This document shows, piece by piece, positions 1 through 64,000 of a stretch of 64,000 bases of DNA. Every line of letters begins with the position of its first letter. The stretch's first letter is position 1. The stretch covers positions 5,396,501-5,460,500 of the forward strand of contig NZ_CP128362.1 of the NCBI RefSeq assembly GCF_034274695.1, read 5' to 3'. The notes under the pieces are model-generated. The model was not told where the DNA came from and did not search any database. It saw nothing but the letters and a program-made list of their open reading frames with translations. Position numbers and translations under genes: made by a program. Source of the DNA: Chitinophaga sp. LS1 (GTDB lineage: Bacteria > Bacteroidota > Bacteroidia > Chitinophagales > Chitinophagaceae).

Positions 1-2
1 TT

Positions 3-794
3 CCTCCTGCACAAATCAGGGAAATGAGAGAATTATTCCGTTATAAGAAAAAACAAATAGGTTACCGTGTTTCAGAAAGGAACCGGTTACAAAAAATACT
101 TGAAGACGCTAATATTAAGCTTGGTAATGTTGTCAGCGATCTGTTTGGGAAGTCAGGCTGGGCTATTATATGTGCGATCATAGAAGAACAATCAGATCCC
201 ACACTACTGGCTGGCTTAGCCAAGGGAAGATTGAAAAATAAAATACCTCAACTCATACAGGCACTGAATGGGAAAATAACAGACCATCACCGCTTTATGC
301 TCCAAACCAGTAAACTGGCGCTGGAAAGTATCCAACAACATATTGATCGCATAGATCGCAGACTGGAACAATACATTCAGTCTCACTCCACCGAGGTGGA
401 ATTGTTGGAGACCATTCCAGGTGTAGGCCACGAAACGGTTAAGGGGATTGTCTCAGAAATAGGTTTTGATATGAGTGTTTTCCCTACAGCTGATCATCTG
501 GCTTCATGGGCAGGGGTATGTCCGGGAAATAACGAAAGTGCGGGTAAAAAGAAAAGTAGTCGTGTCACTCAGGGTAACAAAATGCTTAAAACTGTGCTGG
601 TAGAAGCGGCATGGGTAGCAACTAAAGTTAAAACAGGCTGGCTAAAAAATAAATACTACGCAATTGCTGCCAGAAGGGGAAAGAAAAGAGCATTGTTAGC
701 TATTGCTCATAAAATTTTAGTGGCTGTTTACCACATACTTAAAGAAGGACTGCCTTATAAAGAACCCACACCAAGAATAGTAACCACCAATTAG
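3..794 (+). CDS. IS110-family transposase, C-terminal part (5' end outside window)
   Basis: The open frame continues upstream of the first ATG to the window edge (PPAQIREMREL), so the gene starts outside and only about the last 263 residues are seen. The motif IPGVGHETVKGIVSEIG followed by LASWAGVCPGNNESAGKKK is the Transposase_20 (IS116/IS110/IS902) domain, containing the conserved serine of the IS110 C-terminal half. The N-terminal DEDD RuvC-like nuclease domain must lie upstream. IS110 enzymes are RNA-guided recombinases that work with an element-encoded bridge RNA. The visible frame is intact to its stop, so the element may be active. IS110 versus IS1111 subgroup cannot be decided without the left end. 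Confidence 0.9.
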   Translation, partial: PPAQIREMRELFRYKKKQIGYRVSERNRLQKILEDANIKLGNVVSDLFGKSGWAIICAIIEEQSDPTLLAGLAKGRLKNKIPQLIQALNGKITDHHRFMLQTSKLALESIQQHIDRIDRRLEQYIQSHSTEVELLETIPGVGHETVKGIVSEIGFDMSVFPTADHLASWAGVCPGNNESAGKKKSSRVTQGNKMLKTVLVEAAWVATKVKTGWLKNKYYAIAARRGKKRALLAIAHKILVAVYHILKEGLPYKEPTPRIVTTN

Positions 795-838
795 ATCGTC
801 TCTTTATTGATTCCTTCGAGATCGAGAATAAAACTGAT

Positions 839-910
839 TAAATCCATCAGGAACCAACGGTTGTTGCCACTGAGCACGTAGAAAAAATTCTTCTTTTACC
901 GATGGATTTA
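839..910. repeat. Inverted repeat downstream of the IS110 transposase
   Basis: A perfect 10-base inverted repeat (TAAATCCATC at 839-848, GATGGATTTA at 901-910) encloses 52 bases with smaller potential stems (CAAC-GGTT-GTTG near 856-867). It lies in the non-coding 3' flank of the transposase and may be the right end of the element or a structured RNA. The IS boundary itself is not identified. Confidence 0.4.
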
Positions 911-959
911 TCAAATTATTTATAATATGGACGGGGCCTTACCTTTTTCTCTTTCAGAA

Positions 960-989
960 AAAAGGGCAGCTCACCAGAGCCGCCCTTTT
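960..989. terminator. Intrinsic terminator for trxA
   Basis: The strand complementary to the window reads AAAAGGGCGGCTC-TGGT-GAGCTGCCCTTTT. The stem is about 13 bp with one G-U pair and ends in a T run, just downstream of the trxA stop. A run of A on the other side makes it possibly bidirectional, closing IS transcription too. Confidence 0.75.
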
Positions 990-1009
990 GCTAAATTTAT
1001 TTCCAAAGA

Positions 1010-1327
1010 TTACAGGTTCGCCTGAATCTTCTTTTCCAATACTGAACGAGGCGCTGCACCTACTTGCTTATCAACTACCTGACCATTCTTAATGAAAAGG
1101 ATCGCAGGAATACTTGTAATTCCATAATTGATGGACAACTGAGGATTCTGGTCAACATTTACTTTACCAACATTAACCTTACCAGAGTAATCTTTAGAGA
1201 GCTCTTCGATCACTGGACCGATAGCGCGACAAGGACCACACCATTCTGCCCAGAAATCAATTACGCTCAATTTGTCTGAGCTCAACACTTCGTCTTGGAA
1301 GTTGGAATCAGTGAATTCTAATGCCAT
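1010..1327 (-). CDS. trxA: Thioredoxin
   Basis: Cytoplasmic thiol-disulfide reductant of 105 residues, the usual full length of a thioredoxin. WAEWCGPC places the redox cysteines at positions 30 and 33, and TSIPAILF supplies the cis-proline loop facing them. No signal peptide is present, which separates it from the exported thioredoxin-like proteins elsewhere in this window. It is a single gene with its own terminator and lies on the same strand as dnaE, 266 bases beyond the dnaE stop. Upstream, GTAATTTGCGCCCGG on the coding strand shares TTTGCGCCCGG with the corA promoter and may be its -7 region. Confidence 0.96.
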   Translation of the reverse strand: MALEFTDSNFQDEVLSSDKLSVIDFWAEWCGPCRAIGPVIEELSKDYSGKVNVGKVNVDQNPQLSINYGITSIPAILFIKNGQVVDKQVGAAPRSVLEKKIQANL

Positions 1328-1593
1328 GTTATTAGTATTTATAAAAATTTTTAAAATCCTGTAATTAATTATGCAAGAATCAAACCGGGCGCAAATTACT
1401 GCTTTTTTGGCATGTTCTGCAAATCGTTATATCGATTATTTACGATGCAAGTTAAATCATTTTTATTCGCCTACTTATTGATAGTATCTATATAAGTATC
1501 AACTTCCGGCGAATTGGTTCTTTTGTCCGCATTATTGGTTATATCTCCGGTCCTGCATTAAAATTCTTTCGTTCAGGAGCTTTAAAAGTTCCT

Positions 1594-4500
1594 TTACTTC
1601 GCCGTTTCTATATACACATCCAGATCAGGCTGTTTCGATAGGAAATGCGCCAGCTCATCATTCATCTCAATATGCTTATTAAACGTATGCATCTTGACGT
1701 GCAGATCATTATCCCTATCCACCAACTGTAAGAACAACTCACTCGACCCCGGATATTTATTAATATTATCTACTAAAAAGTCAACCAGATCACGTGTGAT
1801 GAACTTCGGCATTGTCACTAACCCTACCTTCTTCGTATGCGTCTTCTTCACTTCCTGCAATAACTGTATACTACCTACCTTAAACTCATACTCACTATCA
1901 TTAAATCGTCTTGCCTTAAATCCTCCATTGATAAACAAACACAATCCCGTTTTCAAATAAGGCGCAAACCGGATAAAGTCCTCACTCCACAGCGCAAACT
2001 CAAACTTCCCGCTATAATCTTCCACCGTCATAATGCCAAACTGTCTGTTGTTTCGGGATATACGCTCCTGCGCGCCCGTTACATACACCGCCAGTCTGAA
2101 GTTCTTTTCACGGCCTGGCTTACCACCCCCCGGAGCTGTTATCTCCGCTTGATATTCAACCAGTTCCGATACCTTATTCATATTATAGAACCTGCTCTCA
2201 AATCGATAATCATCCAGCGGATGCCCGGAAATGTAGATCCCCGTCACCTCTCTCTCATTATTCAGCTTCAGGATCAACGGCCATGGATCACAATTTGGCA
2301 GTTTCGGCGGTTCTATCGCCGGCATATCTTCATCGCCAAACAAACTACCAATATTAGAAGACCCTGCGGTTACCTGGTTCCCGAATTTCACAATCTTATC
2401 CAAACCCGTCGTCATATCATTCTCCGGCTTAAAGAAATACTGTGCTCTATGCAACGCCGGGAAACAATCAAACGCACCCGACATAGCCAGGGCTTCCAGC
2501 GATTTCTTATTTACCGCACGTTGGTTCACACGCTTGATCAGGTCAAAGATATCCTTGAAGGTGCCCTCTTTTTTACGCTCTTCCAGAATGTTCTCTACCG
2601 CTGCTTCACCCACACCTTTCAAACCTGCCAGGCCGAAACGGATCTGCCCCATCTTGTTCACCGCAAAACCTTTGAAAGATTCATTCACATCCGGCGGCAA
2701 TACGTCAATACCCATACGCTTGGCTTCTTCCATGAAGAAGGTGATCTTTTCAATATTGCTCGCACAGTTCAGTACTGCCGCCATGTACTCAGCAGGGTAG
2801 TGGGCCTTCAGGTACGCCGTCTGGTACGCCACAAATGCATAACAGGTAGAGTGTGATTTGTTGAACGCATAGGATGCAAATGCTTCCCAGTCCGTCCACA
2901 CCTTCTCACATATCTTCAGATCATGGCCGTTCTTTTCACAACCGTCCATGAACTGTTTCTTCATTTTGTCCAGTACCGCCTTCTGCTTCTTACCCATGGC
3001 TTTACGGAGTACGTCCGCATCACCTTTGGAGAAGTTCGCCAGCTTCTGACTCAGCAACATTACCTGCTCCTGATATACCGAGATACCATAAGTATCACGC
3101 ATGTATTCCTCCATCTCCGGCAGGTCATACACCGTCTCTTCCAGACCATGTTTACGACGGATGAACAACGGAATGTACTCCAGTGGCCCCGGACGGTACA
3201 AGGCGTTCATTGCAATCAGGTCATCAAATCTATCGGGCTTCAACTCACGGAGGTACTTTTGCATACCGGGCGACTCGAACTGGAACGTTGCGTTCGTCTC
3301 TCCCTTCTGGTACAACTCGTAAGTACGTGCATCATCCAGCGGAATATCGTCGATAGAGATTACTACCCCGTGGTTCATTTTGATCAGTTCCAGCGCACCC
3401 TTGATGATGGTCAGGGTTTTCAGACCCAAAAAGTCCATCTTGATTACACCGGCGCTTTCAATGATACTACCTTCAAACTGGGTTACCAGCAGATCAGAAT
3501 CCTTCGCTGTAGACACCGGTATCAGGTCGTACAGATCCTTTGGCGCAATGATAATACCTGCCGCATGGATACCTGTATTTCGTACGGACCCTTCCAGTAC
3601 GCAGGCCTCGCGGAGCACTTCGCCCTGCAGGTCGTCGCCTTTGATGATCTCGCGGAGTTTCCTTACGTTTTCAAGGTCTTCGGGTCCGAGTCCCTCTTTC
3701 TCTGCCAGACTCTTCTCACCCTCATCGATCGGGGCATTGAAGATACGGTCCAGCTGTATACCCGGTTTATCGGGCACCATCTTGGCCAGCATATTGGATT
3801 CTACCAGTGGCAGGTCCATCACACGGGCCACGTCTTTGATACTCATTTTGGCAGCCATGGTACCATAGGTAATGATCTGCGCTACCTGGTTCTTGCCATA
3901 TTTGTCTACCACATAGTCAATCACTTTCTGACGGCCTTCATCATCGAAGTCCGTATCAATATCGGGCATGCTCTTACGTTCCGGATTCAGGAAACGCTCA
4001 AACAGGAGGTTATACTTGATCGGGTCAATATTGGTGATCCCAATGGAATACGCCACCGCCGATCCCGCTGCTGATCCACGGCCGGGACCGATAAATACCC
4101 CCAGATCGCGACCTGCCTTGATAAAGTCAGATACGATGAGGAAGTAACCGGCAAATCCCATGTTCTCAATTACCTGTAGTTCGAAGTTCAGGCGTTCTTC
4201 CACTTCTGCCGTGATCTCCGCATACTTCATGCGGGCACCTTCCATGGTCAGGTGGCGCAGGTACTGATCCTGCGTAAAGAAGCCCGGCGGGATCGGGAAG
4301 TTTGGGAGCAGGATGTCTTTTTTCAGGTCCAGCAGTTCCACCTTGTCCACGATCTCATTGGTATTGTCAATGGCCTGTGGCAGGTCGTGGAAGAGACGTG
4401 ACATCTCGTCTGTGGTCTTGAAATAAAACTCGTCGTTATAGAATGCGAAGCGGGTATTTTTCTTACCTCCTTCGTCTTCGTTAAATTCTTTGTTGGTTGG

Positions 4501-5232
4501 GGTGGATTTTTTCTCACCGGTGTTGATACAAAGCAGGATATCATGTGCGTTCGCATCTTCCTTGTCCACATAGTGGGAGTCGTTGGACGCGATCACTTTT
4601 ACATTGTATTTCTCTGCAAATTTTAGGAGCACTACATTCACTTTTTCCTGTTCAGGAATACCATGGCGCTGCATTTCTACATAGAAATCTTCCCCAAAGA
4701 TGTCCAGCCACCATCTAAATTCCTTTTCGCCAGCCTCTTCTCCATGTTTCAGGATGGCGCGGGGCACAGAGGCACCGAGACAACAAGTGGTGGCAATCAG
4801 ACCTTTATGATATTGGAGAACGAGTTCTTTGTCGATACGGGGATATTTACCGTACAGTCCCTCGATGTACCCGAGTGAGCAAAGTTTGATGAGGTTGCGG
4901 TAACCTTCTTCATTCTTGGCGAGTAACACCTGGTGGTTACGGATGTCTTTCTCATCGCGGGTAAAGGCGCGTTTGAACCTGTTTTCTACCACGTAGAATT
5001 CACACCCTACGATGGGCTTTACTTTCAGTCGCTTATCTTTTGGATCTTCGGGGTTGAGTCGATGGTTATATGCTTCTGCCACAAACTGGAATACGCCGAA
5101 CATGTTTCCGTGGTCTGTAATGGCAAGGGCTGGCTGGTTGCTGGCCATTGCTTTTTTATACAGCGACTTTATATCTGCGGCTCCATCCAGCAGGGAGTAC
5201 TGAGTATGAACGTGTAAGTGGGAGAAATTCAT
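1594..5232 (-). CDS. dnaE: DNA polymerase III alpha subunit
   Basis: Replicative C-family DNA polymerase, 1212 residues, full length. Order of domains: PHP domain at the N-terminus (FSHLHVHTQYSLLDG, with the first metal-binding histidines), polymerase core with GPGRGSAAGSAVAYS, active-site aspartates in PDIDTDFD (D424, D426) and the third in KMDFLGLKT (D600), then the helix-hairpin-helix region (FGLAGLKGVGEAAVENI), and an OB fold near residues 1000-1100. It synthesises the chromosome with the clamp and clamp loader. Transcribed alone from a -7 box 27 bases upstream. No truncation or frameshift is seen. Confidence 0.97.
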   Translation of the reverse strand: MNFSHLHVHTQYSLLDGAADIKSLYKKAMASNQPALAITDHGNMFGVFQFVAEAYNHRLNPEDPKDKRLKVKPIVGCEFYVVENRFKRAFTRDEKDIRNHQVLLAKNEEGYRNLIKLCSLGYIEGLYGKYPRIDKELVLQYHKGLIATTCCLGASVPRAILKHGEEAGEKEFRWWLDIFGEDFYVEMQRHGIPEQEKVNVVLLKFAEKYNVKVIASNDSHYVDKEDANAHDILLCINTGEKKSTPTNKEFNEDEGGKKNTRFAFYNDEFYFKTTDEMSRLFHDLPQAIDNTNEIVDKVELLDLKKDILLPNFPIPPGFFTQDQYLRHLTMEGARMKYAEITAEVEERLNFELQVIENMGFAGYFLIVSDFIKAGRDLGVFIGPGRGSAAGSAVAYSIGITNIDPIKYNLLFERFLNPERKSMPDIDTDFDDEGRQKVIDYVVDKYGKNQVAQIITYGTMAAKMSIKDVARVMDLPLVESNMLAKMVPDKPGIQLDRIFNAPIDEGEKSLAEKEGLGPEDLENVRKLREIIKGDDLQGEVLREACVLEGSVRNTGIHAAGIIIAPKDLYDLIPVSTAKDSDLLVTQFEGSIIESAGVIKMDFLGLKTLTIIKGALELIKMNHGVVISIDDIPLDDARTYELYQKGETNATFQFESPGMQKYLRELKPDRFDDLIAMNALYRPGPLEYIPLFIRRKHGLEETVYDLPEMEEYMRDTYGISVYQEQVMLLSQKLANFSKGDADVLRKAMGKKQKAVLDKMKKQFMDGCEKNGHDLKICEKVWTDWEAFASYAFNKSHSTCYAFVAYQTAYLKAHYPAEYMAAVLNCASNIEKITFFMEEAKRMGIDVLPPDVNESFKGFAVNKMGQIRFGLAGLKGVGEAAVENILEERKKEGTFKDIFDLIKRVNQRAVNKKSLEALAMSGAFDCFPALHRAQYFFKPENDMTTGLDKIVKFGNQVTAGSSNIGSLFGDEDMPAIEPPKLPNCDPWPLILKLNNEREVTGIYISGHPLDDYRFESRFYNMNKVSELVEYQAEITAPGGGKPGREKNFRLAVYVTGAQERISRNNRQFGIMTVEDYSGKFEFALWSEDFIRFAPYLKTGLCLFINGGFKARRFNDSEYEFKVGSIQLLQEVKKTHTKKVGLVTMPKFITRDLVDFLVDNINKYPGSSELFLQLVDRDNDLHVKMHTFNKHIEMNDELAHFLSKQPDLDVYIETAK

Positions 5233-5258
5233 GGCACAAAATTCCGTTTCTTCAGGGA

Positions 5259-5266
5259 CAAAGTTA
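5259..5266 (-). promoter_or_regulatory. dnaE promoter -7 box
   Basis: Coding strand reads TAACTTTG, an exact match to the Bacteroidota consensus TAnnTTTG, 27 bases before the dnaE start. No TTG is found at the expected -33 spacing. Confidence 0.5.
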
Positions 5267-5386
5267 ATTAAAAATTATCCACAGCAGGTGAATGCGCCCG
5301 CAGTGGGGCTTCCGGTTTTTTGGTCCACAACACTTTAAAAACAATTATTATTAGTAATTTAGCTCAAATTATAATCAAAAGTACAT

Positions 5387-6037
5387 ATGGCAGGAAGAAA
5401 TGGACTTATTTGGGCGCTCGGTATTTTTCTGTTAACAATCAGTTCGTGTGCTGTTATTAAAAATAATACTACTGCCAAGAAATCCACGACCAACACTTCC
5501 AGCCGTTCCCCTGAATTCCTTGATGGTTTTACCACTTCCAGCAATGCAAAGACCACCAGTGTGAGTTATGCAAAAGTGAGTTTCTCCCAGGCCAGCAGTA
5601 CTTATGTCGAAAACGCCCCTTTGTGGCAATTCAAATATGCACAGCTATTGGATGTACCTGTAGAGACGGTGCTCAATGCCAATTTGTTCTATTTTATAGA
5701 AGACTGGTGGGGTACGCCTTATCAGTTAGGCGGAAAAGCCAAGACGGGTATTGATTGCAGTAATTTTGCCAATCAGTTGTTAAACACAGTATTCAGGATC
5801 AGTTCTTCCGGCACCTCTTCAGGATTGTACGATAAGTCTAAAAAGGTGAATAACGGCCAGATGAAGGCGGGCGACCTGGTGTTTTTTAAGATCAACCAGG
5901 CACAGGTATCTCATGTGGGGGTGTATCTGGATAATTCTAAATTTGTACATGCTTCTACAAGTTCAGGGGTGATGATCAGTGATCTGAATGAAACTTATTG
6001 GAAGAAGTATTTTGTCGGCGCAGGAAGAATGAACTAA
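5387..6037 (+). CDS. NlpC/P60 family (C40) lipoprotein peptidase
   Basis: Predicted cell-wall peptidase of 216 residues. The N-terminus is a lipoprotein signal (hydrophobic stretch 7-18, lipobox ISSC with acceptor Cys21), followed by a Ser/Thr-rich linker to about residue 75. The catalytic domain has GIDCSNFANQLL (Cys124), SHVGVYLD (His176) and KFVHAS (His188), the full Cys-His-His triad of NlpC/P60. The family cleaves stem-peptide bonds such as D-Glu-mDAP in peptidoglycan, in this case probably from the periplasmic face of a membrane. It stands alone, divergent from dnaE. The exact bond cut is not predictable from sequence. Confidence 0.88.
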   Translation: MAGRNGLIWALGIFLLTISSCAVIKNNTTAKKSTTNTSSRSPEFLDGFTTSSNAKTTSVSYAKVSFSQASSTYVENAPLWQFKYAQLLDVPVETVLNANLFYFIEDWWGTPYQLGGKAKTGIDCSNFANQLLNTVFRISSSGTSSGLYDKSKKVNNGQMKAGDLVFFKINQAQVSHVGVYLDNSKFVHASTSSGVMISDLNETYWKKYFVGAGRMN

Positions 6038-6041
6038 TAAT

Positions 6042-6049
6042 TATCTTTG
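6042..6049 (+). promoter_or_regulatory. Promoter -7 box for glycosyltransferase
   Basis: TATCTTTG followed by CG is an exact TAnnTTTG match about 110 bases upstream of the glycosyltransferase at 6160. The -33 element is not clear. Confidence 0.5.
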
Positions 6050-6159
6050 CGAAATTAAACCAAAAAAACAGACACCTTTTAAACCGACCACCCAGATCGG
6101 TATTCTAATTGCTTTATTTTCTACCTACAATTGTTAAAAATTAAATTCGTTACTACTTC

Positions 6160-7050
6160 ATGTTGTCAATCATTATCTGTTCCATTGATCCTGAGCGTGT
6201 TCGTACGGTCACTGCAAATATCCATGCTACCATTGGGGTGGAACATGAAGTGATCATCATCAATAATGCAAAAGAGTTAGGAGGAATGGGGGCCGGTTAC
6301 AACACCGGTGCGGCCCGCGCCCAATATGAGACCATCTGCTTTATGCATGATGACATTGAATTCCTGACGGCCGGCTGGGGCCAAAGTGTACTTTCACATT
6401 TTAAATCTGATGCCAGCCTCGGCCTGATCGGTATTGCCGGCAGCCGCTACAAAAGTAAAACCATTTCCGGCTGGTGGACAAACCAGGCTACGGCTGATTG
6501 CTGTAATATCTACCAACGTAATCTCAAAGGCAAAGACAGGAAGTTCCTGCTGCGCCCGGCGGGAAAGAACGGGGTGATTGTGCCTGTGAAAAGTCTGGAT
6601 GGGGTATGGTTGTGTACCCGCAAGCGTATATGGGAGGAGTTTCCGTTTAATACAGCTGATCTGAAAGGGTTTCATTTTTACGACCTGGATATCAGTTTGA
6701 GAATATCAGAGAAGTATACCGTGGCTGTAGTGTACGATGTAGACCTTGTGCATTTTTCCAATGGGAATTTTGGGGACGAGTGGGTGAGGGGAGCGATCTT
6801 CTTTCATGAAGAGGTGAATAAAGTAGCATTGCCTGTGAGCCTGGATGCGCCTGCTGAAAATGCAGAAGCGCATGTTTGTAAGTCGTGGCTGAGGAGATTA
6901 AGGATTGAAAAGATCAGTTGGGAGAATAGGAAGTTGTGGGTGAAGGCGGGGCATGCAATGGATTTCCCGGGTTTATGGGGAACAGTGGCAGGGTTTTATT
7001 TCCCGTATGTGAAGCAGGCGAAGATAAAATTGAAGACAATCTTATCATAA
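6160..7050 (+). CDS. Family 2-like glycosyltransferase
   Basis: 296 residues. The start MLSIIICSIDPERV, the acidic motif CFMHDDIEFL and the later FYDLDISLRI fit the GT-A fold glycosyltransferases of the Glyco_tranf_2_5 type, which transfer sugars from nucleotide-sugar donors at the cytoplasmic membrane. No transmembrane segment is evident. A monocistronic gene bounded by its own promoter box and a strong terminator. The acceptor is unknown; nearby glycan genes (10541-18484) suggest cell-surface polysaccharide or glycoprotein sugar assembly. Confidence 0.82.
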   Translation: MLSIIICSIDPERVRTVTANIHATIGVEHEVIIINNAKELGGMGAGYNTGAARAQYETICFMHDDIEFLTAGWGQSVLSHFKSDASLGLIGIAGSRYKSKTISGWWTNQATADCCNIYQRNLKGKDRKFLLRPAGKNGVIVPVKSLDGVWLCTRKRIWEEFPFNTADLKGFHFYDLDISLRISEKYTVAVVYDVDLVHFSNGNFGDEWVRGAIFFHEEVNKVALPVSLDAPAENAEAHVCKSWLRRLRIEKISWENRKLWVKAGHAMDFPGLWGTVAGFYFPYVKQAKIKLKTILS

Positions 7051-7051
7051 T

Positions 7052-7087
7052 AAAAAGCGCGTTTGCTATCAACAAACGCGCTTTTTT
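7052..7087. terminator. Bidirectional terminator
   Basis: Perfect 14-bp stem AAAAAGCGCGTTTG / CAAACGCGCTTTTT with a 7-base loop, between the convergent glycosyltransferase and the large T9SS protein. A/T runs on both sides fit use by both genes. Confidence 0.85.
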
Positions 7088-7099
7088 ATGAATGGAACC

Positions 7100-10000
7100 T
7101 TATCGGATCAATGTTACCGTCCCTTTCTCCATCTGCGGATGCATTTCATCTCCATAAAACGCATACTGTATCACATACACATACGTTCCTATCGGCGCCA
7201 CCTCACCTTTCAGCTTTCCATCCCATCCACTACTATAATCTTCTGTCGCATACACCAAATTCCCCACTCTGTTAAACACCCGCATATTAAAATACGTAAT
7301 CCCCAATCCTTTCACTCTGAACACATCATTCTGTCCATCCCCATTTGGCGTAAATGCCGTAGGGATAAACAACTTCTTATAATGTGTCACAGTCACTGTC
7401 ACAGTATCAGTAGGGATACAATTTAACCCAGTTACTGTACTGACCACATATGTAGTCGTAGAATCTGGCGTCGCTACCGGCGAAGAACAATCCACACAAC
7501 TCAGCCCATCTTCCGGGGTCCACGCATAATCGGGTGAATTCGTAGCTTTCAGAGTTACTGACTGCCCGATATTAATTGTTGTATCATTATTCCAGATATG
7601 CACTGCCGCCACATTATTGTTCTCAATGATCACGGTTGTATCCAGTGTACAATTCTGTGCATCCCTGATCAGGATAGAGTAGGAGCCTGCACTGATATCC
7701 GATACCGTATTTTCCGTCATCAACTCACTGCCCCAATAAAACGCATATGGCGATGTACCACCTGAAGGATTTACTTCAATGGTACCATTACCTCTTTCAC
7801 AGAGTTCATTTGTAAGTGATACACCCGTTTTCAGCGGTGCTGGTGCTGACAATTGAATGCTCACACTGTCTATGCACACGGCATTCCTTATATAGATCTT
7901 ATAATTCCCCTGTGTAAGGCCCGTTAATACAGGCGTGGTCTGCACAGTCTTGAAAGAATCAATGGTATATTCAAATGGAGCGACACCTTTATTGACCTGT
8001 ATGGTTATAGACCCATCGGTCGCATCATAACACGTAGGCTTCGTTCCGCTGGCAGTCGCCCGGATGATAGTAGCAGTATGTTCTACTACTGTAAATGCCT
8101 GTGCAATTTCACAACCCACAGCATCTACTACCTTTACTGTATAAGTACCCGGATCCAGTTTAGGATACAAAGAATCTTTTCCTTCATTGATACCATTGAA
8201 GTAATAGGTATAAGGATACTTACCACCCGTTGGCATCACTTCAATTTGTCCTAAGGCTACACCGCAATCAATATTGGTCACCACGGTATTCGTAAGATCC
8301 AGCGGTTTGTTGATAGAGACATGTATGGTATCGCTGCCTTCGCAATAGCCATTGCTCACGGTCACTATATAATCACCGGTATGTGTGGCCATGATGGTGC
8401 GTGTCGTCTCGCCGGTATTCCATGAATAAGTTAGTCCTTCGCCTGCATCGAGCGTGACAGATCCTGTACCACAGGTACCGGTATCCTTACCCAGGTTGGG
8501 TTTTGCCAGGGCTGTATTTTGCACTACTGTATATGCCTGTGCAATCTCACATCCTATAGCATCGACAACCCGGATGGAATAAGTACCTGAATCCAGATTT
8601 TTATACAATGAATCTGAGCCCTGACTGATGCCATCAAAGTAATAGGAATATGGATAAGTACCACCTGTCGGCATTACTTCAATCTGTCCTAAGGTTCCTC
8701 CACAATCAACATTGGTCACCACGGTTTTTGAAAGGTCCAATGGTTTGTTGATAGAAACATGTATGGTATCTCTGCCTTCGCAATAGCCATTGCTGACGCT
8801 TACTATATAATCCCCTGTTGTTGTCACTACAATAGTACGGGTGGTTGCGCCGGTGTTCCATAAATAAGTCCTGCCTTCGCCGGCATCGAGGGTGACAGTA
8901 CCGTTACCACAGGTACCTGTATCCTTACCCAGGTTGGGTTTGGGAGGTGCCAGTACGACCACTTCCTTACAGAAAGAGGACTGGGTCGACAAGCTCTCAT
9001 TTGTGAGCAGGTGAATGCTGTACACACCTGCAGAGTCATATATAATCGGAGAAGGTGGAGTCGCCGATGTAGAAGATGGTGTGCTGGAATTGGAACAGCT
9101 GTTAAACTGTAGCCTGAAGATCTTATGCGCATCCGCATCTGTGATCATAGAATACAGGTTGTCGCCATCTCTGAACATGGTAGAAATAGAGTGGGGGAAG
9201 GTCAGACCGGAAATAGCCAGTGTAGAACCCGTGATCGCTCCGTCCACGCCATTGGGGAAATCAACTCTCGCTATATCATGACTCACATTATTCACCACCA
9301 GACCATAGAAGTTCCCACAGTCATTGATAATTGTAATATCTCTCGGTTGAGTAAGCACGCCACTGGCATTCCCCAGGTCCGTACTTACCGGGGTATTGCC
9401 TATAGAGGTGCCAAAGTCCATGCGTACCAGCGTACCTGCATAGGTGTTGGTAACGAATATATAATTTTTATTGTTATATTTAGCAGCATAGATACCGGTT
9501 GGAAAGTTGAGTGTACCAGTTACATTGCCTAAATTTTCTGCAGTAGGTGCATTGGTGAAGTTTTGACCGAAGTAAAAGCGAGTCACTGTATTGCTGCTGG
9601 CATTTACTGTCAGCCCCCAATAGTCGTCGCCTTCCTTAATGATGGTGAGTTCTGAGGGGTAATTCATGGTAGTACCGATGTTGCCCCAGTTGGTCGAAGT
9701 CAGACTGGCCTTGGCAGTACCGAGACTAGAGCCGAAGTCGATCTTCATAATGCGGGCTTTGGAGGTGGTATACCCCCCGACCACAATCAGGTGCCAGCCG
9801 TTGTCGTCTTTTACAACCTGGAGGCCTTCAGTATATTCCGGCACATCGCCGTTGAAAGTACCGAGATCTTCGGCAGTAGGTGTGTTTAACAGACTACTAC
9901 CATAAGTAAGACGTACGATACTGTTATACCCGAAGTTGGAGACAAAACCGTACCAGATACCATTATCCTGCTCAATGGTGATAAAAGTAGGAACGTACAA

Positions 10001-10213
10001 TAAACTTCCCGGATTGCCAAGGTCTGTAAGTGTAGGAGTACCGTATAGGTCATACCCACAAAAGTTCCAGTAATAAGTACTTGCTCCTACGGAAGTGTTA
10101 GTAATATTCACTGGGTCATTAATACACACGGTATCAGGAGCAGTGAAATTAGCTTGTCCCGAAACATTCAGCCATACTAACAAACAAAAGCTGAAGATAA
10201 ATAACTGCTTCAT
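7100..10213 (-). CDS. T9SS type B cargo: PKD-like domain with inserted propeller, SprB-type repeats, CHU_C domain
   Basis: Secreted multidomain protein, about 1037 residues. I start it at MKQLFIFSFCLLVWLNVSGQ, a clean signal peptide; 13 more residues would precede it from the upstream ATG at 10252. Order: start of a PKD-like domain (ITNTSVGASTYYWNFCG), then about 330 residues of repeated phrases such as LGNPGSLLYVPTFITI and FGSSLGTAKAS that look like a seven-bladed propeller, then the rest of the PKD-like domain (DSAGVYSIHLLTNES). Two near-identical ~146-residue modules follow, then SprB-like modules. The tail (LFIPTAFTPNGDGQNDVF ... GTYVYVIQY) is the gliding-motility C-terminal domain used for type IX secretion. 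Likely surface-exposed adhesin or binding protein; the ligand is unknown. Confidence 0.85.
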   Translation of the reverse strand: MKQLFIFSFCLLVWLNVSGQANFTAPDTVCINDPVNITNTSVGASTYYWNFCGYDLYGTPTLTDLGNPGSLLYVPTFITIEQDNGIWYGFVSNFGYNSIVRLTYGSSLLNTPTAEDLGTFNGDVPEYTEGLQVVKDDNGWHLIVVGGYTTSKARIMKIDFGSSLGTAKASLTSTNWGNIGTTMNYPSELTIIKEGDDYWGLTVNASSNTVTRFYFGQNFTNAPTAENLGNVTGTLNFPTGIYAAKYNNKNYIFVTNTYAGTLVRMDFGTSIGNTPVSTDLGNASGVLTQPRDITIINDCGNFYGLVVNNVSHDIARVDFPNGVDGAITGSTLAISGLTFPHSISTMFRDGDNLYSMITDADAHKIFRLQFNSCSNSSTPSSTSATPPSPIIYDSAGVYSIHLLTNESLSTQSSFCKEVVVLAPPKPNLGKDTGTCGNGTVTLDAGEGRTYLWNTGATTRTIVVTTTGDYIVSVSNGYCEGRDTIHVSINKPLDLSKTVVTNVDCGGTLGQIEVMPTGGTYPYSYYFDGISQGSDSLYKNLDSGTYSIRVVDAIGCEIAQAYTVVQNTALAKPNLGKDTGTCGTGSVTLDAGEGLTYSWNTGETTRTIMATHTGDYIVTVSNGYCEGSDTIHVSINKPLDLTNTVVTNIDCGVALGQIEVMPTGGKYPYTYYFNGINEGKDSLYPKLDPGTYTVKVVDAVGCEIAQAFTVVEHTATIIRATASGTKPTCYDATDGSITIQVNKGVAPFEYTIDSFKTVQTTPVLTGLTQGNYKIYIRNAVCIDSVSIQLSAPAPLKTGVSLTNELCERGNGTIEVNPSGGTSPYAFYWGSELMTENTVSDISAGSYSILIRDAQNCTLDTTVIIENNNVAAVHIWNNDTTINIGQSVTLKATNSPDYAWTPEDGLSCVDCSSPVATPDSTTTYVVSTVTGLNCIPTDTVTVTVTHYKKLFIPTAFTPNGDGQNDVFRVKGLGITYFNMRVFNRVGNLVYATEDYSSGWDGKLKGEVAPIGTYVYVIQYAFYGDEMHPQMEKGTVTLIR
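8078..8949 (-). repeat. Two tandem ~438-bp coding repeats
   Basis: Two adjacent copies encode KPNLGKDTGTCG...VTLDAGEG...WNTG then a SprB-type module ending GCEIAQA(Y/F)TVV. They differ at scattered bases but keep the same frame and length (about 146 codons each), so this is an internal domain duplication. Confidence 0.8.
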
Positions 10214-10482
10214 AAATAGGTATAGATTGCTTACAAAGTGCTGTAAATGCACAGACTTGTCCCAAAAAGAGTTAACCTTTTAAGTAAAGGTATAAGTATT
10301 TTTTGAAAATTTCGGGTAAATTATCCAGATGGGGGAATCATACAGATGAATGAGGAGCATCCTTATGAGATGAAATTAAAGTACTTTTTTCCAATTTTCG
10401 ATTCCTCCAATTACCTGATCAACGGAAATAGATAAATTTTCATGGTAACAGGGGGCCAAACGGTGCTACTATGTATATAATT

Positions 10483-10519
10483 AAAAAGTCGCATCAGCTC
10501 TGAACAGACACGACTTTTT
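10483..10519 (-). terminator. Terminator for flippase gene
   Basis: Stem AAAAAGTCG / CGACTTTTT (9 bp) around a 19-base loop, just downstream of the flippase stop on its strand, ending in T5. Confidence 0.6.
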
Positions 10520-10540
10520 CTAAAATAATAATATGCAATC

Positions 10541-12040
10541 CTAACTACCTGCTAATTGTCTTATACGTTTTTTAATTGTCCCAAACACCTGCATCGCATC
10601 CTCCGATACCCTAAACTGCAACAGCAGGAACGCATACACCGCAGTAAACACAGTAGACCTCACAATCAATCCCGTCAGCGGATCTGCCGGATTGATCGTA
10701 TACGCCACCAACGGATACACCACCAACGGAAGCACCACTGCCCATATCGTTTTCTTTGTAAAAGGTTGTAGATTATATACCTTATACAAAAATACATACC
10801 TGATTACATTAAAAATAGTCCTTGAAACCAGTGTTGCCAGCGCGGCTCCGACCATTCCCATATGCTTGATCAGAATATACGTTAATGGCAATGTCATTGT
10901 CAACAAGATAATATTTGAATACAACTCAAACTTCCACCTTCTCGAAGTAATAATAATTGCGCTATTCATCCCCGTTCCCAACTCAATTACCTGGTACAAA
11001 CCTAAATAAAACATCACCGGTTTTCCCAAATGATAAATAGGATCTGGCTTTACCCAGTCCAGCAAATTATCCCAGTTCAACATGATCATCGCAAAAATAA
11101 AACTGGATGCAATGAGCAAATTCAACGAAGTCTTCTTATAAATTCTATCAAGTTTCAGAATATCCTTATCCTTCCACGCCTGTGAAATGGGTCCTGCGGC
11201 CATGCTGAGCGCTGCCCTGTATGGCACGGTAATAAAGTTCGAAATGTATTGTGTATTAATAAACACCGACGTGAAACTCAACCCCATCATACTCGAAATG
11301 ATAATCCCATCCATCGTAGTACTCATCAGGGAAATCACATTACTCCCCAGTATAAACAAACTATAAGGCACCATCTTCTTCCACAACCGCTTGGTAAGTT
11401 TGCTGATCTTAAACGACATTTTTAATTGTCTTACGCTCAACAGGTAAATGATCAGTGCCGCAAAAATTACAAAGTATTGAAAGCTGAAGAGGTCGGCGTA
11501 GAGAGGGAAAGAGATCAACCCGCCGATAAAGAGCACATTCAGTATGGTATTGATCCCCCTGAACAGCACTTCTTTCAGGAAGTTGGCTACATGCCCCTTC
11601 TGAATGGTCCAGGTCTGCGCTTCCAGCACCTGGAATAATGTGAGGAACAGTGTGAGCGGGAATACAAGGTAAAAATATTGCACCAGCAGGGGAGCTTTCC
11701 CGATGAACTTCTTGATAATAAAGGGTTTCATGAACGTGCTGAAACTCAGGAATATAATCAGGAAGCCAATGAGGGAAAAGATGAATGAGATGGTGACCAA
11801 CTCACTTTTATTCTCCTTATGAAAGTTCTTGTAGTAAGGGAAAAACTTGACCACGATGGTGTTGGTACCCAGCAGGGCAAAGCTGCTCGAAAGCACCGCA
11901 ATGTCAAGTAGTACGCGGGTTAAGCCAGTTTGGTCAGGTTGAAAATATTTGGCGTAAAGGTAAGTATTCAGCGCTCCTAATAAGAATCCGGCATAAATGA
12001 AAACTGTAGTGATGATACCTTTTTTCCTGATGGTACTCAT
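10541..12040 (-). CDS. Oligosaccharide flippase family membrane protein (Wzx-like)
   Basis: 499 residues with about 12-14 hydrophobic segments spread over the whole length. The N-terminal GIITTVFIYAGFLLGALNTY and the GLTRVLLDIAVLSS region match the polysaccharide biosynthesis/MATE-like flippases that move lipid-linked oligosaccharides from the cytoplasmic to the periplasmic leaflet. It is divergent from the glycosyltransferase pair at 12194-14158, which could build the lipid-linked glycan it exports. Substrate specificity cannot be read from the sequence. Confidence 0.85.
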   Translation of the reverse strand: MSTIRKKGIITTVFIYAGFLLGALNTYLYAKYFQPDQTGLTRVLLDIAVLSSSFALLGTNTIVVKFFPYYKNFHKENKSELVTISFIFSLIGFLIIFLSFSTFMKPFIIKKFIGKAPLLVQYFYLVFPLTLFLTLFQVLEAQTWTIQKGHVANFLKEVLFRGINTILNVLFIGGLISFPLYADLFSFQYFVIFAALIIYLLSVRQLKMSFKISKLTKRLWKKMVPYSLFILGSNVISLMSTTMDGIIISSMMGLSFTSVFINTQYISNFITVPYRAALSMAAGPISQAWKDKDILKLDRIYKKTSLNLLIASSFIFAMIMLNWDNLLDWVKPDPIYHLGKPVMFYLGLYQVIELGTGMNSAIIITSRRWKFELYSNIILLTMTLPLTYILIKHMGMVGAALATLVSRTIFNVIRYVFLYKVYNLQPFTKKTIWAVVLPLVVYPLVAYTINPADPLTGLIVRSTVFTAVYAFLLLQFRVSEDAMQVFGTIKKRIRQLAGS

Positions 12041-12193
12041 ATATTAAAAGCTCGCTGTGTTTTTTTAAATTGATCTAAAATCCTTTGCTACCAAAAATTA
12101 AAGGTATTCATAATTTCGGATTATTATATCTTGCGGTCTGTCAACAAATATGATGCCTTAAGTACAAGGGCTATTTTTAAGGAGAACCTGAAC

Positions 12194-13150
12194 ATGAAGA
12201 ACCCGGAACAGATAAAAGTCTCGATATGTATTCCTGCTTATAAACAGGTGGATTACCTGCGTCGTTTGCTGGACTCACTGACCACACAGACCATGAAGAA
12301 CATGGAAGTCGTAATTACAGACGATAGTCCAGATCAGGAGGTAGAGCAGTTAGTGAACGAATATGTGCAGGCATTACCCATCCGCTACTATAGAAATGTA
12401 CCTGCCAGGGGGATGCCGGGCAACTGGAATACCTGCCTTGATCTGGCAAAGGGAGCATATATCAAGATCATGCACGATGACGACTGGTTCATGCATCCAC
12501 ATTCCCTGGAGACCCTCTGCAAGGCGCTCGATGACCATCCCACACACGATTTCGCTTATTCTGCTTACTATAATTACTATCTTTTTACTGGTGAGAAAAA
12601 GGAAATGACCTCCCCGGGCTGGTTCAGGAAAGCCTTTGCCAAAGCACCGGTGAATGTATTATTTGATAATCTGGTAGGTCCGCCAAGTGTGGTCATTCAT
12701 CGTAACAAACCTGCTTATCGTTATGACGAAAAAGTACGCTGGACAGTGGATGTAGACTTCTATATCCGATTGTTGAATGCGCATCCGGGGTTTACGTATA
12801 TTCCGGAACCATTGTGCTACGTGGGGATGGGGAAGGAGCAGATTACGGAAGAGGTACATGGGGTGAAAGAAGTATTTATCCCTGAATATTTTTATGTGTT
12901 GCAGAAGATGGGGGATGGGCCTTTCAGAAGTATATTGGTGTACGACTTTTTCTGGCGCCTGATGAGAAATATGAAAATAAAAGGTGTAATGGATATCCGA
13001 AATGCGGGCTATGAAGGACCTTTGCCACTGGTAACAAATTATGTGTTGAGGTGGCAGCGTATCTTCCCTGCGGGATGGTTGAAGTTCGGGCCATTGTCTA
13101 AACTGACGATGGGATTTTCTTTTTTGTTTGCACCTAAACCTAAAGCGTAA
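12194..13150 (+). CDS. Family 2 glycosyltransferase
   Basis: 318 residues from the chosen start. The frame is open further upstream to a TTG at 12131, but MKNPEQIKVSICIPAYKQ starts at the first conserved block and is preceded by AAGGAG nine bases upstream. GT-A motifs: VSICIPAYKQ, VVITDDSPD, and the DxD-like IKIMHDDDWF that binds the metal and nucleotide-sugar. No membrane segments. Followed after 3 bases by a second glycosyltransferase, so the two are co-transcribed. Probably adds a sugar to a lipid-linked surface glycan; donor and acceptor are unknown. Confidence 0.88.
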   Translation: MKNPEQIKVSICIPAYKQVDYLRRLLDSLTTQTMKNMEVVITDDSPDQEVEQLVNEYVQALPIRYYRNVPARGMPGNWNTCLDLAKGAYIKIMHDDDWFMHPHSLETLCKALDDHPTHDFAYSAYYNYYLFTGEKKEMTSPGWFRKAFAKAPVNVLFDNLVGPPSVVIHRNKPAYRYDEKVRWTVDVDFYIRLLNAHPGFTYIPEPLCYVGMGKEQITEEVHGVKEVFIPEYFYVLQKMGDGPFRSILVYDFFWRLMRNMKIKGVMDIRNAGYEGPLPLVTNYVLRWQRIFPAGWLKFGPLSKLTMGFSFLFAPKPKA

Positions 13151-13153
13151 TTC

Positions 13154-14158
13154 ATGCAGCTGTCTGTCATTATTGTAAATTATAATAGCCATGGGCTGAT
13201 CAATGATTGTATCGATACGATTGTGAGTCAGACAAAGGAGATTAGTTATGAAGTCATCGTAATAGATAATCAGTCGGTTGCAGGTAGTTTAGCGCAGATT
13301 GTATCGAGGCATCCGTTTATTAAACCTATTGAAATGGGCTATAACGGCGGATTTTCGAGGGCGAATAATGCGGGGTTGCGGGCGGCTGTCGGAGACTATT
13401 TACTGTTACTGAATCCTGATACTTTGATCCTGAATGGAGCCCTGGATAAATGTGTGCAACGCTTCAGCACCAGTGAATTTGCGGCTTGTGGGGTACAGCA
13501 GTTGAATGCGGACCATACTACCCAGATCTCTGGTAATTACTTCATGAAAGGTGGGCTGAATCATTTATTGCCTTTACCTTATTGGGGCAAGGTATTAAGA
13601 TGGGTCGCTTTTAAGATGAAGACGAAGGTACCGAATGTACAACAGGCAAGCAGTGTGCATGAAGTAGATTGGATCAGTGGGGCGTTTTTGATGATAAAGA
13701 GAAGTACGTTGGAAAAAGCGGGCTATATGGATGAAGATTTCTTTTTATATGCAGAAGAAGTAGAGTGGTGTAGCAGGATAAAAAGGATCGGTCAACTCGC
13801 GATTTTCGGTGATATCAATATTGTCCATTTACAGGGCGAGACGACGGGGGAGGCTTTTGATTCGGCAGACAAAGGTTACCAGGGTTTATTTGACAGGAAG
13901 GCCCTGCAGGTAATGCTTTCCAATCATGTGAGAGTACGGAAACAGTTCGGCGTGTTCTGGTTCTTGTTTTTATTGTTGAATTATTCTTTTGCGGTACCGG
14001 TGTTCTTTTTTGGTAGCATGATAGAGAACTTATTGAAGGGCCGTAATCCGTTTAAATATATGCCGCAGGTGTGGGGATTGGCGAAGAATGTTTTTGCATT
14101 GTGGCAATTCAGTCCGATTATTATAAGGAATAAACCGCATTTTTATAAGGTGTTATGA
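13154..14158 (+). CDS. Family 2 glycosyltransferase (rhamnosyltransferase-like)
   Basis: 334 residues. LSVIIVNYNSHGLINDC, VIVIDNQS, MGYNGGFSRANNAG and LLLLNPDT are the signature order of the GT2 subfamily that includes rhamnosyltransferases such as WbbL. EVDWISGAFLMIKRSTLEKAG and DEDFFLYAEEVEWCSRI form the conserved C-terminal half of the fold. A hydrophobic segment near residue 275 may anchor it to the membrane. Second gene of a three-gene run, with its stop overlapping the next start by 4 bases (ATGA). Confidence 0.9.
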   Translation: MQLSVIIVNYNSHGLINDCIDTIVSQTKEISYEVIVIDNQSVAGSLAQIVSRHPFIKPIEMGYNGGFSRANNAGLRAAVGDYLLLLNPDTLILNGALDKCVQRFSTSEFAACGVQQLNADHTTQISGNYFMKGGLNHLLPLPYWGKVLRWVAFKMKTKVPNVQQASSVHEVDWISGAFLMIKRSTLEKAGYMDEDFFLYAEEVEWCSRIKRIGQLAIFGDINIVHLQGETTGEAFDSADKGYQGLFDRKALQVMLSNHVRVRKQFGVFWFLFLLLNYSFAVPVFFFGSMIENLLKGRNPFKYMPQVWGLAKNVFALWQFSPIIIRNKPHFYKVL

Positions 14159-14592
14159 GAGTGATATTTTTTGTACTGGCTTTAACAGTGGGCGTTTCTT
14201 CTGCCTCGGCCCAAACTTCCGTGAAGGTGGTGCATGAATATTATAACAACGTTTATGAAAAGTTCAATGCCGATGTAGTCAGGGTGCTTCATCTTGTAAG
14301 GGATACGGTTATGGTAGCACCGACCCTAAAGCAATTTTTTTATATAAGAGCGGATAATGGCAACAAACTCACCCTCGATTATCAGCTTTATGAAGATTCC
14401 AGGATTATTTCTGTACAAATCACCGGTCAGACCCGGGATGTGGTTACCTTATATGCCGCCCTTTACGACAGGAAAATAAAAAAGAAGAAACCACCTAAAG
14501 GATATGTAATAAAAAACGATGAGTGGGTACGTATTCAAACAGATAATGTAAAAAATACAAGCAAGATAATCATACAGGCAATCATCTATTAG
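14155..14592 (+). CDS. Small secreted protein of unknown function
   Basis: 145 residues. MRVIFFVLALTVGVSSASAQ is a standard signal peptide cut after AQ. The mature part (about 125 residues) is basic, with a KKKKPPKG stretch, and shows no motif I recognise. Translationally coupled to the preceding glycosyltransferase, so it may belong to the same glycan assembly pathway as a periplasmic factor. No function is assigned. Confidence 0.75.
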   Translation: MRVIFFVLALTVGVSSASAQTSVKVVHEYYNNVYEKFNADVVRVLHLVRDTVMVAPTLKQFFYIRADNGNKLTLDYQLYEDSRIISVQITGQTRDVVTLYAALYDRKIKKKKPPKGYVIKNDEWVRIQTDNVKNTSKIIIQAIIY

Positions 14593-14756
14593 ACATAAAA
14601 GCATTCATGAAAAAGGGAGTTGAGACTGTAAAATTTCCTGTGTTAATGGCCTATGGTAGTGAATTATCTCAATAGGCCCAAAAACCGGGGAAGGAGTTTA
14701 CACAAAATATTTTACATTCCCGGAGTTCACCAACAGGAATGAAAACCATTTTCAGG

Positions 14757-14791
14757 AAAAAAGGAGATCACTTTCGGCGATCTCCTTTTTT
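14757..14791. terminator. Bidirectional terminator
   Basis: Stem AAAAAGGAGATC / GATCTCCTTTTT (12 bp), 9-base loop, between the convergent secreted protein and the YfhO-type gene. Confidence 0.8.
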
Positions 14792-14877
14792 ATTTGAACT
14801 TCTTAATTAAGAAGCTTAATTCAATTTTATTAATTCAGGCTCTTATCTTTAAACTCCTTTCCTCAAGCTCCTTTATT

Positions 14878-17346
14878 TTAAGCTACTGCTTTCTTCTTCC
14901 TAAACTCCATCACCACCGCACCAATCAACAACAACAGCACTATCAGAGAACTAAAGAAACCAATTTGATCCCCTAAATAGTAACTCTTTGGATGGAACTT
15001 AAACACAATCTCATGCTTTCCTGCCGGTACTGACAAACCTCTCAGCGCATAATCCACTCTCACATACTCCGTCTCCACACCATCAATATACGCTTTCCAA
15101 CCCTCTTTATAATACACCTCACTAAACACCGCAAATTGTGGCGTAGCCGCATTGGATGTATAACTGATCTGATCCACATCATTCTTCACCAAAGCAATTG
15201 TCGCAGCAGAATCGTACACTGGTTGTGCTTTCACCGCAGCTTTAAAACGCTGATCGATCACCACAGAATCCTTTGTATTCAGATTGTCCAGCGCCTTCAT
15301 TTCCGCATCTGCATTCGGTACCCACACGATATCTTTTACAAACCATGCATTCCCCAACGCCTGCGGATTCCGCTGCACCACCTGCTGTCCCTGCTGACCC
15401 GGAGCAACGATATACTTTGCATTCAGCATATTCAGCACATTGATATTATTCCTGCTGATCTGATTTTCAATCAGATCCTGGTACAATATCAGCTTTGCCG
15501 CATGATATCCACCCACTGAATTATGAAAATAAGAAGTCATCGCATCGCTAAACGGATCACCTTTCGTTACATTAAACACCCTGAAATAAGGATCTTTATC
15601 TTCCGCAATCTGCTGATCAGCCGGTGAAGGACTGAAGTTACCCTGGTATTTGGATTCCTCTACATAATTATCGGAATTCAGGTAACGGGTATCTACCTGC
15701 AGTAAATCAAACAATACCAGTACGATCAGACCACCAGCCAGCCACTGCATCTTGATCTTGTCTTTCAGATAATACCAGATCAGTCCAAATGCCAGCGCAA
15801 ACAAAATGATCGCTCTGAACACATCACTTCTATAAAGGGATGCTCTGTCCGCATGCAATGCACGCATCAGCTGACCCGCTATATCATCACTACCACCCGC
15901 CATCTGCTTGAACTGCTGCGCCATCATCTGATCTGAATTATTAGACCAGCCCAGGGTAACAGACAGTAATAACAGTACGCCTAAGATCACACCCATCACG
16001 ATGCCTGAACGCTTCAGGTTAGCTACCAGGTCTGCTTTCTTCAAAGTAGGATCCAGCAAAGCCTGCAGGCCCAGCACTGCCAGTATGACCAGTGTCAGCT
16101 GTGGGATGATCAGCACCATGCTTGGCGCTCTGAATTTATTGTAGAACGGCAGGTAGTCAAACAGTGCATAGTTAAAGAACGCCAGATTACTACCATAGCT
16201 CATGAGCACTGCCAGTATAGAAATCGCGAGGATCCACCATTTATGCCATGACTTGATCAGTCTGAAACTAAAGATCGCGAGGAAGCAGATCACAATACCC
16301 AAATACACCGGACCGGAAGTACCCGGTTGTTCACCCCAGTACAGTGGCCATGCTTTGATCATCTGATTGGCCTGTTGGTCAGGTACCCCCAGCGATTTTA
16401 GTGTCTTATAGGTCTCGGAACTTTCAGTCAGTTCACCCTGTGAGCTACCACCATACAGGTTTGGTACTACGAACGTAAACGTCTCGAAAATACCATAGCT
16501 CCAGCGGAACGCATATTCCTTATCCAGGCCACTGCCTTTGGTATCGGCAGCTTTCTGTGTGAGTTCTGATTTACCACCCCGAATGGTCTCTTTGGAATAT
16601 TCGTAGGTCGTCCACATAGACATGGTATTCACCGCCATACTCAAACCGGTGGCGGCTATTACCAGCACCCCTGTAATAATGAGGTGTTTATAATCCTTTG
16701 CACGAATGGTATATATGGCAAATACAACCCCCAGTACGGCCAGCAGCAACAGGAAGTAGTAAGTTACCTGCATGTGGTTCGAAGCAATGAGGAGGGACAT
16801 GAACAGTGCGGTGACCGCCACCCCTTTGATGTATTTCTTTTGCGTGAGCATGATAATACCCGCCAGCACAGCAGGCAGGTAACCGATGGCCATCATCTTG
16901 GTGTCGTGACCCGCACCTATGATAATGGGGTCATAACTGGAATAGGCATAGGCGACAGCGCCGAGAAGGCCGATCCAGGAGCGTACACCCAGTACCATAC
17001 AAAGTAGGTAGAAGGAGAGGCCCGCTAAAAAGAAGAAGTTGATCGGCTTAGGCATCCAGAGCGTGAATACTTTTCCGAGGTCGGAAATGTTGAAGGGCTC
17101 GCGGCTTTCCAATACGATCTGGTAGGAAGGCATCCCGCCGAACATACTGTTGGTCCAGAGAGGGGCTTCGCCATGGGCAGCTTTGTAATCAAGCGATTGT
17201 TTGGCCATGGCCTGCCATTGGATATTATCGCCCTGTGTCAGGACCTGTCCGTCCAGCACTGGTTTACAATAGATGATTGCCAGCAACAGGAGTATCCCGA
17301 TTGCGATGATATGTGGCAGAAATTTCTTGAACCAATCAGGTTTCAT
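14878..17346 (-). CDS. YfhO family membrane protein
   Basis: 822 residues. About a dozen hydrophobic segments in the first 560 residues, then a soluble C-terminal region and a last membrane helix (GFFSSLIVLLLLIGAVVMEF). The layout and the phrases TNSMFGGMPSYQIVLE and SEVYYKEGWKAYIDG are those of the YfhO family, GT-C-like membrane proteins; in Gram-positive relatives YfhO is linked to glycosylation of lipoteichoic acid. In Bacteroidota the role is unproven. Located within a glycosyltransferase block, so transfer of a lipid-linked sugar in the periplasm is a reasonable inference. Confidence 0.85.
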   Translation of the reverse strand: MKPDWFKKFLPHIIAIGILLLLAIIYCKPVLDGQVLTQGDNIQWQAMAKQSLDYKAAHGEAPLWTNSMFGGMPSYQIVLESREPFNISDLGKVFTLWMPKPINFFFLAGLSFYLLCMVLGVRSWIGLLGAVAYAYSSYDPIIIGAGHDTKMMAIGYLPAVLAGIIMLTQKKYIKGVAVTALFMSLLIASNHMQVTYYFLLLLAVLGVVFAIYTIRAKDYKHLIITGVLVIAATGLSMAVNTMSMWTTYEYSKETIRGGKSELTQKAADTKGSGLDKEYAFRWSYGIFETFTFVVPNLYGGSSQGELTESSETYKTLKSLGVPDQQANQMIKAWPLYWGEQPGTSGPVYLGIVICFLAIFSFRLIKSWHKWWILAISILAVLMSYGSNLAFFNYALFDYLPFYNKFRAPSMVLIIPQLTLVILAVLGLQALLDPTLKKADLVANLKRSGIVMGVILGVLLLLSVTLGWSNNSDQMMAQQFKQMAGGSDDIAGQLMRALHADRASLYRSDVFRAIILFALAFGLIWYYLKDKIKMQWLAGGLIVLVLFDLLQVDTRYLNSDNYVEESKYQGNFSPSPADQQIAEDKDPYFRVFNVTKGDPFSDAMTSYFHNSVGGYHAAKLILYQDLIENQISRNNINVLNMLNAKYIVAPGQQGQQVVQRNPQALGNAWFVKDIVWVPNADAEMKALDNLNTKDSVVIDQRFKAAVKAQPVYDSAATIALVKNDVDQISYTSNAATPQFAVFSEVYYKEGWKAYIDGVETEYVRVDYALRGLSVPAGKHEIVFKFHPKSYYLGDQIGFFSSLIVLLLLIGAVVMEFRKKKAVA

Positions 17347-17373
17347 ATAGTTATGTACTTGTTTATGAGTGCG

Positions 17374-17381
17374 TAAAGGTA
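17374..17381 (-). promoter_or_regulatory. Possible -7 box for YfhO gene
   Basis: TACCTTTA on the coding strand, one mismatch to TAnnTTTG, 27 bases before the start. Confidence 0.3.
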
Positions 17382-17551
17382 ATATATTATGGAATATATA
17401 ATAAGTTGGTGATGGTGGGTGGTAAATGGCGGATATTAATCCATGGGTGTACCATTGGGTCTATTCAGTCCATCCGGGAAACTGAATTCATTGCTGGTGA
17501 TGGATGCCATTAACTGAACAATTCCTGCCCATGCAATCCCTTATTCCTTTA

Positions 17552-18484
17552 TTAATGCGCCTCCGGCAAATGTACCGGTTCCCAGAACCCTTTCAATACA
17601 TCAATCCTGAACTGAATCACCGGCCATGACTTAGCCGGCTTTCCCTGCAATAAATAATATCCCCCAATCACTACCGAAGCACCTAGCTTAAATAAGTACT
17701 CTATCCCTTTCTTAAAAGTCGCCCCGCTACCTTTCTCCTTCATCCTCACCTTTTCCCCACGGCCAATCCCGGAAGCTACCCTGTACATATACTCAGAAGT
17801 TAACTTCTTCACTTCCACCACATGATGCACAATTACCGTCGGATCGTACCAGATCACCCCACCTCTCTCAATCAGTTTATAAAAGAACTCCTTTCCTTCA
17901 CCACCAATCCTCAAAGTCCCTTTGACTCCCGGCAAACTGGTATTAAACCCTTTCACCGCAAAGAAATCCTCCCTTTTCACAATCATATTAGATTCCAATG
18001 GATAGCGCCCGTTGTCAAACGGCTTCGTCTCCGGACTATAATCAAAATTCCCCACCAGGGAAGATACATAATGCGACATCCACTTTGGCTCAGCAGGGAT
18101 ATATCTTGGAATAATACGTCCGCCGAGACCGGTGGCATCCGGATGTGTATCAAAGAAAGTTATGATATTCTGCAAATACCCCGGCATGGCCACAGCATCG
18201 TCATCCATACAGCAGATCAATTTGCCGGTAGACAATTCCGCCCCGGTATTACGGGCATAGGAAGCACCCTGACGTTTTTCCAGGTGGTAGGAGAGCTGCA
18301 TATCCGGGTGGGTAGCGATGTATTCCCTTACTTTTTCGGCAGTATTATCCTGGCTATTATTGTCCACCACAATCACCTCATACAGTTTCTTGTCAAGGTC
18401 CTGCTGGTATAGGCTATCGATGGCCTGTATAATATAGGCCTCCCTGTTATAAGAGCATATGACTATGGAAATTGCAATTTGCAT
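17552..18484 (-). CDS. Family 2 glycosyltransferase
   Basis: 310 residues. AISIVICSYNREAYIIQAIDSL, VIVVDNNSQD, GASYARNTGAE and the metal-binding ICCMDDDAV place it in the GT-A family 2. The C-terminal part (GKEFFYKLIERGGVIWYDP, HHVVEVKKLTSEYMYRV) is typical of bacterial glycosyltransferases acting on surface polysaccharide. One short hydrophobic stretch near the end could give membrane contact. Same strand as the YfhO gene, 205 bases upstream of it, without a clear terminator between them. Confidence 0.88.
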   Translation of the reverse strand: MQIAISIVICSYNREAYIIQAIDSLYQQDLDKKLYEVIVVDNNSQDNTAEKVREYIATHPDMQLSYHLEKRQGASYARNTGAELSTGKLICCMDDDAVAMPGYLQNIITFFDTHPDATGLGGRIIPRYIPAEPKWMSHYVSSLVGNFDYSPETKPFDNGRYPLESNMIVKREDFFAVKGFNTSLPGVKGTLRIGGEGKEFFYKLIERGGVIWYDPTVIVHHVVEVKKLTSEYMYRVASGIGRGEKVRMKEKGSGATFKKGIEYLFKLGASVVIGGYYLLQGKPAKSWPVIQFRIDVLKGFWEPVHLPEAH

Positions 18485-18590
18485 GGGCAGTTGTGTTTTT
18501 TCGAATTCTGATCAGCACAGAATAAACCATGCCAATCACAAATTTTTTTTGAAGAAAGCAAAATAACTGTAATTTATCCGAAATTTCAAC

Positions 18591-18872
18591 ATGGACAGGT
18601 TACGATTCTTTTTAAAACTGGCTTTTATCTGCAACCTGTTTTTCGTGCTTGCTGAGGTATCCCGATACATTGATATAAAGGATAATTTTGGCGAATTATT
18701 GAAATTCGTGCTGCCGATGGGGATGTTTGTGGCGTTTCCGCTGAATCTGATCACTTTGATCATCGCGGTTATTATGCTGATCAGACATAAGCTGAGCGTG
18801 GCGCAGCTGCCACCATTCGTATTTATTATAAATCTTCTTATCTTACTTCTTCAATTCTACTTCCTTTTCTGA
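18591..18872 (+). CDS. Small membrane protein of unknown function
   Basis: 93 residues with three hydrophobic segments (about 8-24, 39-65 and 72-93) and short charged loops. No family recognised. Its stop overlaps the start of the YhhQ-type transporter by one base (TGATG), so the two are translationally coupled and probably work together or share regulation. Confidence 0.75.
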   Translation: MDRLRFFLKLAFICNLFFVLAEVSRYIDIKDNFGELLKFVLPMGMFVAFPLNLITLIIAVIMLIRHKLSVAQLPPFVFIINLLILLLQFYFLF

Positions 18873-19654
18873 TGATAAACAATTTACTGAAAGATAAGCC
18901 GACGAAACTATTCCTGATCTTCTGTAGTTTCTTCGTGGCGAATGCATTGATTGCTGAGTGTATAGGTGGTAAGATCTTCTCTCTTGAAAGGCTTTTAGGC
19001 CTGCCTGTACATACTTTCACCATTTTCGGGTATCCTGGGTTGTCATTCAATCTTACCTGTGGGGTGTTGTTATGGCCATTGGAGTTTGTGCTGACGGATG
19101 TGGTGAATGAGTATTTCGGGCCGAAGGCTGTAAGAAGGATCTCTTATATTGCTGTGGGGTTAATTTCTTATGCTTTCCTGATGTTTTATATCGCGATCAA
19201 GGTACCGGCGGCTGATTGGTGGCTGGGATCCAGCGTACAGGATGGGGTACCGAATATGCAGGATGCATTTGGAAGTATATTCGGTCAGGGCATGTGGATT
19301 ATCTTTGCGAGTATCATGGCGTTTTTGGTGAGTCAGATTGTGGATGTGACGGTGTTTCATCGTATTAAGAGAGCGACAGGAGAGAAACATGTGTGGCTGA
19401 GGGCTACCGGATCTACTATTATTAGTCAGCTGGTGGATAGTTTTATCGTATTATTTATAGCATTCAAAATAGGGAAGGACTGGAGTTGGCAGCAGGTGTT
19501 GGCGATTTGTGTGGTGAACTATAGTTATAAGTTTATTATGGCGATTGCGCTAACCCCGTTAATTTACTTTTTAGAAGGACGGGTGGAGAAATATTTGGGT
19601 AAGGAGACGACGACCAGGATGAAGGCCGCTGCTATGGGGAAGGAAGAGGCATAA
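18872..19654 (+). CDS. yhhQ: Queuosine precursor transporter (YhhQ/VUT family)
   Basis: 260 residues, six or so membrane segments. NALIAECIGGKIF, the LTDVVNEYFGPKAVRR motif and FLVSQIVDVTVFHRIKR are the conserved blocks of the Vut_1/YhhQ family, which imports 7-cyano-7-deazaguanine-type precursors for queuosine tRNA modification. The protein is full length. Its last codons (GKEEA and stop) merge with the first unit of a 56-bp tandem repeat lying immediately downstream, so the very C-terminus may have been shaped by that array. Confidence 0.85.
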   Translation: MINNLLKDKPTKLFLIFCSFFVANALIAECIGGKIFSLERLLGLPVHTFTIFGYPGLSFNLTCGVLLWPLEFVLTDVVNEYFGPKAVRRISYIAVGLISYAFLMFYIAIKVPAADWWLGSSVQDGVPNMQDAFGSIFGQGMWIIFASIMAFLVSQIVDVTVFHRIKRATGEKHVWLRATGSTIISQLVDSFIVLFIAFKIGKDWSWQQVLAICVVNYSYKFIMAIALTPLIYFLEGRVEKYLGKETTTRMKAAAMGKEEA

Positions 19655-19864
19655 GGAAAGAGGATTGAGGGAAGGTTGGACAGAAACGGGAATAAGGGGA
19701 AGAGGTAAAAGGGAAGAGGATTAATGGAAGGTTGGGCGGAAACGGGAATAATGGGAAGAGGTAAAAGGGAAGAGGATTAATGGAAAGTTGGAAGGAAACG
19801 GGAATAATGGGAAGAGATATAAGGGAAGAGGATTAAGGAAATGTGTTAGGGAAACGGGAATAAA
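19644..19864. repeat. 56-bp tandem repeat (about 4 copies) at the yhhQ 3' end
   Basis: The anchor AGGATT recurs at 19661, 19717, 19773 and 19829, exactly 56 bases apart. Units are purine-rich on this strand and share AAACGGGAATAA and GGGAAGAGG. The first partial unit includes the last codons of yhhQ. Since 56 is not a multiple of three and stops are frequent, it is non-coding. Confidence 0.9.
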
Positions 19865-20132
19865 GTGTAAAAATCACAGTTTAATCGGACAGATATTATA
19901 ATTTGGTAAGAAGTTTATCTTACACTTATTGTAAAAGATAAATTAATCTATTTCAAAAACTCGTTTCACGAATCAAAGTTTCAAAAACCTCAACTCAGTC
20001 GTTTTTTGATTATAAGCTGGTCAATTATTTACCTGTCTATCCAATAATTAATCGGATTTAGCACATTTTAGTAAATTGTAAGTAAATAATCATAATTTCA
20101 AAAAACGTTGGATTTCAATTAAAATAATATCG
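19865..20132. other. AT-rich spacer before the SieB-like gene
   Basis: 268 bases, strongly AT-rich compared with the flanking genes. No gene, terminator or clear TAnnTTTG box is visible. It marks the left side of an AT-rich islet running to about 21190. Confidence 0.4.
20094..20109 (+). repeat. 16-base direct repeat, copy 1
   Basis: AATTTCAAAAAACGTT, identical to 20756-20771. Each copy sits 20-40 bases upstream of a gene start in the AT-rich islet. Confidence 0.6.
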
Positions 20133-20744
20133 ATGGATAAACTTTTAGAAAAACTATTTGATATAAATAAAATTCCTACCAAATTCATTTTCGTTATTTG
20201 GTTCAGTTGCACTCTCATTTTATTCGTACCTGCGAAGCTATTGTTAAAACTAAACTTGACCGGCTTTCTAATAGAATATGGGAAATACATTGGAGTTACA
20301 TTCCTAATAACTACCGCACTACTGTTTATCACATTAATTAATTATTTTTTAGCGTTAAGAAATAAGAAACAGCAAAGCAGACGTATAGAACTGAGAATAC
20401 TTAAGGAAATAGCACGCTTGAACGTCCACGAACAGGCTGCGTTGAGAGAATTTTATATCCAAAGCAAGGATACTTTGGAAATGCCAATGCTCGATGATAC
20501 AATAATTGGGTTGCAGAATAAAGGAATCATTTATCAAGCGTCAAACGCGGGGCCGGTTTATGTGCATGGGACATTTTTCTCATATGCTATTACTGATTTT
20601 GCTCGTGAGAATTTAACATTTCAGATGTTGGAGCTTTCCGAAAATCCCAGTGAGGAAGATAAGAATAGAATATTCAATGCTAGGCCATACTGGGCTAAAG
20701 AGCAAAGTAGGATTGAGCAAAGAAGGAATTCCAGTTGGTTTTAA
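20133..20744 (+). CDS. SieB-like superinfection exclusion family protein
   Basis: 203 residues. Two N-terminal membrane segments (about 16-34 and 48-71) precede a cytoplasmic domain with LNVHEQAALREFYIQ, LPML-like PMLDDTIIGLQNKGIIYQAS and ITDFARENL. This layout and these blocks match the SieB family, whose founding member in lambdoid prophages aborts infection by other phages. Codons are AT-rich and unlike the neighbours, consistent with horizontal acquisition. There is no phage gene around it, so it stands as an isolated candidate defence gene. Assignment rests on remembered family features, not a search. Confidence 0.65.
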   Translation: MDKLLEKLFDINKIPTKFIFVIWFSCTLILFVPAKLLLKLNLTGFLIEYGKYIGVTFLITTALLFITLINYFLALRNKKQQSRRIELRILKEIARLNVHEQAALREFYIQSKDTLEMPMLDDTIIGLQNKGIIYQASNAGPVYVHGTFFSYAITDFARENLTFQMLELSENPSEEDKNRIFNARPYWAKEQSRIEQRRNSSWF

Positions 20745-20755
20745 TAACAGGGATC

Positions 20756-20771
20756 AATTTCAAAAAACGTT
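20756..20771 (+). repeat. 16-base direct repeat, copy 2
   Basis: Second copy of AATTTCAAAAAACGTT, upstream of the gene at 20796. A related AAAAAACGTTGGG forms the left arm of the terminator at 21143. Confidence 0.6.
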
Positions 20772-20795
20772 CATTTATCCCCTTAATTTATAAAA

Positions 20796-21134
20796 ATGGA
20801 TGCGAAAAATATTTTCATAGCGTGTAATCACAATTTGAATAAAATTAACTGGGAAATAGTTGATGGTGGAAGTGAATGGCGATATATTGGTGTCGGTGTG
20901 GATTATCAAGTTGAAAAAGTGCGGCAGTTACTGAGAACGTATTTTAATAACCCTGAGTTGTACCTGGTCACTAATAGAAGTAATGCTTACACTATAAGCT
21001 TAGATAAGGTAGCTGAAACAATAGAACAGGTACTTGAGAGCAGTGATGTAATTGTAAGTGAAATCGATTTTACTACAATGGCGGTATTTAATAGAATAGG
21101 TGTCATGAAATTGGGTAGGCGAGATTTTGTGTAA
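20796..21134 (+). CDS. Hypothetical protein in AT-rich islet
   Basis: 112 residues, soluble, no signal peptide or membrane segment. I do not recognise the family. The C-terminal half (ISLDKVAETIEQVLESSDV, then IDFTTMAVFNRIGVMKLG) looks like a compact alpha/beta domain of the size of an immunity protein, but that is only an impression. It shares the low GC content of the SieB-like gene 51 bases upstream and is followed by its own terminator. Confidence 0.6.
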   Translation: MDAKNIFIACNHNLNKINWEIVDGGSEWRYIGVGVDYQVEKVRQLLRTYFNNPELYLVTNRSNAYTISLDKVAETIEQVLESSDVIVSEIDFTTMAVFNRIGVMKLGRRDFV

Positions 21135-21142
21135 AGGCTTAA

Positions 21143-21181
21143 AAAAACGTTGGGTTTTAGATACTAATTACCAGCGTTTTT
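21143..21181 (+). terminator. Terminator closing the islet
   Basis: Stem AAAAACGTTGG / CCAGCGTTTTT (11 bp with one G-U pair), 17-base loop, directly after the 112-residue gene. Confidence 0.65.
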
Positions 21182-21248
21182 GCAAGGTGAAGTATTAACT
21201 ATATTTTCAAATTTGTCAGCTGAAGTAGCGACTTTTACAAATAAAGGA

Positions 21249-21265
21249 AGGGGCGAAGTGCCCCT
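21249..21265 (-). terminator. Possible terminator for Nudix gene
   Basis: AGGGGC-ACTTC-GCCCCT on the Nudix strand followed by TTCCTTTATTT, 28-44 bases past the stop. Confidence 0.45.
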
Positions 21266-21292
21266 GCTTACTTCATTTGTAATGTCTGTGCC

Positions 21293-21748
21293 CTATGGAT
21301 ATTTCGTCTTCACCAAGGTAGCCACCACCTTATCTATCGGCAAATGCACTGCCTCCGCAGAAAAATCTTCCCAATCAATCCACCGGGCAGCTTCTACATC
21401 TGTCACACCTTCCGGTACTTCAAAATCAAATGGCTTTGTCAATAAAGGCGCTACAAATGGCGATAGTGGCGTGACAAGGTAATAAATAGAAATAATCTGT
21501 GTCTCATTGTCAAACGCAGAGATCTGGAAAAAGTCAGTCGTATACAAATGCTCTACCACAGCAACATCCTGATTCAACTCTTCTTTCCATTCCCTTACAA
21601 TACATTCCAGCGTTCCTTCGCCAAACTCCATCCCACCACCTGGAAACTTCGTAAAATAATTCCCCTTTATATATTCGTCACTAACCAGTACTTGTTTCTT
21701 GTCATTGATCATAATGCCATAAACCCGTACGTTGAACATAGCTGCCAT
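21293..21748 (-). CDS. Nudix hydrolase
   Basis: 151 residues from the chosen start. The frame is open 104 codons further upstream, but that part is translated from an 11-bp repeat array and intergenic DNA. The Nudix box reads GGMEFGEGTLECIVREWKEE with the catalytic glutamates intact; the usual glycine after EE is replaced by Asn two positions on. These enzymes hydrolyse nucleoside diphosphates linked to another moiety. The N-terminal VRVYGIMINDKKQVLVSDEY suggests an NTP or nucleotide-sugar substrate type, but the substrate cannot be fixed. A TAnnTTTG box lies 21 bases upstream. Confidence 0.88.
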   Translation of the reverse strand: MAAMFNVRVYGIMINDKKQVLVSDEYIKGNYFTKFPGGGMEFGEGTLECIVREWKEELNQDVAVVEHLYTTDFFQISAFDNETQIISIYYLVTPLSPFVAPLLTKPFDFEVPEGVTDVEAARWIDWEDFSAEAVHLPIDKVVATLVKTKYP

Positions 21749-21768
21749 ATAAAAAATGTTGTGTAGGG

Positions 21769-21776
21769 CAAATGTA
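21769..21776 (-). promoter_or_regulatory. Promoter -7 box for Nudix gene
   Basis: TACATTTG on the coding strand, exact TAnnTTTG, 21 bases before the start codon at 21748. Confidence 0.45.
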
Positions 21777-21905
21777 GGGTAAAAAAATAGTTTGTTTATA
21801 CAAATGGACCTCTCATGCAGGAAGGGTGTTCTGGAATTATTAGCAAGGATATATACCCTGGCTATAGCATAGCTTTGATATAGAATCGTTATCAAAATGT
21901 CACTA

Positions 21906-21946
21906 AAAGGGCACCTCATTTTCCTGGGGAAATTGAAGTGCCCTTT
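21906..21946 (-). terminator. Hairpin terminator downstream of the short-chain dehydrogenase
   Basis: Arms AAAGGGCAC and GTGCCCTTT extend inward with a mostly paired TTTCC/GGAAA segment. On the dehydrogenase strand it ends in TTTTAG. Confidence 0.55.
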
Positions 21947-21980
21947 GGTGATATAATCTGACGGCATTGCACTGAAGCTA

Positions 21981-22057
21981 CATCGAAGAAGCATCGAAGA
22001 AGCATCGAAGAAGCATCGAAGAAGTATCGAAGAAGTATCGAAGAAGCATCGACGCAA
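21981..22057. repeat. 11-bp tandem repeat, about 7 copies
   Basis: CATCGAAGAAG repeated at 21981, 21992, 22003 and 22014, then TATCGAAGAAG at 22025 and 22036, then a partial unit at 22047. The array ends a few bases from the dehydrogenase stop codon at 22061. Confidence 0.95.
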
Positions 22058-22060
22058 CAC

Positions 22061-23077
22061 CTAAGGCTGCCCCCCACCACCAGCCGCTCCATACACCTGC
22101 CCCGTACTAAAACTCGCATCACTCGCCGCCAACTGCACAAAAATCGACCCTAATTCCGCCGGTTGCCCGGGTCTCCCCATCGGAGACTCCTCCCCAAACT
22201 TCTTCAACTTCTCCATCGTCTGCCCTCCACATACCTGCAGCGGTGTCCACACAGGCCCTGGTGCCACCCCATTCACCCTGATCCCTTTCTGCGCCAACTG
22301 CTTGGCCAGTGATTTCACAAAATTCATCGTTGCCGCCTTCGTTTGCGCATAATCATACAAATGAGGCGAGGGATCATACGCCTGCACAGAAGTTGTGGCA
22401 ATAATCACCGCCCCTGGCTGCAAATGCGGCAACGCTGCCTTTATAATCCAGAAAGGCGCATAAATATTCGTCTTGATCGTCCAGTCAAACTGCTCAGAAG
22501 AAATTTCGAGAATAGACTCATGAGACTGTTGTCTTGCCGCATTACTTACCAAAATATCCAATCCACCTAAAGCATGTACCGCATCTGCCACGAGTTTTTG
22601 GCAAAAGCCTTCCTCACGCAAATCACCGGGAATACCCACTCCTTTTCTAACTTCTTTTTTAATCAAAGCCAGCACCTCATCTGCATCCCGCTGCTCATCC
22701 GGCAGGTAATTGATCACTACATCCGCGCCTTCGCGCGCATACGCAATCGCTGCCGCACGTCCTATCCCGGAATCACCGCCTGTAATCAATGCTTTACGGC
22801 CTGCCAGTCTGCCACTTCCTTTATAAGATTCTTCCCCATGATCCGGTTTCGGTATCATTCTCGAAGCCAATGCCGGCCATGGCTGAGACTGCGGTTGAAA
22901 AGGAGGTTTAGGGTATTTATTGAGCGGATTTTCCAATCCGGCAGCATGATTATTCGCCACCGAAGGCGCTAAAGGCATGGAACCTGATCTGGAGATTACC
23001 GGGGTAATGGCCATAGCAGCAATGCTGGCGCCCAGTCCGGTTACAACCTGCCGGCGTGTGTAATTATTCTGACCCAT
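22061..23077 (-). CDS. Short-chain dehydrogenase with Tat-like leader
   Basis: 338 residues. The core begins near residue 90: TGGDSGIGRA is the Rossmann dinucleotide motif, LVSNAARQ the NNAG-like motif, and YDYAQTKAA holds the Tyr-x-x-x-Lys catalytic pair; VNGVAPGPVWTPL is the usual PG motif. The long, proline-rich N-terminus (KPPFQPQSQPWP) is typical of the YghA-like subgroup. Unusually it starts with NNYTRRQVVTGLGASIAAMAI, a twin-arginine signal pattern, suggesting export of the folded NADP-bound enzyme. Substrate unknown. An 11-bp repeat array follows the stop. Confidence 0.88.
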   Translation of the reverse strand: MGQNNYTRRQVVTGLGASIAAMAITPVISRSGSMPLAPSVANNHAAGLENPLNKYPKPPFQPQSQPWPALASRMIPKPDHGEESYKGSGRLAGRKALITGGDSGIGRAAAIAYAREGADVVINYLPDEQRDADEVLALIKKEVRKGVGIPGDLREEGFCQKLVADAVHALGGLDILVSNAARQQSHESILEISSEQFDWTIKTNIYAPFWIIKAALPHLQPGAVIIATTSVQAYDPSPHLYDYAQTKAATMNFVKSLAKQLAQKGIRVNGVAPGPVWTPLQVCGGQTMEKLKKFGEESPMGRPGQPAELGSIFVQLAASDASFSTGQVYGAAGGGGQP

Positions 23078-23150
23078 ATGGCTAAATTTTACAAATCAGG
23101 AACAACCCCGATGCCAAACCCATAAACAATTGATCCATATGGCATTATAA

Positions 23151-23183
23151 AAAAGGCCGCAGAGGATACCCCTGCGGCCTTCT
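23151..23183 (-). terminator. Terminator for corA
   Basis: Stem AAGGCCGCAG / CTGCGGCCTT (10 bp) followed on the corA strand by TTTTTTA. Confidence 0.8.
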
Positions 23184-23201
23184 ATACACATATTATGGCA
23201 C

Positions 23202-24140
23202 CTAAAACCATTTCTTCTTCATAAAGTACCAACTTATGATTACTGAAATAATAATCGAAATCATCACCGGTATATAAAACGCATGTGCATTCCGCTGAAA
23301 CGGAATATCCACATTCATCCCATAAATACTCGCTACCAGCATAGGAAACGTAAGCACGATCGTAATCGAAGTCAGCCGCTTCATTACAATATTCAGGTTA
23401 TTCGAAATGATACTTGCAAATGCATCCATAGAACTACCCATGATATTCGTATATACATTCGCCATTTCAAGGGCCTGTGAAGTATCTACGATCAGGTCAT
23501 GAAGGAACTCCTTCTCATCTTCATTCAACCCGAGAATGTTGGTTCGCTCGAGTTTCATGAGCAACAACTCATTACTCCGCAGTGCCGTTACAAAGTACAC
23601 TAGACTCTTCTGGATCCGCATGATGTACAGCAGTTCCTCATTTCGGTTACTGTCGTAGAGTTTCTGTTCCAATACATTTCTGCGTTGGTTAATCTCTTTC
23701 AGGTAGTCGAGGAAGTTCATCACCACTTTCTCAAAGATCTTCAGCACCATCATATTCCGCTTTTCAGGATGACGGTTATGGAAGGTGTTGAGGAACTTAT
23801 TGATGGCAGCGTTGTCGAAAGAATTGACTGTCAGGATCTGGTTATGCGTCAGAATGATCACAATAGGAATCGTGATATAATAAGCATCGCTTTCATTGAA
23901 AGAATTGTTCTCCGTCGGGGTTTTGATAACGATGAGTTTCACATTATCCTCTATCTCATAGCGGGACCTTTCATCAATATCCAGGGAGTCGGTGAGGAAG
24001 TCGAGCGGGATATCCAGCTCTTCAGAGAGTTGTTCAAACTCGGCCTGCTTTAAGGGAGGGGTAATATTCACCCATACTCCATTTTCAGGGGTTTTAATCT
24101 CAACCGTCCGTGCGTCTATATTTTTGAAGTATTGGATCAT
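23202..24140 (-). CDS. corA: CorA family magnesium/divalent cation transporter
   Basis: 312 residues, full length for CorA. Large N-terminal cytoplasmic domain with long helices, then two C-terminal membrane segments; the pore signature YGMNVDIPF follows the first one (VLTFPMLVASIYGMN). The protein ends in the expected basic tail (MKKKWF). It forms a pentameric channel for Mg2+, possibly Co2+ or Ni2+. Transcribed from a good promoter box just upstream and closed by its own terminator, so monocistronic. No riboswitch leader is possible because the -7 box is only 8 bases from the start codon. Confidence 0.93.
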   Translation of the reverse strand: MIQYFKNIDARTVEIKTPENGVWVNITPPLKQAEFEQLSEELDIPLDFLTDSLDIDERSRYEIEDNVKLIVIKTPTENNSFNESDAYYITIPIVIILTHNQILTVNSFDNAAINKFLNTFHNRHPEKRNMMVLKIFEKVVMNFLDYLKEINQRRNVLEQKLYDSNRNEELLYIMRIQKSLVYFVTALRSNELLLMKLERTNILGLNEDEKEFLHDLIVDTSQALEMANVYTNIMGSSMDAFASIISNNLNIVMKRLTSITIVLTFPMLVASIYGMNVDIPFQRNAHAFYIPVMISIIISVIISWYFMKKKWF

Positions 24141-24147
24141 CCGGGCG

Positions 24148-24155
24148 CAAAGGTA
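24148..24155 (-). promoter_or_regulatory. corA promoter -7 box
   Basis: TACCTTTG followed by CGCCCGG on the coding strand; exact TAnnTTTG, 8 bases upstream of the start, implying an almost leaderless mRNA. Confidence 0.55.
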
Positions 24156-24188
24156 GAATAATTAGTAAGAAAGCATATTGCTTAATTA

Positions 24189-25250
24189 TTAATTAACAGC
24201 GTGCTCTGCCAGCCGGGCGGTTTTGTGGCGGGTCAAAAATCGCGGGTAGCGGATTTTGCGGGCGGGTATGGACGGTGGGTTTATTTGTGGGAGGGTGGTG
24301 GTTTCTTTTAGAATAGCGGATAGCGGAACGGTACATTCAGCGATGGTGAACGGCTTTTCTGCTAAAAAGGACGTGAGCGGAAGGCTGTTTTCAGGTATTG
24401 AAGTTGCTACGGCAAACGAAGCTTGCGGTCCCTTGCCTCCGGATATTGCAGTCTCCTCCAAAATCGCCGGCAGCGAAACCATACATTCATTCAAGCTCAA
24501 CGTACTCTCCTTTAGCATTGCCACTGTAGACCCTGTCAAACTCACCGTATCCTCCTTCAACATCGCCACTGCAGACCCTGTCAAACTCACCGTATCCTCC
24601 TTCAACATTGCCACTGTTGCCCCTGTCAAACTCACAGTATCCTCCTTCAACATCGCCACTGTAGACCCTGTCAAACTCACCGTATCCTCCTTCAACATTG
24701 CCACTGTAGACCCTGTCAAACTCACCGTATCCTCCTTCAACATCGCCACTGTAGACCCTGTCAAACTCACCGTATCCTCCTTCAACATTGCCACTGTTGC
24801 CCCTGTCAAACTCACCATATCCTCCTTCAACATTGCCACTGTAGACCCTGTCAAACTCACCATATCCTCCTTTAACAATGAAGGTCGTAACTCCTCTTCA
24901 AACATCCACGGCACCAACACCGTACATCCAGATATCCCGCTTACAGGACGTAACACCCTCTCCCTCAAAGCCGCAGGCATCAACACAACACACCCAGCCA
25001 CTTCCTTCTTCAAAAACGAAGGCAGCAGCACCGCACATCCTGATATTTCACCCACCCGGTATAACGACCGCTTTTCCAATACAGAAGGCAACAGCACACT
25101 ACACCCGGCTATCTCACATAGTCGAATCATTGATTGTTCTTTCAAAAACAAAGGTAAAAGCACCGTACAACCAGCTACTTTATTTAGCCGGTATATCGAT
25201 CTCTCCTTCAAATACAAGGGTAGCAGGACCACACAACCAGATGTCTTCAT
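24189..25250 (-). CDS. Candidate peptide-repeat protein overlapping the dapF 3' end
   Basis: Open frame of about 353 residues from MKTSGCVVLLPLYLKE, in a different frame from dapF, whose last 71 bases it overlaps. It is built of 22-residue units (pattern xAGCxVLLPxxLKExSxxR) turning into 15-residue units (LTGSTVAMLKEDTVS) and ending in degenerate units such as NECMVSLPAILEETA. Between diverged units most third codon positions vary silently while G, C, V, L, P and L-K-E are kept, which argues for translation. The opposite strand is also open because unit lengths (66 and 45) are multiples of three and the wobble positions coincide, so coding is not proven. No known family, signal or membrane segment. 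Confidence 0.42.
   Translation of the reverse strand: MKTSGCVVLLPLYLKERSIYRLNKVAGCTVLLPLFLKEQSMIRLCEIAGCSVLLPSVLEKRSLYRVGEISGCAVLLPSFLKKEVAGCVVLMPAALRERVLRPVSGISGCTVLVPWMFEEELRPSLLKEDMVSLTGSTVAMLKEDMVSLTGATVAMLKEDTVSLTGSTVAMLKEDTVSLTGSTVAMLKEDTVSLTGSTVAMLKEDTVSLTGATVAMLKEDTVSLTGSAVAMLKEDTVSLTGSTVAMLKESTLSLNECMVSLPAILEETAISGGKGPQASFAVATSIPENSLPLTSFLAEKPFTIAECTVPLSAILKETTTLPQINPPSIPARKIRYPRFLTRHKTARLAEHAVN
24496..24855. repeat. 45-bp tandem repeat, 8 copies
   Basis: Eight complete units beginning at 24496, 24541, 24586, 24631, 24676, 24721, 24766 and 24811, each close to CTCACCGTATCCTCCTTCAA plus 25 more bases, differing at a few positions; a ninth partial unit follows. Confidence 0.95.
24880..25245. 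repeat. 66-bp degenerate repeats including the 3' end of dapF
   Basis: The anchor ACAACCAG or its variants recur at 25233, 25167, 25101, 25035 (66 apart), 24990 (45 apart) and 24924 (66 apart). The unit nearest dapF contains the last ~60 bases of dapF. The 45-bp units look like 66-bp units with 21 bases missing. Confidence 0.85.
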
Positions 25251-25971
25251 AAGCTCGTTCGCCGGTTTTGGTAAAACGTACTTCCAGTCCACCGCCAAGG
25301 GTCTGAACAGGAACGGTATAAGTCTTCTCTTCCGTGCCGGAAGTCATCAGTGCAGCAGCAGTAACGCCTGTTCCGCACGAGTAGGTTTCATCTTCCACGC
25401 CTCTTTCATAGGTACGAACAAAGATGCCATTATCAGTAGGCTGAACAAAATTTACATTCGTACCCACTGCCTTAAAACGCTCATTATAGCGGATCTGTCT
25501 GCCTTCTTCATATACATCAAGGGCTTTCACATTCTCCACGAACTTTACAAAGTGTGGCGAACCGGTATTCAGGTAAAAATAGAGATTGCCCACTTCTACG
25601 CCATTCACATCCTGCATTTTCAGGTTTACCCAATCAGTACCTTTCATGGTCGCTTCGTGCGGACCATCAATGGCGATAAACTTCAGCACCTCGCTATTCA
25701 ATCCCATTTTGCGGGCAAAAGCCACCAGACAACGGCCTCCATTACCACACATACTACTTTCCCGGCCGTCAGCATTGTAATATTTCATACCAAAGTCATA
25801 GCCTTCCTGCCTGTTCAATAGCATCAACCCATCTGCACCGATGCCAAAGCGGCGGTCACAGAGAAAATGCACCTGTTCTTCAGTGAGAAAATCATATTGG
25901 CCGTTGCGATTGTCCATAATGACGAAGTCATTGCCGGTCCCCTGGTATTTGTAAAAATGTATTGCTGACAT
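25180..25971 (-). CDS. dapF: Diaminopimelate epimerase
   Basis: 263 residues. Cofactor-free racemase converting LL- to meso-diaminopimelate for lysine and peptidoglycan synthesis. The two catalytic cysteines are present: Cys75 in SSMCGNGGRC and Cys199 in TYSCGTGV. Start MSAIHFYKYQGTGNDFVIMDN is the family's N-terminal block. The C-terminus (ATLVFEGEIDIPAK) is normal in sequence, yet the same DNA is the first unit of a repeat array extending about 1 kb downstream. A consensus promoter sits right at the start codon. Confidence 0.96.
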   Translation of the reverse strand: MSAIHFYKYQGTGNDFVIMDNRNGQYDFLTEEQVHFLCDRRFGIGADGLMLLNRQEGYDFGMKYYNADGRESSMCGNGGRCLVAFARKMGLNSEVLKFIAIDGPHEATMKGTDWVNLKMQDVNGVEVGNLYFYLNTGSPHFVKFVENVKALDVYEEGRQIRYNERFKAVGTNVNFVQPTDNGIFVRTYERGVEDETYSCGTGVTAAALMTSGTEEKTYTVPVQTLGGGLEVRFTKTGERAYEDIWLCGPATLVFEGEIDIPAK

Positions 25972-25978
25972 AATAAAG

Positions 25979-26009
25979 CAAATGTAATCATATTGAAGAT
26001 ATTATACAA
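25979..26009 (-). promoter_or_regulatory. dapF promoter
   Basis: TTG (26009-26007), 20-base spacer, TACATTTG (25986-25979), matching TTG-N19-TAnnTTTG. The -7 box is 7 bases from the ATG, so the transcript would have almost no leader. Confidence 0.6.
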
Positions 26010-26103
26010 CCGTCTGGAAAGCACAGGTATAGGAATACACTCTTGATTCATGTCTACATTCGGTGGTTGTACAAAATTGTACAACAGAACTAAATATTTA
26101 AAA

Positions 26104-26131
26104 ACCAGGGAAATAAGACTATTCCCCTGGT
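26104..26131 (-). terminator. Hairpin between marR and dapF
   Basis: ACCAGGGGAATA / TATTTCCCTGGT arms (one mismatch) followed on the minus strand by TTTTTAAAT; could be a second terminator after marR. Confidence 0.4.
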
Positions 26132-26200
26132 CATATTTATACCTACAACTGTTACACTAGTGTTCCTAGCTAACAAAGCTTTTTAGTGGTGATTTAAACC

Positions 26201-26214
26201 GTTAAATATTTAAC
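26201..26214. promoter_or_regulatory. Palindrome GTTAAATATTTAAC, MarR operator candidate (downstream site)
   Basis: Perfect 14-base palindrome, GTTAAA-TA-TTTAAC, 20 bases past the marR stop; matches the site upstream of marR. Confidence 0.5.
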
Positions 26215-26227
26215 TATATGGGGCAAA

Positions 26228-26256
26228 AAAAGCATTACCCTTCCTGTAATGTTTTT
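26228..26256 (-). terminator. Terminator overlapping the marR stop codon
   Basis: Arms of 11 bp (one G-U) AAAAACATTAC / GTAATGCTTTT on the marR strand, followed by TTTTTGCC; the hairpin includes the last codons of marR. Confidence 0.6.
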
Positions 26257-26675
26257 ATAATCGTCTGAAAAATGCCAGTCGCTTTCGTCAGATCGTCTTT
26301 TGATACATTTCGTACTGCATCTGCCATCAATTCATTCAGCAATGGTTCCACAATACTGCGCATTTTTTTGCCTTCAGCTGTAAGGACGATGATCTTATTT
26401 CTGCGATCGGCGATGTCTTCCCTGCGTTCCAACAATCCTCTTTTAGTCATATTATCCAGCAGGTACACAATACTTACTTTGTCTTTGAAAATAGCGTCCG
26501 CGATCTCTTGTTGTTTCACGCCGTCTTTTTTCCAAAGTACGCGCATGACCTGCAGCATCTCAGTGGTAAGTGGAATATTATGTTCCTTGAAAGAGGCACG
26601 TATCCGCGCTTTGAAAGCCCCCTTTAATATCCCGAGTGAATCCGTAAAATCTGAAAACGTCTGGTTTTTAGTCAT
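26235..26675 (-). CDS. MarR family transcriptional regulator
   Basis: 146 residues, usual MarR length. Winged helix-turn-helix: MLQVMRVLWKKDGVKQQEIADAIFKDKVSIVYLLDNMTKRGL, wing ERREDIADRRNKIIVLTAEG with the conserved D-x-R-x-K. MarR dimers bind palindromes near their own promoter and release them on binding small ligands. Two copies of GTTAAAnnTTTAAC flank the gene (26201-26214 and 26702-26715), one in its promoter region, so autoregulation is likely. The divergent TlpA-like gene at 26807 may also be controlled by the upstream site. Confidence 0.9.
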   Translation of the reverse strand: MTKNQTFSDFTDSLGILKGAFKARIRASFKEHNIPLTTEMLQVMRVLWKKDGVKQQEIADAIFKDKVSIVYLLDNMTKRGLLERREDIADRRNKIIVLTAEGKKMRSIVEPLLNELMADAVRNVSKDDLTKATGIFQTIIKTLQEG

Positions 26676-26701
26676 GCGGGGGCTAAGTTAAGGTTTTAAT
26701 G

Positions 26702-26715
26702 GTTAAATGTTTAAC
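26702..26715. promoter_or_regulatory. Palindrome GTTAAATGTTTAAC, MarR operator candidate (promoter site)
   Basis: Inverted repeat GTTAAA-TG-TTTAAC, 27 bases upstream of the marR start and 58 bases before the TlpA-like promoter. Confidence 0.6.
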
Positions 26716-26772
26716 TTGTTTTTTAGAGAATTACAGCCAGGGCGATCATGCAGAAGAATTGATTTATACCAA

Positions 26773-26802
26773 TTGCAGGATGGCAGATATTCTGTAACTT
26801 AA
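26773..26802 (+). promoter_or_regulatory. Possible promoter for TlpA-like gene
   Basis: TTG (26773-26775), exactly 19 bases, then TAACTTAA (26795-26802), a partial match to TAnnTTTG. Confidence 0.4.
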
Positions 26803-26806
26803 CATC

Positions 26807-27268
26807 ATGTCTTTACTACCCGTTTTGTTTTACCTGACCTTCGCTGTCGGCACCGTACAACCCGATGTTGTTTTCAAAGATGAAAATAACAAAGAAATAT
26901 CCCTGAATGCCCTCAAAGGCAAAGTCGTTTTTATCAACTTCTGGGCTACCTGGTGCGGACCTTGCAAACAGGAGCTGCCCTCTATTCATAAGCTGAAACA
27001 GGCATTCAGAGATAATAATAAAATTGTGTTCCTCTTTGTAGACGTAGATGGTGATCTGGGTAAATCAAAAGCTTTTATGAAAAAGCATAAATATGACCTG
27101 CCGGTGTTTGCGCCTAAAAGTCCGATACCTTCCAACTTCCTGGGAAATGCAGTGCCCACCACAGTGATCATTGACAAGAAGGGGCGAATGGTTGGCCATA
27201 TTGAAGGAAGTATGGATTATTCAACCAAAGAGGTGATAAAAGGATTGAAAGATCTGACTGATTCGTAA
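26807..27268 (+). CDS. TlpA-like thioredoxin-fold protein
   Basis: 153 residues. A hydrophobic N-terminus (LLPVLFYLTFAVGTV) acts as a signal or anchor, so the domain is probably periplasmic. INFWATWCGPCKQELP carries the redox cysteines 50 and 53, followed by VFLFVDVDGDLGKSKAFM and the cis-proline VPTTVIID. TlpA/ResA-type proteins reduce disulfides in exported proteins, for example during cytochrome c maturation. Divergent from marR across a shared operator-like palindrome, which suggests linked regulation. Confidence 0.88.
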   Translation: MSLLPVLFYLTFAVGTVQPDVVFKDENNKEISLNALKGKVVFINFWATWCGPCKQELPSIHKLKQAFRDNNKIVFLFVDVDGDLGKSKAFMKKHKYDLPVFAPKSPIPSNFLGNAVPTTVIIDKKGRMVGHIEGSMDYSTKEVIKGLKDLTDS

Positions 27269-27333
27269 ATTCTTCCTATCGGTAGTGAGGGTACCTGGTA
27301 CACCTTCAATATATCTCCGGCTATCATTACCTG

Positions 27334-27692
27334 TTGGCGGTTGGAAGCGAAAGCTTCGCCAGGCATAAGATGATTGATATGGGGAAGGAGCAGGTGTTCT
27401 ATATGGAGAAGTCGATCAGTGAGGTGGCATATGGAATGATCGCTGCAATCTATCATAAAGCTGTTCCTGCTGCAGATGCGACCTCCCGCAGGCGGGGAAT
27501 TTCCGAAGCCTTTAAACGGCTTTTATTGCTTTATTTCAGAGAAATGAAAAGCGCTGGCGAATATGCGGCTAAATTAAACATGACCCATTCATCCCTTACT
27601 GGCCCCATGCAGTGCAGATATTCCTGATTTCGTTATTGCCGGAAAGATGGATAGATAAAGCTACGAAGGCAGCCATGAAGAAAGAATTATAA
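27334..27692 (+). pseudogene. Decayed fragments: AraC-type regulator remnant and a second tail
   Basis: The frame at 27334-27627 encodes FKRLLLLYFREMKSAGEYAA then KLNMTHSSL, the start of an AraC/XylS DNA-binding domain, but it stops before the second helix-turn-helix. One base later the frame 27600-27692 gives WPHAVQIFLISLLPERWIDK, which resembles the C-terminal tail of a short-chain dehydrogenase (uncertain). Both look like remnants joined by deletion. No full gene exists here. Confidence 0.5.
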
Positions 27693-27953
27693 TCCAGCCC
27701 GGCAGAAGACAGGCTGTTTTCCCTTCTAATTATTGTTATTTATACGAGTGGCGAAGGTAGAAGGGAATTCTGTGGAAATTCTGTAGAAATAAAAAAAGAC
27801 CGCAAACCTGCGATCACATATTTTAATTATTCCCCATATCGCCATACCCATAACTCACCACCCTCGCCAACCTCCACTTCGCACGGGCAATGGAATCATT
27901 TGTGCAAAAATATATTGTTTAACTTAACTTGCAGGGATTTTTAACTTTAATGT
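27693..27953. other. Gap with orphan minus-strand terminator and gene tail
   Basis: On the minus strand 27897-27826 reads as a short tail (NDSIARAKWRLARVVSYGYG..stop) followed by a hairpin GATCGCA/TGCGGTC with T7 (27815-27791). No intact gene feeds this terminator, so it is probably the end of a deleted minus-strand gene. Confidence 0.35.
27942..27949 (+). promoter_or_regulatory. Possible -7 box for SEC-C protein
   Basis: TAACTTTA, one mismatch to TAnnTTTG, four bases before the ATG at 27954. Confidence 0.3.
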
Positions 27954-28571
27954 ATGACAAGTCCAATTGAGATTACACCCGCTGTGCAGCAACTGATCAA
28001 TCGTGTAGGGTCAGAATATGACTACGAAATTATACCTGTACAACCACAGGTAGTGGATAGTGGTCGCATGGTACCCGGGTGGGCGGTATGGTTGAGTGAG
28101 TTTATCTGCGAAGCAGCACCAACAGAAGTGTGGGAGAATGAAAATGGCGATTTAATGGCTGTGACACCCCCTCCCGCGCCGATCGCACAAATGATGTTCA
28201 TTCCTGATGACAATCTTAATGGTGATGAGAAGCATGTACGTGTCAGCGTTAGTAATAACCCACTGGTAGATCACCTGATCGCATTGGCAAATCTGAAAGA
28301 TTTTCTTGTACAATATGGAACAGTGCTGGAAGATGGTAAAGTGAATTTCAATACCTATACTGGTAATGTATATAACCATTATGATGCCCTGTTCAATAAC
28401 CTGCTGCTTTTCCTGTCAGAAGGAAAGAAGATAGGGGCTAAGTGCTATTGTGGAAGTATGAAACCATATAGTCAATGTCACGGTAAGAACCTGCCTGCGG
28501 CGATTGAAGAAGATATGAAAGCAGTGAAGAAGTTCAATGATTCACTGAAGGAGGACGAAGTGAAGGAATAG
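27954..28571 (+). CDS. SEC-C motif protein of unknown function
   Basis: 205 residues, soluble. The C-terminal CYCGSMKPYSQCHGK is a SEC-C zinc-binding motif (CxCxS...CH), first known from the C-terminus of SecA, where it binds zinc and contacts SecB and ribosomes. The upstream 150 residues match nothing I recognise. No signal peptide. Stands alone; a weak promoter box lies at the start codon. A role in protein quality control is possible but unsupported by context. Confidence 0.75.
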   Translation: MTSPIEITPAVQQLINRVGSEYDYEIIPVQPQVVDSGRMVPGWAVWLSEFICEAAPTEVWENENGDLMAVTPPPAPIAQMMFIPDDNLNGDEKHVRVSVSNNPLVDHLIALANLKDFLVQYGTVLEDGKVNFNTYTGNVYNHYDALFNNLLLFLSEGKKIGAKCYCGSMKPYSQCHGKNLPAAIEEDMKAVKKFNDSLKEDEVKE

Positions 28572-28713
28572 CTTTTCCTGGTTCATGTAAGTTGTAAGAG
28601 AATACCACTTTTAGGGACTGATCACCATCAGGTTGGGAGGTGATCCCTATTATATATAAGTAAGGAGGGTTGACAATACTTTTAACAGTTATACAAGGTC
28701 AATATTTTAAACT

Positions 28714-30813
28714 ATGCGCAGCTTTTATCTATCATGCTTATGTGCGCTTCTATGCGTGCTTTCAGTTAATGCACAGGAGTTGAGATCACCAGATGGAAAT
28801 TTTATTTTAGCTTTTAAAGTGAACAGTGGGGTGCCTGTTTATACATTACAGTATAAAGGCAAGACCGTGATCAATGAAAGTAAACTGGGATTTGAACTCA
28901 GACAACTGGGTTCATTCAGTAAGGACTTTACCATTAAGGGGACTGCTACCAAATCGGAAGACCAGACCTGGCAACCGGTTTGGGGACAACAAAAAGACAT
29001 CAGGGATTACCACAATGAATTGTTTGTACAGCTTACACAGGCTGCTACAGGCAGAGAGCTGGATATCCGCTTCCGGTTATTCAATGATGGGTTGGGTTTC
29101 AGGTATGAATTCCCTGTTCAACCGAACCTGCGCCATCTCAGTATTCAGAATGAGGTGACAGAGTTTAATCTGGCCAAAGATTATAAGGCCTTCTGGCTGC
29201 CGGGAGATTATGATACGAATGAGTTTGAAACAGTAACGTCTAAAATCTCAGAGATTCATTCCCTGATTGGCAAGGCGAGAGAACCGATGGCGGCTAATTC
29301 TCCTACACCAAATCTGGCGGTGCAGACTCCCCTTATGCTGAAATCAGATGATGGTTTGTATGTAAATATTCATGAAGCCGCATTGGTAGATTTCCCGGCA
29401 ATGTGTCTGAATGTAGATGACCAGCATTTTATCTTTAGTGCACACCTGACTCCTGATAAACTGGGTAACAGGGGATTTGTGCAGACAGGGAAAACCAGTC
29501 CATGGAGAACGGTGATCGTGAGTGATGATGCGCGTCAGATACTGGCGTCTACCCTGATACTGAACCTGAATGTGCCTTGTGCCATTGAAGACCCGAGCTG
29601 GATCCATCCTGTGAAGTATGTTGGTGTGTGGTGGGAATACTTTACTGGTGGTGGTTCTACCTGGCAGTATACTGACAATCAGGATATCATCATTGGTAAA
29701 ACAGATTACAAGACATTAACACCTAATGGACATCATGGCGCTAATACTGCACATGTAAAAGAGATGATTGATTTTGCGGCAACGAATGGTTTTGATGCCG
29801 TGCTGGTGGAAGGTTGGAATGAAGGTTGGGAAGATGGTACGGCAAATGCAAAGGAGCATATCTATAGTTTTACGAAAGCATATCCAGACTTTGATGTACA
29901 GGAGCTGCACAAATATGCTGCTTCAAAGAATGTGAAGATCATTATGCATCATGAAACGACTTCTTCCGTAACGGATTACGAACGTCAGCTGGAAGATGCA
30001 TTTCAGTTCATGGTAGATAATGGTTATAATTCCGTGAAGACAGGTTATGTTGGACCTATTCAGCCACATAGCGAATACCACGATGGGCAGTACATGGTGA
30101 ACCATTATCTGCATGTGGCGCAGCTGGCGGCGAAGTATAAAATAATGGTAGACTCTCACGAGGCGGTGCGTCCGACTGGTTTGTGCCGTACCTGGCCGAA
30201 CTGGTTAGCACAGGAATCTGCAAGAGGAACTGAGTTCGAATCTTTTGGTGGAAACAGACCGGATCATACCTGTGTGCTGCCATTTACGCGATTGATGGGT
30301 GGACCAATGGATTATACACCAGGCATCTTTGAAGGAAACCTGGAGGTGTATGGTAAGAATAAAGCGAAACTGAGCACTACACTGGTAAAACAGCTGGCAC
30401 TGTACGTAACCATGTATAGCCCGTTGCAGATGGCGGCGGATCTGCCTGCGAATTATAATAAGTTTGCCGATGCATTTCAGTTTATTAAAGATGTAGCGGT
30501 TGACTGGGACAATACTTATGTGCTGGAAGCAGAACCCGGAGATTATATCACGATTGCACGGAAGGCCAAGGCAAAAGAAGAGTGGTACATTGGTGGTATT
30601 ACGGATGAAAATGCACGTGAGGCGGTGATTAAATTTGATTTCTTACCGGCAGGGAAGAAGTATACGGCGACGGTGTATGCAGATGATAAAGATATCAGCT
30701 GGAAAGTAAATCCACAGAAGTATACGATTAAGAAAATGGTGGTGACGAATAAGACGGTATTGAAGCAAAAGCTGGCACCGGGTGGAGGTGTGGCGATTAG
30801 TGTGAAACCGTAA
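28714..30813 (+). CDS. susB: GH97 alpha-glucosidase (SusB-like)
   Basis: 699 residues with signal peptide (cut after VNAQ). The sequence follows Bacteroides SusB closely: MHHETTSS, DSHEAVRPTG, ARGTEFESFGG and FTRLMGGPMDYTPGIFE. The glutamates E414, E483 and E507 keep the spacing of SusB E439, E508 and E532, so the inverting catalytic set is complete. SusB hydrolyses alpha-1,4/1,6-linked glucose from malto-oligosaccharides in the periplasm. It is followed after 22 bases by a GH92 gene and no SusC/SusD pair is present in the window, so regulation and transport partners lie elsewhere. Confidence 0.93.
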   Translation: MRSFYLSCLCALLCVLSVNAQELRSPDGNFILAFKVNSGVPVYTLQYKGKTVINESKLGFELRQLGSFSKDFTIKGTATKSEDQTWQPVWGQQKDIRDYHNELFVQLTQAATGRELDIRFRLFNDGLGFRYEFPVQPNLRHLSIQNEVTEFNLAKDYKAFWLPGDYDTNEFETVTSKISEIHSLIGKAREPMAANSPTPNLAVQTPLMLKSDDGLYVNIHEAALVDFPAMCLNVDDQHFIFSAHLTPDKLGNRGFVQTGKTSPWRTVIVSDDARQILASTLILNLNVPCAIEDPSWIHPVKYVGVWWEYFTGGGSTWQYTDNQDIIIGKTDYKTLTPNGHHGANTAHVKEMIDFAATNGFDAVLVEGWNEGWEDGTANAKEHIYSFTKAYPDFDVQELHKYAASKNVKIIMHHETTSSVTDYERQLEDAFQFMVDNGYNSVKTGYVGPIQPHSEYHDGQYMVNHYLHVAQLAAKYKIMVDSHEAVRPTGLCRTWPNWLAQESARGTEFESFGGNRPDHTCVLPFTRLMGGPMDYTPGIFEGNLEVYGKNKAKLSTTLVKQLALYVTMYSPLQMAADLPANYNKFADAFQFIKDVAVDWDNTYVLEAEPGDYITIARKAKAKEEWYIGGITDENAREAVIKFDFLPAGKKYTATVYADDKDISWKVNPQKYTIKKMVVTNKTVLKQKLAPGGGVAISVKP

Positions 30814-30835
30814 GGATCTATATAGGAATTAGCAT

Positions 30836-33133
30836 ATGAAAAAACTATTTTACCTATCCCTATGCATCTTTGCTGCATGTAAGGGAACCGAACCACTGAA
30901 GGAAGACTATACAAAATTCGTAAAGCCCAATATCGGCACCGCTCACAGTCGGTATTTTTTCTACACACCTGCTGCCATTCCCTTTGGTATGGCCAAACTG
31001 GCGCCATCGACAAATGGCAGCTATGGGAATAAAGATGGTTGGGAAGCAGTGGGGTATGATGAACGTCATACATCGATAGAAGGCTTCCCTAACTTCCATG
31101 AATTTCAGGTAGGCGGTATCGTATTTGCACCTACTACCGGTAAATTACAAACCACTCCCGGCAAGATGGAAGACCCGGAAAGCGGTTACCGATCCAGCTT
31201 TGATCATAAAGATGAAAAGGCGACTGCCGGTTATTACAGTGTAATGTTAAAAGATTACGGTATCAAAGCGGAACTGACTGCCACTGCCAGAGTTGGTTTT
31301 CACCGGTATACTTTCCCCCAATCCGATTCATCCAATATCATTTTTGATATTGGTCACCGCATGGGCGAAAGCGGCCCTGTTGTTGATGCCGCCGTTACAC
31401 TCGTAGATGGTAATCATATCGAAGGATATGTCATTACCAAACCTGAATATGTAAAGAAATACCAGGCAGCAGCCACTGTACCTATGTACTTCTCCGCTGT
31501 ACTGGATAAGGCCCCTGCTGCGTACGGTACCTTTATTGATAGTATCACTACCCCGGGTGCCAAAGAAGTAAAAGGCAAAGGCGCCGGCATCTACCTCACT
31601 TACAAAACCACTGCCAATGAACCGATAAATATAAAAGTGGGGTTGTCTTATACTTCTGTTGAAAATGCAAGACTGAACCTGGAAACAGAAGCTAAGGAAC
31701 TGACCTTTGATCAGGCTTTTAAGCAGGCAAATGCCGCATGGAACGAAAAACTGGGCCGCATTGCTGTTGAAGGCGGAAAGGAGGAAGACAAAGTGAAATT
31801 CTACACAGGCCTCTTCCATGCCTTATTAGGCAGAGGATTGGCCAGTGATGTAAACAACGCCTATCCAAAGAATGACGGCACCATTGGAAAGGCAGATCAT
31901 GCTTTCTATAACACAGATGCCATCTGGGGCGGATACTGGAATCTCACACCTGTATGGGCAATTGCCTATCCTGAATATTACGCAGACTTCATTAAGGGCC
32001 AGTTATTAATTTACAAAGAAACCGGTTGGCTGGCTGATGGTCTGGCAGCTGGAAAATATGTATCTGGTGTAGGTACGAACTTTACCGGCTTAGTCATCGC
32101 CGCTGCTTATAATATCGGTATCCGCGACTTTGATGTAAACCTCGCCTATGAAGCCGCTTTGAAAAACGAGATCGGTTACGAGGGCAGGGTACCGGGCGCC
32201 GGTAAAATGGATGTAGGTGCTTTTGTAAAAAGAGGTTTCTGTCCTTATATTAACAATGACGATCAGTCTACAAGAGAACTAACCACAGCAGGTTCTCAAT
32301 TCGGCACTTCACACACATTGGAGTATTCTTTCAGCAGTTATGCCGTAGCACAGTTTGCAAAAGCACTGGGCAAGACAAAGGACTACGAACAACTGATGAA
32401 ACTCTCACAGGGATGGAAACTGCTGTACGACTCAGCTACTAAATTTATACATCCCCGGGATATCAAAGGTGAGTTTATTAAAGACTTCGATCCTGCTGCC
32501 CCATGGGTAGGTTTTCAGGAAGGGAATGCATGGCAGTATACTTTCTTTGTGCCACATGAGCCGGAGCAATTAGTGCGTTTAATTGGAAAAGACGTATTTA
32601 ACCGTCGCCTTGACAGCATCTTTACCATCTCTCAGGAAAACATCTTTGGTGGCGGCAAGGAGATAGATGCCTTTGCTGGTTTGAAAGGATTATATAACCA
32701 GGGTAATCAGCCTAACCTGCATATCTCCTGGTTATTCAATTTCTCTGGCAGACCTGATCTGACGCAGAAATGGGTGCGTGCGATCTGTAATGAGTTTTAT
32801 GGAACAGATGGTATCCATGGATATGGATACGGGCAGGACGAAGATCAGGGTCAAATGGGTGCGTGGTATGTACTGGCAGGTATCGGTCTGTTCGATGTAA
32901 AGGGATTGACGGCTCCTGATGCGTCTTTCCAGCTGGCTAGTCCTTTGTTTGACAAGATCACGATCAATGGTGGTAAAAAGCCATTCGTCATCACGGCAGA
33001 GAATAACAGTGACAAAAATATCTATATACAGGAAGCGAGTTTGAATGGCAAATCTACTGATAAGATCCCTTATCAGGATGTGGTGAATGGAGGCACACTT
33101 CATTTGAAGATGGGTGCACAACCCCGCTATTAG
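30836..33133 (+). CDS. GH92 family alpha-mannosidase lipoprotein
   Basis: 765 residues. Lipobox FAAC at residues 12-15 makes it a lipoprotein. N-terminal beta-sandwich starts at VKPNIGTAHSRYFFYTPAAIP; the (alpha/alpha)6 domain includes YNTDAIWGGYWNLTPVWA, NDDQSTRELTTAGS and EGNAWQYTFFVPHEP, the characteristic GH92 blocks. GH92 enzymes are Ca2+-dependent exo-alpha-mannosidases on fungal mannan or N-glycans. Paired with the SusB-like enzyme, it suggests use of host or fungal glycans, although some GH92 members use other linkages. A strong terminator follows. Confidence 0.9.
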   Translation: MKKLFYLSLCIFAACKGTEPLKEDYTKFVKPNIGTAHSRYFFYTPAAIPFGMAKLAPSTNGSYGNKDGWEAVGYDERHTSIEGFPNFHEFQVGGIVFAPTTGKLQTTPGKMEDPESGYRSSFDHKDEKATAGYYSVMLKDYGIKAELTATARVGFHRYTFPQSDSSNIIFDIGHRMGESGPVVDAAVTLVDGNHIEGYVITKPEYVKKYQAAATVPMYFSAVLDKAPAAYGTFIDSITTPGAKEVKGKGAGIYLTYKTTANEPINIKVGLSYTSVENARLNLETEAKELTFDQAFKQANAAWNEKLGRIAVEGGKEEDKVKFYTGLFHALLGRGLASDVNNAYPKNDGTIGKADHAFYNTDAIWGGYWNLTPVWAIAYPEYYADFIKGQLLIYKETGWLADGLAAGKYVSGVGTNFTGLVIAAAYNIGIRDFDVNLAYEAALKNEIGYEGRVPGAGKMDVGAFVKRGFCPYINNDDQSTRELTTAGSQFGTSHTLEYSFSSYAVAQFAKALGKTKDYEQLMKLSQGWKLLYDSATKFIHPRDIKGEFIKDFDPAAPWVGFQEGNAWQYTFFVPHEPEQLVRLIGKDVFNRRLDSIFTISQENIFGGGKEIDAFAGLKGLYNQGNQPNLHISWLFNFSGRPDLTQKWVRAICNEFYGTDGIHGYGYGQDEDQGQMGAWYVLAGIGLFDVKGLTAPDASFQLASPLFDKITINGGKKPFVITAENNSDKNIYIQEASLNGKSTDKIPYQDVVNGGTLHLKMGAQPRY

Positions 33134-33138
33134 TTTTA

Positions 33139-33182
33139 ATTAAAAGGGGGTGTGTCATACTATTGATACACCCCCTTTTAAT
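33139..33182. terminator. Strong terminator after GH92 gene / EamA gene
   Basis: Perfect 15-bp stem ATTAAAAGGGGGTGT / ACACCCCCTTTTAAT around a 14-base loop; works in both directions. Its right half (read on the minus strand) is homologous to the repeat unit next to it. Confidence 0.85.
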
Positions 33183-33185
33183 TTG

Positions 33186-33365
33186 GTTATCCCTGATGGA
33201 AATAGATAATCATTTATGTGATGCCCAGTGCGTTTATTAATTTTGATACATCCTCTTTTTATTCTGTTATCCCTGATGGAAACAGCGAGTCATTTATGTG
33301 ATGCCCAGTGCGTTTATTTATTTTTTATACATCTTCTATTCTGTTACCCCTGATGGAAATAGCTA
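33186..33365 (-). repeat. ~80-bp repeat (2+ copies) at the EamA 3' end; dispersed repeat copy A
   Basis: GTTA(T/C)CCCTGATGGAAA recurs at 33186, 33266 and 33343; between them TCATTTATGTGATGCCCAG and GATACATC are shared. The last unit contains the EamA stop codon, and the first runs into the terminator. The order of motifs matches copies at 35545-35660 and 40943-41054. Confidence 0.8.
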
Positions 33366-34256
33366 GTCTTTTGTCGGTTCATTTCTATCAGGAACAACCT
33401 CTTTTTTTATCTTTATCTCTGAAATGATAGTCGCCCCAAAGATCAGCAAACCACCTACCAACAACCGCACCGACAAACTCTCATCCAATATCAGGAAAGC
33501 AAAAAATGCCGCAAACACCGGTTCAAATAAATAGATGATCGCCACCTTTTCCGCACTGATATACCGCTGGGAAATGTTGGAAACAGAATACATAAACGCG
33601 GTTGAGAAAAGCGCACAATACACTATTCCCATCCAGAATACATTAGTATCCGGTTGCCAGTTGGCCGAAGTATCCAGCAGTGCGATGATCAATGTCACAA
33701 TCGTACACGTCGCAAACATGGGCACTATCGTAGGTACTAAATTCCTCCTTGCCGTATATCGTTCTACATTGATCAGGTAAACGGCAAACCCTAATGAGCC
33801 TGCTGTAGTATAAACATCTCCTATACTTATTTTGAAATCCCCTTTTAAGGAAATAACAATCGTACCCGCCAATGCCATCAATGCTGCCAGCCATATTTTC
33901 AATGCGACCTTTTTTCTGAAAAAAGCCACTTTCATAACAGGCACAATCACTACACAGGTACTGGCTATTAATGAACATTGCGAAGCGGAGGAATATTTCA
34001 ATCCTAATGTTTGCAGGTGTATACCTACCAACAGTGGTATGGCTAGTTTCATACCCATGACAATATCTTCATTGTTTGTCTCTTTCAGACTTTTAGCGAA
34101 TACCAGGCAAAGTACAAGGGTAGCCAGCAGAAACCGGTAAAATAAAAACGTATCCGGCGAAAGGTCGCCCACAGCCAGCTTGGTCACAGGGTAGGAGATA
34201 CCCCAGAATGCACAACCTAAAATTAGTAAAATTAAAAACAGGCTTTTTTTCTCCAT
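33363..34256 (-). CDS. EamA family transporter
   Basis: 297 residues, ten hydrophobic segments in two five-helix halves, the drug/metabolite transporter fold. GCAFWGISYPVTKLAVGDLSP opens the first EamA repeat and YLFEPVFAAFFAFLILDE closes the second. These permeases export metabolites or small organic compounds; the substrate is not predictable. The stop codon is embedded in an 80-bp repeat array. Confidence 0.88.
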   Translation of the reverse strand: MEKKSLFLILLILGCAFWGISYPVTKLAVGDLSPDTFLFYRFLLATLVLCLVFAKSLKETNNEDIVMGMKLAIPLLVGIHLQTLGLKYSSASQCSLIASTCVVIVPVMKVAFFRKKVALKIWLAALMALAGTIVISLKGDFKISIGDVYTTAGSLGFAVYLINVERYTARRNLVPTIVPMFATCTIVTLIIALLDTSANWQPDTNVFWMGIVYCALFSTAFMYSVSNISQRYISAEKVAIIYLFEPVFAAFFAFLILDESLSVRLLVGGLLIFGATIISEIKIKKEVVPDRNEPTKD

Positions 34257-34260
34257 TTGA

Positions 34261-34425
34261 CTATTGTAAACTTTTCTTCATCGTAATGTCAATCTGCTCT
34301 TCATCGCCGGGTTGAAAGATATGTTCATAGAACGCAACAACCCCAATTTTTTCATAAAAGCCTAATGCACGGTGATTTCGATGCAAATGCAATACGATTA
34401 GGTTCGCTTCTTCTACAGAGAAGGA
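34261..34425 (-). pseudogene. GNAT acetyltransferase remnant (C-terminus only)
   Basis: Minus strand reads HRNHRALGFYEKIGVV, FYEHIFQPGDEEQIDITMKK then stop at 34261. This is the last ~50 residues of a Gcn5-related acetyltransferase; the acetyl-CoA binding part is absent. A truncated relic next to an intact acetyltransferase. Confidence 0.65.
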
Positions 34426-34482
34426 GATTATAAAGAGAGTGAAGATCTTAATGATGAGTATATAGCATTAGAACTTAAATGT
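34405..34482 (+). pseudogene. Second acetyltransferase tail, opposite strand
   Basis: Plus strand reads RFFYREGDYKESEDLNDEYI then ALELK, the pattern of another acetyltransferase C-terminus (FYxxxGFxExEDLxDEY). It starts where the minus-strand remnant is broken, so the breakpoint near 34405 joins two gene tails. Confidence 0.45.
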
Positions 34483-34950
34483 CATATCATGCCATATCTC
34501 TCCGCCATGTACGGAGTTAGAAATCCCAAGGTTGCTGAACCCAAACTTCTCATAATAAGGCACAAGATATTCCTTGCATGTCAACGTGACACCCACTCTT
34601 TCTTCCTCCTTTGCTTTATTTATAAAATGGCGGATCAATTGTCCGGCATACCCCTGCTTCCTGAAATCAGGTGATACGGCAAGGCCAAATATGCTTTGCC
34701 ATTTCCCCTCTTCATTGTGAAGGTGAGCATCGGCGAACATTTCATCTACAATGGTTTCATTGTCAGTCACCATTCCATTGATGTAACCTACCAGCTGGCC
34801 TTCGGTTTCCAATACCCAGAAATGACCGGGGAAAAACTCGAGTCTTTTGATAAATGACTCGCGTGACGCGGCTTCGTTAGAAGGGAAGCATCTGTGTTCA
34901 AGTGCGGTGATCGTATCTAAGTCGGTTAGGGTTGCGATTCTAAATTTCAT
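34468..34950 (-). CDS. GNAT family N-acetyltransferase
   Basis: 160 residues from MKFRIATLTDLDTI, which I prefer over an ATG ten codons upstream because it overlaps the stop of the preceding gene by 4 bases (ATGA). FGLAVSPDFRKQGYAGQLIRHF is the acetyl-CoA pyrophosphate-binding motif A; CKEYLVPYYEKFGFSNLG is motif B. It resembles arylalkylamine/serotonin N-acetyltransferase-like members, which acetylate small amines. Coupled to the YnfA-like gene. Confidence 0.88.
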   Translation of the reverse strand: MKFRIATLTDLDTITALEHRCFPSNEAASRESFIKRLEFFPGHFWVLETEGQLVGYINGMVTDNETIVDEMFADAHLHNEEGKWQSIFGLAVSPDFRKQGYAGQLIRHFINKAKEEERVGVTLTCKEYLVPYYEKFGFSNLGISNSVHGGEIWHDMTFKF

Positions 34951-35279
34951 ATATTTCTGGGTGCATAAAAGATAATACAAACGCCTATTAATGCAATAAT
35001 TGCTCCAATAATGTCATACCGGTCTGGTCGGAACCCGTCTATTTTCCAGGCCCATAATAAAGATAAAACAATGAAAATTCCACCATAGGTTGCATAGGTC
35101 CTCGCAAAATTGGCTGTCTGTAAAGTCGCGACCATGCCATATAATACCAGAATAATACCTCCTGCAATCCCATACCATAAAGGTTTTCCTTCCCGTATCC
35201 AGCGCCAGATCAGGTAGCCACCACCTATTTCGCAGATACCTGCCAGTAAAAAGATGCCTAAAGATTTTAAAACTGCCAT
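34947..35279 (-). CDS. YnfA/UPF0060 family small membrane protein
   Basis: 110 residues with four hydrophobic segments. LLAGICEIGGGYLIWRWIREGK and ATYGGIFIVLSLLWAWKIDG, PDRYDIIGAIIALIGVCII are the YnfA/UPF0060 blocks; the family is related to small multidrug resistance proteins. It overlaps the acetyltransferase start by 4 bases, so the pair is one operon, perhaps for detoxifying amines by export and acetylation (inference). Confidence 0.9.
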   Translation of the reverse strand: MAVLKSLGIFLLAGICEIGGGYLIWRWIREGKPLWYGIAGGIILVLYGMVATLQTANFARTYATYGGIFIVLSLLWAWKIDGFRPDRYDIIGAIIALIGVCIIFYAPRNI

Positions 35280-35357
35280 TGTACAAATATATCACTATTG
35301 TAACTTTAGTGACACAAGTACTCCCTTCCGGATCGTAATATTAGGGGGAAGTATTCA

Positions 35358-35546
35358 CCCAGACAGTTATTTCCGGGGTTAGAGGAAGAACTGTATATCG
35401 ATATGGAACAATACGGCGAAATCCGTGAAATACCTGCCGGCACAGTCATCCTGCGCAAAGGGCAACCTATCAGGTATACCCTGCTCATTCGGCAGGGTGT
35501 AAAGATCTGTCAGGAATACAACGAAGGTAATGAATGGATAAAATAA
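35358..35546 (+). pseudogene. Crp/Fnr-type regulator remnant (N-terminus)
   Basis: Plus strand encodes QLFPGLEEELYIDMEQYGEI then REIPAGTVILRKGQPIRYT and LIRQGVKI, the start of a cyclic-nucleotide-binding-like domain of a Crp/Fnr regulator. It stops after about 63 residues at 35546; the rest of the sensor domain and the helix-turn-helix are missing. Confidence 0.6.
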
Positions 35547-35580
35547 GAGCGTGTATCAAAAGTAAGATACACGCTCTTTT
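35545..35580. terminator. Terminator of dispersed repeat copy B
   Basis: AAGAGCGTGTATC / GATACACGCTCTT perfect stem, 8-base loop, flanked by A and T runs; serves the flavoprotein gene on the minus strand. Confidence 0.75.
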
Positions 35581-35658
35581 CATTCGGATACCTGATGGAG
35601 CCAGGTTTCCATTTATGCTGTTCTAAGGAGGTTCATTTATTTTTGATACATCCTGCTT
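35545..35658 (-). repeat. Dispersed 3'-end repeat, copy B
   Basis: On the minus strand: AGGATGTATCAAAAATAAATG, then CATAAATG, then CTCCATCAGG, then the hairpin. The same ordered motifs are present at 33139-33365 and 40943-41054. Confidence 0.6.
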
Positions 35659-37294
35659 AACTTTCATTCACGCAGGTCTTCCATGTCTTGTATCCGCCAG
35701 ACATATTCCAGACTCTGTTAAACCCATTTTGCAATAACACACGCTGCGCTAAGTATCCTCTTAATCCCGCCTCGCAATAAATATAAATATCTTTATCAAT
35801 CGGTATAGACGATATCTTATTTCGTATCTCATCCACTGGAATATTAATAGATCCCTTTACATTCCCCATCTCATACTCATCCGCTGTGCGCACATCAATC
35901 AATACATCTTCATAGAAATCCAGGTTCTCCAGATCATCCCAGTATATCACCTGCAATCGCTTCAGCAGTATGTTTTCTGCCACCATACCCGCTATATTGA
36001 TTGGATCCTTTGCAGAAGAATACGGAGGCGCATATGCCTGTTCAAATTCAACCAGATCGTATATGGTCTTCTTTTGCTGGATCAGGGATGAGAAGATATC
36101 CAGTCTTTTATCCACCCCATCGTAACCTGCAATCTGCGCACCGAGTAACTGCCCGTCGCGGGGTGAAAAAGTGATCTGAATCGTCATCTGTCTGGAGCCC
36201 GGGTAATACCCTGCATGAGATACACCATGTGTCGTGGAGACAATATGCTCTATCTCAGCCGCTTTCAGGTGTTTGGAGGCAATCCCTGTAGCGCCCACTG
36301 TCATATCAAAAACCTTTACAATGGCAGTATTGATAGAACCATTGTAACGCTGCACATTATCATGTACCAGGTTGTTCGCACAAATACGTCCCTGTTTACT
36401 TGCCGGTCCTGCGAGGAAGGTATTCATAGAAACCCCTGTCACTGGGTTTTCGAACTCGATCACATCACCCACAGCATAGATGTATGGGTCAGATGTTTGC
36501 AGGTATTCATTGACAATGACCCCTTTGCCTGTTTTTAAGCCAGCTGCAGTAGCCAGCTGCAGATCTGGTTTTACACCGATTGACAAAATTACCATATCGG
36601 CGTTGATCACATCCCTGTTATTCAATACTACTTCATTTTTATTGAATGAAGTCACGGCCGTGTTTAAATGTAAGGTGATACCCTTTTTACGGATATGTTG
36701 TTGGATGATCGCCGCAATAGGAAAATCGACTGGCGCGAGTATCTGCGAACCCATTTCAACAATCTCCACCTGTATACCCAGTCCATGGATATTCTCCGCC
36801 ATTTCCAGACCAATAAACCCTGCCCCTGCAATGACTACTTTTTTAATATTCGCCTGTGAAATATGGGTTTTGATTTTATCTGTATCATTGACATTTCTTA
36901 ACGTAAAAATGCCTTCGTTATCGATACCGGGCAGGGGAGGGCGTATCGGTTCAGCACCTACGGAGAGAACTAATTTGTCATAAGTCTCCTCGTATTTTTT
37001 GCCCGAAGGCTGGTGAAATACTTTCACAGTTTTATTGTGTGGACCAATATCTGTCACAGTAGAATTGACCCGCACATCGATATTAAATCTTTTTGAAAAT
37101 GAAGTGGCCGTTTGTACAAACAGTTTATTCCTGTCTTTGATCACATCACCGATATAGTAAGGTAGTCCGCAGTTCGCATAGGAAATGTACCCGCCTTTTT
37201 CAAAAATAACAATTTCAGCATGTTCATCTAATCTTCTTAACCGGGCGGCAGTTGATGCGCCTCCTGCTACTGCGCCAATAATCAGATACTTCAT
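35657..37294 (-). CDS. CoA-disulfide reductase-like flavoprotein with rhodanese domain
   Basis: 545 residues. FAD/NAD(P) disulfide oxidoreductase fold: IIGAVAGGASTAARLRR (FAD), the single redox cysteine Cys42 in SYANCGLPYYIGD, VVIAGAGFIGLEMAENI (NAD(P)H), YAVGDVIEFENPVTG. A C-terminal rhodanese domain (VLIDVRTADEYEMG ... IYCEAGLRGYLAQ) carries the persulfide cysteine. Fused enzymes of this type reduce CoA disulfide, CoA persulfide or polysulfide in the cytoplasm. Last bases abut the dispersed repeat. Exact substrate open. Confidence 0.9.
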   Translation of the reverse strand: MKYLIIGAVAGGASTAARLRRLDEHAEIVIFEKGGYISYANCGLPYYIGDVIKDRNKLFVQTATSFSKRFNIDVRVNSTVTDIGPHNKTVKVFHQPSGKKYEETYDKLVLSVGAEPIRPPLPGIDNEGIFTLRNVNDTDKIKTHISQANIKKVVIAGAGFIGLEMAENIHGLGIQVEIVEMGSQILAPVDFPIAAIIQQHIRKKGITLHLNTAVTSFNKNEVVLNNRDVINADMVILSIGVKPDLQLATAAGLKTGKGVIVNEYLQTSDPYIYAVGDVIEFENPVTGVSMNTFLAGPASKQGRICANNLVHDNVQRYNGSINTAIVKVFDMTVGATGIASKHLKAAEIEHIVSTTHGVSHAGYYPGSRQMTIQITFSPRDGQLLGAQIAGYDGVDKRLDIFSSLIQQKKTIYDLVEFEQAYAPPYSSAKDPINIAGMVAENILLKRLQVIYWDDLENLDFYEDVLIDVRTADEYEMGNVKGSINIPVDEIRNKISSIPIDKDIYIYCEAGLRGYLAQRVLLQNGFNRVWNMSGGYKTWKTCVNES

Positions 37295-37338
37295 AAATTA
37301 AAATGGTGGTTTTTAATTAAATAGTTTTCATCTGGAGA

Positions 37339-37346
37339 CAAAACTA
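37339..37346 (-). promoter_or_regulatory. Promoter -7 box for the flavoprotein
   Basis: TAGTTTTG on the coding strand, exact TAnnTTTG, 45 bases upstream of the start. Confidence 0.4.
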
Positions 37347-37696
37347 TCTTCCGGCGAAGATGCTGAAAGTAACTTTTGTTACATATGGCTATAATCCTGT
37401 TGTCTGATGACCTTTATCAGTATGTGATATTAATCACTGAACAAAATCAGGTTTCCAGATAAGTTTGCCGGAAAAAATTATGATTTACGATTTGCATCAA
37501 CCCTGGCCATAGTACGTGGCAGGGCATTTATTGGGACTGGCGGTTCTGGTGCTTTTATTGTTGGGAAACAAGCAATTTGGGATTTCGGCTAATCTTCGTC
37601 ATATAAGTGCCGCCTGTTTTTCTGCAGGAATTGAATTTTTTCAGTACGACAGGAAGAAAGGGAGCTGGAATCTTCCCCCTTTCATGAATGTTTTTA
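37347..37696. other. Gap without a convincing gene
   Basis: A plus-strand frame from a GTG at 37516 to 37704 encodes 62 residues with one hydrophobic stretch and the phrase FQYDRKKGSWNLPPF. It overlaps the nucleosidase end and may be the tail of a lost membrane protein. I see nothing else. Confidence 0.25.
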
Positions 37697-38281
37697 TTAT
37701 TTGATCTGTAGTAACTTTCCATACGCTACTGCTGCCTTATGCACCTGCACCAGCCAGTCTTCCGCCGCATTATCATCTGCCCCATCTGAGATGTATTTCA
37801 AACAAAGAAAAGGTATCTTTTCTTTCATCGCAATCATCGCTATCGCATACGATTCCATATCGACCACATTGTAAGCAGTAACGGAATGTCCCATTTCAAA
37901 ATTATCTCCCGTACCACAAATGCCTTCATTCACTCCATCCATTTTCAACCCGTACTCAAGCAACGGCGGTAACCCTGAAAACGGCGTTTCATACAATTCA
38001 TATCCCAGGCCTCTTACATCCATATCACGCTGTATAAATTTCGTACAGCAAACTACTTCACCTCTCTGAAAGAAACTGCTTCCTGCAGATCCCAGGTTCA
38101 CAATCAATGCCGGTCTTTTGATCTGTATCGCTTTCGTCAGTTCGTAAGCTGCATTCACCTTACCAATCCCTGTGATTAATGTATGATGGCTTTCGAATAC
38201 TTCCGCTGCTTCTGCTGCCAGTGCAAAAGAGAACAATACATTTTCAAGAGGAAAAGAATATTCCTGATTAATTTGAATCAT
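37697..38281 (-). CDS. Nucleoside phosphorylase/nucleosidase family protein (MtnN-like)
   Basis: 194 residues, shorter than typical MTA/SAH nucleosidase (about 230). LITGIGKVNAAYELTKAI, ALIVNLGSAGSS and VVDMESYAIAMIA followed by KYISDGAD are the PNP_UDP_1 blocks; Glu in DMES and Asp in SDGAD are the ribose-binding and catalytic positions. Such enzymes split adenosylhomocysteine, methylthioadenosine or other nucleosides. Monocistronic with a very good promoter. Confidence 0.85.
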   Translation of the reverse strand: MIQINQEYSFPLENVLFSFALAAEAAEVFESHHTLITGIGKVNAAYELTKAIQIKRPALIVNLGSAGSSFFQRGEVVCCTKFIQRDMDVRGLGYELYETPFSGLPPLLEYGLKMDGVNEGICGTGDNFEMGHSVTAYNVVDMESYAIAMIAMKEKIPFLCLKYISDGADDNAAEDWLVQVHKAAVAYGKLLQIK

Positions 38282-38302
38282 CGGATTTTACCAGTTAGGG
38301 CG

Positions 38303-38333
38303 CAAAGGTACCAATTAGCCCCGTACAATGCAA
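38303..38333 (-). promoter_or_regulatory. Promoter for the nucleosidase
   Basis: TTG (38333-38331), 20 bases, TACCTTTG (38310-38303) then CGCCC; a full consensus match, with the -7 box 21 bases before the start. Confidence 0.65.
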
Positions 38334-38446
38334 CCCCTTCGAAAGTTTCGCCGTCTGTTCCTTCGGATAGAAGGAACAGACGGCGAATACGTTAAGCGAT
38401 GTACCGGAATGTTATTTTTACTCATGGGCTACAAAAGTCCGGAGTA

Positions 38447-39409
38447 TTAGCGCTGTAAATACGTACCACCCAATATTGCGCCCGGTGCAAAAGTGCTATT
38501 CAGTGTCTCCATTTCCTCCGGCGTAAATACGATTTCCATAGCAGCAAGGTTTTCCGGCAGACGGGATCTTCTGCTCATACTCACCAGTGGCATGATATGA
38601 TCACCCTGAGCATTCACCCAGGCTATTGCCAGTTGTGTAGGCGTGTACCCTTTTTCTTTTGCTAGTTTTTTTAAGGCTTCTACCTTGTTTAGGTTTTTTA
38701 CCAGGTTTTCTCCCTGAAAGCGTGGAAAGTGAGTCTGATAACTACCTGCTGGCAATGGGGCCTTCATATCTCCGGTCAGCAGCCCTTCTGCTGTGTTTGC
38801 AAAAGCAACCACGCCGATACCTAATTCTTTTGCTGCGGGCAACAGGTTACTTTCTATCTGACGGTCTGCCAGTGAATATCCGATTTCAAGTGCAGTGACA
38901 GGATGTATACTATGCGCTTTGCGTAATTGTGCAGTGGTAATTTCTGACACACCAAGATAACGCACCTTTCCTTCTTTGATCAGTTCGGCCACTGTACCAA
39001 TCACGTCTTCCATAGGTACACTATTGTCAAGTCTGCATGGCTGGTACAGATCAATGGTATCTATACCTAACCGCACCAGGGAATAATTGATGAAATTCCG
39101 GATGGCGATAGGGCGTAAGTCCAGCCCTAGCATATGGCCGTTGTCAAAGATAGCGCCGAACTTCACACTGATAAAGGCATCGTCTCTTCTGCCTTTGATC
39201 GCTTTGCCCACCAACAGTTCATTGTGGCCTGCACCGTAAAAGTCACCGGTGTTCAGGAAATTAATACCACTGTCCAGTGCCTGTTGGATGGTAGCTACAC
39301 TTTCCTGTTCGTCATTGGTGGGGCCGCCCCATACAGATGACATACGCATACAGCCTAAGCCAATTTTAGAAACAAGTGGGCCGTTGTTACCCAATGGTAT
39401 TGTTTTCAT
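38447..39409 (-). CDS. Aldo/keto reductase
   Basis: 320 residues, (beta/alpha)8 barrel. GLGCMRMSSVWGGPTNDEQE at the N-terminus, catalytic tetrad positions in NTGDFYGAGHNE (Asp, Tyr), FISVKFGAIFD (Lys), and DLYQPCRLDNSVPMED where the usual catalytic His (YQxHR) is replaced by Cys (YQPCR). NADPH-binding tail: MSRRSRLPENLAAME. It resembles the pyridoxal reductase/IolS-like subgroup. The His replacement is unusual but is seen in some family members with altered activity. Confidence 0.88.
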   Translation of the reverse strand: MKTIPLGNNGPLVSKIGLGCMRMSSVWGGPTNDEQESVATIQQALDSGINFLNTGDFYGAGHNELLVGKAIKGRRDDAFISVKFGAIFDNGHMLGLDLRPIAIRNFINYSLVRLGIDTIDLYQPCRLDNSVPMEDVIGTVAELIKEGKVRYLGVSEITTAQLRKAHSIHPVTALEIGYSLADRQIESNLLPAAKELGIGVVAFANTAEGLLTGDMKAPLPAGSYQTHFPRFQGENLVKNLNKVEALKKLAKEKGYTPTQLAIAWVNAQGDHIMPLVSMSRRSRLPENLAAMEIVFTPEEMETLNSTFAPGAILGGTYLQR

Positions 39410-39516
39410 GAAGATTGTTTAATTAATAACAAGGGTCAGGTATGAATTGTTATAACCGGATCTGACCACAATCAGTAAAATAATACAATTCACGCATTCT
39501 TCCCCCGCATATAATT

Positions 39517-39524
39517 TGATAATT
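39517..39524 (+). promoter_or_regulatory. Promoter -7 box of the copper cluster
   Basis: TAATTTTG, exact TAnnTTTG, 24 bases before the TTG start at 39548. Confidence 0.45.
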
Positions 39525-39547
39525 TTGCAGCAACTATCATCCTCCAT

Positions 39548-39931
39548 TTGAGAAAAGCGGCCGTCATATTAAGTCCTCTCCTGTTTATTATCGTCTTCCT
39601 GGGAAGTATGAAGAACTCGATATTATATGCGGTGTATGACTTTGATACAAAGCTATTTGTCGAAGCTTTTTGCGAAAATAAAAATAAGCCGGAGTTACAT
39701 TGTAATGGTAAATGTCAGCTTGCAAAGATGCAGAAAGAACAGAGAGAAAATGAAACAGAACGCTTATTAAAAGAACTGCAATCAGAGGCATTAGCCTGCC
39801 CGATCCCATCCGGTGTTGACTTTGTAAGACAGGAAGTTGTTGAACCCACAGTAAAGGCTTATCCTGTCTTTACACATCCTATATATTCCTATCTCTTTAG
39901 CGATCCGCGTAAGAAACCCCCGCAAGCATAA
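39548..39931 (+). CDS. Small membrane-anchored CNGKC protein (metal-related)
   Basis: 127 residues, starting at TTG since no in-frame ATG precedes the hydrophobic anchor (VILSPLLFIIVFLG). The centre reads VEAFCENKNKPELHCNGKCQ, a three-cysteine motif found in small Bacteroidota proteins next to metal-uptake genes; it could bind copper. The C-terminal part has an acidic-basic helix (KEQRENETERLLKELQSE). First gene of the cluster with the YtkA-like lipoprotein and OprC-like receptor. Confidence 0.7.
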   Translation: MRKAAVILSPLLFIIVFLGSMKNSILYAVYDFDTKLFVEAFCENKNKPELHCNGKCQLAKMQKEQRENETERLLKELQSEALACPIPSGVDFVRQEVVEPTVKAYPVFTHPIYSYLFSDPRKKPPQA

Positions 39932-40122
39932 GCTATTTTACTTTCACGACCGTATTTTCCTGCAATAAAATTCATTGACAGGAACTTCATCGTCATGAAT
40001 TCTTCACTATGAATTTCTTTTCCAAAAACTGAGTGCCTTGTGCATTCTCCATGAATGTGCGGGCTTTTGCAAAAAGACCGTAGATAAGGGCCTATCTATG
40101 TATACTATCAAAAACGACAATC

Positions 40123-40938
40123 ATGAACTTACTTAAATCTGCATTCATAGTAATCGCATTTTCCACCTTTTTATCCTGTACTAAAAAAGACGACCCTGTA
40201 GTTTCAAACGACCTCGATGGCTTAACACTTGCAACTACGTTAACGAATAATACCCACAAGATAGCACTGTATACTGCAAGTGGAAAATTCCAAACCGGTT
40301 ACAATGCTATTTATGTTCAGGTAAAAACCACAGCAGGCACCGTTGTAAACAACGCAACCATATCATGGACACCTACCATGCACATGATGGGCATGACCCA
40401 TTCCTGTCCGGCTTCTGCCATCTCCAAGAACAAAGGCTATCTCGTATTCCAAATGGCTGGTACTGACGATGAATACTGGACACTTACAATAGATTACACA
40501 ATCGATAATATTGCCTATACCGTCACAGATACCATCGCAGTCTCTGAGTCCTCCAAACGCGTAGTAGAAACCTTCACCGGTAGTGACAATAATACCTACA
40601 TATTAGCATTGGTCAATCCAACTACCCCCGCTGTGGCTGTCAATGACATCTCTATGGTTTTGTACAAAATGGAATCTATGACCAGTTTCGTCATAGTAGA
40701 TGGCTACACCATTAAAATAGATCCAAGAATGACCAGCATGGGCAACCACACTTCTCCCAATAATGTGAACCTGACCCAGGGAACAGATAAGATGTATTAT
40801 GGCAAACTTAGTCTGACGATGACAGGCTACTGGAAAATCAATTTACAACTGCAGGACGCCAGCGAAACGATCGTAAAAGGTGAAGCTGTAACCGATACCA
40901 ACGAAGGCAGCAGTATCTATTTTGAATTGGAATTCTAA
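40123..40938 (+). CDS. YtkA-like lipoprotein with Met/His-rich motif
   Basis: 271 residues. Lipobox LSCT with acceptor Cys20 after the hydrophobic start. The middle contains ATISWTPTMHMMGMTHSCPA, a Met/His/Cys cluster in a YtkA/FixH-like beta-sandwich, and a second similar domain follows with RMTSMGNHTSP. Such Met/His clusters bind Cu(I). Placed between the CNGKC protein and an OprC-like receptor, it may be a surface or periplasmic copper chaperone. Function inferred, not shown. Confidence 0.75.
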   Translation: MNLLKSAFIVIAFSTFLSCTKKDDPVVSNDLDGLTLATTLTNNTHKIALYTASGKFQTGYNAIYVQVKTTAGTVVNNATISWTPTMHMMGMTHSCPASAISKNKGYLVFQMAGTDDEYWTLTIDYTIDNIAYTVTDTIAVSESSKRVVETFTGSDNNTYILALVNPTTPAVAVNDISMVLYKMESMTSFVIVDGYTIKIDPRMTSMGNHTSPNNVNLTQGTDKMYYGKLSLTMTGYWKINLQLQDASETIVKGEAVTDTNEGSSIYFELEF

Positions 40939-40942
40939 ACCA

Positions 40943-41054
40943 TCATAAGAGGTTGTCAAATGGGACCTGATGGCAGGGGGAATTTCATTTACGAAATTCT
41001 CCCTGCCATCAGCTAACCGGATTAAGTCAGGTTATAGTTGATACAGCCTCTTAT
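40943..41054 (-). repeat. Dispersed 3'-end repeat, copy C, with nested hairpin
   Basis: Outer ends ATAAGAGGTTGTCAAA and TTGATACAGCCTCTTAT form an imperfect inverted repeat. Inside, CTGATGGCAGGG / CCCTGCCATCAG (40967-41012) plus GAATTTC/GAAATTC make a ~20-bp hairpin. Read on the minus strand it shows GAGGCTGTATCAA, TAAATG and CCATCAGG in the order seen in copies A and B. Confidence 0.6.
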
Positions 41055-41070
41055 CATACAAACTGATTGT

Positions 41071-43005
41071 ATGCGTAAATTATTTATACTTTGTGTTGCA
41101 TTATTATACACTAGCACCGCGTATTCACAAACCGACAGCATAAAAACCGATCTGCTCAAAGAAGTCGTGATTATTCACAAACGTTCCATATCCGATAAAA
41201 CAGATAAACCACTTTCCTCCTTAGATAAATACCTTGAAAACTCCGACATCGTTAACATGGTCAGACGTGGCGCATACGCATGGGAACCTTACCTGAATGG
41301 TATGAGTTCCGAACGTAGCGTAGTCACCATCGATGGCATGCGGATCTACGCAGCCTGTACAGACAAGATGGACCCGGTTACTTCCTATGTAGAAACAACC
41401 AACCTCTCTACAATAAACGTACATAGCGCCGGCGGCCCTGCCATTTCAGGGACAATGGACCTCGTAAGAAAAAAAGGAACCTTTGGGGAAAAAGAACGTT
41501 CCGGTATGGCATTTGCCGGTTTTGAAACCAACGGTAGTCAGCGGGTGATTGGAGGCGCGTTGTCCTTCACACAACCTAAGTTATTCACTAATGTTGATTT
41601 CACTTACCGTCATGCCGACAATTACAAAGCCGGTGGCGGAGAAGAGGTGTTATACGCTCAATATACCAAATACAATGTATCCGCCATTGCAGGATACAAG
41701 CTCAACGAACATGCTCAACTGGAAGCTTCCCTTATCTACGACCGTGCAGTAAACGTAGGTTATCCTGCACTCACCATGGATGTGAGTCTGGCCAGAGGGA
41801 TCATTGCATCCGTCGCTTATATTCGTCATGGATGGCAAACTAAAATATACTACAACACCATCAACCATATCATGGATGATAGCAAACGTCCCGTCGTTGC
41901 TATCCGCATGGATATGCCCGGTTGGAGTAAGACTGCAGGCTTCTACTCCACATTACAGGGAATAACAAATAATCATCACTGGAAAGCAAACATAAACGGT
42001 CATTTCAACAAATCGCTGGCCGATATGACCATGTATTCCAACACAGCAGGCGAGAAAGATATGTACATGCTTACCTGGCCCGGCGTACTTACTTATTATG
42101 GAGAGATCTCAGGCGAAGATAATTACACGCTCTCTTCAAAATGGCATGCAACATTGAATGGGGGAGTGGGTATTCAGAACAATGTAGTCGATAACCAACA
42201 GGGTTATGAAAGCCTGACAATCTTTTATCCAAACATGGATCGCAGCCGTACCCGTCTTCTCAAAAGACTTTCCACTGGTTTAAATTACGATCACAAAAAA
42301 TGGCAATACACCATTGCGGCTACCTATGGAGAACGCGCGCCCAGTGTGTCTGAAGGCTATGGATATTATTTATACAATAGTTTTGATCAGTATGATTACA
42401 TCGGCAACCCCGGGATGAAGAATGAGAAATCTATTAGCGTGAACACCGCTTTGTTATTCCGCACCTCCCGCTTTTCTGTAAAAGTATCCGGCTCTTATTT
42501 TCACCTGATGGATTATATTATAGGGAGGCCTGATTCAGGCTTAAGTGCAATGACCATTGGCGCTGCTGGTGTGAAGGTATACGAACAATTGACCTATGCC
42601 AATATTTTCAATTGCGCCCTCGATGCGGAATATAAATTTAGTACACACCTTACCTGGACCAATAAAGTAAGTTATCGCAGGGGAGCAGGTGAGCATATAA
42701 AGTACCTCCCATTAATACAGCCATTCACCTATAGCTCCGGACTCACATTCCACCACAGATCCTTCTCAGCAGGTATCACAGCCAATGGTACTGCAGCGCA
42801 GGATACATACAATCCTGAATTCGGAGAACAGGCTTTGCCCGGGTATACTATTTTTAACCTGTCCGCTTCTTACAAATTTAAATCCCTGCTATTAAAAGCA
42901 GGCGCCGAGAATATACTTGATAAAAATTACACCACCTTCGCGGATTGGAATCGTATTCCACGAATGGGGCGTAATATTTTTGTAAATGTAATTTGGAGTT
43001 TTTAG
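41071..43005 (+). CDS. TonB-dependent receptor, OprC-like (copper)
   Basis: 644 residues from MRKLFILCVALLYTSTAYSQ, a signal peptide; the frame is open 11 codons further up but inside the dispersed repeat. N-terminal plug (SVVTIDGMRIYAACTDKMDP) and C-terminal barrel ending in aromatic residue (VNVIWSF). A CxxxM motif (C96-M100) in the plug and HxM (H266-M268) in the barrel are the copper ligands defined in Pseudomonas OprC, in the same order with similar spacing. Predicted to import copper across the outer membrane with TonB energy. Confidence 0.85.
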   Translation: MRKLFILCVALLYTSTAYSQTDSIKTDLLKEVVIIHKRSISDKTDKPLSSLDKYLENSDIVNMVRRGAYAWEPYLNGMSSERSVVTIDGMRIYAACTDKMDPVTSYVETTNLSTINVHSAGGPAISGTMDLVRKKGTFGEKERSGMAFAGFETNGSQRVIGGALSFTQPKLFTNVDFTYRHADNYKAGGGEEVLYAQYTKYNVSAIAGYKLNEHAQLEASLIYDRAVNVGYPALTMDVSLARGIIASVAYIRHGWQTKIYYNTINHIMDDSKRPVVAIRMDMPGWSKTAGFYSTLQGITNNHHWKANINGHFNKSLADMTMYSNTAGEKDMYMLTWPGVLTYYGEISGEDNYTLSSKWHATLNGGVGIQNNVVDNQQGYESLTIFYPNMDRSRTRLLKRLSTGLNYDHKKWQYTIAATYGERAPSVSEGYGYYLYNSFDQYDYIGNPGMKNEKSISVNTALLFRTSRFSVKVSGSYFHLMDYIIGRPDSGLSAMTIGAAGVKVYEQLTYANIFNCALDAEYKFSTHLTWTNKVSYRRGAGEHIKYLPLIQPFTYSSGLTFHHRSFSAGITANGTAAQDTYNPEFGEQALPGYTIFNLSASYKFKSLLLKAGAENILDKNYTTFADWNRIPRMGRNIFVNVIWSF

Positions 43006-43218
43006 GGCTTAAAGGCTCCTTACTAAGTACTTTTGAATATACTGCATTGGCAGCATGGATGATTGGTGGTCTGATGGTTTGCAGAGTGGCATAGAAGTAT
43101 GGTGGATAGTGGTTTTATGAGAATGGGAGGTGTGAAATTTGTTGAGGATTCCGGTTATTTAGGAAATGATGAGAGTGTTTTAGAACAGAAATTGTAAGGG
43201 ATAGTTTTCTATAAAAGG

Positions 43219-43255
43219 AAATAGTGAGCAAACCAATTAGTGTGCTCACTATTTT
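43219..43255. terminator. Terminator after the PIN/antitoxin-like operon
   Basis: Stem AAATAGTGAGCA / TGCTCACTATTT (12 bp), 12-base loop, 8 bases past the last small gene's stop. Confidence 0.7.
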
Positions 43256-43262
43256 GATAGAT

Positions 43263-43424
43263 TCATTTTGTATCGCTTATATACAGACTATTTAAAAATC
43301 TTAAAGGCGCCGTTTCAAGCCTCGCAAAAATCTTATCCCAGTCATAATCACATTCGGCGGCAATTTCTTCCCGAATTCTTCTTACTTCTGCTACACAATC
43401 GTAGCCGGGTATTATTTTACTCAT
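43263..43424 (-). CDS. Small antitoxin-like protein, copy B
   Basis: 53 residues, MSKIIPGYDCVAEVRRIREE followed by a Trp/Asp-containing helix and LNSLYISDTK. Encoded protein is identical to copy A 35 bases upstream; the DNA differs at about five silent positions. The pattern DCVxxxRxIREEI resembles small proteins next to PIN-domain toxins that serve as putative antitoxins. Last gene before the terminator. Confidence 0.75.
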   Translation of the reverse strand: MSKIIPGYDCVAEVRRIREEIAAECDYDWDKIFARLETAPLRFLNSLYISDTK

Positions 43425-43459
43425 AAACTATGGATTTATCTATTTATTCAATTTAATTT

Positions 43460-43621
43460 TCATTTTGTATCGCTTATATACAGACTATTTAAAAATCTTA
43501 AAGGCGCTGTTTCAAGCCTTGCAAAAATCTTATCCCAGTCATAATCACATTCGGCGGCAATTTCTTCCCGAATTCTTCTTACTTCTGCTACACAGTCGTA
43601 GCCTGGAATTATTTTACTCAT
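43460..43621 (-). CDS. Small antitoxin-like protein, copy A
   Basis: 53 residues, same protein as copy B. Its ATG begins 3 bases after the stop of the PIN-domain gene, so it is co-transcribed and probably coupled. The toxin-first order is unusual but known in some toxin-antitoxin pairs. A tandem duplication of about 197 bp, including the 35-base spacer, produced the second copy. Confidence 0.78.
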   Translation of the reverse strand: MSKIIPGYDCVAEVRRIREEIAAECDYDWDKIFARLETAPLRFLNSLYISDTK

Positions 43622-43624
43622 AAA

Positions 43625-44077
43625 CTATGGATTTAAAATTTCACGGGGTGTCCTTATAATAATAGGTCTATACCCCATGTCTTTGTTAATGGCGTTATAA
43701 TGTTTGATTTTCCCCAAATTTACCATGTGCTTAAAATTCCAACTGGCAAGAATATCTGCTCCCTGTAAAGTTGCCGTAGCTATATGTATAGCATCAAAGT
43801 GGCTATTATAATTCAGAGCCCCTTCTGCTATATACCTTACGGCAAGTATCCTCGCCTTAAGGGACGTTGCTGCAGTGGTTCTGAAAATAAGCGGAACTTT
43901 AAATAGCGTATCTCTTACCTCTTCTCTTGCTTTTGATAGTTCATCAAATACAACCTGGGAAACCATCATTTTCTTTTCCCCCTTCCTAAATGCTTCCAGC
44001 AATTTATTACTGTACTCCGAAAATTGTTTCACATAACACCCCCCAAACACAGAGGTGTCTACGTAGATAGTCTGCAT
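43625..44077 (-). CDS. PIN-domain protein (VapC-like toxin candidate)
   Basis: 150 residues. The acidic residues expected of a PIN ribonuclease are present: Asp7 (YVDTSVFGG), Glu46 (VFDELSKA) and Asp95 (HFDAIHIATA). PIN toxins cleave tRNA or rRNA and are held in check by a cognate antitoxin. Here the only linked partner is the duplicated 53-residue protein downstream. No antitoxin is found upstream. Cytoplasmic, no signal peptide. Confidence 0.85.
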   Translation of the reverse strand: MQTIYVDTSVFGGCYVKQFSEYSNKLLEAFRKGEKKMMVSQVVFDELSKAREEVRDTLFKVPLIFRTTAATSLKARILAVRYIAEGALNYNSHFDAIHIATATLQGADILASWNFKHMVNLGKIKHYNAINKDMGYRPIIIRTPREILNP

Positions 44078-44430
44078 ACAAATTTATTGTTTTTTGGTAT
44101 ATGGTTAACACTTAAAAAATGCCTGAAAACCCCCGACGATAATGGTAGTCAAAAAATGTGGTTAACAGTTACAAAGTTGTAATTTTAATTCTCCTAAATG
44201 ATTTTCGTATAATTAATTTACTAAAAAAAGTTCGGGAAAAATTATTTCCCTATCAAAAAGTTTGAAACAAAAATATTTCAATAGCTTCATGGCCTGGTAT
44301 CGTTATTTGAAAGAGTAGCACGACATCACCCAATCACACCCCACCAGCCGCTACAGTTTTAATCCTAATATTATCATTATTCCTTAGCCTGAAATAACAT
44401 AGCCGTTGCCGCGGGACGCGCATTATTCAG
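44078..44430. other. Gap without recognisable gene
   Basis: AT-rich upstream of the PIN gene; no gene, promoter box or terminator that I can support, apart from the repeat starting at 44431. Confidence 0.4.
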
Positions 44431-44530
44431 TCCTCCCAATAAAGCAAAGCTCCCAATAAAGCAACCTATCAATAAAACAGTCCTCCCAATAAAACAGTCC
44501 TCCCAATAAAACAAAACTCCCGATAATACC
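44431..44530. repeat. 17-bp tandem repeat, about 6 copies
   Basis: TCCCAATAAA recurs at 44434, 44451, (variant) 44468, 44484, 44501 and (variant) 44518, about 17 bases apart, consensus CCTCCCAATAAAACAGT. A C-rich stretch follows to 44625, directly before the fabV promoter. Confidence 0.9.
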
Positions 44531-44604
44531 CCCCAAATTCTACCTATCATCTCCAATCCCCCGAAGAAATTCCCCCCATTCCCCTTCCAAATCCCCCTCA
44601 CCCC

Positions 44605-44635
44605 TTGTAACTTCTCCCCGAAGAGCCTACATTTG
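44605..44635 (+). promoter_or_regulatory. fabV promoter
   Basis: TTG (44605-44607), 20-base spacer, TACATTTG (44628-44635): complete TTG-N19/20-TAnnTTTG match, 30 bases before the start codon. Confidence 0.65.
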
Positions 44636-44665
44636 CACCAGGAACTGAACCTGATATCAAATTTT

Positions 44666-45847
44666 ATGATCATTGAACCTAAAATGCGTGGCTTTATTTG
44701 CCTGACAGCCCACCCTGCTGGTTGTGCTGAAAATGTAAGGAGACAAATAAGCTATGTTAAATCTGAAAAACTCCCCGAGGGCCCCAAAAAGGTACTGGTA
44801 ATAGGCGCCTCTACCGGTTTCGGGCTTTCGTCCAGAATTACTGCTGCTTTCGGCTGCGGGGCCTCCACAATCGGTGTTTTCTTTGAAAAAGAACCCCAGG
44901 AAGGTAAAACTGCAACTGCCGGATATTATAATTCAGTGGCTTTTCATGAGGAAGCCAACCGTGCTGGCATATATGCCCAAAGTATCAATGGTGATGCTTT
45001 CTCAAATGAAATTAAGCAACAGACCATTGACTTGATTAAAAAAGATCTGGGAACAGTCGACCTGATTATTTATAGCCTGGCTTCCCCCGTGCGCAAGCAT
45101 CCGGAAACAGAAGTATTACATCGTTCCGTATTAAAACCTATAAATCAGAGTTACCAGAACAAAACCGTTGATTTCCACACCGGTATTGTAACTAACGTGT
45201 CTATTGAACCTGCAACTGGCGACGATATTACCAATACCATCGCCGTAATGGGTGGTGAAGACTGGCAGATGTGGTTAGAAGCTTTGCAGGCTGCAGGTGC
45301 GTTGGCACCTGATGTTAAGACCGTTGCCTACTCCTATATCGGCCCTGAACTCACTAACCCGGTGTACCGTCACGGTACCATCGGTAGAGCAAAGGATCAC
45401 CTGGAAGCAACAGCCGTAAAAATTACAGAACTGTTGAAACCCCTCAATGGTAGCGCAGTTGTATCTGTAAACAAAGCCCTGGTGACCCAGTCCAGTTCTG
45501 CAATTCCTGTAGTACCACTGTATATTTCCCTCCTGTATAAACTCATGAAGGAAAAAGGTATTCACGAAGGTACCATCGAACAAATGGCCCGTCTGTTCAA
45601 AGATCACCTGTACGCAGGGAACCCGGTTGCCCTCGACAATCAGGGTCGTATCCGTATCGATGACTGGGAACTCCGTCCTGATGTACAGGCCGAAGTAGCT
45701 GAGCTGTGGAAAGAAGTATCTACGGAGACCATCTCCCAGATCGGTGACCTGGCTGGTTACAAAGAAGACTTCCTGAACCTGTTTGGATTCAATGTGCCTG
45801 GGGTAGATTATACCGCTGAGGTAGATGAGATGGCATTGATCAAATAA
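44666..45847 (+). CDS. fabV: Trans-2-enoyl-ACP/CoA reductase
   Basis: 393 residues from MIIEPKMRGFICLTAHPAGC; a TTG-initiated extension would start inside the promoter box. VLVIGASTGFGLSSRITAAFG is the long NADH-binding motif characteristic of FabV/TER, and YSYIGPELTNPVYRHGTIGRAK contains the Tyr-x8-Lys catalytic pair. The enzyme reduces enoyl thioesters in the last step of fatty acid elongation. Monocistronic with its own promoter and terminator. FabV is insensitive to triclosan in studied species (established for the family). Confidence 0.94.
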   Translation: MIIEPKMRGFICLTAHPAGCAENVRRQISYVKSEKLPEGPKKVLVIGASTGFGLSSRITAAFGCGASTIGVFFEKEPQEGKTATAGYYNSVAFHEEANRAGIYAQSINGDAFSNEIKQQTIDLIKKDLGTVDLIIYSLASPVRKHPETEVLHRSVLKPINQSYQNKTVDFHTGIVTNVSIEPATGDDITNTIAVMGGEDWQMWLEALQAAGALAPDVKTVAYSYIGPELTNPVYRHGTIGRAKDHLEATAVKITELLKPLNGSAVVSVNKALVTQSSSAIPVVPLYISLLYKLMKEKGIHEGTIEQMARLFKDHLYAGNPVALDNQGRIRIDDWELRPDVQAEVAELWKEVSTETISQIGDLAGYKEDFLNLFGFNVPGVDYTAEVDEMALIK

Positions 45848-45865
45848 GGGCACTATAAAATAATG

Positions 45866-45898
45866 AAGGCTTGGTAATCAATGGTTACCAAGCCTTTT
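45866..45898 (+). terminator. fabV terminator
   Basis: Stem AAGGCTTGGTAA / TTACCAAGCCTT (12 bp), 7-base loop, then TTTTG. Confidence 0.85.
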
Positions 45899-46059
45899 GT
45901 ATATGAATATTTTTTAGCCTCCCATAAATCAGGTTATTTTATTTATAGGTCTCCATGAGTGAAATTTGTTCATTATGGAAATCTTATTACAGCTGGGTGG
46001 GGTGATACCAGGAGGGAGGGGCGTATTGGCAGATATTGCATCCTGTACCAGGTATAAAC

Positions 46060-46947
46060 TTAGCTGACAACCAAAACTGCTTTCCCCGGTATGCCTCCTT
46101 TTTTCACTTCATCATAAGCCTTTTTGTAATCATGCCAGTCATAGGTCTTGCTGATGTGCACCTGTAAACCACTATCTGCCAACAACGCTGGATTAGGTTT
46201 CAAAAGCAACAATTTATACCGTCCTCCTGAAAAAAGAGATCCGATCATTTCCTTTGGACCGGGAGATGTATTGACATAAACACCTTTTTTCTTCAGTATC
46301 TTTTTCGCTGCCTTGTAATTGATCTTCCCGGAAAAATCGATGACAGCGTCAAACGTTTTGGCGCCGATATTTTGATGCTGGTAGTTAATAACGACATCAC
46401 TTCCCAACCTGGTTACCAGCTCAACACCAGAAGGCCCCACCACCGAAGTCACGATGCCTCCTGCCTTCTTAGCCAATTGAATCGCTAATGGCCCAATACC
46501 GCCTCCGGCGCCGTTAATGAGCACCTCCATACCTGGCTGTAATTTTAGTAATTGATGAAAGATTTGCAAAGCGGCACCACCTGCTACCGGAAGAGCCGCT
46601 GCTTCTTCAAAAGAGAGCCCTGATGGCTTAGGTGCAATGTCCTTCGCCTTTACAGCTACGTATTGCGCCAATGCACCTCCTTTAAATATACTGGCGATGC
46701 CGAATACTTCATCTCCTTTTTTATAGGTGCCATTACCCTGTTCCACTATCCCTGAAAAGTCGATTCCTACTGATTTTGGAAACTTACTTCCGCTCATTAG
46801 TTTCATCTCACCCTGCCATATTTTCCAGTCAAGCGGGTTGATAGAGACCGCTTTTACCTTCACGATGATCTCTCCCTCAGGCATCGGTACCTCTGTCATT
46901 TGGAGTACTTCTGTTCCTCCAAAGTGATTGTATGTTATCTTTTTCAT
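46060..46947 (-). CDS. Quinone-oxidoreductase-type NADP-dependent alcohol dehydrogenase
   Basis: 295 residues, medium-chain dehydrogenase fold without the zinc-ligand cluster. GTEVLQMTEVPMPEGEI at the start, SINPLDWKIWQGE, FGIDFSG-like VGIDFSGIVEQG, and the Rossmann motif LINGAGGGIGPLAIQLAK. It probably reduces quinones or enones with NADPH. Its start overlaps the stop of the alkene reductase by 4 bases (ATGA), so both act as a reductase operon under the AraC regulator upstream. Confidence 0.88.
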   Translation of the reverse strand: MKKITYNHFGGTEVLQMTEVPMPEGEIIVKVKAVSINPLDWKIWQGEMKLMSGSKFPKSVGIDFSGIVEQGNGTYKKGDEVFGIASIFKGGALAQYVAVKAKDIAPKPSGLSFEEAAALPVAGGAALQIFHQLLKLQPGMEVLINGAGGGIGPLAIQLAKKAGGIVTSVVGPSGVELVTRLGSDVVINYQHQNIGAKTFDAVIDFSGKINYKAAKKILKKKGVYVNTSPGPKEMIGSLFSGGRYKLLLLKPNPALLADSGLQVHISKTYDWHDYKKAYDEVKKGGIPGKAVLVVS

Positions 46948-48008
46948 AAGCTCAAATAATCCGTGTAACCCACAGGACCGGGGGTATAAAGTGTATTATA
47001 ATCGGGTTGATGTAAAGGTGCGTTTGCAGCAATTCGTTTTTCTAAATCAGGATTAGCCAGAAAGGCGCGTCCAAAGGCGACGAGGTCGGCAAAGCCTGCA
47101 TGCAAGGCCTGTTCCGCAGTTTCAGGGGTAAGACCGTTACAAAGAATAATAGTACCATTAAAACCTCCCCTGATAGCATCAAAAGTTTTTTGCGGAATAA
47201 TAGCTGACATGCCTATATGCAGATAAGCAATATTAGCATTGTTCATCTCTTTTGCCAGCAGTGCATAGGTATCATGTACTTCCTGCTCATCATAAGCAGG
47301 CAGATCGCCCAGCGTAGAGTAGGGGGAGAAGCGCACACCAACCTTGTCCGCACCAATAGCTGCGGCTATTGCCTGCACAATCCGGATGGCGAGGCGGGTT
47401 CTGTTGGTAATATTCCCTCCCCATTCGTCCGTGCGGTTATTGACATGTGGATTCAGGAACTGTTCTACCAGATATCCATTGGCTCCATGTAGTTCAACCC
47501 CATCAAAACCGGCTTCCATCGCATTGCGCGCGGCATGCACAAACTCTTCAATGACTGCTGCTATAGCATCGCTGGTGAGCATTTCAGGTTCAGGGTAAGT
47601 TTGTTTCCCTAAAGCATCCGTCCAGATATCGCCCGCTGCTTTAATGGTTGAAGGCCCTACCAAACGGGCGCCAGCAGGCAGATTGGCCGGGTGACCAATA
47701 CGACCGGTATGCATGAGTTGTACAAATATTTTACTACCTGCTGTATGTACGGCAGTTGTAATCGCCTTCCAGGCTTCCGTTTGTTCATTTGAAAAAATTC
47801 CCGGAATCCTTGAATAGCCCAGTGCATCCGGTGAGGGCGCCGTTCCTTCGGTAATGATCAAACCGGCACCGCTTCTTTGTGTATAATAATCCGCCATCAA
47901 TTGGTTGGGCAAATTATCGATAGCCCGGCTACGTGTCATGGGAGCCATGACCAGGTGATTCTTCAATTGTAAAGCGCCTTTATGATAAGGCATCAGCAAT
48001 TTGTTCAT
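46944..48008 (-). CDS. Old yellow enzyme-type alkene reductase (NemA-like)
   Basis: 354 residues from MNKLLMPYHKGALQLKNHLV; the frame is open 32 codons further upstream but lacks conservation there. FMN TIM barrel: VMAPMTRSRA, QLMHTGRIGHPANLP, EAGFDGVELHGANGYLVEQF and VGVRFSPY are the Old Yellow Enzyme blocks, with the catalytic His/Asn pair in HGAN and Tyr after it. It reduces activated C=C bonds, nitroesters or enones with NADPH. Coupled with the quinone reductase; preceded by a 7-bp inverted repeat. Confidence 0.92.
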   Translation of the reverse strand: MNKLLMPYHKGALQLKNHLVMAPMTRSRAIDNLPNQLMADYYTQRSGAGLIITEGTAPSPDALGYSRIPGIFSNEQTEAWKAITTAVHTAGSKIFVQLMHTGRIGHPANLPAGARLVGPSTIKAAGDIWTDALGKQTYPEPEMLTSDAIAAVIEEFVHAARNAMEAGFDGVELHGANGYLVEQFLNPHVNNRTDEWGGNITNRTRLAIRIVQAIAAAIGADKVGVRFSPYSTLGDLPAYDEQEVHDTYALLAKEMNNANIAYLHIGMSAIIPQKTFDAIRGGFNGTIILCNGLTPETAEQALHAGFADLVAFGRAFLANPDLEKRIAANAPLHQPDYNTLYTPGPVGYTDYLSL

Positions 48009-48010
48009 GT

Positions 48011-48032
48011 TGTTATCGTGTTTTTGATAACA
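48011..48032. promoter_or_regulatory. Inverted repeat TGTTATC-N8-GATAACA, operator candidate
   Basis: Perfect 7-bp arms between the alkene reductase start (48008) and a near-consensus -7 box, CAACTTTG, at 48040-48033 on the minus strand. Placed to block or stabilise transcription of the reductase operon. Confidence 0.5.
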
Positions 48033-48087
48033 CAAAGTTGCGTCCTCCTGAAAGGTTAAAATAGTTGCTTTTGACAGAAAAATAGTC

Positions 48088-49068
48088 CTATCCGCCGGTC
48101 GCATATTTTTTAGGCTTTAAACCATGGTGCTTTTCAAAAATGCGTCCAAAGTGACTAAGATTGGCAAAACCAAGCTGGTAGCCGGCTTCTGAAACGGACA
48201 TCCCGCTATGTTTGAGTAGGAATGCGGCTTCTTCCATACGCGCCTGCTGGTAATAGTTATATATCGTATCTCCAAATACCTGTTTGAAGATGTCTTTCAT
48301 CTTTGTTTCTCCAAACCCTGCCATTTTTGCCAGTTCCGGTAGACTGGGTGGAACAGAAAGGTCCGCAAGAATAGCTGTCCTGATCAATAGGAGCTTTTCT
48401 ACGTCGTCTTTATGAACAAGGTGATAGTTAACTATCTCCCGCTTTTGCAGCTTCTCAAATACAAGATATAGTAGCTCCTGTACTTTCAACCGGTAATAAA
48501 AATTCCCCAGTTCATTATCTTCCCTGGCTTCCGTCACCTGTCTGACGAGCTTATTAATTTCAACAGTCATGCTTTCATAATACAAAAAGCCAGGGGCAGC
48601 ATTCACTATCGTTTCCACCACATTGTTTGGGTTATTAATACCGAGCAATTCCTTCAAAGCATCTTTCATAATCCCTACAACGATAAAGTGAATATCTGTA
48701 TTAGCAGGAAAACGGATTTGAGAATGCAGGTCTGTCGAAGCAATTTGTATAGCATAAGCACTGCTTCGTGAAAGCGGATTCGGAGTACCGTCCGTATTCA
48801 CGCTGGCAGTGGCTTCATTACTATGAAATATAATGCTAACCAGGTCGTTCGGCTCGTCGCTGGCAACTCTGCTCAGAATAATATCCTGGTTGAGTTTATA
48901 TCTGTGAACGATGAGTTTGAGTCCGGGGGATAAGGAAATTCTTCTGATACTACCAGTACCCATAACAGGAGGGAGGATCAACCGGTCGCCTTCTAAAGGA
49001 ACGTTGAACTTTTTAGCGAAGTGAGTAAGGAAGTCGAACTGTGGGTTGGGTACAAATTCAAAAAACAT
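48088..49068 (-). CDS. AraC family transcriptional regulator
   Basis: 326 residues. The C-terminal ~100 residues hold two helix-turn-helix units: LPELAKMAGFGETKMKDIF and MSVSEAGYQLGFANLSHFGRIF, ending KHHGLKPKKYA. The N-terminal 200 residues are a sensor of the type seen in Bacteroidota AraC regulators. It lies 79 bases upstream of the alkene reductase operon on the same strand and likely controls it. Only 4 bases separate it from the acetyltransferase upstream. Confidence 0.9.
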   Translation of the reverse strand: MFFEFVPNPQFDFLTHFAKKFNVPLEGDRLILPPVMGTGSIRRISLSPGLKLIVHRYKLNQDIILSRVASDEPNDLVSIIFHSNEATASVNTDGTPNPLSRSSAYAIQIASTDLHSQIRFPANTDIHFIVVGIMKDALKELLGINNPNNVVETIVNAAPGFLYYESMTVEINKLVRQVTEAREDNELGNFYYRLKVQELLYLVFEKLQKREIVNYHLVHKDDVEKLLLIRTAILADLSVPPSLPELAKMAGFGETKMKDIFKQVFGDTIYNYYQQARMEEAAFLLKHSGMSVSEAGYQLGFANLSHFGRIFEKHHGLKPKKYATGG

Positions 49069-49072
49069 AGGA

Positions 49073-49543
49073 CTATATCAATTTGTAAATAAACTCTTCA
49101 ATTTCCGCCTGCCGTGCATTTGCAAATCCTTTATCGGTGCCGGTTTTAACAAACCCACATTTTTCCAATACGCGCTGTGAACCAATATTGTCAAATGCCG
49201 TGCGTCCGTATATCGGTCTGGTATTTATAATGGTTAAAAGCTGCGTTAGTGCTTTTGTCGCTATTCCTTGTGCCCAGTACTTTTTATCCAGCCAATAAGT
49301 AATTTCCGCATTTCCTGCCACTTCAAACTGTGCGATACTGCCTGCAATGACACCATCTACGATGATGGTATACATATTGATTGTCGGGTCATTCACGCAT
49401 TTCCCGTATTTCTGCAGGTAGGCGGTTTTATCTGTCGGATCTTTTGAAGTAAACGCGGCTAAGTAGTTAGCTTCCTGATCCAACTGAAAGAGAAAGAAAT
49501 GTTCTAAATCGGTAATTACTGTTTTTTGTAAGGTGATTACCAT
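49073..49543 (-). CDS. GNAT family N-acetyltransferase (RimJ/RimL-like)
   Basis: 156 residues. AEITYWLDKKYWAQGIATKALTQ is the acetyl-CoA binding motif; RTAFDNIGSQRVLEKCGF is the typical Asn-x-x-S-xx-V-LEK-x-GF of the RimJ/RimL group. Substrate may be a protein N-terminus or small molecule. Co-transcribed with the AraC regulator (4-base gap). Confidence 0.88.
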   Translation of the reverse strand: MVITLQKTVITDLEHFFLFQLDQEANYLAAFTSKDPTDKTAYLQKYGKCVNDPTINMYTIIVDGVIAGSIAQFEVAGNAEITYWLDKKYWAQGIATKALTQLLTIINTRPIYGRTAFDNIGSQRVLEKCGFVKTGTDKGFANARQAEIEEFIYKLI

Positions 49544-49606
49544 AGCACGGATTTATACGAAGATATTGCAATTTTTGGCAGCGTCTTTGTTATTATAAGT
49601 ATCACC

Positions 49607-50122
49607 ATGAAAAACCTAATCATCTATATCATATTTTTATTACCCTTGTTCTCCTGCAATAAGAACGGTGCTATCTCATTTCGGGACACGATCACTCAAA
49701 AGGAACATGATATATCTGACATGCTGATCAGTAAGAATGGTCTTGAATCCCGTAAACTGGAATACCTGATAGCGGAGGATTTCGATCACGCATTGGCGAT
49801 TACAGATAGTCAGCAGGTAGTTTTTGATAAGACTATTCAGGAACTACAAATGGTAAATACGGATCAGTTTTCCGGTGGTGATCATCTGAAACAGGCAGCT
49901 GTTCCGTATCATATGGCATTGAAGGAATTATATCTTTATCCAAAGAAAGAAATAACCTGGCAGAAGAAGCTGTCCACTGCTACTAAGCAGGATAAAGATT
50001 CGCTGCAGCATGAATTGCTGGAAATATATAAGGATAAGCAGGAGTATTATCAAAATGTATATAAAGCGAATGAAGCGTATGTGCTGGCTGTGCAAAGGTT
50101 TAATAAGGGACATGGGTTGTGA
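49607..50122 (+). CDS. Hypothetical lipoprotein
   Basis: 171 residues. Lipobox LFSC (Cys17) after MKNLIIYIIFLLPLFSC. The rest is mostly helical, rich in Lys, Glu and Gln with possible coiled-coil (STATKQDKDSLQHELLEIYK). No recognised family. Divergent from the acetyltransferase. Predicted to be anchored to the inner or outer membrane. Confidence 0.7.
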   Translation: MKNLIIYIIFLLPLFSCNKNGAISFRDTITQKEHDISDMLISKNGLESRKLEYLIAEDFDHALAITDSQQVVFDKTIQELQMVNTDQFSGGDHLKQAAVPYHMALKELYLYPKKEITWQKKLSTATKQDKDSLQHELLEIYKDKQEYYQNVYKANEAYVLAVQRFNKGHGL

Positions 50123-50196
50123 GGTCGTAACATATTGGCTGCTGCCCGGCTTGTGTTAAACAAAGATGGCATGACAATTATAACTGGAATGAAGGA

Positions 50197-50400
50197 ATGA
50201 GTGCATGGATCCCAGGTTTTGGAGATATTTCCGACGAGGATGGATTAAATTTAAGAGAAAATGGTGGTGCCCGTGATTTTAAGCTTCGTGCACTTTGGCA
50301 TACAACCATTTCAGGAATAATAACAATTCTTCCACTATCTTTATATTATAATAATTTTCATTTCACCCATAGGATGTTGGAAGGTAGATTGTTAATTTAA
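50197..50400 (+). CDS. Short hypothetical, possibly a fragment
   Basis: 67 residues. The frame is also open upstream without ATG (KQRWHDNYNWNEG precedes the ATG), so this may be the end of a larger, broken gene. GGARDFKLRALWHTTISGI looks like a constrained segment. No family recognised. Confidence 0.3.
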   Translation: MSAWIPGFGDISDEDGLNLRENGGARDFKLRALWHTTISGIITILPLSLYYNNFHFTHRMLEGRLLI

Positions 50401-50428
50401 AGATCCTTATTCATCTAATAAAAAAAGC

Positions 50429-50752
50429 ATGAAAAAACGTATAGGCCCTGTTATTGGCATTCTTATCATACTAATATTATTTATTGCTTATTGGTTTTAC
50501 AATAATTCATATGTCCTGCTGAAACCAGTACTGACCAAGCCTACTGGAGAACCTATAATTGTTGGATATACTGATGAAATGATCAAAAACTTTCCAGACG
50601 TATTAAAACATTATAATGTAGAGTATAAGATAAATGACTCAGGGCATTTCCTTATCAAAGCCAAATACATGAGGGACAGAGACTATATCCTATCTATTAC
50701 CGAATGTGCTTTGGATAGCAACATGATGCACGAAATTAGAAAACTGAATTAA
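50429..50752 (+). CDS. Small membrane-anchored hypothetical protein
   Basis: 107 residues. One N-terminal membrane segment (about 6-24, GPVIGILIILILFIAYWF) with basic residues before it, then an 80-residue extracytoplasmic domain. No known motif. Stands alone between two hypothetical regions. Confidence 0.6.
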   Translation: MKKRIGPVIGILIILILFIAYWFYNNSYVLLKPVLTKPTGEPIIVGYTDEMIKNFPDVLKHYNVEYKINDSGHFLIKAKYMRDRDYILSITECALDSNMMHEIRKLN

Positions 50753-50779
50753 TTAAAGTAACATATTGACATGAACCAT

Positions 50780-50815
50780 GGCAAACGGCCTCATAGAGAT
50801 ATGAGGCCGTTTGCC
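50780..50815. other. Perfect 15-bp hairpin without T run
   Basis: GGCAAACGGCCTCAT / ATGAGGCCGTTTGCC with a 6-base loop. Neither side is followed by a T run, so it is not a canonical intrinsic terminator. Confidence 0.6.
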
Positions 50816-50979
50816 AAATTAATATCGCCAAAGCCTAAAGTCGATCATTTGTTCCAAAGGTTCTAAGAACAAATCCAATACCATTCACTTCGGGATCCCC
50901 TCTCAAAACAATGCTACAACGCATCAGGATCTCCCAATACCTCACATTCCTTTTGTGTACATTCGTCAAAAAAAGGCAA

Positions 50980-51600
50980 ATGAAAATATTGATCATAAAC
51001 GGCTCTCTCCGTGGTCCAAATGGCAACTCCGCAGCCATCGCAAAGCATGCAGAAAATATGTTGGGTCAACAATCAGTCACACTAACACTATCGGATAAAC
51101 TCCCCACCATCCGCGAAGTATATAACCTATTGGAAAGCTGCGACGGCTTTCTCGTTATCTCCGGCGTTTACTGGAACAACTGGAGCTCACCGCTACAGCG
51201 TTTTATAGAAGTAACGACTGCTTTTGAAAATACCCCTGCCTTTTTTGGCAAGCCAATGGCCTGTGCTGTCACCATGGATTCAGTTGGAGGGATAGAAGTA
51301 GCCGCAAGATTACAAGCCGTATTTGGCGGCCTTGGATGCTGGACCCCTCCCTGTTCTACTATCGTATTGTCCCGTGTAGGGCAGGAAGCAATCGCCACGA
51401 CTACCGGTATGGAAGATGATCTGAATGAAGATGTATGGAGAATAGATGATCTATCAGTCGTGCTGCACAACCTGTTGGCTGCTGCCGGCATGCCGCGTAA
51501 TAGCTGGAAGGCCTGGCCACATAGAGAATTGCATATTCCTGATGGTCCATGGCCAGGAGAAGGGGTGTTGGATATGGGTACGCCGAGGTTTCTTGAATGA
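50980..51600 (+). CDS. NADPH-dependent FMN reductase family protein
   Basis: 206 residues from MKILIINGSLRGPNGNSAAI, with AAAAAAAGGCAA before it; an upstream ATG at 50911 adds 23 unconserved residues. INGSLRGPNGNS is the phosphate-binding loop of the flavodoxin fold, and LVISGVYWNNWSSPLQRFIE the second flavin-contact loop. It likely transfers electrons from NAD(P)H to FMN or quinones. Followed by short tandem repeats before the convergent Lrp gene. Confidence 0.85.
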   Translation: MKILIINGSLRGPNGNSAAIAKHAENMLGQQSVTLTLSDKLPTIREVYNLLESCDGFLVISGVYWNNWSSPLQRFIEVTTAFENTPAFFGKPMACAVTMDSVGGIEVAARLQAVFGGLGCWTPPCSTIVLSRVGQEAIATTTGMEDDLNEDVWRIDDLSVVLHNLLAAAGMPRNSWKAWPHRELHIPDGPWPGEGVLDMGTPRFLE

Positions 51601-51607
51601 ATGGAAT

Positions 51608-51700
51608 GCCTTCCTGCAAAAAGGTAATTAATTCCTGCAAAAAAGGTAATTAATTCAGAAAAAAGTAATTGCTCCGGGGAAAAGTAATTGCTCCTCCATC
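51608..51700. repeat. Short tandem repeats between convergent genes
   Basis: CCTGCAAAAA(A)GGTAATTAATT occurs twice about 22 bases apart (from 51611), then (G/C)(A/G)GAAAA(A)AGTAATTGCTC twice (51657 and 51677). A degenerate family of about 20-bp units with a shared GTAATT core. Confidence 0.75.
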
Positions 51701-51740
51701 AAACGGGATAGCCCCTCCCAGCAGGGAATATGAAGTCCCC

Positions 51741-52205
51741 CTACAACGGATATGCCGTTTCACTCTTCGTCTCTGACAATACAAAAAAGCTCTGCACCGT
51801 ACTGATATTAGGCAGAGCCGCCAGATTCCTGTAAAAAGTATGATACGCATCCATATCACTCGTTGCCACCCGCAGAATAAAGTCAAAAGTCCCAGTCATC
51901 TGAAAACATTCCATCACTTCAGGGAATTTCGCCACCTCCTTCTCAAAAGTGCTCAACGTAGCAGCTGCATGGTCATGTAATAATACATGACTGAAAGCAA
52001 TCAGCTTCCTGTTTATTTTCTTCCTGTCCAGCAGCGCTACTATTTTCGTAATATAACCGCTTTCTTTCAGCTGCCGGATCCGTTCATGAATCGTAGCCAC
52101 TGATTTATGTAACTGAGAAGCAATTTCCTTGTTTGTCAGTTCTGCATTCTGCTGCAGTAATCTCAAAATCTGAATATCGATATCGTCTAACTGGCTTTTG
52201 TCCAT
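51741..52205 (-). CDS. Lrp/AsnC family transcriptional regulator
   Basis: 154 residues from MDKSQLDDIDIQILRLLQQN, the canonical Lrp start; 39 codons upstream are also open but unconserved. Helix-turn-helix: TNKEIASQLHKSVATIHERIRQLKESG; C-terminal RAM ligand domain: FPEVMECFQMTGTFDFILRV. Lrp-type regulators sense amino acids. Divergent from the cysteine-synthase-like gene, which it probably controls. Confidence 0.92.
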   Translation of the reverse strand: MDKSQLDDIDIQILRLLQQNAELTNKEIASQLHKSVATIHERIRQLKESGYITKIVALLDRKKINRKLIAFSHVLLHDHAAATLSTFEKEVAKFPEVMECFQMTGTFDFILRVATSDMDAYHTFYRNLAALPNISTVQSFFVLSETKSETAYPL

Positions 52206-52362
52206 ATTAAATTTAATAAAATCCGGACCAGAAGGTGGTGGAAGTAAGAATAACCGGAAAATAATACAATTTTTTTGGATAAAACCAGAAAATTTATGGA
52301 ATAATTGCCTACCGATTGACATGGTTATAGTTATTTCAGAGCTTTGCTAAAAATTATTCACC

Positions 52363-53412
52363 ATGATGGTGTCTGAAGTGTCAATGGTTGATCAACGATT
52401 TAGCGAGCTGTGGAACCTGGTTGGTAACACGCCTATGCTAAAACTGGAATATCTGTATAAAGGCCGTCCTGGCTATATATTCGTAAAGTGTGAACACTAT
52501 AATCTGACAGGTAGTATCAAGGACCGTATGGCCCTTTATATTATGAAACAGGCCTATATGCAGGGGTTGATCAAACCAGATGATACCATTGTAGAGGCAA
52601 CCAGTGGCAATACAGGTATTTCATTTTCTGCTATTGGCCGTGCACTGGGGCATAAGGTGATCATTATGATGCCGGATTGGCTCAGCAAAGAACGGCAGGA
52701 CATTATTAAAAGTTTCGGGGCGACAGTGCGGCTGGTCAGTAAAGAGGAAGGTGGTTTTCTGGGAAGTATTAAGCTGTCAGAAGAATTACAGGAGAGCAGT
52801 GATCAATATTTCCTACCCCGTCAGTTTGAGAATGAATATAATACAGCAGCACATGCATTGAGTACCGGTCCTGAAATATGGGAACAGTTAATGCATGCCG
52901 GGTTACAACCCGATGCATTCGTGGCGGGCGTAGGTACCGGGGGCACTGTAATGGGAGTGGGCAGATACCTGAAAAGTAAGGATCCGGGTATCAGGGTGCA
53001 TCCTTTAGAGCCAGCGGAATCGCCTACTTTAAGTACAGGGCATAAAGTGGGGAATCATCGTATTCAGGGCATCTCGGATGAGTTTATTCCTGCCATTGTA
53101 CGGTTGGATGAGTTGGACGAGGTTGTACAGGCCAATGATGGAGATGCGATCATTGTGGCACAAAAGCTGGCGGCGGAACTGGGACTGGCAGTAGGTATTT
53201 CTTCCGGGGCAAATGTGATCGGGGCGATTCGTCTGAAAGAGCAGATGGGAGAAGATGCTGTCGTGGTGACACTGTTATGCGATAGCAATAAGAAATACCT
53301 GAGTACGGATCTGGTGAAACCTCAGCCTTCGCAGCCATATTATGTTGCTGAGGTAGTTAGTTTTACGGGGTTCCGTACCATTCCCCGACTGAGCGGATCA
53401 ATAATTCATTAA
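52363..53412 (+). CDS. PLP-dependent cysteine synthase-like enzyme
   Basis: 349 residues, fold type II. LVGNTPMLKLEYLYKGRPG, the PLP lysine in LTGSIKDRMALYI, the substrate loop VEATSGNTGISF, and the phosphate-binding GVGTGGTVMGVGRYL. These fit O-acetylserine sulfhydrylase or a cystathionine beta-synthase-like lyase. The C-terminal extension (about 30 residues after the fold) is not typical of CysK. Divergent from an Lrp regulator. Confidence 0.88.
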   Translation: MMVSEVSMVDQRFSELWNLVGNTPMLKLEYLYKGRPGYIFVKCEHYNLTGSIKDRMALYIMKQAYMQGLIKPDDTIVEATSGNTGISFSAIGRALGHKVIIMMPDWLSKERQDIIKSFGATVRLVSKEEGGFLGSIKLSEELQESSDQYFLPRQFENEYNTAAHALSTGPEIWEQLMHAGLQPDAFVAGVGTGGTVMGVGRYLKSKDPGIRVHPLEPAESPTLSTGHKVGNHRIQGISDEFIPAIVRLDELDEVVQANDGDAIIVAQKLAAELGLAVGISSGANVIGAIRLKEQMGEDAVVVTLLCDSNKKYLSTDLVKPQPSQPYYVAEVVSFTGFRTIPRLSGSIIH

Positions 53413-53442
53413 ACATATACCGAACCAATCATTAATTAGCAT

Positions 53443-53478
53443 AACGGTCTGCACTTTTCTAAGTAGCAGGCCGGTTTT
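53443..53478 (+). terminator. Possible terminator after cysteine synthase-like gene
   Basis: GGTCTGC / GCAGGCC arms (one G-U) and GGTTTTG after them. Confidence 0.45.
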
Positions 53479-53531
53479 GTATTTTGTAGGGGTAGCAGTA
53501 TTGACAGACAAATCGACCATCACTGAGGTTT

Positions 53532-54392
53532 TTACATCAGGTAATAACTCTCTTCCTGCACCTCCTGTACGGGCACCTCTTCGCCAATCATCTCCAGCAA
53601 ATTCATTTCAATCGTCTGACTAATCGCCGTCATAGGGGTATCTGTAGGCTTATTTTCAAAAGGATCCTGCATGATAATAGCCGTTCTCTCAATCGCAATA
53701 AACAACACCGGCACTACAAATACAATAATGATTTCCATCCATTGCGTCCTGTCTTCCAGTCCAAATGGCAGAATTGTCATTAGTACATAGATCAGAAAGT
53801 GAATCAACAGACTATAAGATTTTGGGAAAACAGTTTTTTTAATGCGTTCGCATTTACCCATGGCATCGCACAACCTGGCAATCGTGGCATCTATTTGTAC
53901 CTGCCTGTTAGGGTTCAGTTGCTGTGCAGCAGCCAGCACTTCCGCGTGTTTATTGAGCAAAAAGTTTGGCCAGTTACGGCTATCGGTATTGTATACAGAA
54001 AGATACGCCTTTACCTTTTCAGAAAAGGGTAATCCTCTTAATGATTCTGAGAGTGCATAGCACCAGATAATCTGGCGGTGTGCAAATTCATTTACCTCTT
54101 CGGGAAGAAATGTTTTTACCTGCCGGATAAGGGTCCGGCTGTCATTGACGATGGCACCCCAGATGAGTCTTGCTTCCCACCAGCGTTCATAAGATTGGGA
54201 GGTTCTGAAAGCGAGCAGGAGGGAAACGATGGTGGCGACAAGAGAGGATACTGCAAGAGGAATGGAGATGCGTTGAAGGATACCATAATGGTCCAGAGAG
54301 CCGGCGAAGATCGCGTAGAGGGCGATGGCGAGAATATCCCATTTGATGAGGTCGAGGAAGTACGAGATGGAGATCCGTTTGTTCAGTAGCAT
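53532..54392 (-). CDS. Bestrophin family anion channel
   Basis: 286 residues. Four hydrophobic segments; LAFRTSQSYERWWEARLIWGAIVNDSR is split over the second helix and is the defining bestrophin/UPF0187 block, and EDPFG-like MQDPFENKPTDTPM lies near the C-terminus. Bacterial bestrophins form pentameric ion channels, anion- or cation-selective. Monocistronic. Confidence 0.9.
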   Translation of the reverse strand: MLLNKRISISYFLDLIKWDILAIALYAIFAGSLDHYGILQRISIPLAVSSLVATIVSLLLAFRTSQSYERWWEARLIWGAIVNDSRTLIRQVKTFLPEEVNEFAHRQIIWCYALSESLRGLPFSEKVKAYLSVYNTDSRNWPNFLLNKHAEVLAAAQQLNPNRQVQIDATIARLCDAMGKCERIKKTVFPKSYSLLIHFLIYVLMTILPFGLEDRTQWMEIIIVFVVPVLFIAIERTAIIMQDPFENKPTDTPMTAISQTIEMNLLEMIGEEVPVQEVQEESYYLM

Positions 54393-54626
54393 GAAGGTTG
54401 AAACAATCAGAGTGGGAAATTGTTTAGCTGGAAAAATTATCTCTAAATTTTACTATTATTATTAAATGATTGATCTCTATGCCTAAAAGGGGGTATATAT
54501 GAAAAATTATATCCTTCCAATTTTCCGGCCTCAAAGAAAATATCTCCGAAATTGTCCTGGATTATAACGGCAATTCTACACTTTGATAACGACTACCTGA
54601 ATTCCTTAAAGCTCATTACAAAATTT

Positions 54627-54653
54627 AAAAAAAGGGGGAAATAACATTCCCCC
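54627..54653 (-). terminator. Terminator for universal stress gene
   Basis: On the minus strand GGGGGAA-TGTTAT-TTCCCCC followed by T7, 7 bases past the stop. Confidence 0.75.
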
Positions 54654-54659
54654 CCAACC

Positions 54660-55508
54660 TCATAAATGACCTGTAGGATGAGTAATAAATACCGGTCCTT
54701 TTAAATTACGTATAATATTATCAGCACTGCTGCTGTTAAAAAACCTTGACACCCTGCTGCGACCATATGCTCCAAATGTACTGATCAGCTCCGTTTTTGT
54801 ATCCAGATATGCCTGTATCGCTATATCTGCCTGACCTGTCAGAATTTTGTAAGTCACATGCGCATCATACGCTTTCAGGTACTCCTGCAATTGCGTTTTT
54901 AGCGGTATGGTTTTCTCTCCTTTTTCACAGACATATACTATCTCACAATGCCTGTTTACCAACTCAGGAAACAGCGCCGCAAATGCCTTGATCGCATACA
55001 TGGAAGAGTAAGTCCCATTATAACAAAAAGCAACGCCATTAGCGGCATTGGGCACCTCCGGCAACACCATTACCGGGCATTGCGCATGGAGAAGCATGTT
55101 TTTAACAAAACCTGTTGGATTTGTATCAAACAGGAACGGGAACGAAAGCGCTTTCCCGATAATAAGCAGATCTGCAAAACGGCTTTCTGTCACAACTTCC
55201 TCTTCTGCAATACCTTTTATTTTTTTGATAGTACAGGATAGTTCCCTTGCTTTACAATCCTGTTTCAGGGTAAGGTAATTGTCTTCAATGATCTCTTTTC
55301 TTTCAATCTCACTCTTCTTCATTGTTTCATAATATTTACCTGAAAATCCTTCAATACTACTGGCCGATAACAGCTGGCCGGCACTTTTGGTGTCTTCCAG
55401 TAGCAGCAGTGTCAGGGTATGTTCGTGTAAAGAAGTCACTGTGGCGATAACGTCCAGTTGTTTTGCTGTATAGTTGACAGCATCGATGACGGCAAGTATT
55501 TTTTTCAT
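54660..55508 (-). CDS. Universal stress protein, two-domain
   Basis: 282 residues, two UspA-like alpha/beta domains. KILAVIDAVNYTAKQLDVIATV opens the first; ADLLIIGKALSFPFL and CPVMVLPEVPNAANGVAFCYN mark the domain boundary; the second ends TELISTFGAYGRSRVSRFFNS then GPVFITHP. The G-x2-G-x9-G ATP motif is degenerate. Such tandem proteins respond to starvation, oxygen or heat stress. An hsp20 pseudogene and a palindrome lie upstream. Confidence 0.85.
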   Translation of the reverse strand: MKKILAVIDAVNYTAKQLDVIATVTSLHEHTLTLLLLEDTKSAGQLLSASSIEGFSGKYYETMKKSEIERKEIIEDNYLTLKQDCKARELSCTIKKIKGIAEEEVVTESRFADLLIIGKALSFPFLFDTNPTGFVKNMLLHAQCPVMVLPEVPNAANGVAFCYNGTYSSMYAIKAFAALFPELVNRHCEIVYVCEKGEKTIPLKTQLQEYLKAYDAHVTYKILTGQADIAIQAYLDTKTELISTFGAYGRSRVSRFFNSSSADNIIRNLKGPVFITHPTGHL

Positions 55509-55658
55509 GGCATGAAAGTTTTAAAGGCATTGATAAGAAAGATAGCAATTACGGTTACTACCTTTCTTTCATCGTTTATGATAAAAGCACTTTATTAATT
55601 AAACATGGAATTCATTTTATGATCTACCTGAAGTTAGCACAATAATGCTATTGGAATC

Positions 55659-55674
55659 AATGATAACTATCATT
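55659..55674. promoter_or_regulatory. Perfect palindrome AATGATAACTATCATT
   Basis: AATGATA-AC-TATCATT, 150 bases upstream of the universal stress gene and 141 before the hsp20 pseudogene; operator candidate of unknown factor. Confidence 0.35.
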
Positions 55675-55814
55675 TTCAGGGGTGATGTAAAGTGATGGAA
55701 ATCATTATTTACCATATCATTGATCATCGTTTTCACTATTAAACAAGGTGTACGATTCATATCGTTGACTAACCCATTACAATCCCCAATATTATTTAAA
55801 ACAGGGACGTAAGT

Positions 55815-56100
55815 ATGTCTAAGGAATTATCCAGGACAGCTCTTGTCCTGCCTGCCGGCTTCAATGAAAATTTTGAACCCTGGAAAGATTTCTTTGATTT
55901 TAATACATTATTGCTACTGTTACGGCTGTAAATATTACAGAAGAGAAAAATCAGTTTAAACTGACAGTTGCTGTACCGGGAATGGACAGAGAAGACTTTC
56001 CCCGATGTGATATCGGTGAAGCTTTAATACCATCCCGTTACCATAAGTACATTAAAAGTACATTTCTATATCAAATCGATATTGAGGTGTACATTTAGTG
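55815..56100 (+). pseudogene. Frameshifted Hsp20 small heat-shock gene
   Basis: Frame 1 (55815-55931): MSKELSRTALVLPAGFNENF then EPWKDFFDF, the start of an Hsp20 protein. It ends early in a TAA. The +1/-1 frame from 55913 continues with VTAVNITEEKNQFKLTVAVP and GMDREDF, the beginning of the alpha-crystallin domain, then is lost. The rest of the domain is absent, so the gene is dead. Confidence 0.7.
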
Positions 56101-56189
56101 GCGTATTAATACTCAATTAGTAACGGAGATATGCTATAGTTCCAACCTAAGTTGTAATATTAATGCTGTAACCTCAAAAATTGTTTGTT

Positions 56190-56729
56190 ATGGCGCTTGT
56201 TAAAGACAACATACTTCTTCAGGTTGTTCGGGGTACGCTCGGCGATCAAATCACGATTTACGAACGTAACGGGCAGATTATTATGGCGAAAAAACGCGGC
56301 CCGTCAAAGAAAAAGCCTACAAAGAAACAGCTGGAAGCCAGGTATAAAATGCAGGTAGCTGCGGCGTATGCGCGGGTGATCATCCAGGACCCGGAAATAA
56401 AGGCGTATTATAAGTCGCTGGCAGGCCCAGGACAGAATGCTTATAACATGGCCGTAAAGGATGCTTATAAGTCTCCTGAGGTGCAGAATATCCGGTTTGA
56501 AGAATCAACTGTGGTCGTGACGGCAAAAGACGAATTTAGGGTAGCAGAAGTGGATGTACGGGTAGTTGATGCTGCGGGTGACATTCTGGAAAGAGGGAAG
56601 GCGGTTTTAGGCAGGAATAGCGTAGAGTGGTATTATAAAGCAGCCAGTTTGCCGGTGGGCGGTAAGGTGATCGTTGTAGCGGTCGATTTGCCCGGGAATG
56701 AGACCGTCAGGGAGGTGAAACTGGAATAA
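56190..56729 (+). CDS. Hypothetical Bacteroidota protein
   Basis: 179 residues from MALVKDNILLQVVRGTLGDQ; a TTG three codons upstream is less likely. N-terminal VVRGTLGDQITIYERNGQII and the basic linker KKRGPSKKKPTKKQLEAR belong to a small family of Bacteroidota proteins of unknown function I have seen before without a name. The C-terminal 80 residues look like an Ig-like beta domain (VDVRVVDAAGDILERGKAVL). No signal peptide. Confidence 0.7.
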   Translation: MALVKDNILLQVVRGTLGDQITIYERNGQIIMAKKRGPSKKKPTKKQLEARYKMQVAAAYARVIIQDPEIKAYYKSLAGPGQNAYNMAVKDAYKSPEVQNIRFEESTVVVTAKDEFRVAEVDVRVVDAAGDILERGKAVLGRNSVEWYYKAASLPVGGKVIVVAVDLPGNETVREVKLE

Positions 56730-56735
56730 AAGCTC

Positions 56736-57626
56736 TTATTTTGGATTGAATTCCTTCGCACAATCTTTCAGGATCTTATTAAACGCCGTCAATGCATGTT
56801 TTCTGTAATACTTCGCAGAAAACAAAATAGTCGCATGCCTTTTAAAATCAGCATGACTGATTGGTATCGCCCTTAATGAAGGAAACCCAAATAATGAGCT
56901 ATTCATTAAAACCGTACACCAGTTTTTAGTGTCGGCCAACTGCAGGAGTGTATTGATATCATTCACTTCTATATCTATATTCAATTGAACTCCTGCTTCT
57001 GCCACTACCTTGTCAAATAATTGACGAATACTGAAACCTGCTGATGGCAAAGCCAGTGTCAGTCCCTTGATCTCAGTCAGTTTGATTTTTTTATAATCAG
57101 CCATCGGATGGCTTTCATGCGTGATCAATGATAGATGTGCTGTAAATAATCGATGTATTTCCAGTTGCCCGTCATCATTGGTTTCCATAAATGACAACAT
57201 ACAATCCACTGTACCTTTGTCCAGTTTCTGTAACAACTCGTTAGTGGATCCGAATATGATATTCACTACAACCTGAGGGTACATGCTCCTGAAAATGGGC
57301 AATGCTTTTACCAGCAATGCAGACAATCCATAAGTGCTGCCAATATTCAGTACCCCGGTTTTCAGGTCTATCAGGTCATTCAAAACCTGCTGCCCTTCCG
57401 TTGCCTGCAGCACGGTCTTATAAGCATGAGGCAAAAAGAGATTTCCTGCTTCGGTTAACCGTATCCGTTTTCCCAGTCTGTCGAATAACAAAACCCCCAG
57501 CGTATTTTCCAGCTGCTTGATCTGCTGCGAAAGGGTACTTTGTGTAATGTACAGTTCATTGGCCGCATCTGTAAAGTTTTGTAATTCGGCTGCCCGGATA
57601 AAGTATTTTAATTGCCTCAGTTCCAT
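56736..57626 (-). CDS. LysR family transcriptional regulator
   Basis: 296 residues. MELRQLKYFIRAAELQNFTDA then LYITQSTLSQQIKQLENTLG is the LysR winged helix; the remainder is the periplasmic-binding-like sensor (GVLNIGSTYGLSALLVKALP). It is divergent from the gene at 57711, and an AATCG-N7-CGATT T-N11-A box sits directly at its start, as expected for autoregulation and control of the neighbour. Confidence 0.92.
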   Translation of the reverse strand: MELRQLKYFIRAAELQNFTDAANELYITQSTLSQQIKQLENTLGVLLFDRLGKRIRLTEAGNLFLPHAYKTVLQATEGQQVLNDLIDLKTGVLNIGSTYGLSALLVKALPIFRSMYPQVVVNIIFGSTNELLQKLDKGTVDCMLSFMETNDDGQLEIHRLFTAHLSLITHESHPMADYKKIKLTEIKGLTLALPSAGFSIRQLFDKVVAEAGVQLNIDIEVNDINTLLQLADTKNWCTVLMNSSLFGFPSLRAIPISHADFKRHATILFSAKYYRKHALTAFNKILKDCAKEFNPK

Positions 57627-57643
57627 AATCGAAAGTTACGATT
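57627..57643. promoter_or_regulatory. LysR-type operator box
   Basis: AATCGAAAGTTACGATT: perfect 5-bp inverted repeat enclosing T-N11-A, immediately upstream of lysR and 68 bases from the divergent gene. Confidence 0.6.
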
Positions 57644-57710
57644 TACAAAATAGAAAAAATGAGTTTATCGGGATCATTTATTCTACGCAGCTTTGTATCA
57701 ACAAAAACGA

Positions 57711-58274
57711 ATGATCATGGAAATCACACAAACACCCGAAAATGCATTGTCTGCCTCTGTAGTAAGCGCCATTATCAATGCCCCCATTGAGAAAGTCAAT
57801 ATTGCTGACTGGTTATTAAATTTACCTGATGCGGAATATCAACGTTGTTCAATCAATCACATCGCAGCAGGCGTTTCCGCTACTTTTGACGGAACTCCGA
57901 TGTCTATTAATGTGGAAACTATTGGGAATGCGCTTGTGGTACAGCATTATGTGGCTACAGTAGCCCAACCGGATTACTGCCGTATGTTGTCTGTTTCTGA
58001 TACGATCACTGCCAGTGGAAGATCTAAGGTGCAGGTATTGTGGGAGCTTAGAGCAGAACGCATTGACGACCTTACCTGTCGATATACAAATACAATTCAT
58101 GCTACGGCTACGCCTGAATTTATGGCTTTTATAAAGGAACATGGAATTAGTCTTGCCGCAGCGGCACAGGCAAGGCAGGAGGCATCTGATGCACATAATA
58201 GGGAAGAAACACCCAATTTTGCAAAGAGTATTGAGAATAAAGCATTGTATGGACAGTATAATCTGCCTTTCTAA
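57711..58274 (+). CDS. Hypothetical protein, probable LysR target
   Basis: 187 residues from MIMEITQTPENALSASVVSA (start 57711; 57717 also possible). The first half, with PIEKVNIADWLLNLPDAEYQ and VQHYVATVAQPDYCRMLSVS, has the spacing of an SRPBCC-like lipid-binding fold, but this is a guess. The C-terminus is an Ala/Gln-rich helix. No signal peptide. Transcribed away from lysR across the T-N11-A box. Confidence 0.7.
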   Translation: MIMEITQTPENALSASVVSAIINAPIEKVNIADWLLNLPDAEYQRCSINHIAAGVSATFDGTPMSINVETIGNALVVQHYVATVAQPDYCRMLSVSDTITASGRSKVQVLWELRAERIDDLTCRYTNTIHATATPEFMAFIKEHGISLAAAAQARQEASDAHNREETPNFAKSIENKALYGQYNLPF

Positions 58275-58304
58275 TCTGGTTATTGAGTGAGCAACTAATG
58301 GCTG

Positions 58305-58372
58305 GCCATCTGCTGTACCGTTGGCACGCTGTAACTGAGAAGGCTTGCGCTGGAAAACCGGCCTTCTTATAA
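58305..58372 (-). pseudogene. Fragment of an AraC regulator gene
   Basis: 58308-58329 is identical over 22 bases to 61755-61776 inside the AraC gene at 61505, and the following 40 bases remain similar (AACTGAGAAG, CTGGAAAAC). It corresponds to the first helix of the DNA-binding domain. No frame is left. Confidence 0.6.
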
Positions 58373-58405
58373 GAGGTAATTGCTTTGCAGGAAATATCTA
58401 ACAAT

Positions 58406-58443
58406 AAATGTTTGCGGGTGAACAACTCCACCCGCAAACATTA
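58406..58443. terminator. Terminator overlapping the DUF3570 stop codon
   Basis: AATGTTTGCGGGTG / CACCCGCAAACATT, 14-bp stem, 8-base loop, overlapping the stop codon of the DUF3570 gene. Confidence 0.65.
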
Positions 58444-59634
58444 TTTAAACTTCAGATTCAACGAAACAATATTCGCCTGCAACCCATTAGTTTGCGTATA
58501 ATGCCCATACCTCAATTCCAGCATATTAAAATGCTGCCAGCCAAACACTCCATGTGGTGGTATCATACGTATTCCTGCACCAAAGAAATGACTGTCAAAA
58601 CCAGACAAATCATAATTGCTGGTATAATACTCATCCGCACTGGTATGCGCCTGATAGGCTGCAAAGTATTTCGTACCCACCTGATGATTATACCTGTAAA
58701 AAGGCGTAAGCGAATAAAATGGCGACAACTTCACAGAAGTCTCAAGACTCGCAGTATGCGCGGTGATGTTCCAGTTATCATGGTAATACCGATAATACCC
58801 CCGCAGCACTACTTTATCCCCCAGGAAATAGTTTGCCCGTATCCCTAAAGGTATTTTCAGCCTGCTATCTGGTAATTTCTCCACATGCACACTATTATCA
58901 TTGAAATACACCCTATGAAAAGGTAAGCCAAGATAACCGGATTGATAAATTACATCCATCAAAAACATCAGCTGGAACCGGGAGTTAACAATCTGTGACC
59001 ATGACACGCTGCCACTATAGGTTTTCCTCCCTGCCGTAGCGTAGTCATCATGTTCTCCATAACTGCCATCTGTTCTCAATTCAATAGGATATATCAGTTT
59101 CAGGTTATCCTGGTAGGTTTGCAGTTTAAGCGAGAATTCTCCCATTTTATTATGTGTCTTCTGTGCGAACAACAGGTTTGCACCGATAGACTGATAGTCA
59201 AATTCATGAGAGAAAGATACTCCTGCACCTAAGGTCGTCCCATTTTTATTCTCCATTTCCCAGGATACAGATGGGTAAAACCGCGTATCAGCAGATGAGG
59301 CAGAAGAAATCGTTTTAGGATCTATTTTGTCAGACGAAGCAGAGGTGTAGTGATCAATTCCCAGTTCTACATTCCAGGTATGCTTACGATCACGTTTGTC
59401 ATATTTTGAAAGTGTGACCTGTATGGAATTGGATAGATCTGTTAGGTTTTGTGTACCAATACCACCCGTCACCGCTGCATGATCACCATCCTGATGATAG
59501 TAGCTGGATATGATATTTACTTCTTCCAGTTGTAATGTCCGGTTTTTGTAGGTGCCGGAATCGGCAGGCGTTTGTGCATGCGCATACAATATACCTGCGA
59601 ACATTGCCAGTATAGCGAGGTTCAGTTTTTTCAT
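58441..59634 (-). CDS. DUF3570 outer-membrane protein
   Basis: 397 residues. Signal peptide (MKKLNLAILAMFAGILYAHA). DHAAVTGGIGTQNLTDLSNS and the alternating strands to the final SLNLKFK (terminal aromatic residue) match DUF3570 proteins, which look like outer-membrane beta-barrels. Fourth gene of the operon with thioredoxin, ApbE and DUF4266, nine bases from the DUF4266 gene. Function unknown; in this context it may be the outer-membrane partner of a flavin-dependent electron-transfer chain. Confidence 0.85.
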   Translation of the reverse strand: MKKLNLAILAMFAGILYAHAQTPADSGTYKNRTLQLEEVNIISSYYHQDGDHAAVTGGIGTQNLTDLSNSIQVTLSKYDKRDRKHTWNVELGIDHYTSASSDKIDPKTISSASSADTRFYPSVSWEMENKNGTTLGAGVSFSHEFDYQSIGANLLFAQKTHNKMGEFSLKLQTYQDNLKLIYPIELRTDGSYGEHDDYATAGRKTYSGSVSWSQIVNSRFQLMFLMDVIYQSGYLGLPFHRVYFNDNSVHVEKLPDSRLKIPLGIRANYFLGDKVVLRGYYRYYHDNWNITAHTASLETSVKLSPFYSLTPFYRYNHQVGTKYFAAYQAHTSADEYYTSNYDLSGFDSHFFGAGIRMIPPHGVFGWQHFNMLELRYGHYTQTNGLQANIVSLNLKFK

Positions 59635-59643
59635 ATAGCTTGT

Positions 59644-59868
59644 TTAGTTACAACCACATCCACCGCCGCTTTTAGCTCCATTAGCCCCGGAGGCACCTTC
59701 CCGGTAAGATTCGAAACTCAATTCTGTTTTTTCCACTTTGCGGTTGCCCAGCGTCATCTCACCATCATTCAGGCGATTCTTCTGGTATTCTTTGACGGTT
59801 GTACAAGAAGCCAGTAGGGTAGCGGTGATGCTACCCAGCACTATTAGCGTACAGGTTGTTTTAATCAT
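59644..59868 (-). CDS. DUF4266 lipoprotein with Cys-rich tail
   Basis: 74 residues. Lipobox LASC (Cys22) and TVKEYQKNRLNDGEMTLG, the signature of DUF4266; the end is GASGANGAKSGGGCGCN. EGASGAN resembles the [D/E]GxSGAT flavin-attachment motif but has Asn where Thr/Ser is needed, so attachment is not supported. The CGC tail might bind metal or exchange disulfides with the thioredoxin encoded upstream. Overlaps the ApbE stop by 4 bases. Confidence 0.85.
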   Translation of the reverse strand: MIKTTCTLIVLGSITATLLASCTTVKEYQKNRLNDGEMTLGNRKVEKTELSFESYREGASGANGAKSGGGCGCN

Positions 59869-60821
59869 TGAAGTTGGATATTATCTGAAGTAAATATTTT
59901 ATTCTGGTTGTCGATAATGATACAGGCAATCTGTTTAATCTGGTTAATCATATTCAGGCCGGCCCTGATACCCATGATCATCACGGGGGTGGCCATGGCA
60001 TCGGCTATTTCAGCATTGGTGCTGATAATGGATACACTTTTGATGCCTGTGACAGGTAGTCCTGTTTTCGGATCAATGGTATGTGAATACTTTTTCCCTT
60101 TTATGATTACATATTTTTCATAATTGCCGGAGGTAGCAATTGCCTGATCAGAGATGTTGAGATAAGAGAAGGGATGGAGTGTGCTATCTGGATCTGCAAT
60201 ACCTACGGTCCAGGGGGTGCCATCCGGTTGTGTGCCCCAGGCAGTCAGATCCCCTGCTGCATTGACGATACCGCTGTATACACCTCTCTGGCGCAACAAT
60301 TGCTTCGCGCATTCTGCGGCATACCCTTTTCCTATACCCCCAAAACCAATACGCATGCCCTTCTTTAGTAGCATGACTTCATTTGTTTCAGGGTTGACCC
60401 ATATATTCCGGTAATCGATCAGCTTAACCATTTCCCGGGCAGTATCCGGATCGGGTAATGTAGTCATTTGCTGATCGAAATTCCACAGACTTTTATCTAC
60501 AGATCCGTAACTCAGGTCAAAGGCTCCTTGTGTAATACGGGAGATTTTTGCTGCCCGCAAAATTAATTCGCAGACTTCCCTATCTACTGTTACAGGCTGG
60601 ATACCGGCATACCGGTTGATCATGGATGTCTGACTTTCTTCATTAAAGGTGGTGAGCAGGCGTTCAATACGACGTATTTCTTCAATGGCAGCATGGATGT
60701 GTGCCGAGGCTTTTTGCTCATTTTCGCATACAACCGTCAGCTCGAAACGATTGCCCATGAGTTTCAGTACCTTTCTGTATACCTTTTCTGTCAGGCATAC
60801 AACATCATTTTCCTGTAGCAT
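59865..60821 (-). CDS. apbE: ApbE family FAD:protein FMN transferase
   Basis: 318 residues from MLQENDVVCLTEKVYRKVLK; the ATG nine codons upstream is also possible, and both overlap the end of the thioredoxin gene. LMGNRFELTVVCENEQKA, GFGGIGKGYAAECAKQLL, YSGIVNAAGDLTAWG and the metal-binding NAEIADAMATPVMIMG are the ApbE blocks. The enzyme transfers FMN from FAD to a Thr/Ser of an exported protein. It has no signal peptide or lipobox, unusual since ApbE normally acts outside the cytoplasm. Confidence 0.9.
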   Translation of the reverse strand: MLQENDVVCLTEKVYRKVLKLMGNRFELTVVCENEQKASAHIHAAIEEIRRIERLLTTFNEESQTSMINRYAGIQPVTVDREVCELILRAAKISRITQGAFDLSYGSVDKSLWNFDQQMTTLPDPDTAREMVKLIDYRNIWVNPETNEVMLLKKGMRIGFGGIGKGYAAECAKQLLRQRGVYSGIVNAAGDLTAWGTQPDGTPWTVGIADPDSTLHPFSYLNISDQAIATSGNYEKYVIIKGKKYSHTIDPKTGLPVTGIKSVSIISTNAEIADAMATPVMIMGIRAGLNMINQIKQIACIIIDNQNKIFTSDNIQLQ

Positions 60822-61248
60822 GGAAGGTGTTTTTAAGCTGATCGACAAAACCTTCTGGTGTAGTATTGGGAATCCCTTCCCAGGTCTTTAATACCTTGCC
60901 ATTTTCATCGAGTAACAGTGTGTAAGGAAAATGGCCTTCTGGATTATATTTGTCCGCCAGGCTATCATTTCGCTTTTGTTGTTCCTTACTTAACTGATTC
61001 TTTTTTGAACGGGGGAAATCTGCATTAAGTAATACTAATTGCTGATCGGCAAAGGTTAGAAAGGCAGTATTATTAAAAAATTCATTTTTAAGGCGGATAC
61101 ATGGACCACACCAGTCAGATCCCGAAAAGTTTAATAGAATCAGGTGGTGATTGTTCACGGCTGTCTGTCTGGCCTTTTCAAAATCTGTTTCCCACACGGG
61201 GGTGGTAAATGTCCATAGGCATGACAATGCAATTAGCAGTACTTTCAT
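60805..61248 (-). CDS. Exported thioredoxin-like protein
   Basis: 147 residues. Signal peptide MKVLLIALSCLWTFTTPVW. LLNFSGSDWCGPCIRLKNEF carries redox cysteines 47 and 50; GHFPYTLLLDENGKVLKTWEG gives the cis-proline region. Belongs to the thioredoxin_7/DsbD-gamma-like group. First gene of the operon with ApbE, DUF4266 and DUF3570, overlapping apbE by at least 17 bases. Probably maintains thiols in the DUF4266 tail or delivers electrons. Confidence 0.88.
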   Translation of the reverse strand: MKVLLIALSCLWTFTTPVWETDFEKARQTAVNNHHLILLNFSGSDWCGPCIRLKNEFFNNTAFLTFADQQLVLLNADFPRSKKNQLSKEQQKRNDSLADKYNPEGHFPYTLLLDENGKVLKTWEGIPNTTPEGFVDQLKNTFHATGK

Positions 61249-61504
61249 ATTATTAGTGCCATTTTGCTTCCTTATCTGATGGCAATACGAAGTAAACAGA
61301 TATGGTGTGAAAAGGTTGTTAAAGTCTTGATTTTAAGGTAATTTTAAGAAATTTATTTTTAGAATATGAGGGATTGTTTTGTAAGCTGTGAATAGCTGAC
61401 AATCAGGGGGGATTTTGCAAAGGTGAGGGGGAATTCTGTAGAGATTCTGGAAATTCTTTTATATATAGGAGAATAGGAACCCGGTTGGGATGATATTATA
61501 ATCA

Positions 61505-62434
61505 TTACTGTCTGAACGACTCCCGAAATGCCAGCGGCGACATCCCCGTTTTCACTTTGAAAATTCTACTGAAAGACTGCGGGTGCTCAAACCCCAGTTC
61601 ATAAGCAATCTCACTAACTGACAATGTTGTTGTTGATATCCGTTCTCTTGCCACTGCAATCAATTTATCCTGAATATGCTGCTGGGTATTCCGCCCTGTT
61701 GCTATTGTCAACAATGTACTGAGATAATTACGGGAAAGATGCAATTGGTCGGCGATCTGCTGTACCGTTGGCACGCCGGAACTGAGAAGTTTTGTACTGG
61801 AAAACGCTTCTTTCAGCAGATCGTCTAATCGTTCAAGCACCTGGTGATTCGCTATCTTACGTGTCAGGAACTGTCTGTGATAAAAGCGGTCGGCGTAGTT
61901 GAGTAAAGCCTCTACATGGTTGATAATAATATGCTGACTAAACTGATCCATATTCGCCTGATATTCCTGCCGGATATTTTGAAGAATGCTTACGATGGTC
62001 GCTTCTTCCTTGTCAGATAAGAACAATGCTTCGTTTACTGAATAGTCAAAGTAATCATATCTTTTGATACCTTTTGCCAGTGAGGTATGCCAGAGAAAGT
62101 CAGGATGGATCAGGAGCATCCATCCCTTTACTTCATTGCTGTCACCTGCCGCATCCTGCCCCATGCCAAATACCTGTCCGGGAGCCATGAAATAGAGAAC
62201 GCCTTCGTCAAAATCATAGCGGTGTTGTCCGTATTTCAGATTCAGATTGAAATTCCGTTTGAGCGCGATCACATAAAAGTCAAATACCATGGATTTGGAG
62301 ACTTCCAGAAACTCTGCATTGACAGCTGTTAATTCCAGCACACTGATCGATGGGTGCATGGGCGGCGGAAATTTTCTGAGTCGATGCAGTTCGCTGATGG
62401 AATGGATGCGAACAGGTGATGTGTTTTTCATCAT
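61505..62434 (-). CDS. AraC family transcriptional regulator
   Basis: 309 residues. N-terminal cupin-like sensor, then VPTVQQIADQLHLSRNYLST and LSVSEIAYELGFEHPQSFSRIF, the two helix-turn-helices of the AraC domain, closing KTGMSPLAFRESF. A second ATG one codon in is equivalent. It is upstream of the thioredoxin-ApbE operon on the same strand, 257 bases away, and downstream of the SnoaL-like gene, which could be its target. A piece of this gene type is duplicated at 58305-58372. Confidence 0.9.
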   Translation of the reverse strand: MMKNTSPVRIHSISELHRLRKFPPPMHPSISVLELTAVNAEFLEVSKSMVFDFYVIALKRNFNLNLKYGQHRYDFDEGVLYFMAPGQVFGMGQDAAGDSNEVKGWMLLIHPDFLWHTSLAKGIKRYDYFDYSVNEALFLSDKEEATIVSILQNIRQEYQANMDQFSQHIIINHVEALLNYADRFYHRQFLTRKIANHQVLERLDDLLKEAFSSTKLLSSGVPTVQQIADQLHLSRNYLSTLLTIATGRNTQQHIQDKLIAVARERISTTTLSVSEIAYELGFEHPQSFSRIFKVKTGMSPLAFRESFRQ

Positions 62435-62523
62435 TTAAAGCTATGTAGTTTAACGGCTTTTAAATTTGTTACAGGCAGGAAGGTTCATGTCCTTTCTGTA
62501 TACCCAGAGGATGCCCATCCCTA

Positions 62524-62934
62524 TCAATGGCCTTTCAACTTCCCTAACGCCATCCCCATATTACTCTGTACCCAATGCTCTGCATACTTTCCATCTTCTA
62601 TCCTGATAATTTCAATTGCTTCAAAGCTAATCGGCTCACCTGTTGCTGCGATCCCAAATAAATCCCCGCTATGGGTACCGCTAATCAGCTTATGGGTAAC
62701 CACCAGATCATTCTCTGCAATCTGCCTTAATTTAGTCACTTTTATATTTGATAACCCCGCATGCAGTGCATTCAAAAAGTGATGAAAACTATCTTTTCCA
62801 TTTGGCATACCCGATTGAGCTGCATGGTTAATCACCTGGTCAGATACGAGTTCATCCATCGCAACAGTGTTATTTTGCTCAATACAAACAGTGTCAAAAT
62901 GGGAGATGAGTGCCTTGTTTTTTTCTACATTCAT
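62524..62934 (-). CDS. SnoaL-like/NTF2-fold protein
   Basis: 136 residues, typical of SnoaL-like ester cyclase/NTF2 folds. NHAAQSGMPNGKDSFHHFLN contains the conserved H and G positions; VVTHKLISGTHSGDLFGIAATG and EIIRIEDGKYAEHWVQ follow in the family order. The family includes polyketide cyclases and many uncharacterised small enzymes. Precedes the AraC regulator by 90 bases on the same strand. Confidence 0.85.
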   Translation of the reverse strand: MNVEKNKALISHFDTVCIEQNNTVAMDELVSDQVINHAAQSGMPNGKDSFHHFLNALHAGLSNIKVTKLRQIAENDLVVTHKLISGTHSGDLFGIAATGEPISFEAIEIIRIEDGKYAEHWVQSNMGMALGKLKGH

Positions 62935-63032
62935 GATTGTGATATTTGATTACAAAGGTCCGGTTCAGCCAGTAGAGGGACATAACCGGATGTAAGGAGT
63001 TTGTAACCGGATGTATGAATGTAATAAAAACA

Positions 63033-63068
63033 ACAAAGGCGGTCTCACCTGAGACCGCCTTTGTTTAC
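63033..63068. terminator. Bidirectional terminator
   Basis: AACAAAGGCGGTCTC / GAGACCGCCTTTGTT, perfect 15-bp stem with a 4-base loop, 13 bases past the barrel gene's stop. Confidence 0.8.
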
Positions 63069-63080
63069 AATAGCTATTTA

Positions 63081-63755
63081 TTAGAAACCGCCGAAGCTAA
63101 TTCCCACTGTATATGCCTTTACAGCATAAGTATTATTGGATTTGAATATATTGTTCAGTGCATAAGTGCCAAACAAGGCATAGTTGCCCCAACCAATCCT
63201 CGCTGTACCTGCAAACCGGATGGTATTAAACCAGTACTTGCTGCTTTCCACTTCTGTAACGTTGTGGCCTGTCTGGTTATTGACTAAACGTGTATGTGCA
63301 TTCAGCAGATAACCGGTTTTTACACCTACAGCCACTTTGAAACCTTTGTTGAGATTGTCCTGGCGTTGATGGAAACGCAGTTCCAACGGAATTTCAAGGT
63401 AAGTAGTCGCCATCTTGGAATGCTTGTAATTATCTGATGCCGTTCTGGATGGTGATGTCGTATTGGTGATATCGATCTTTTCTTTACTAAAGTAATAATG
63501 ATCAGAACCTATTCCCAAACCGGCACCGAGACTGAATTTACTTTCGCTCAAAGGAATATCATACATGAGCGCGACATTGAGGGTTCTGTTAAAGCCCATA
63601 TGAAGGGAAGAGGCACCGGTACCGTTCATATTCACATAACCAGCCTGGATAACCAGGTAATCTGCTGATTTCGCAACAGCACTCTTCAGTGAGCTTTGGG
63701 CGAAGGTTGTGTATGAAATACTGAGTAACCCAAATGCTAAGATGATTTTCTTCAT
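63081..63755 (-). CDS. Outer-membrane beta-barrel protein
   Basis: 224 residues. Signal peptide cut after FAQ. Amphipathic strands (FSLGAGLGIGSDHYYFS, TTYLEIPLELRFHQRQ, FKVAVGVKTGYLL) and a final YTVGISFGGF fit the PorT/outer-membrane protein beta-barrel family of Bacteroidota. Role unknown; likely structural or part of secretion. Monocistronic. Confidence 0.82.
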   Translation of the reverse strand: MKKIILAFGLLSISYTTFAQSSLKSAVAKSADYLVIQAGYVNMNGTGASSLHMGFNRTLNVALMYDIPLSESKFSLGAGLGIGSDHYYFSKEKIDITNTTSPSRTASDNYKHSKMATTYLEIPLELRFHQRQDNLNKGFKVAVGVKTGYLLNAHTRLVNNQTGHNVTEVESSKYWFNTIRFAGTARIGWGNYALFGTYALNNIFKSNNTYAVKAYTVGISFGGF

Positions 63756-63844
63756 GTTTAAGTATTAGTCGATTGTATTTGCCTCAAGCAGGTGTTTGAG
63801 ACGCCGAAGATAGAATTTATTGAAGAGTTAACCAATAGGTGCCC

Positions 63845-64000
63845 TCAACCCGGGAAGAAATCTCTGGTTAGCGGCGACAAATGTTCATGCTGCACCAGTG
63901 TATTGGTCGGGGTAACCCCCAATTTTGTAGATAAAATGCGTGGTCCGACAGAATGGATTTTCAGGATTTGTAGTATGGATGGGTCCAGTAAGCCCCAATT
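63845..64000 (-). CDS. C-terminal end of an unidentified gene
   Basis: Open frame entering from the right edge, last 51 residues, ending THLTRDFFPG-like (LSPLTRDFFPG then stop). The phrase GPRILSTKLGVTPTNTLVQH looks conserved rather than random. The rest of the gene lies outside the window, so no name is given. Confidence 0.45.
   Translation of the reverse strand, partial: NWGLLDPSILQILKIHSVGPRILSTKLGVTPTNTLVQHEHLSPLTRDFFPG

Follow-up and report, generated by a model that had tools for sequence, protein, structure and literature searches.

The window, a stretch of 64,000 nucleotides from Chitinophaga sp. LS1, holds four genes in the order Trx, ApbE, DUF4266 and DUF3570 within positions 58441–61248, all on the minus strand, as are the features located below. 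Pfam searches confirmed these families, which a sequence-only reading had proposed for four overlapping or closely spaced genes. The first gene (60805..61248) is an ORF of 147 amino acids with an N-terminal hydrophobic segment, and its product is a predicted exported thioredoxin-like protein (PF13899, 41.6 bits; cut-off 27). The ApbE FAD:protein FMN transferase gene (59865..60848; PF02424, 271.3 bits; cut-off 25.6) may start at a TTG at 60848 or, equally likely, at an ATG at 60821, and it overlaps the end of the Trx gene. The ApbE stop overlaps the start of the DUF4266 gene (59644..59868; PF14086, 61.9 bits) as ATGA, and a gap of 9 bases separates the latter from the DUF3570 gene (58441..59634; PF12094, 95.2 bits). 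Directly 3′ of the DUF3570 stop lies a terminator-like hairpin of 16 pairs (58407..58442), found in a terminator scan of the region. It is the longest stem of the six terminator-like sites observed, the next having 8 pairs; 2.8 sites are expected from shuffling. The spacing is operon-like, and the layout marks the four genes as a single predicted operon.

The conservation of the neighbourhood, a check that the sequence-only reading had called for, was surveyed outside the Chlorobiaceae. All four genes occur together in 66 of 80 loci, while ten lack Trx and four lack more; since the loci were picked as DUF4266 matches (28) or DUF3570 matches (52), the figure is a linkage given one of those genes. 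The DUF3570 set consists of 52 of the listed DUF3570 places, added to those already in the set. DUF3570 ORFs below 200 bits in the survey's profile and DUF4266 below 55 bits were left out, the short loci L003–L032 served in the first-round analysis only, L134–L163 were excluded, and the genome scan for loci was taken to the best 79 of 290. To judge from these gene neighbourhoods, the linkage is not due to chance.

Two of the products carry cysteine motifs. The active site of the thioredoxin, Cys47-Gly-Pro-Cys50 (61099..61110), and the lipobox of DUF4266, L-L-A-S-Cys22 (59803..59817), were read off the sequence, the latter marking a predicted small lipoprotein of 74 amino acids. The DUF4266 protein ends in a dithiol tail, Cys71-Gly-Cys73-Asn (59647..59658), and the CxC end, CGCN in the window, is present in 140 of 140 tails of DUF4266 proteins scoring above 55 bits.

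No [S/T]GA[S/T] motif was found by eye in any of the four window proteins, as the sequence-only reading had stated for a canonical flavin attachment site. The aligned columns of DUF3570 contain, instead of glycine, serine, a variant to which that reading had not drawn attention. The first proposed FMN site, Asp94-His-Tyr-Thr-Ser-Ala-Ser100 (59335..59355), aligns to D-x-x-[ST]-G-A-S of Chlorobiaceae, and the second, Ser110-Ser-Ala-Ser113 (59296..59307), to their second [ST]GAS. Residues D94, S98, A99, S100 and S113 are each present in 120 of the 120 nearest DUF3570 homologues, at about 60–94% identity. Site 1 reads TSAS in 48, SSAS in 23, TAAS in 6, ASAS in 3, and TSES and TGAT in 1 each of 82 DUF3570 proteins outside the Chlorobiaceae, and SGAS in 50 and TGAS in 38 of 88 Chlorobiaceae proteins. 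Site 2 has the form [ST]xA[ST] in 68/82 and 63/88, respectively; in the other 14 of the 82, no recognisable site 2 appears in the alignment. A bridging form is provided by the DUF3570 of locus L044, which has TSAS and SGAS in one protein. Exactly two [ST]GA[ST] motifs were found in 113 of 121 Chlorobiaceae proteins examined, the search having used the Chlorobium ferrooxidans DUF3570 as query and the best 120 of 845 matches.

According to Méheust 2021 (PMC8238504), the DUF3570 of Chlorobium luteolum is flavinylated by ApbE at two [S/T]GA[S/T] sites, and flavinylation was lost only when the serines of both motifs had been exchanged. The equivalence of the sites rests on other Chlorobiaceae, the C. 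luteolum protein being absent from the best 120 of 845 matches and from the best 79 of 290 loci. Since the aligned columns read TSAS and SSAS, the window cluster is a variant and not a plain member of the Méheust 2021 type. In another ApbE substrate, a Gly-to-Ala change kept about 50% of flavinylation (PMC12052999). From the homologue and the aligned sites we infer that the window DUF3570 is flavinylated, and it is very probably the flavin carrier, through Ser100 and Ser113. In 63 of 82 DUF3570 proteins surveyed outside the Chlorobiaceae, a scan for [S/T]GA[S/T] would pick up neither site, and the variant sites, if flavinylated, widen the recognition motif of ApbE.

The DUF3570 structure was modelled with 16 strands at a pLDDT of 86.7 and matches known barrels; its even strand number and its signal peptide are those of an outer-membrane β-barrel. 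In the model, both proposed FMN sites lie in one long loop after strand 3, a loop that is mostly below pLDDT 50 in both DUF3570 models. By the topology of outer-membrane barrels, this loop would face outward, a placement drawn only from strand parity and loop lengths, with conservation not used. The barrel's outward half is the more conserved in a diverse set outside the Chlorobiaceae (flip-test p 0.005), and the same test gives p 0.10 for all sequences together. No such excess was seen among the 120 nearest homologues (p 0.29) or among 120 Chlorobiaceae proteins (p 0.82).

The window ApbE keeps the TSG.YE, H..DP and ADA.AT motifs of solved ApbE chains, and in the alignment Gly replaces the Asp of DLG. 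Gly is the main residue in this column in other Bacteroidota ApbEs linked to DUF3570, leadered or not; those of Chlorobiaceae keep the Asp. No signal peptide was found from either start and, whichever start is taken, the stretch ahead of the first motif holds no hydrophobic segment. What appears to be new here, and was also absent from the sequence-only reading, is that the operon ApbE is leaderless though its three partners, Trx, DUF4266 and DUF3570, all have export signals. The leader test is a hydrophobicity rule, not SignalP, and in a control it missed 11 of 94 DUF3570 proteins. By this rule, ApbE is leaderless in 52 of 77 Bacteroidota DUF3570 loci outside the Chlorobiaceae and in 35 of 37 Chlorobiaceae loci. 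The two Chlorobiaceae loci scored as leadered, L070 and L132, probably owe this score to a reading frame that stays open ahead of the true start; for the tree count they were manually reassigned as leaderless, and L233, a near-miss, as leadered. Among ApbEs not linked to DUF3570, 20 of 21 are leadered and 1 is leaderless (Fisher p 1.4e-7 for 52/77 against 1/21, the sequences not being independent). Where a DUF3570 genome has a single ApbE, it is leaderless in 8 of 9, four of the nine having been judged by eye. Leadered ApbEs occur in 22 loci and exported Trx-ApbE fusions in 3 (L037, L173, L211), and flavinylation outside the cytosol is therefore likely in sister lineages.

In the usual description, ApbE works in the periplasm on proteins already exported, so that FAD has to be available outside the cytosol. 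The C. luteolum proof was made in E. coli; the cloning is described as resembling a strategy in which the proteins had truncated signals, and the DUF3570 made there was mostly in the pellet (PMC8238504). This suggests that a chain other than the folded barrel is an ApbE substrate. A Tat signal, as for export of a folded flavoprotein, was also considered and rejected, a twin-arginine pattern being present in 0 of 121 DUF3570 proteins. Because the operon ApbE has no export signal, FMN may well be attached before Sec export. Work by Bonardi in 2011 is said to show that SecYEG tolerates bulky adducts. A genome whose only ApbE is leaderless and goes with an exported barrel is a sign that covalent flavins can be added ahead of Sec export; such attachment, if true, is a way round FAD export.

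We propose that the operon encodes a thiol-to-flavin redox relay whose endpoint is an outer-membrane barrel. ApbE would move FMN from FAD to Ser100 and Ser113 of the DUF3570 precursor in the cytosol, at a D-x-x-[S/T]-G-A-[S/T] variant in which Gly is Ser, and the flavinylated chain would then cross Sec and fold into the outer membrane. Electrons would pass from DsbD, encoded elsewhere in the genome, to the exported Trx, on to the CxC tail of DUF4266 and then to the flavins. Taken as a whole, a relay ending in a flavin-carrying outer-membrane barrel, with FMN attached before export, is the probable reading; the DsbD-Trx-DUF4266-flavin path within it, in which the direction of the electrons is deduced, is evenly balanced. 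A DsbD-like gene lies beside ApbE in 26 of 39 Chlorobiaceae and Proteobacteria loci with ApbE. None is linked to the window operon, and DsbD above 55 bits was found in 0 of 80 loci outside the Chlorobiaceae; the one DsbD of the genome, a DsbD_TM protein, lies about 5 Mb from the operon in coordinates. Among the clusters of PMC8238504, 316 of the DUF3570 type likewise lack a linked DsbD. It is tempting, though doubtful, to extend the relay into a cytochrome-free flavin-thiol conduit across the outer membrane: cytosolic ApbE would put two FMN on unfolded DUF3570, the chain would pass Sec and BAM, the flavins would come to lie in the outward loop, and the Gly-rich CxC tail of DUF4266 would reduce them from the periplasm. 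If that is true, no cytochrome is needed for electrons to exit the cell.

The sequence-only reading had raised the idea of a redox system in the envelope whose flavin site is non-canonical; this is supported, with the near-motif sites in DUF3570. Its other option, a carrier encoded elsewhere, is not supported, with the neighbouring DUF3570 the likely carrier: at E 0.001 the genome has no match to DUF2271, NQR2/RnfD or FMN_bind (PF04205), so that NqrC, DUF2271 and NqrB/RnfD were rejected as ApbE targets. The contrary case that it had named, with NqrC as the sole ApbE substrate, is excluded here within the sensitivity of the FMN_bind search of this genome, in which the control was positive in 4 of 14 known genomes.

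Several alternatives bear on where and whether DUF3570 is flavinylated. The leaderless ApbE could reach the periplasm otherwise, by a frameshift or read-through fusion to the upstream Trx or by non-classical export, and flavinylate DUF3570 there. The Trx/ApbE overlap in the window and the three single-frame leadered fusions fit this idea, as does the dominance of one frame offset, found in 29 of the 46 Bacteroidota loci in which a leaderless ApbE follows Trx. The offset varies, however, being 0 in 4, 1 in 29 and 2 in 13 of these loci, which led us to reject a conserved programmed frameshift. The other 6 of the 52 leaderless loci have no Trx directly upstream, and in Chlorobiaceae, whose ApbEs are leaderless, no locus gave a match to the Trx profile; we consider such delivery unlikely. 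Just as unlikely is that DUF3570 receives its FMN in the periplasm from a second ApbE of this genome (L054) while the operon ApbE modifies some cytosolic protein. L054 is exported and has no linked known substrate, the genome gave no match at E 0.001 to the three other known substrate classes, and there is precedent for a cytosolic ApbE whose substrate, a fumarate reductase, is cytosolic too (PMC12052999). Against this stand the linkage of the operon ApbE to exported proteins and the DUF3570 genomes with a single ApbE, eight of nine with the leaderless one only. Somewhat less likely again is that this lineage lost flavinylation through the Gly-to-Ser change at both sites and that its DUF3570 now works without flavin. 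The window protein does lack [ST]GA[ST], the Asp of DLG is Gly in its ApbE, and Gly-to-Ala reduces flavinylation in one substrate (PMC12052999), but relaxed sites would drift, whereas the five site residues are invariant in the 120 nearest homologues, and the operon retains an ApbE that has kept TSG.YE and H..DP. DUF4266 as the carrier, suggested by the sequence-only reading from a tail that indeed reads EGASGANGAKSGGGCGCN and whose EGASGAN locally resembles the motif, is rejected as very improbable, since the acceptor column, where that reading had advised looking for a Thr or Ser in place of the Asn, holds N 65, T 7, G 6, A 1 and two gaps in 81 tails outside the Chlorobiaceae and A 39 and S 20 in 59 Chlorobiaceae tails, so that no attachment residue is conserved, SGAT occurs in only 1 of 140 tails, and the DUF3570 serines are near invariant.

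The preferred relay, ending in a flavin-carrying DUF3570 barrel, can be set beside several known systems. DsbH (NF043050), which acts with DsbD, is also an exported single-domain thioredoxin; the window Trx, at 77.1 bits far below the cut-off of 190, is related to it and not a member. MtrCAB is a porin-cytochrome conduit in which a barrel brings redox cofactors to the cell surface. The likeness holds only if the flavin loop faces outward, and the window system would use flavin and dithiols, not haems. Among the papers searched, DUF4266 and DUF3570 each occur in a single one, PMC8238504, and none combines flavinylated, outer membrane, porin and ApbE; for ApbE and export, no title on flavinylation before export was among the matches listed. 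The cytosolic ApbE of Klebsiella pneumoniae, as described in PMC12052999, likewise has no signal peptide, but its substrate is a soluble cytosolic fumarate reductase, whereas the linked substrates of the window ApbE are exported. The closest relatives are the DsbD/DUF3570 clusters of Méheust 2021, which the sequence-only reading had not mentioned; the four-gene set is thus already published, and little studied. In the accessible sections of PMC8238504, no discussion was found of where ApbE is located in these clusters or of DUF3570 in the outer membrane. Both share ApbE, DUF3570, DUF4266 with a CxC end and a PF13899 thioredoxin; DsbD is frequent and not required in those clusters, and the window operon is without it. 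The window operon differs from them, as far as those sections describe them, in its xSAS sites, which replace [S/T]GA[S/T], and in its leaderless ApbE.

The thioredoxin, ApbE, DUF4266 and DUF3570 genes lie in that order on the minus strand (58441–61248 of the window), packed as one operon, and all four products score above their Pfam cut-offs in a Pfam search. A hairpin of 16 pairs directly after the DUF3570 gene closes the operon. Directly upstream, on the same strand, is an AraC-type regulator (61505–62434, minus strand), a possible regulator of the operon. On the plus strand, two reading frames have no Pfam match: one of 193 aa, convergent with the operon (57693–58274), and one of 182 aa (56181–56729). 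The genome is 8.67 Mb in size, and the closest species-named DUF3570 homologue among the matches listed is that of Chitinophaga agri, at 85% identity.

We propose that DUF3570 is the flavin carrier. The sequence-only reading had instead looked to a carrier encoded elsewhere or to a near-motif in the DUF4266 tail. The first idea finds no known carrier in this genome, which has no match to FMN_bind, DUF2271 or NQR2/RnfD, while control genomes were positive in each search. The second fails on conservation, and DUF4266 was rejected as carrier: SGAT occurs in just 1 of 140 tails, versus a CxC end in all 140. The Glu of the REG/KEA stretch is likewise present in 140 of 140.

The case for DUF3570 as carrier begins with the Chlorobium luteolum protein, which is flavinylated by its own ApbE in E. 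coli; abolishing the modification required replacement of both motif serines (Méheust et al. 2021, PMC8238504). We aligned 172 DUF3570 proteins, including that of the window, from loci fetched across the phylum and order (88 Chlorobiaceae, 2 proteobacterial and 82 others). The two Chlorobiaceae motifs align with window residues 97–100 and 110–113, that is, with the proposed site 1, DHYTSAS (Asp94 to Ser100), and site 2, SSAS (Ser110 to Ser113). Site 1 is [ST]GAS in 88/88 Chlorobiaceae and 2/2 proteobacterial proteins; the other 82 have TSAS (48), SSAS (23), TAAS (6), ASAS (3), TSES (1) or TGAT (1). Its final residue is Ser or Thr in all 172. The Asp three residues before the first motif residue, part of a published seven-residue motif (PMC12052999), is found in 88/88, 2/2 and 65/82 proteins, respectively. 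Site 2 is retained in 63/88, 0/2 and 68/82. Among the 120 nearest homologues, D94, S98, A99, S100 and S113 are each invariant. This conservation is what would be expected of a used site with an altered Gly, and PMC12052999 reports that a Gly-to-Ala change in the motif is partly tolerated.

Ten Chlorobiaceae loci (L079, L082, L085, L087, L088, L090, L091, L100, L106 and L108) carry multiple DUF3570 copies. Since 25 of the 88 Chlorobiaceae copies in the whole survey lack a recognisable site 2, one- and two-flavin paralogues may coexist in this family. In four other loci (L172, L182, L187 and L195), site 2 is altered to SSDSS and the start of the ApbE, ahead of IMGC or LMGC, is rich in His. At two further loci, L214 and L215, the DUF3570 relatives are longer, with open reading frames of 511 and 491 aa, and are accompanied by a divergent ApbE without the usual MG motif.

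AlphaFold2 models both the window DUF3570 (pLDDT 86.7, pTM 0.80) and that of Chlorobaculum (pLDDT 83.0, pTM 0.79) as a barrel, and the top structural matches are outer-membrane proteins. Each model has 16 strands, counted from the strand lists with an interrupted strand joined and three short long-loop strands omitted. In both, the two attachment sites are placed at or within the loop between strands 3 and 4. The long loops mostly follow odd strands (14, 14, 2, 20, 29, 4, 26 and 4 residues, versus 5, 4, 5, 2, 3, 4 and 11 after even strands). Sequence conservation gives no decision on the side of the barrel on which the flavin loop lies. Known outer-membrane barrels have both ends in the periplasm; on that topology, the modelled loop would face outward or fold into the lumen from outside.

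The window ApbE (59865–60848) has Gly where solved ApbEs have the Asp of the DLG motif, as do most surveyed ApbEs outside Chlorobiaceae, with or without a leader, whereas Chlorobiaceae keep the Asp. Leaders were scored in 116 ApbEs from the fetched DUF3570 loci with a rule that requires, ahead of the first ApbE motif, a start codon and, no more than 35 residues after it, a ten-residue stretch with a mean hydropathy of at least 2. By this rule, 54 of the 79 ApbEs scored outside Chlorobiaceae (77 Bacteroidota, the window included, and 2 Proteobacteria) are leaderless (52 and 2, respectively), 22 have a leader and 3 are fused to an exported thioredoxin. Such an exported thioredoxin–ApbE polypeptide is encoded in three DUF3570 operons (L037, 3368–4930; L173, 3542–4990; L211, 7309–8709). 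Among Chlorobiaceae ApbEs, 35/37 are leaderless, and the two exceptions are probably artefacts of an open upstream frame. As controls, the rule detects a leader in 83/94 DUF3570, 79/84 DUF4266 and 47/47 thioredoxins of the leaderless loci, and is positive at 63 of 1375 internal ApbE start codons.

A comparison set of 21 ApbEs not linked to DUF3570 comprised this genome's second ApbE and 20 taken from same-order genomes without a listed DUF3570 match. A leader is present in 20 of the 21, and the remaining one resembles a near miss. This second ApbE (L054, 4920–5882) is exported and has no linked known flavin substrate; its neighbours, labelled by eye, presumably encode proteins resembling an acyl-CoA dehydrogenase and a decarboxylase. 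On a FastTree tree of 137 ApbEs, with three hand-set states, leader state changes 5 times versus at least 32 in 200 shuffles, which makes it a clade-wise trait. A search for ApbE covered 99 genomes of the order; among those that also have a DUF3570 match, nine encode a single ApbE. Eight of these nine enzymes lack a leader (L033, L034, L205, L208 and L210 by the rule; L245, L246 and L247 by eye), and the ninth, from L244, a genome 72% complete, has one.

No twin-arginine signal is seen in any of 121 DUF3570 proteins. The simplest account, which we infer for the living cell, is that the leaderless ApbE would attach FMN to the DUF3570 precursor while it is still in the cytosol, and that Sec would then export the chain unfolded and already modified. 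For the E. coli test, the cloning strategy is described as resembling one for signal-truncated proteins, and most of the DUF3570 was recovered in the insoluble pellet (PMC8238504). Flavinylation of a chain other than the folded barrel has thus, in effect, been shown for the Chlorobium pair.

A DsbD-like gene closely follows apbE in 26 of the 39 Chlorobiaceae or Proteobacteria loci with ApbE. In the 80 loci outside these groups, no DsbD scores above 55 bits, and thioredoxin accompanies the other three genes in 66; the window's genome has one DsbD, located elsewhere. The natural reading is that electrons would pass from DsbD to thioredoxin, to the CxC tail of DUF4266 and on to the flavin.

Within the literature covered by our search, Méheust et al. 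2021 was the only source found on DUF4266 and DUF3570. It describes clusters of ApbE, DUF3570, DUF4266 and a PF13899 thioredoxin as common, often with DsbD (316 cases are without it), remarks on the CxC end of DUF4266 and proposes in outline a relay of DsbD, thioredoxin and flavin (PMC8238504). The core of the finding, the cluster, is therefore already published, and the operon is ordinary in kind. As far as that literature extends, neither the flavin motif with Ser in place of Gly nor a leaderless ApbE whose partner is exported has been described, and both features are testable.
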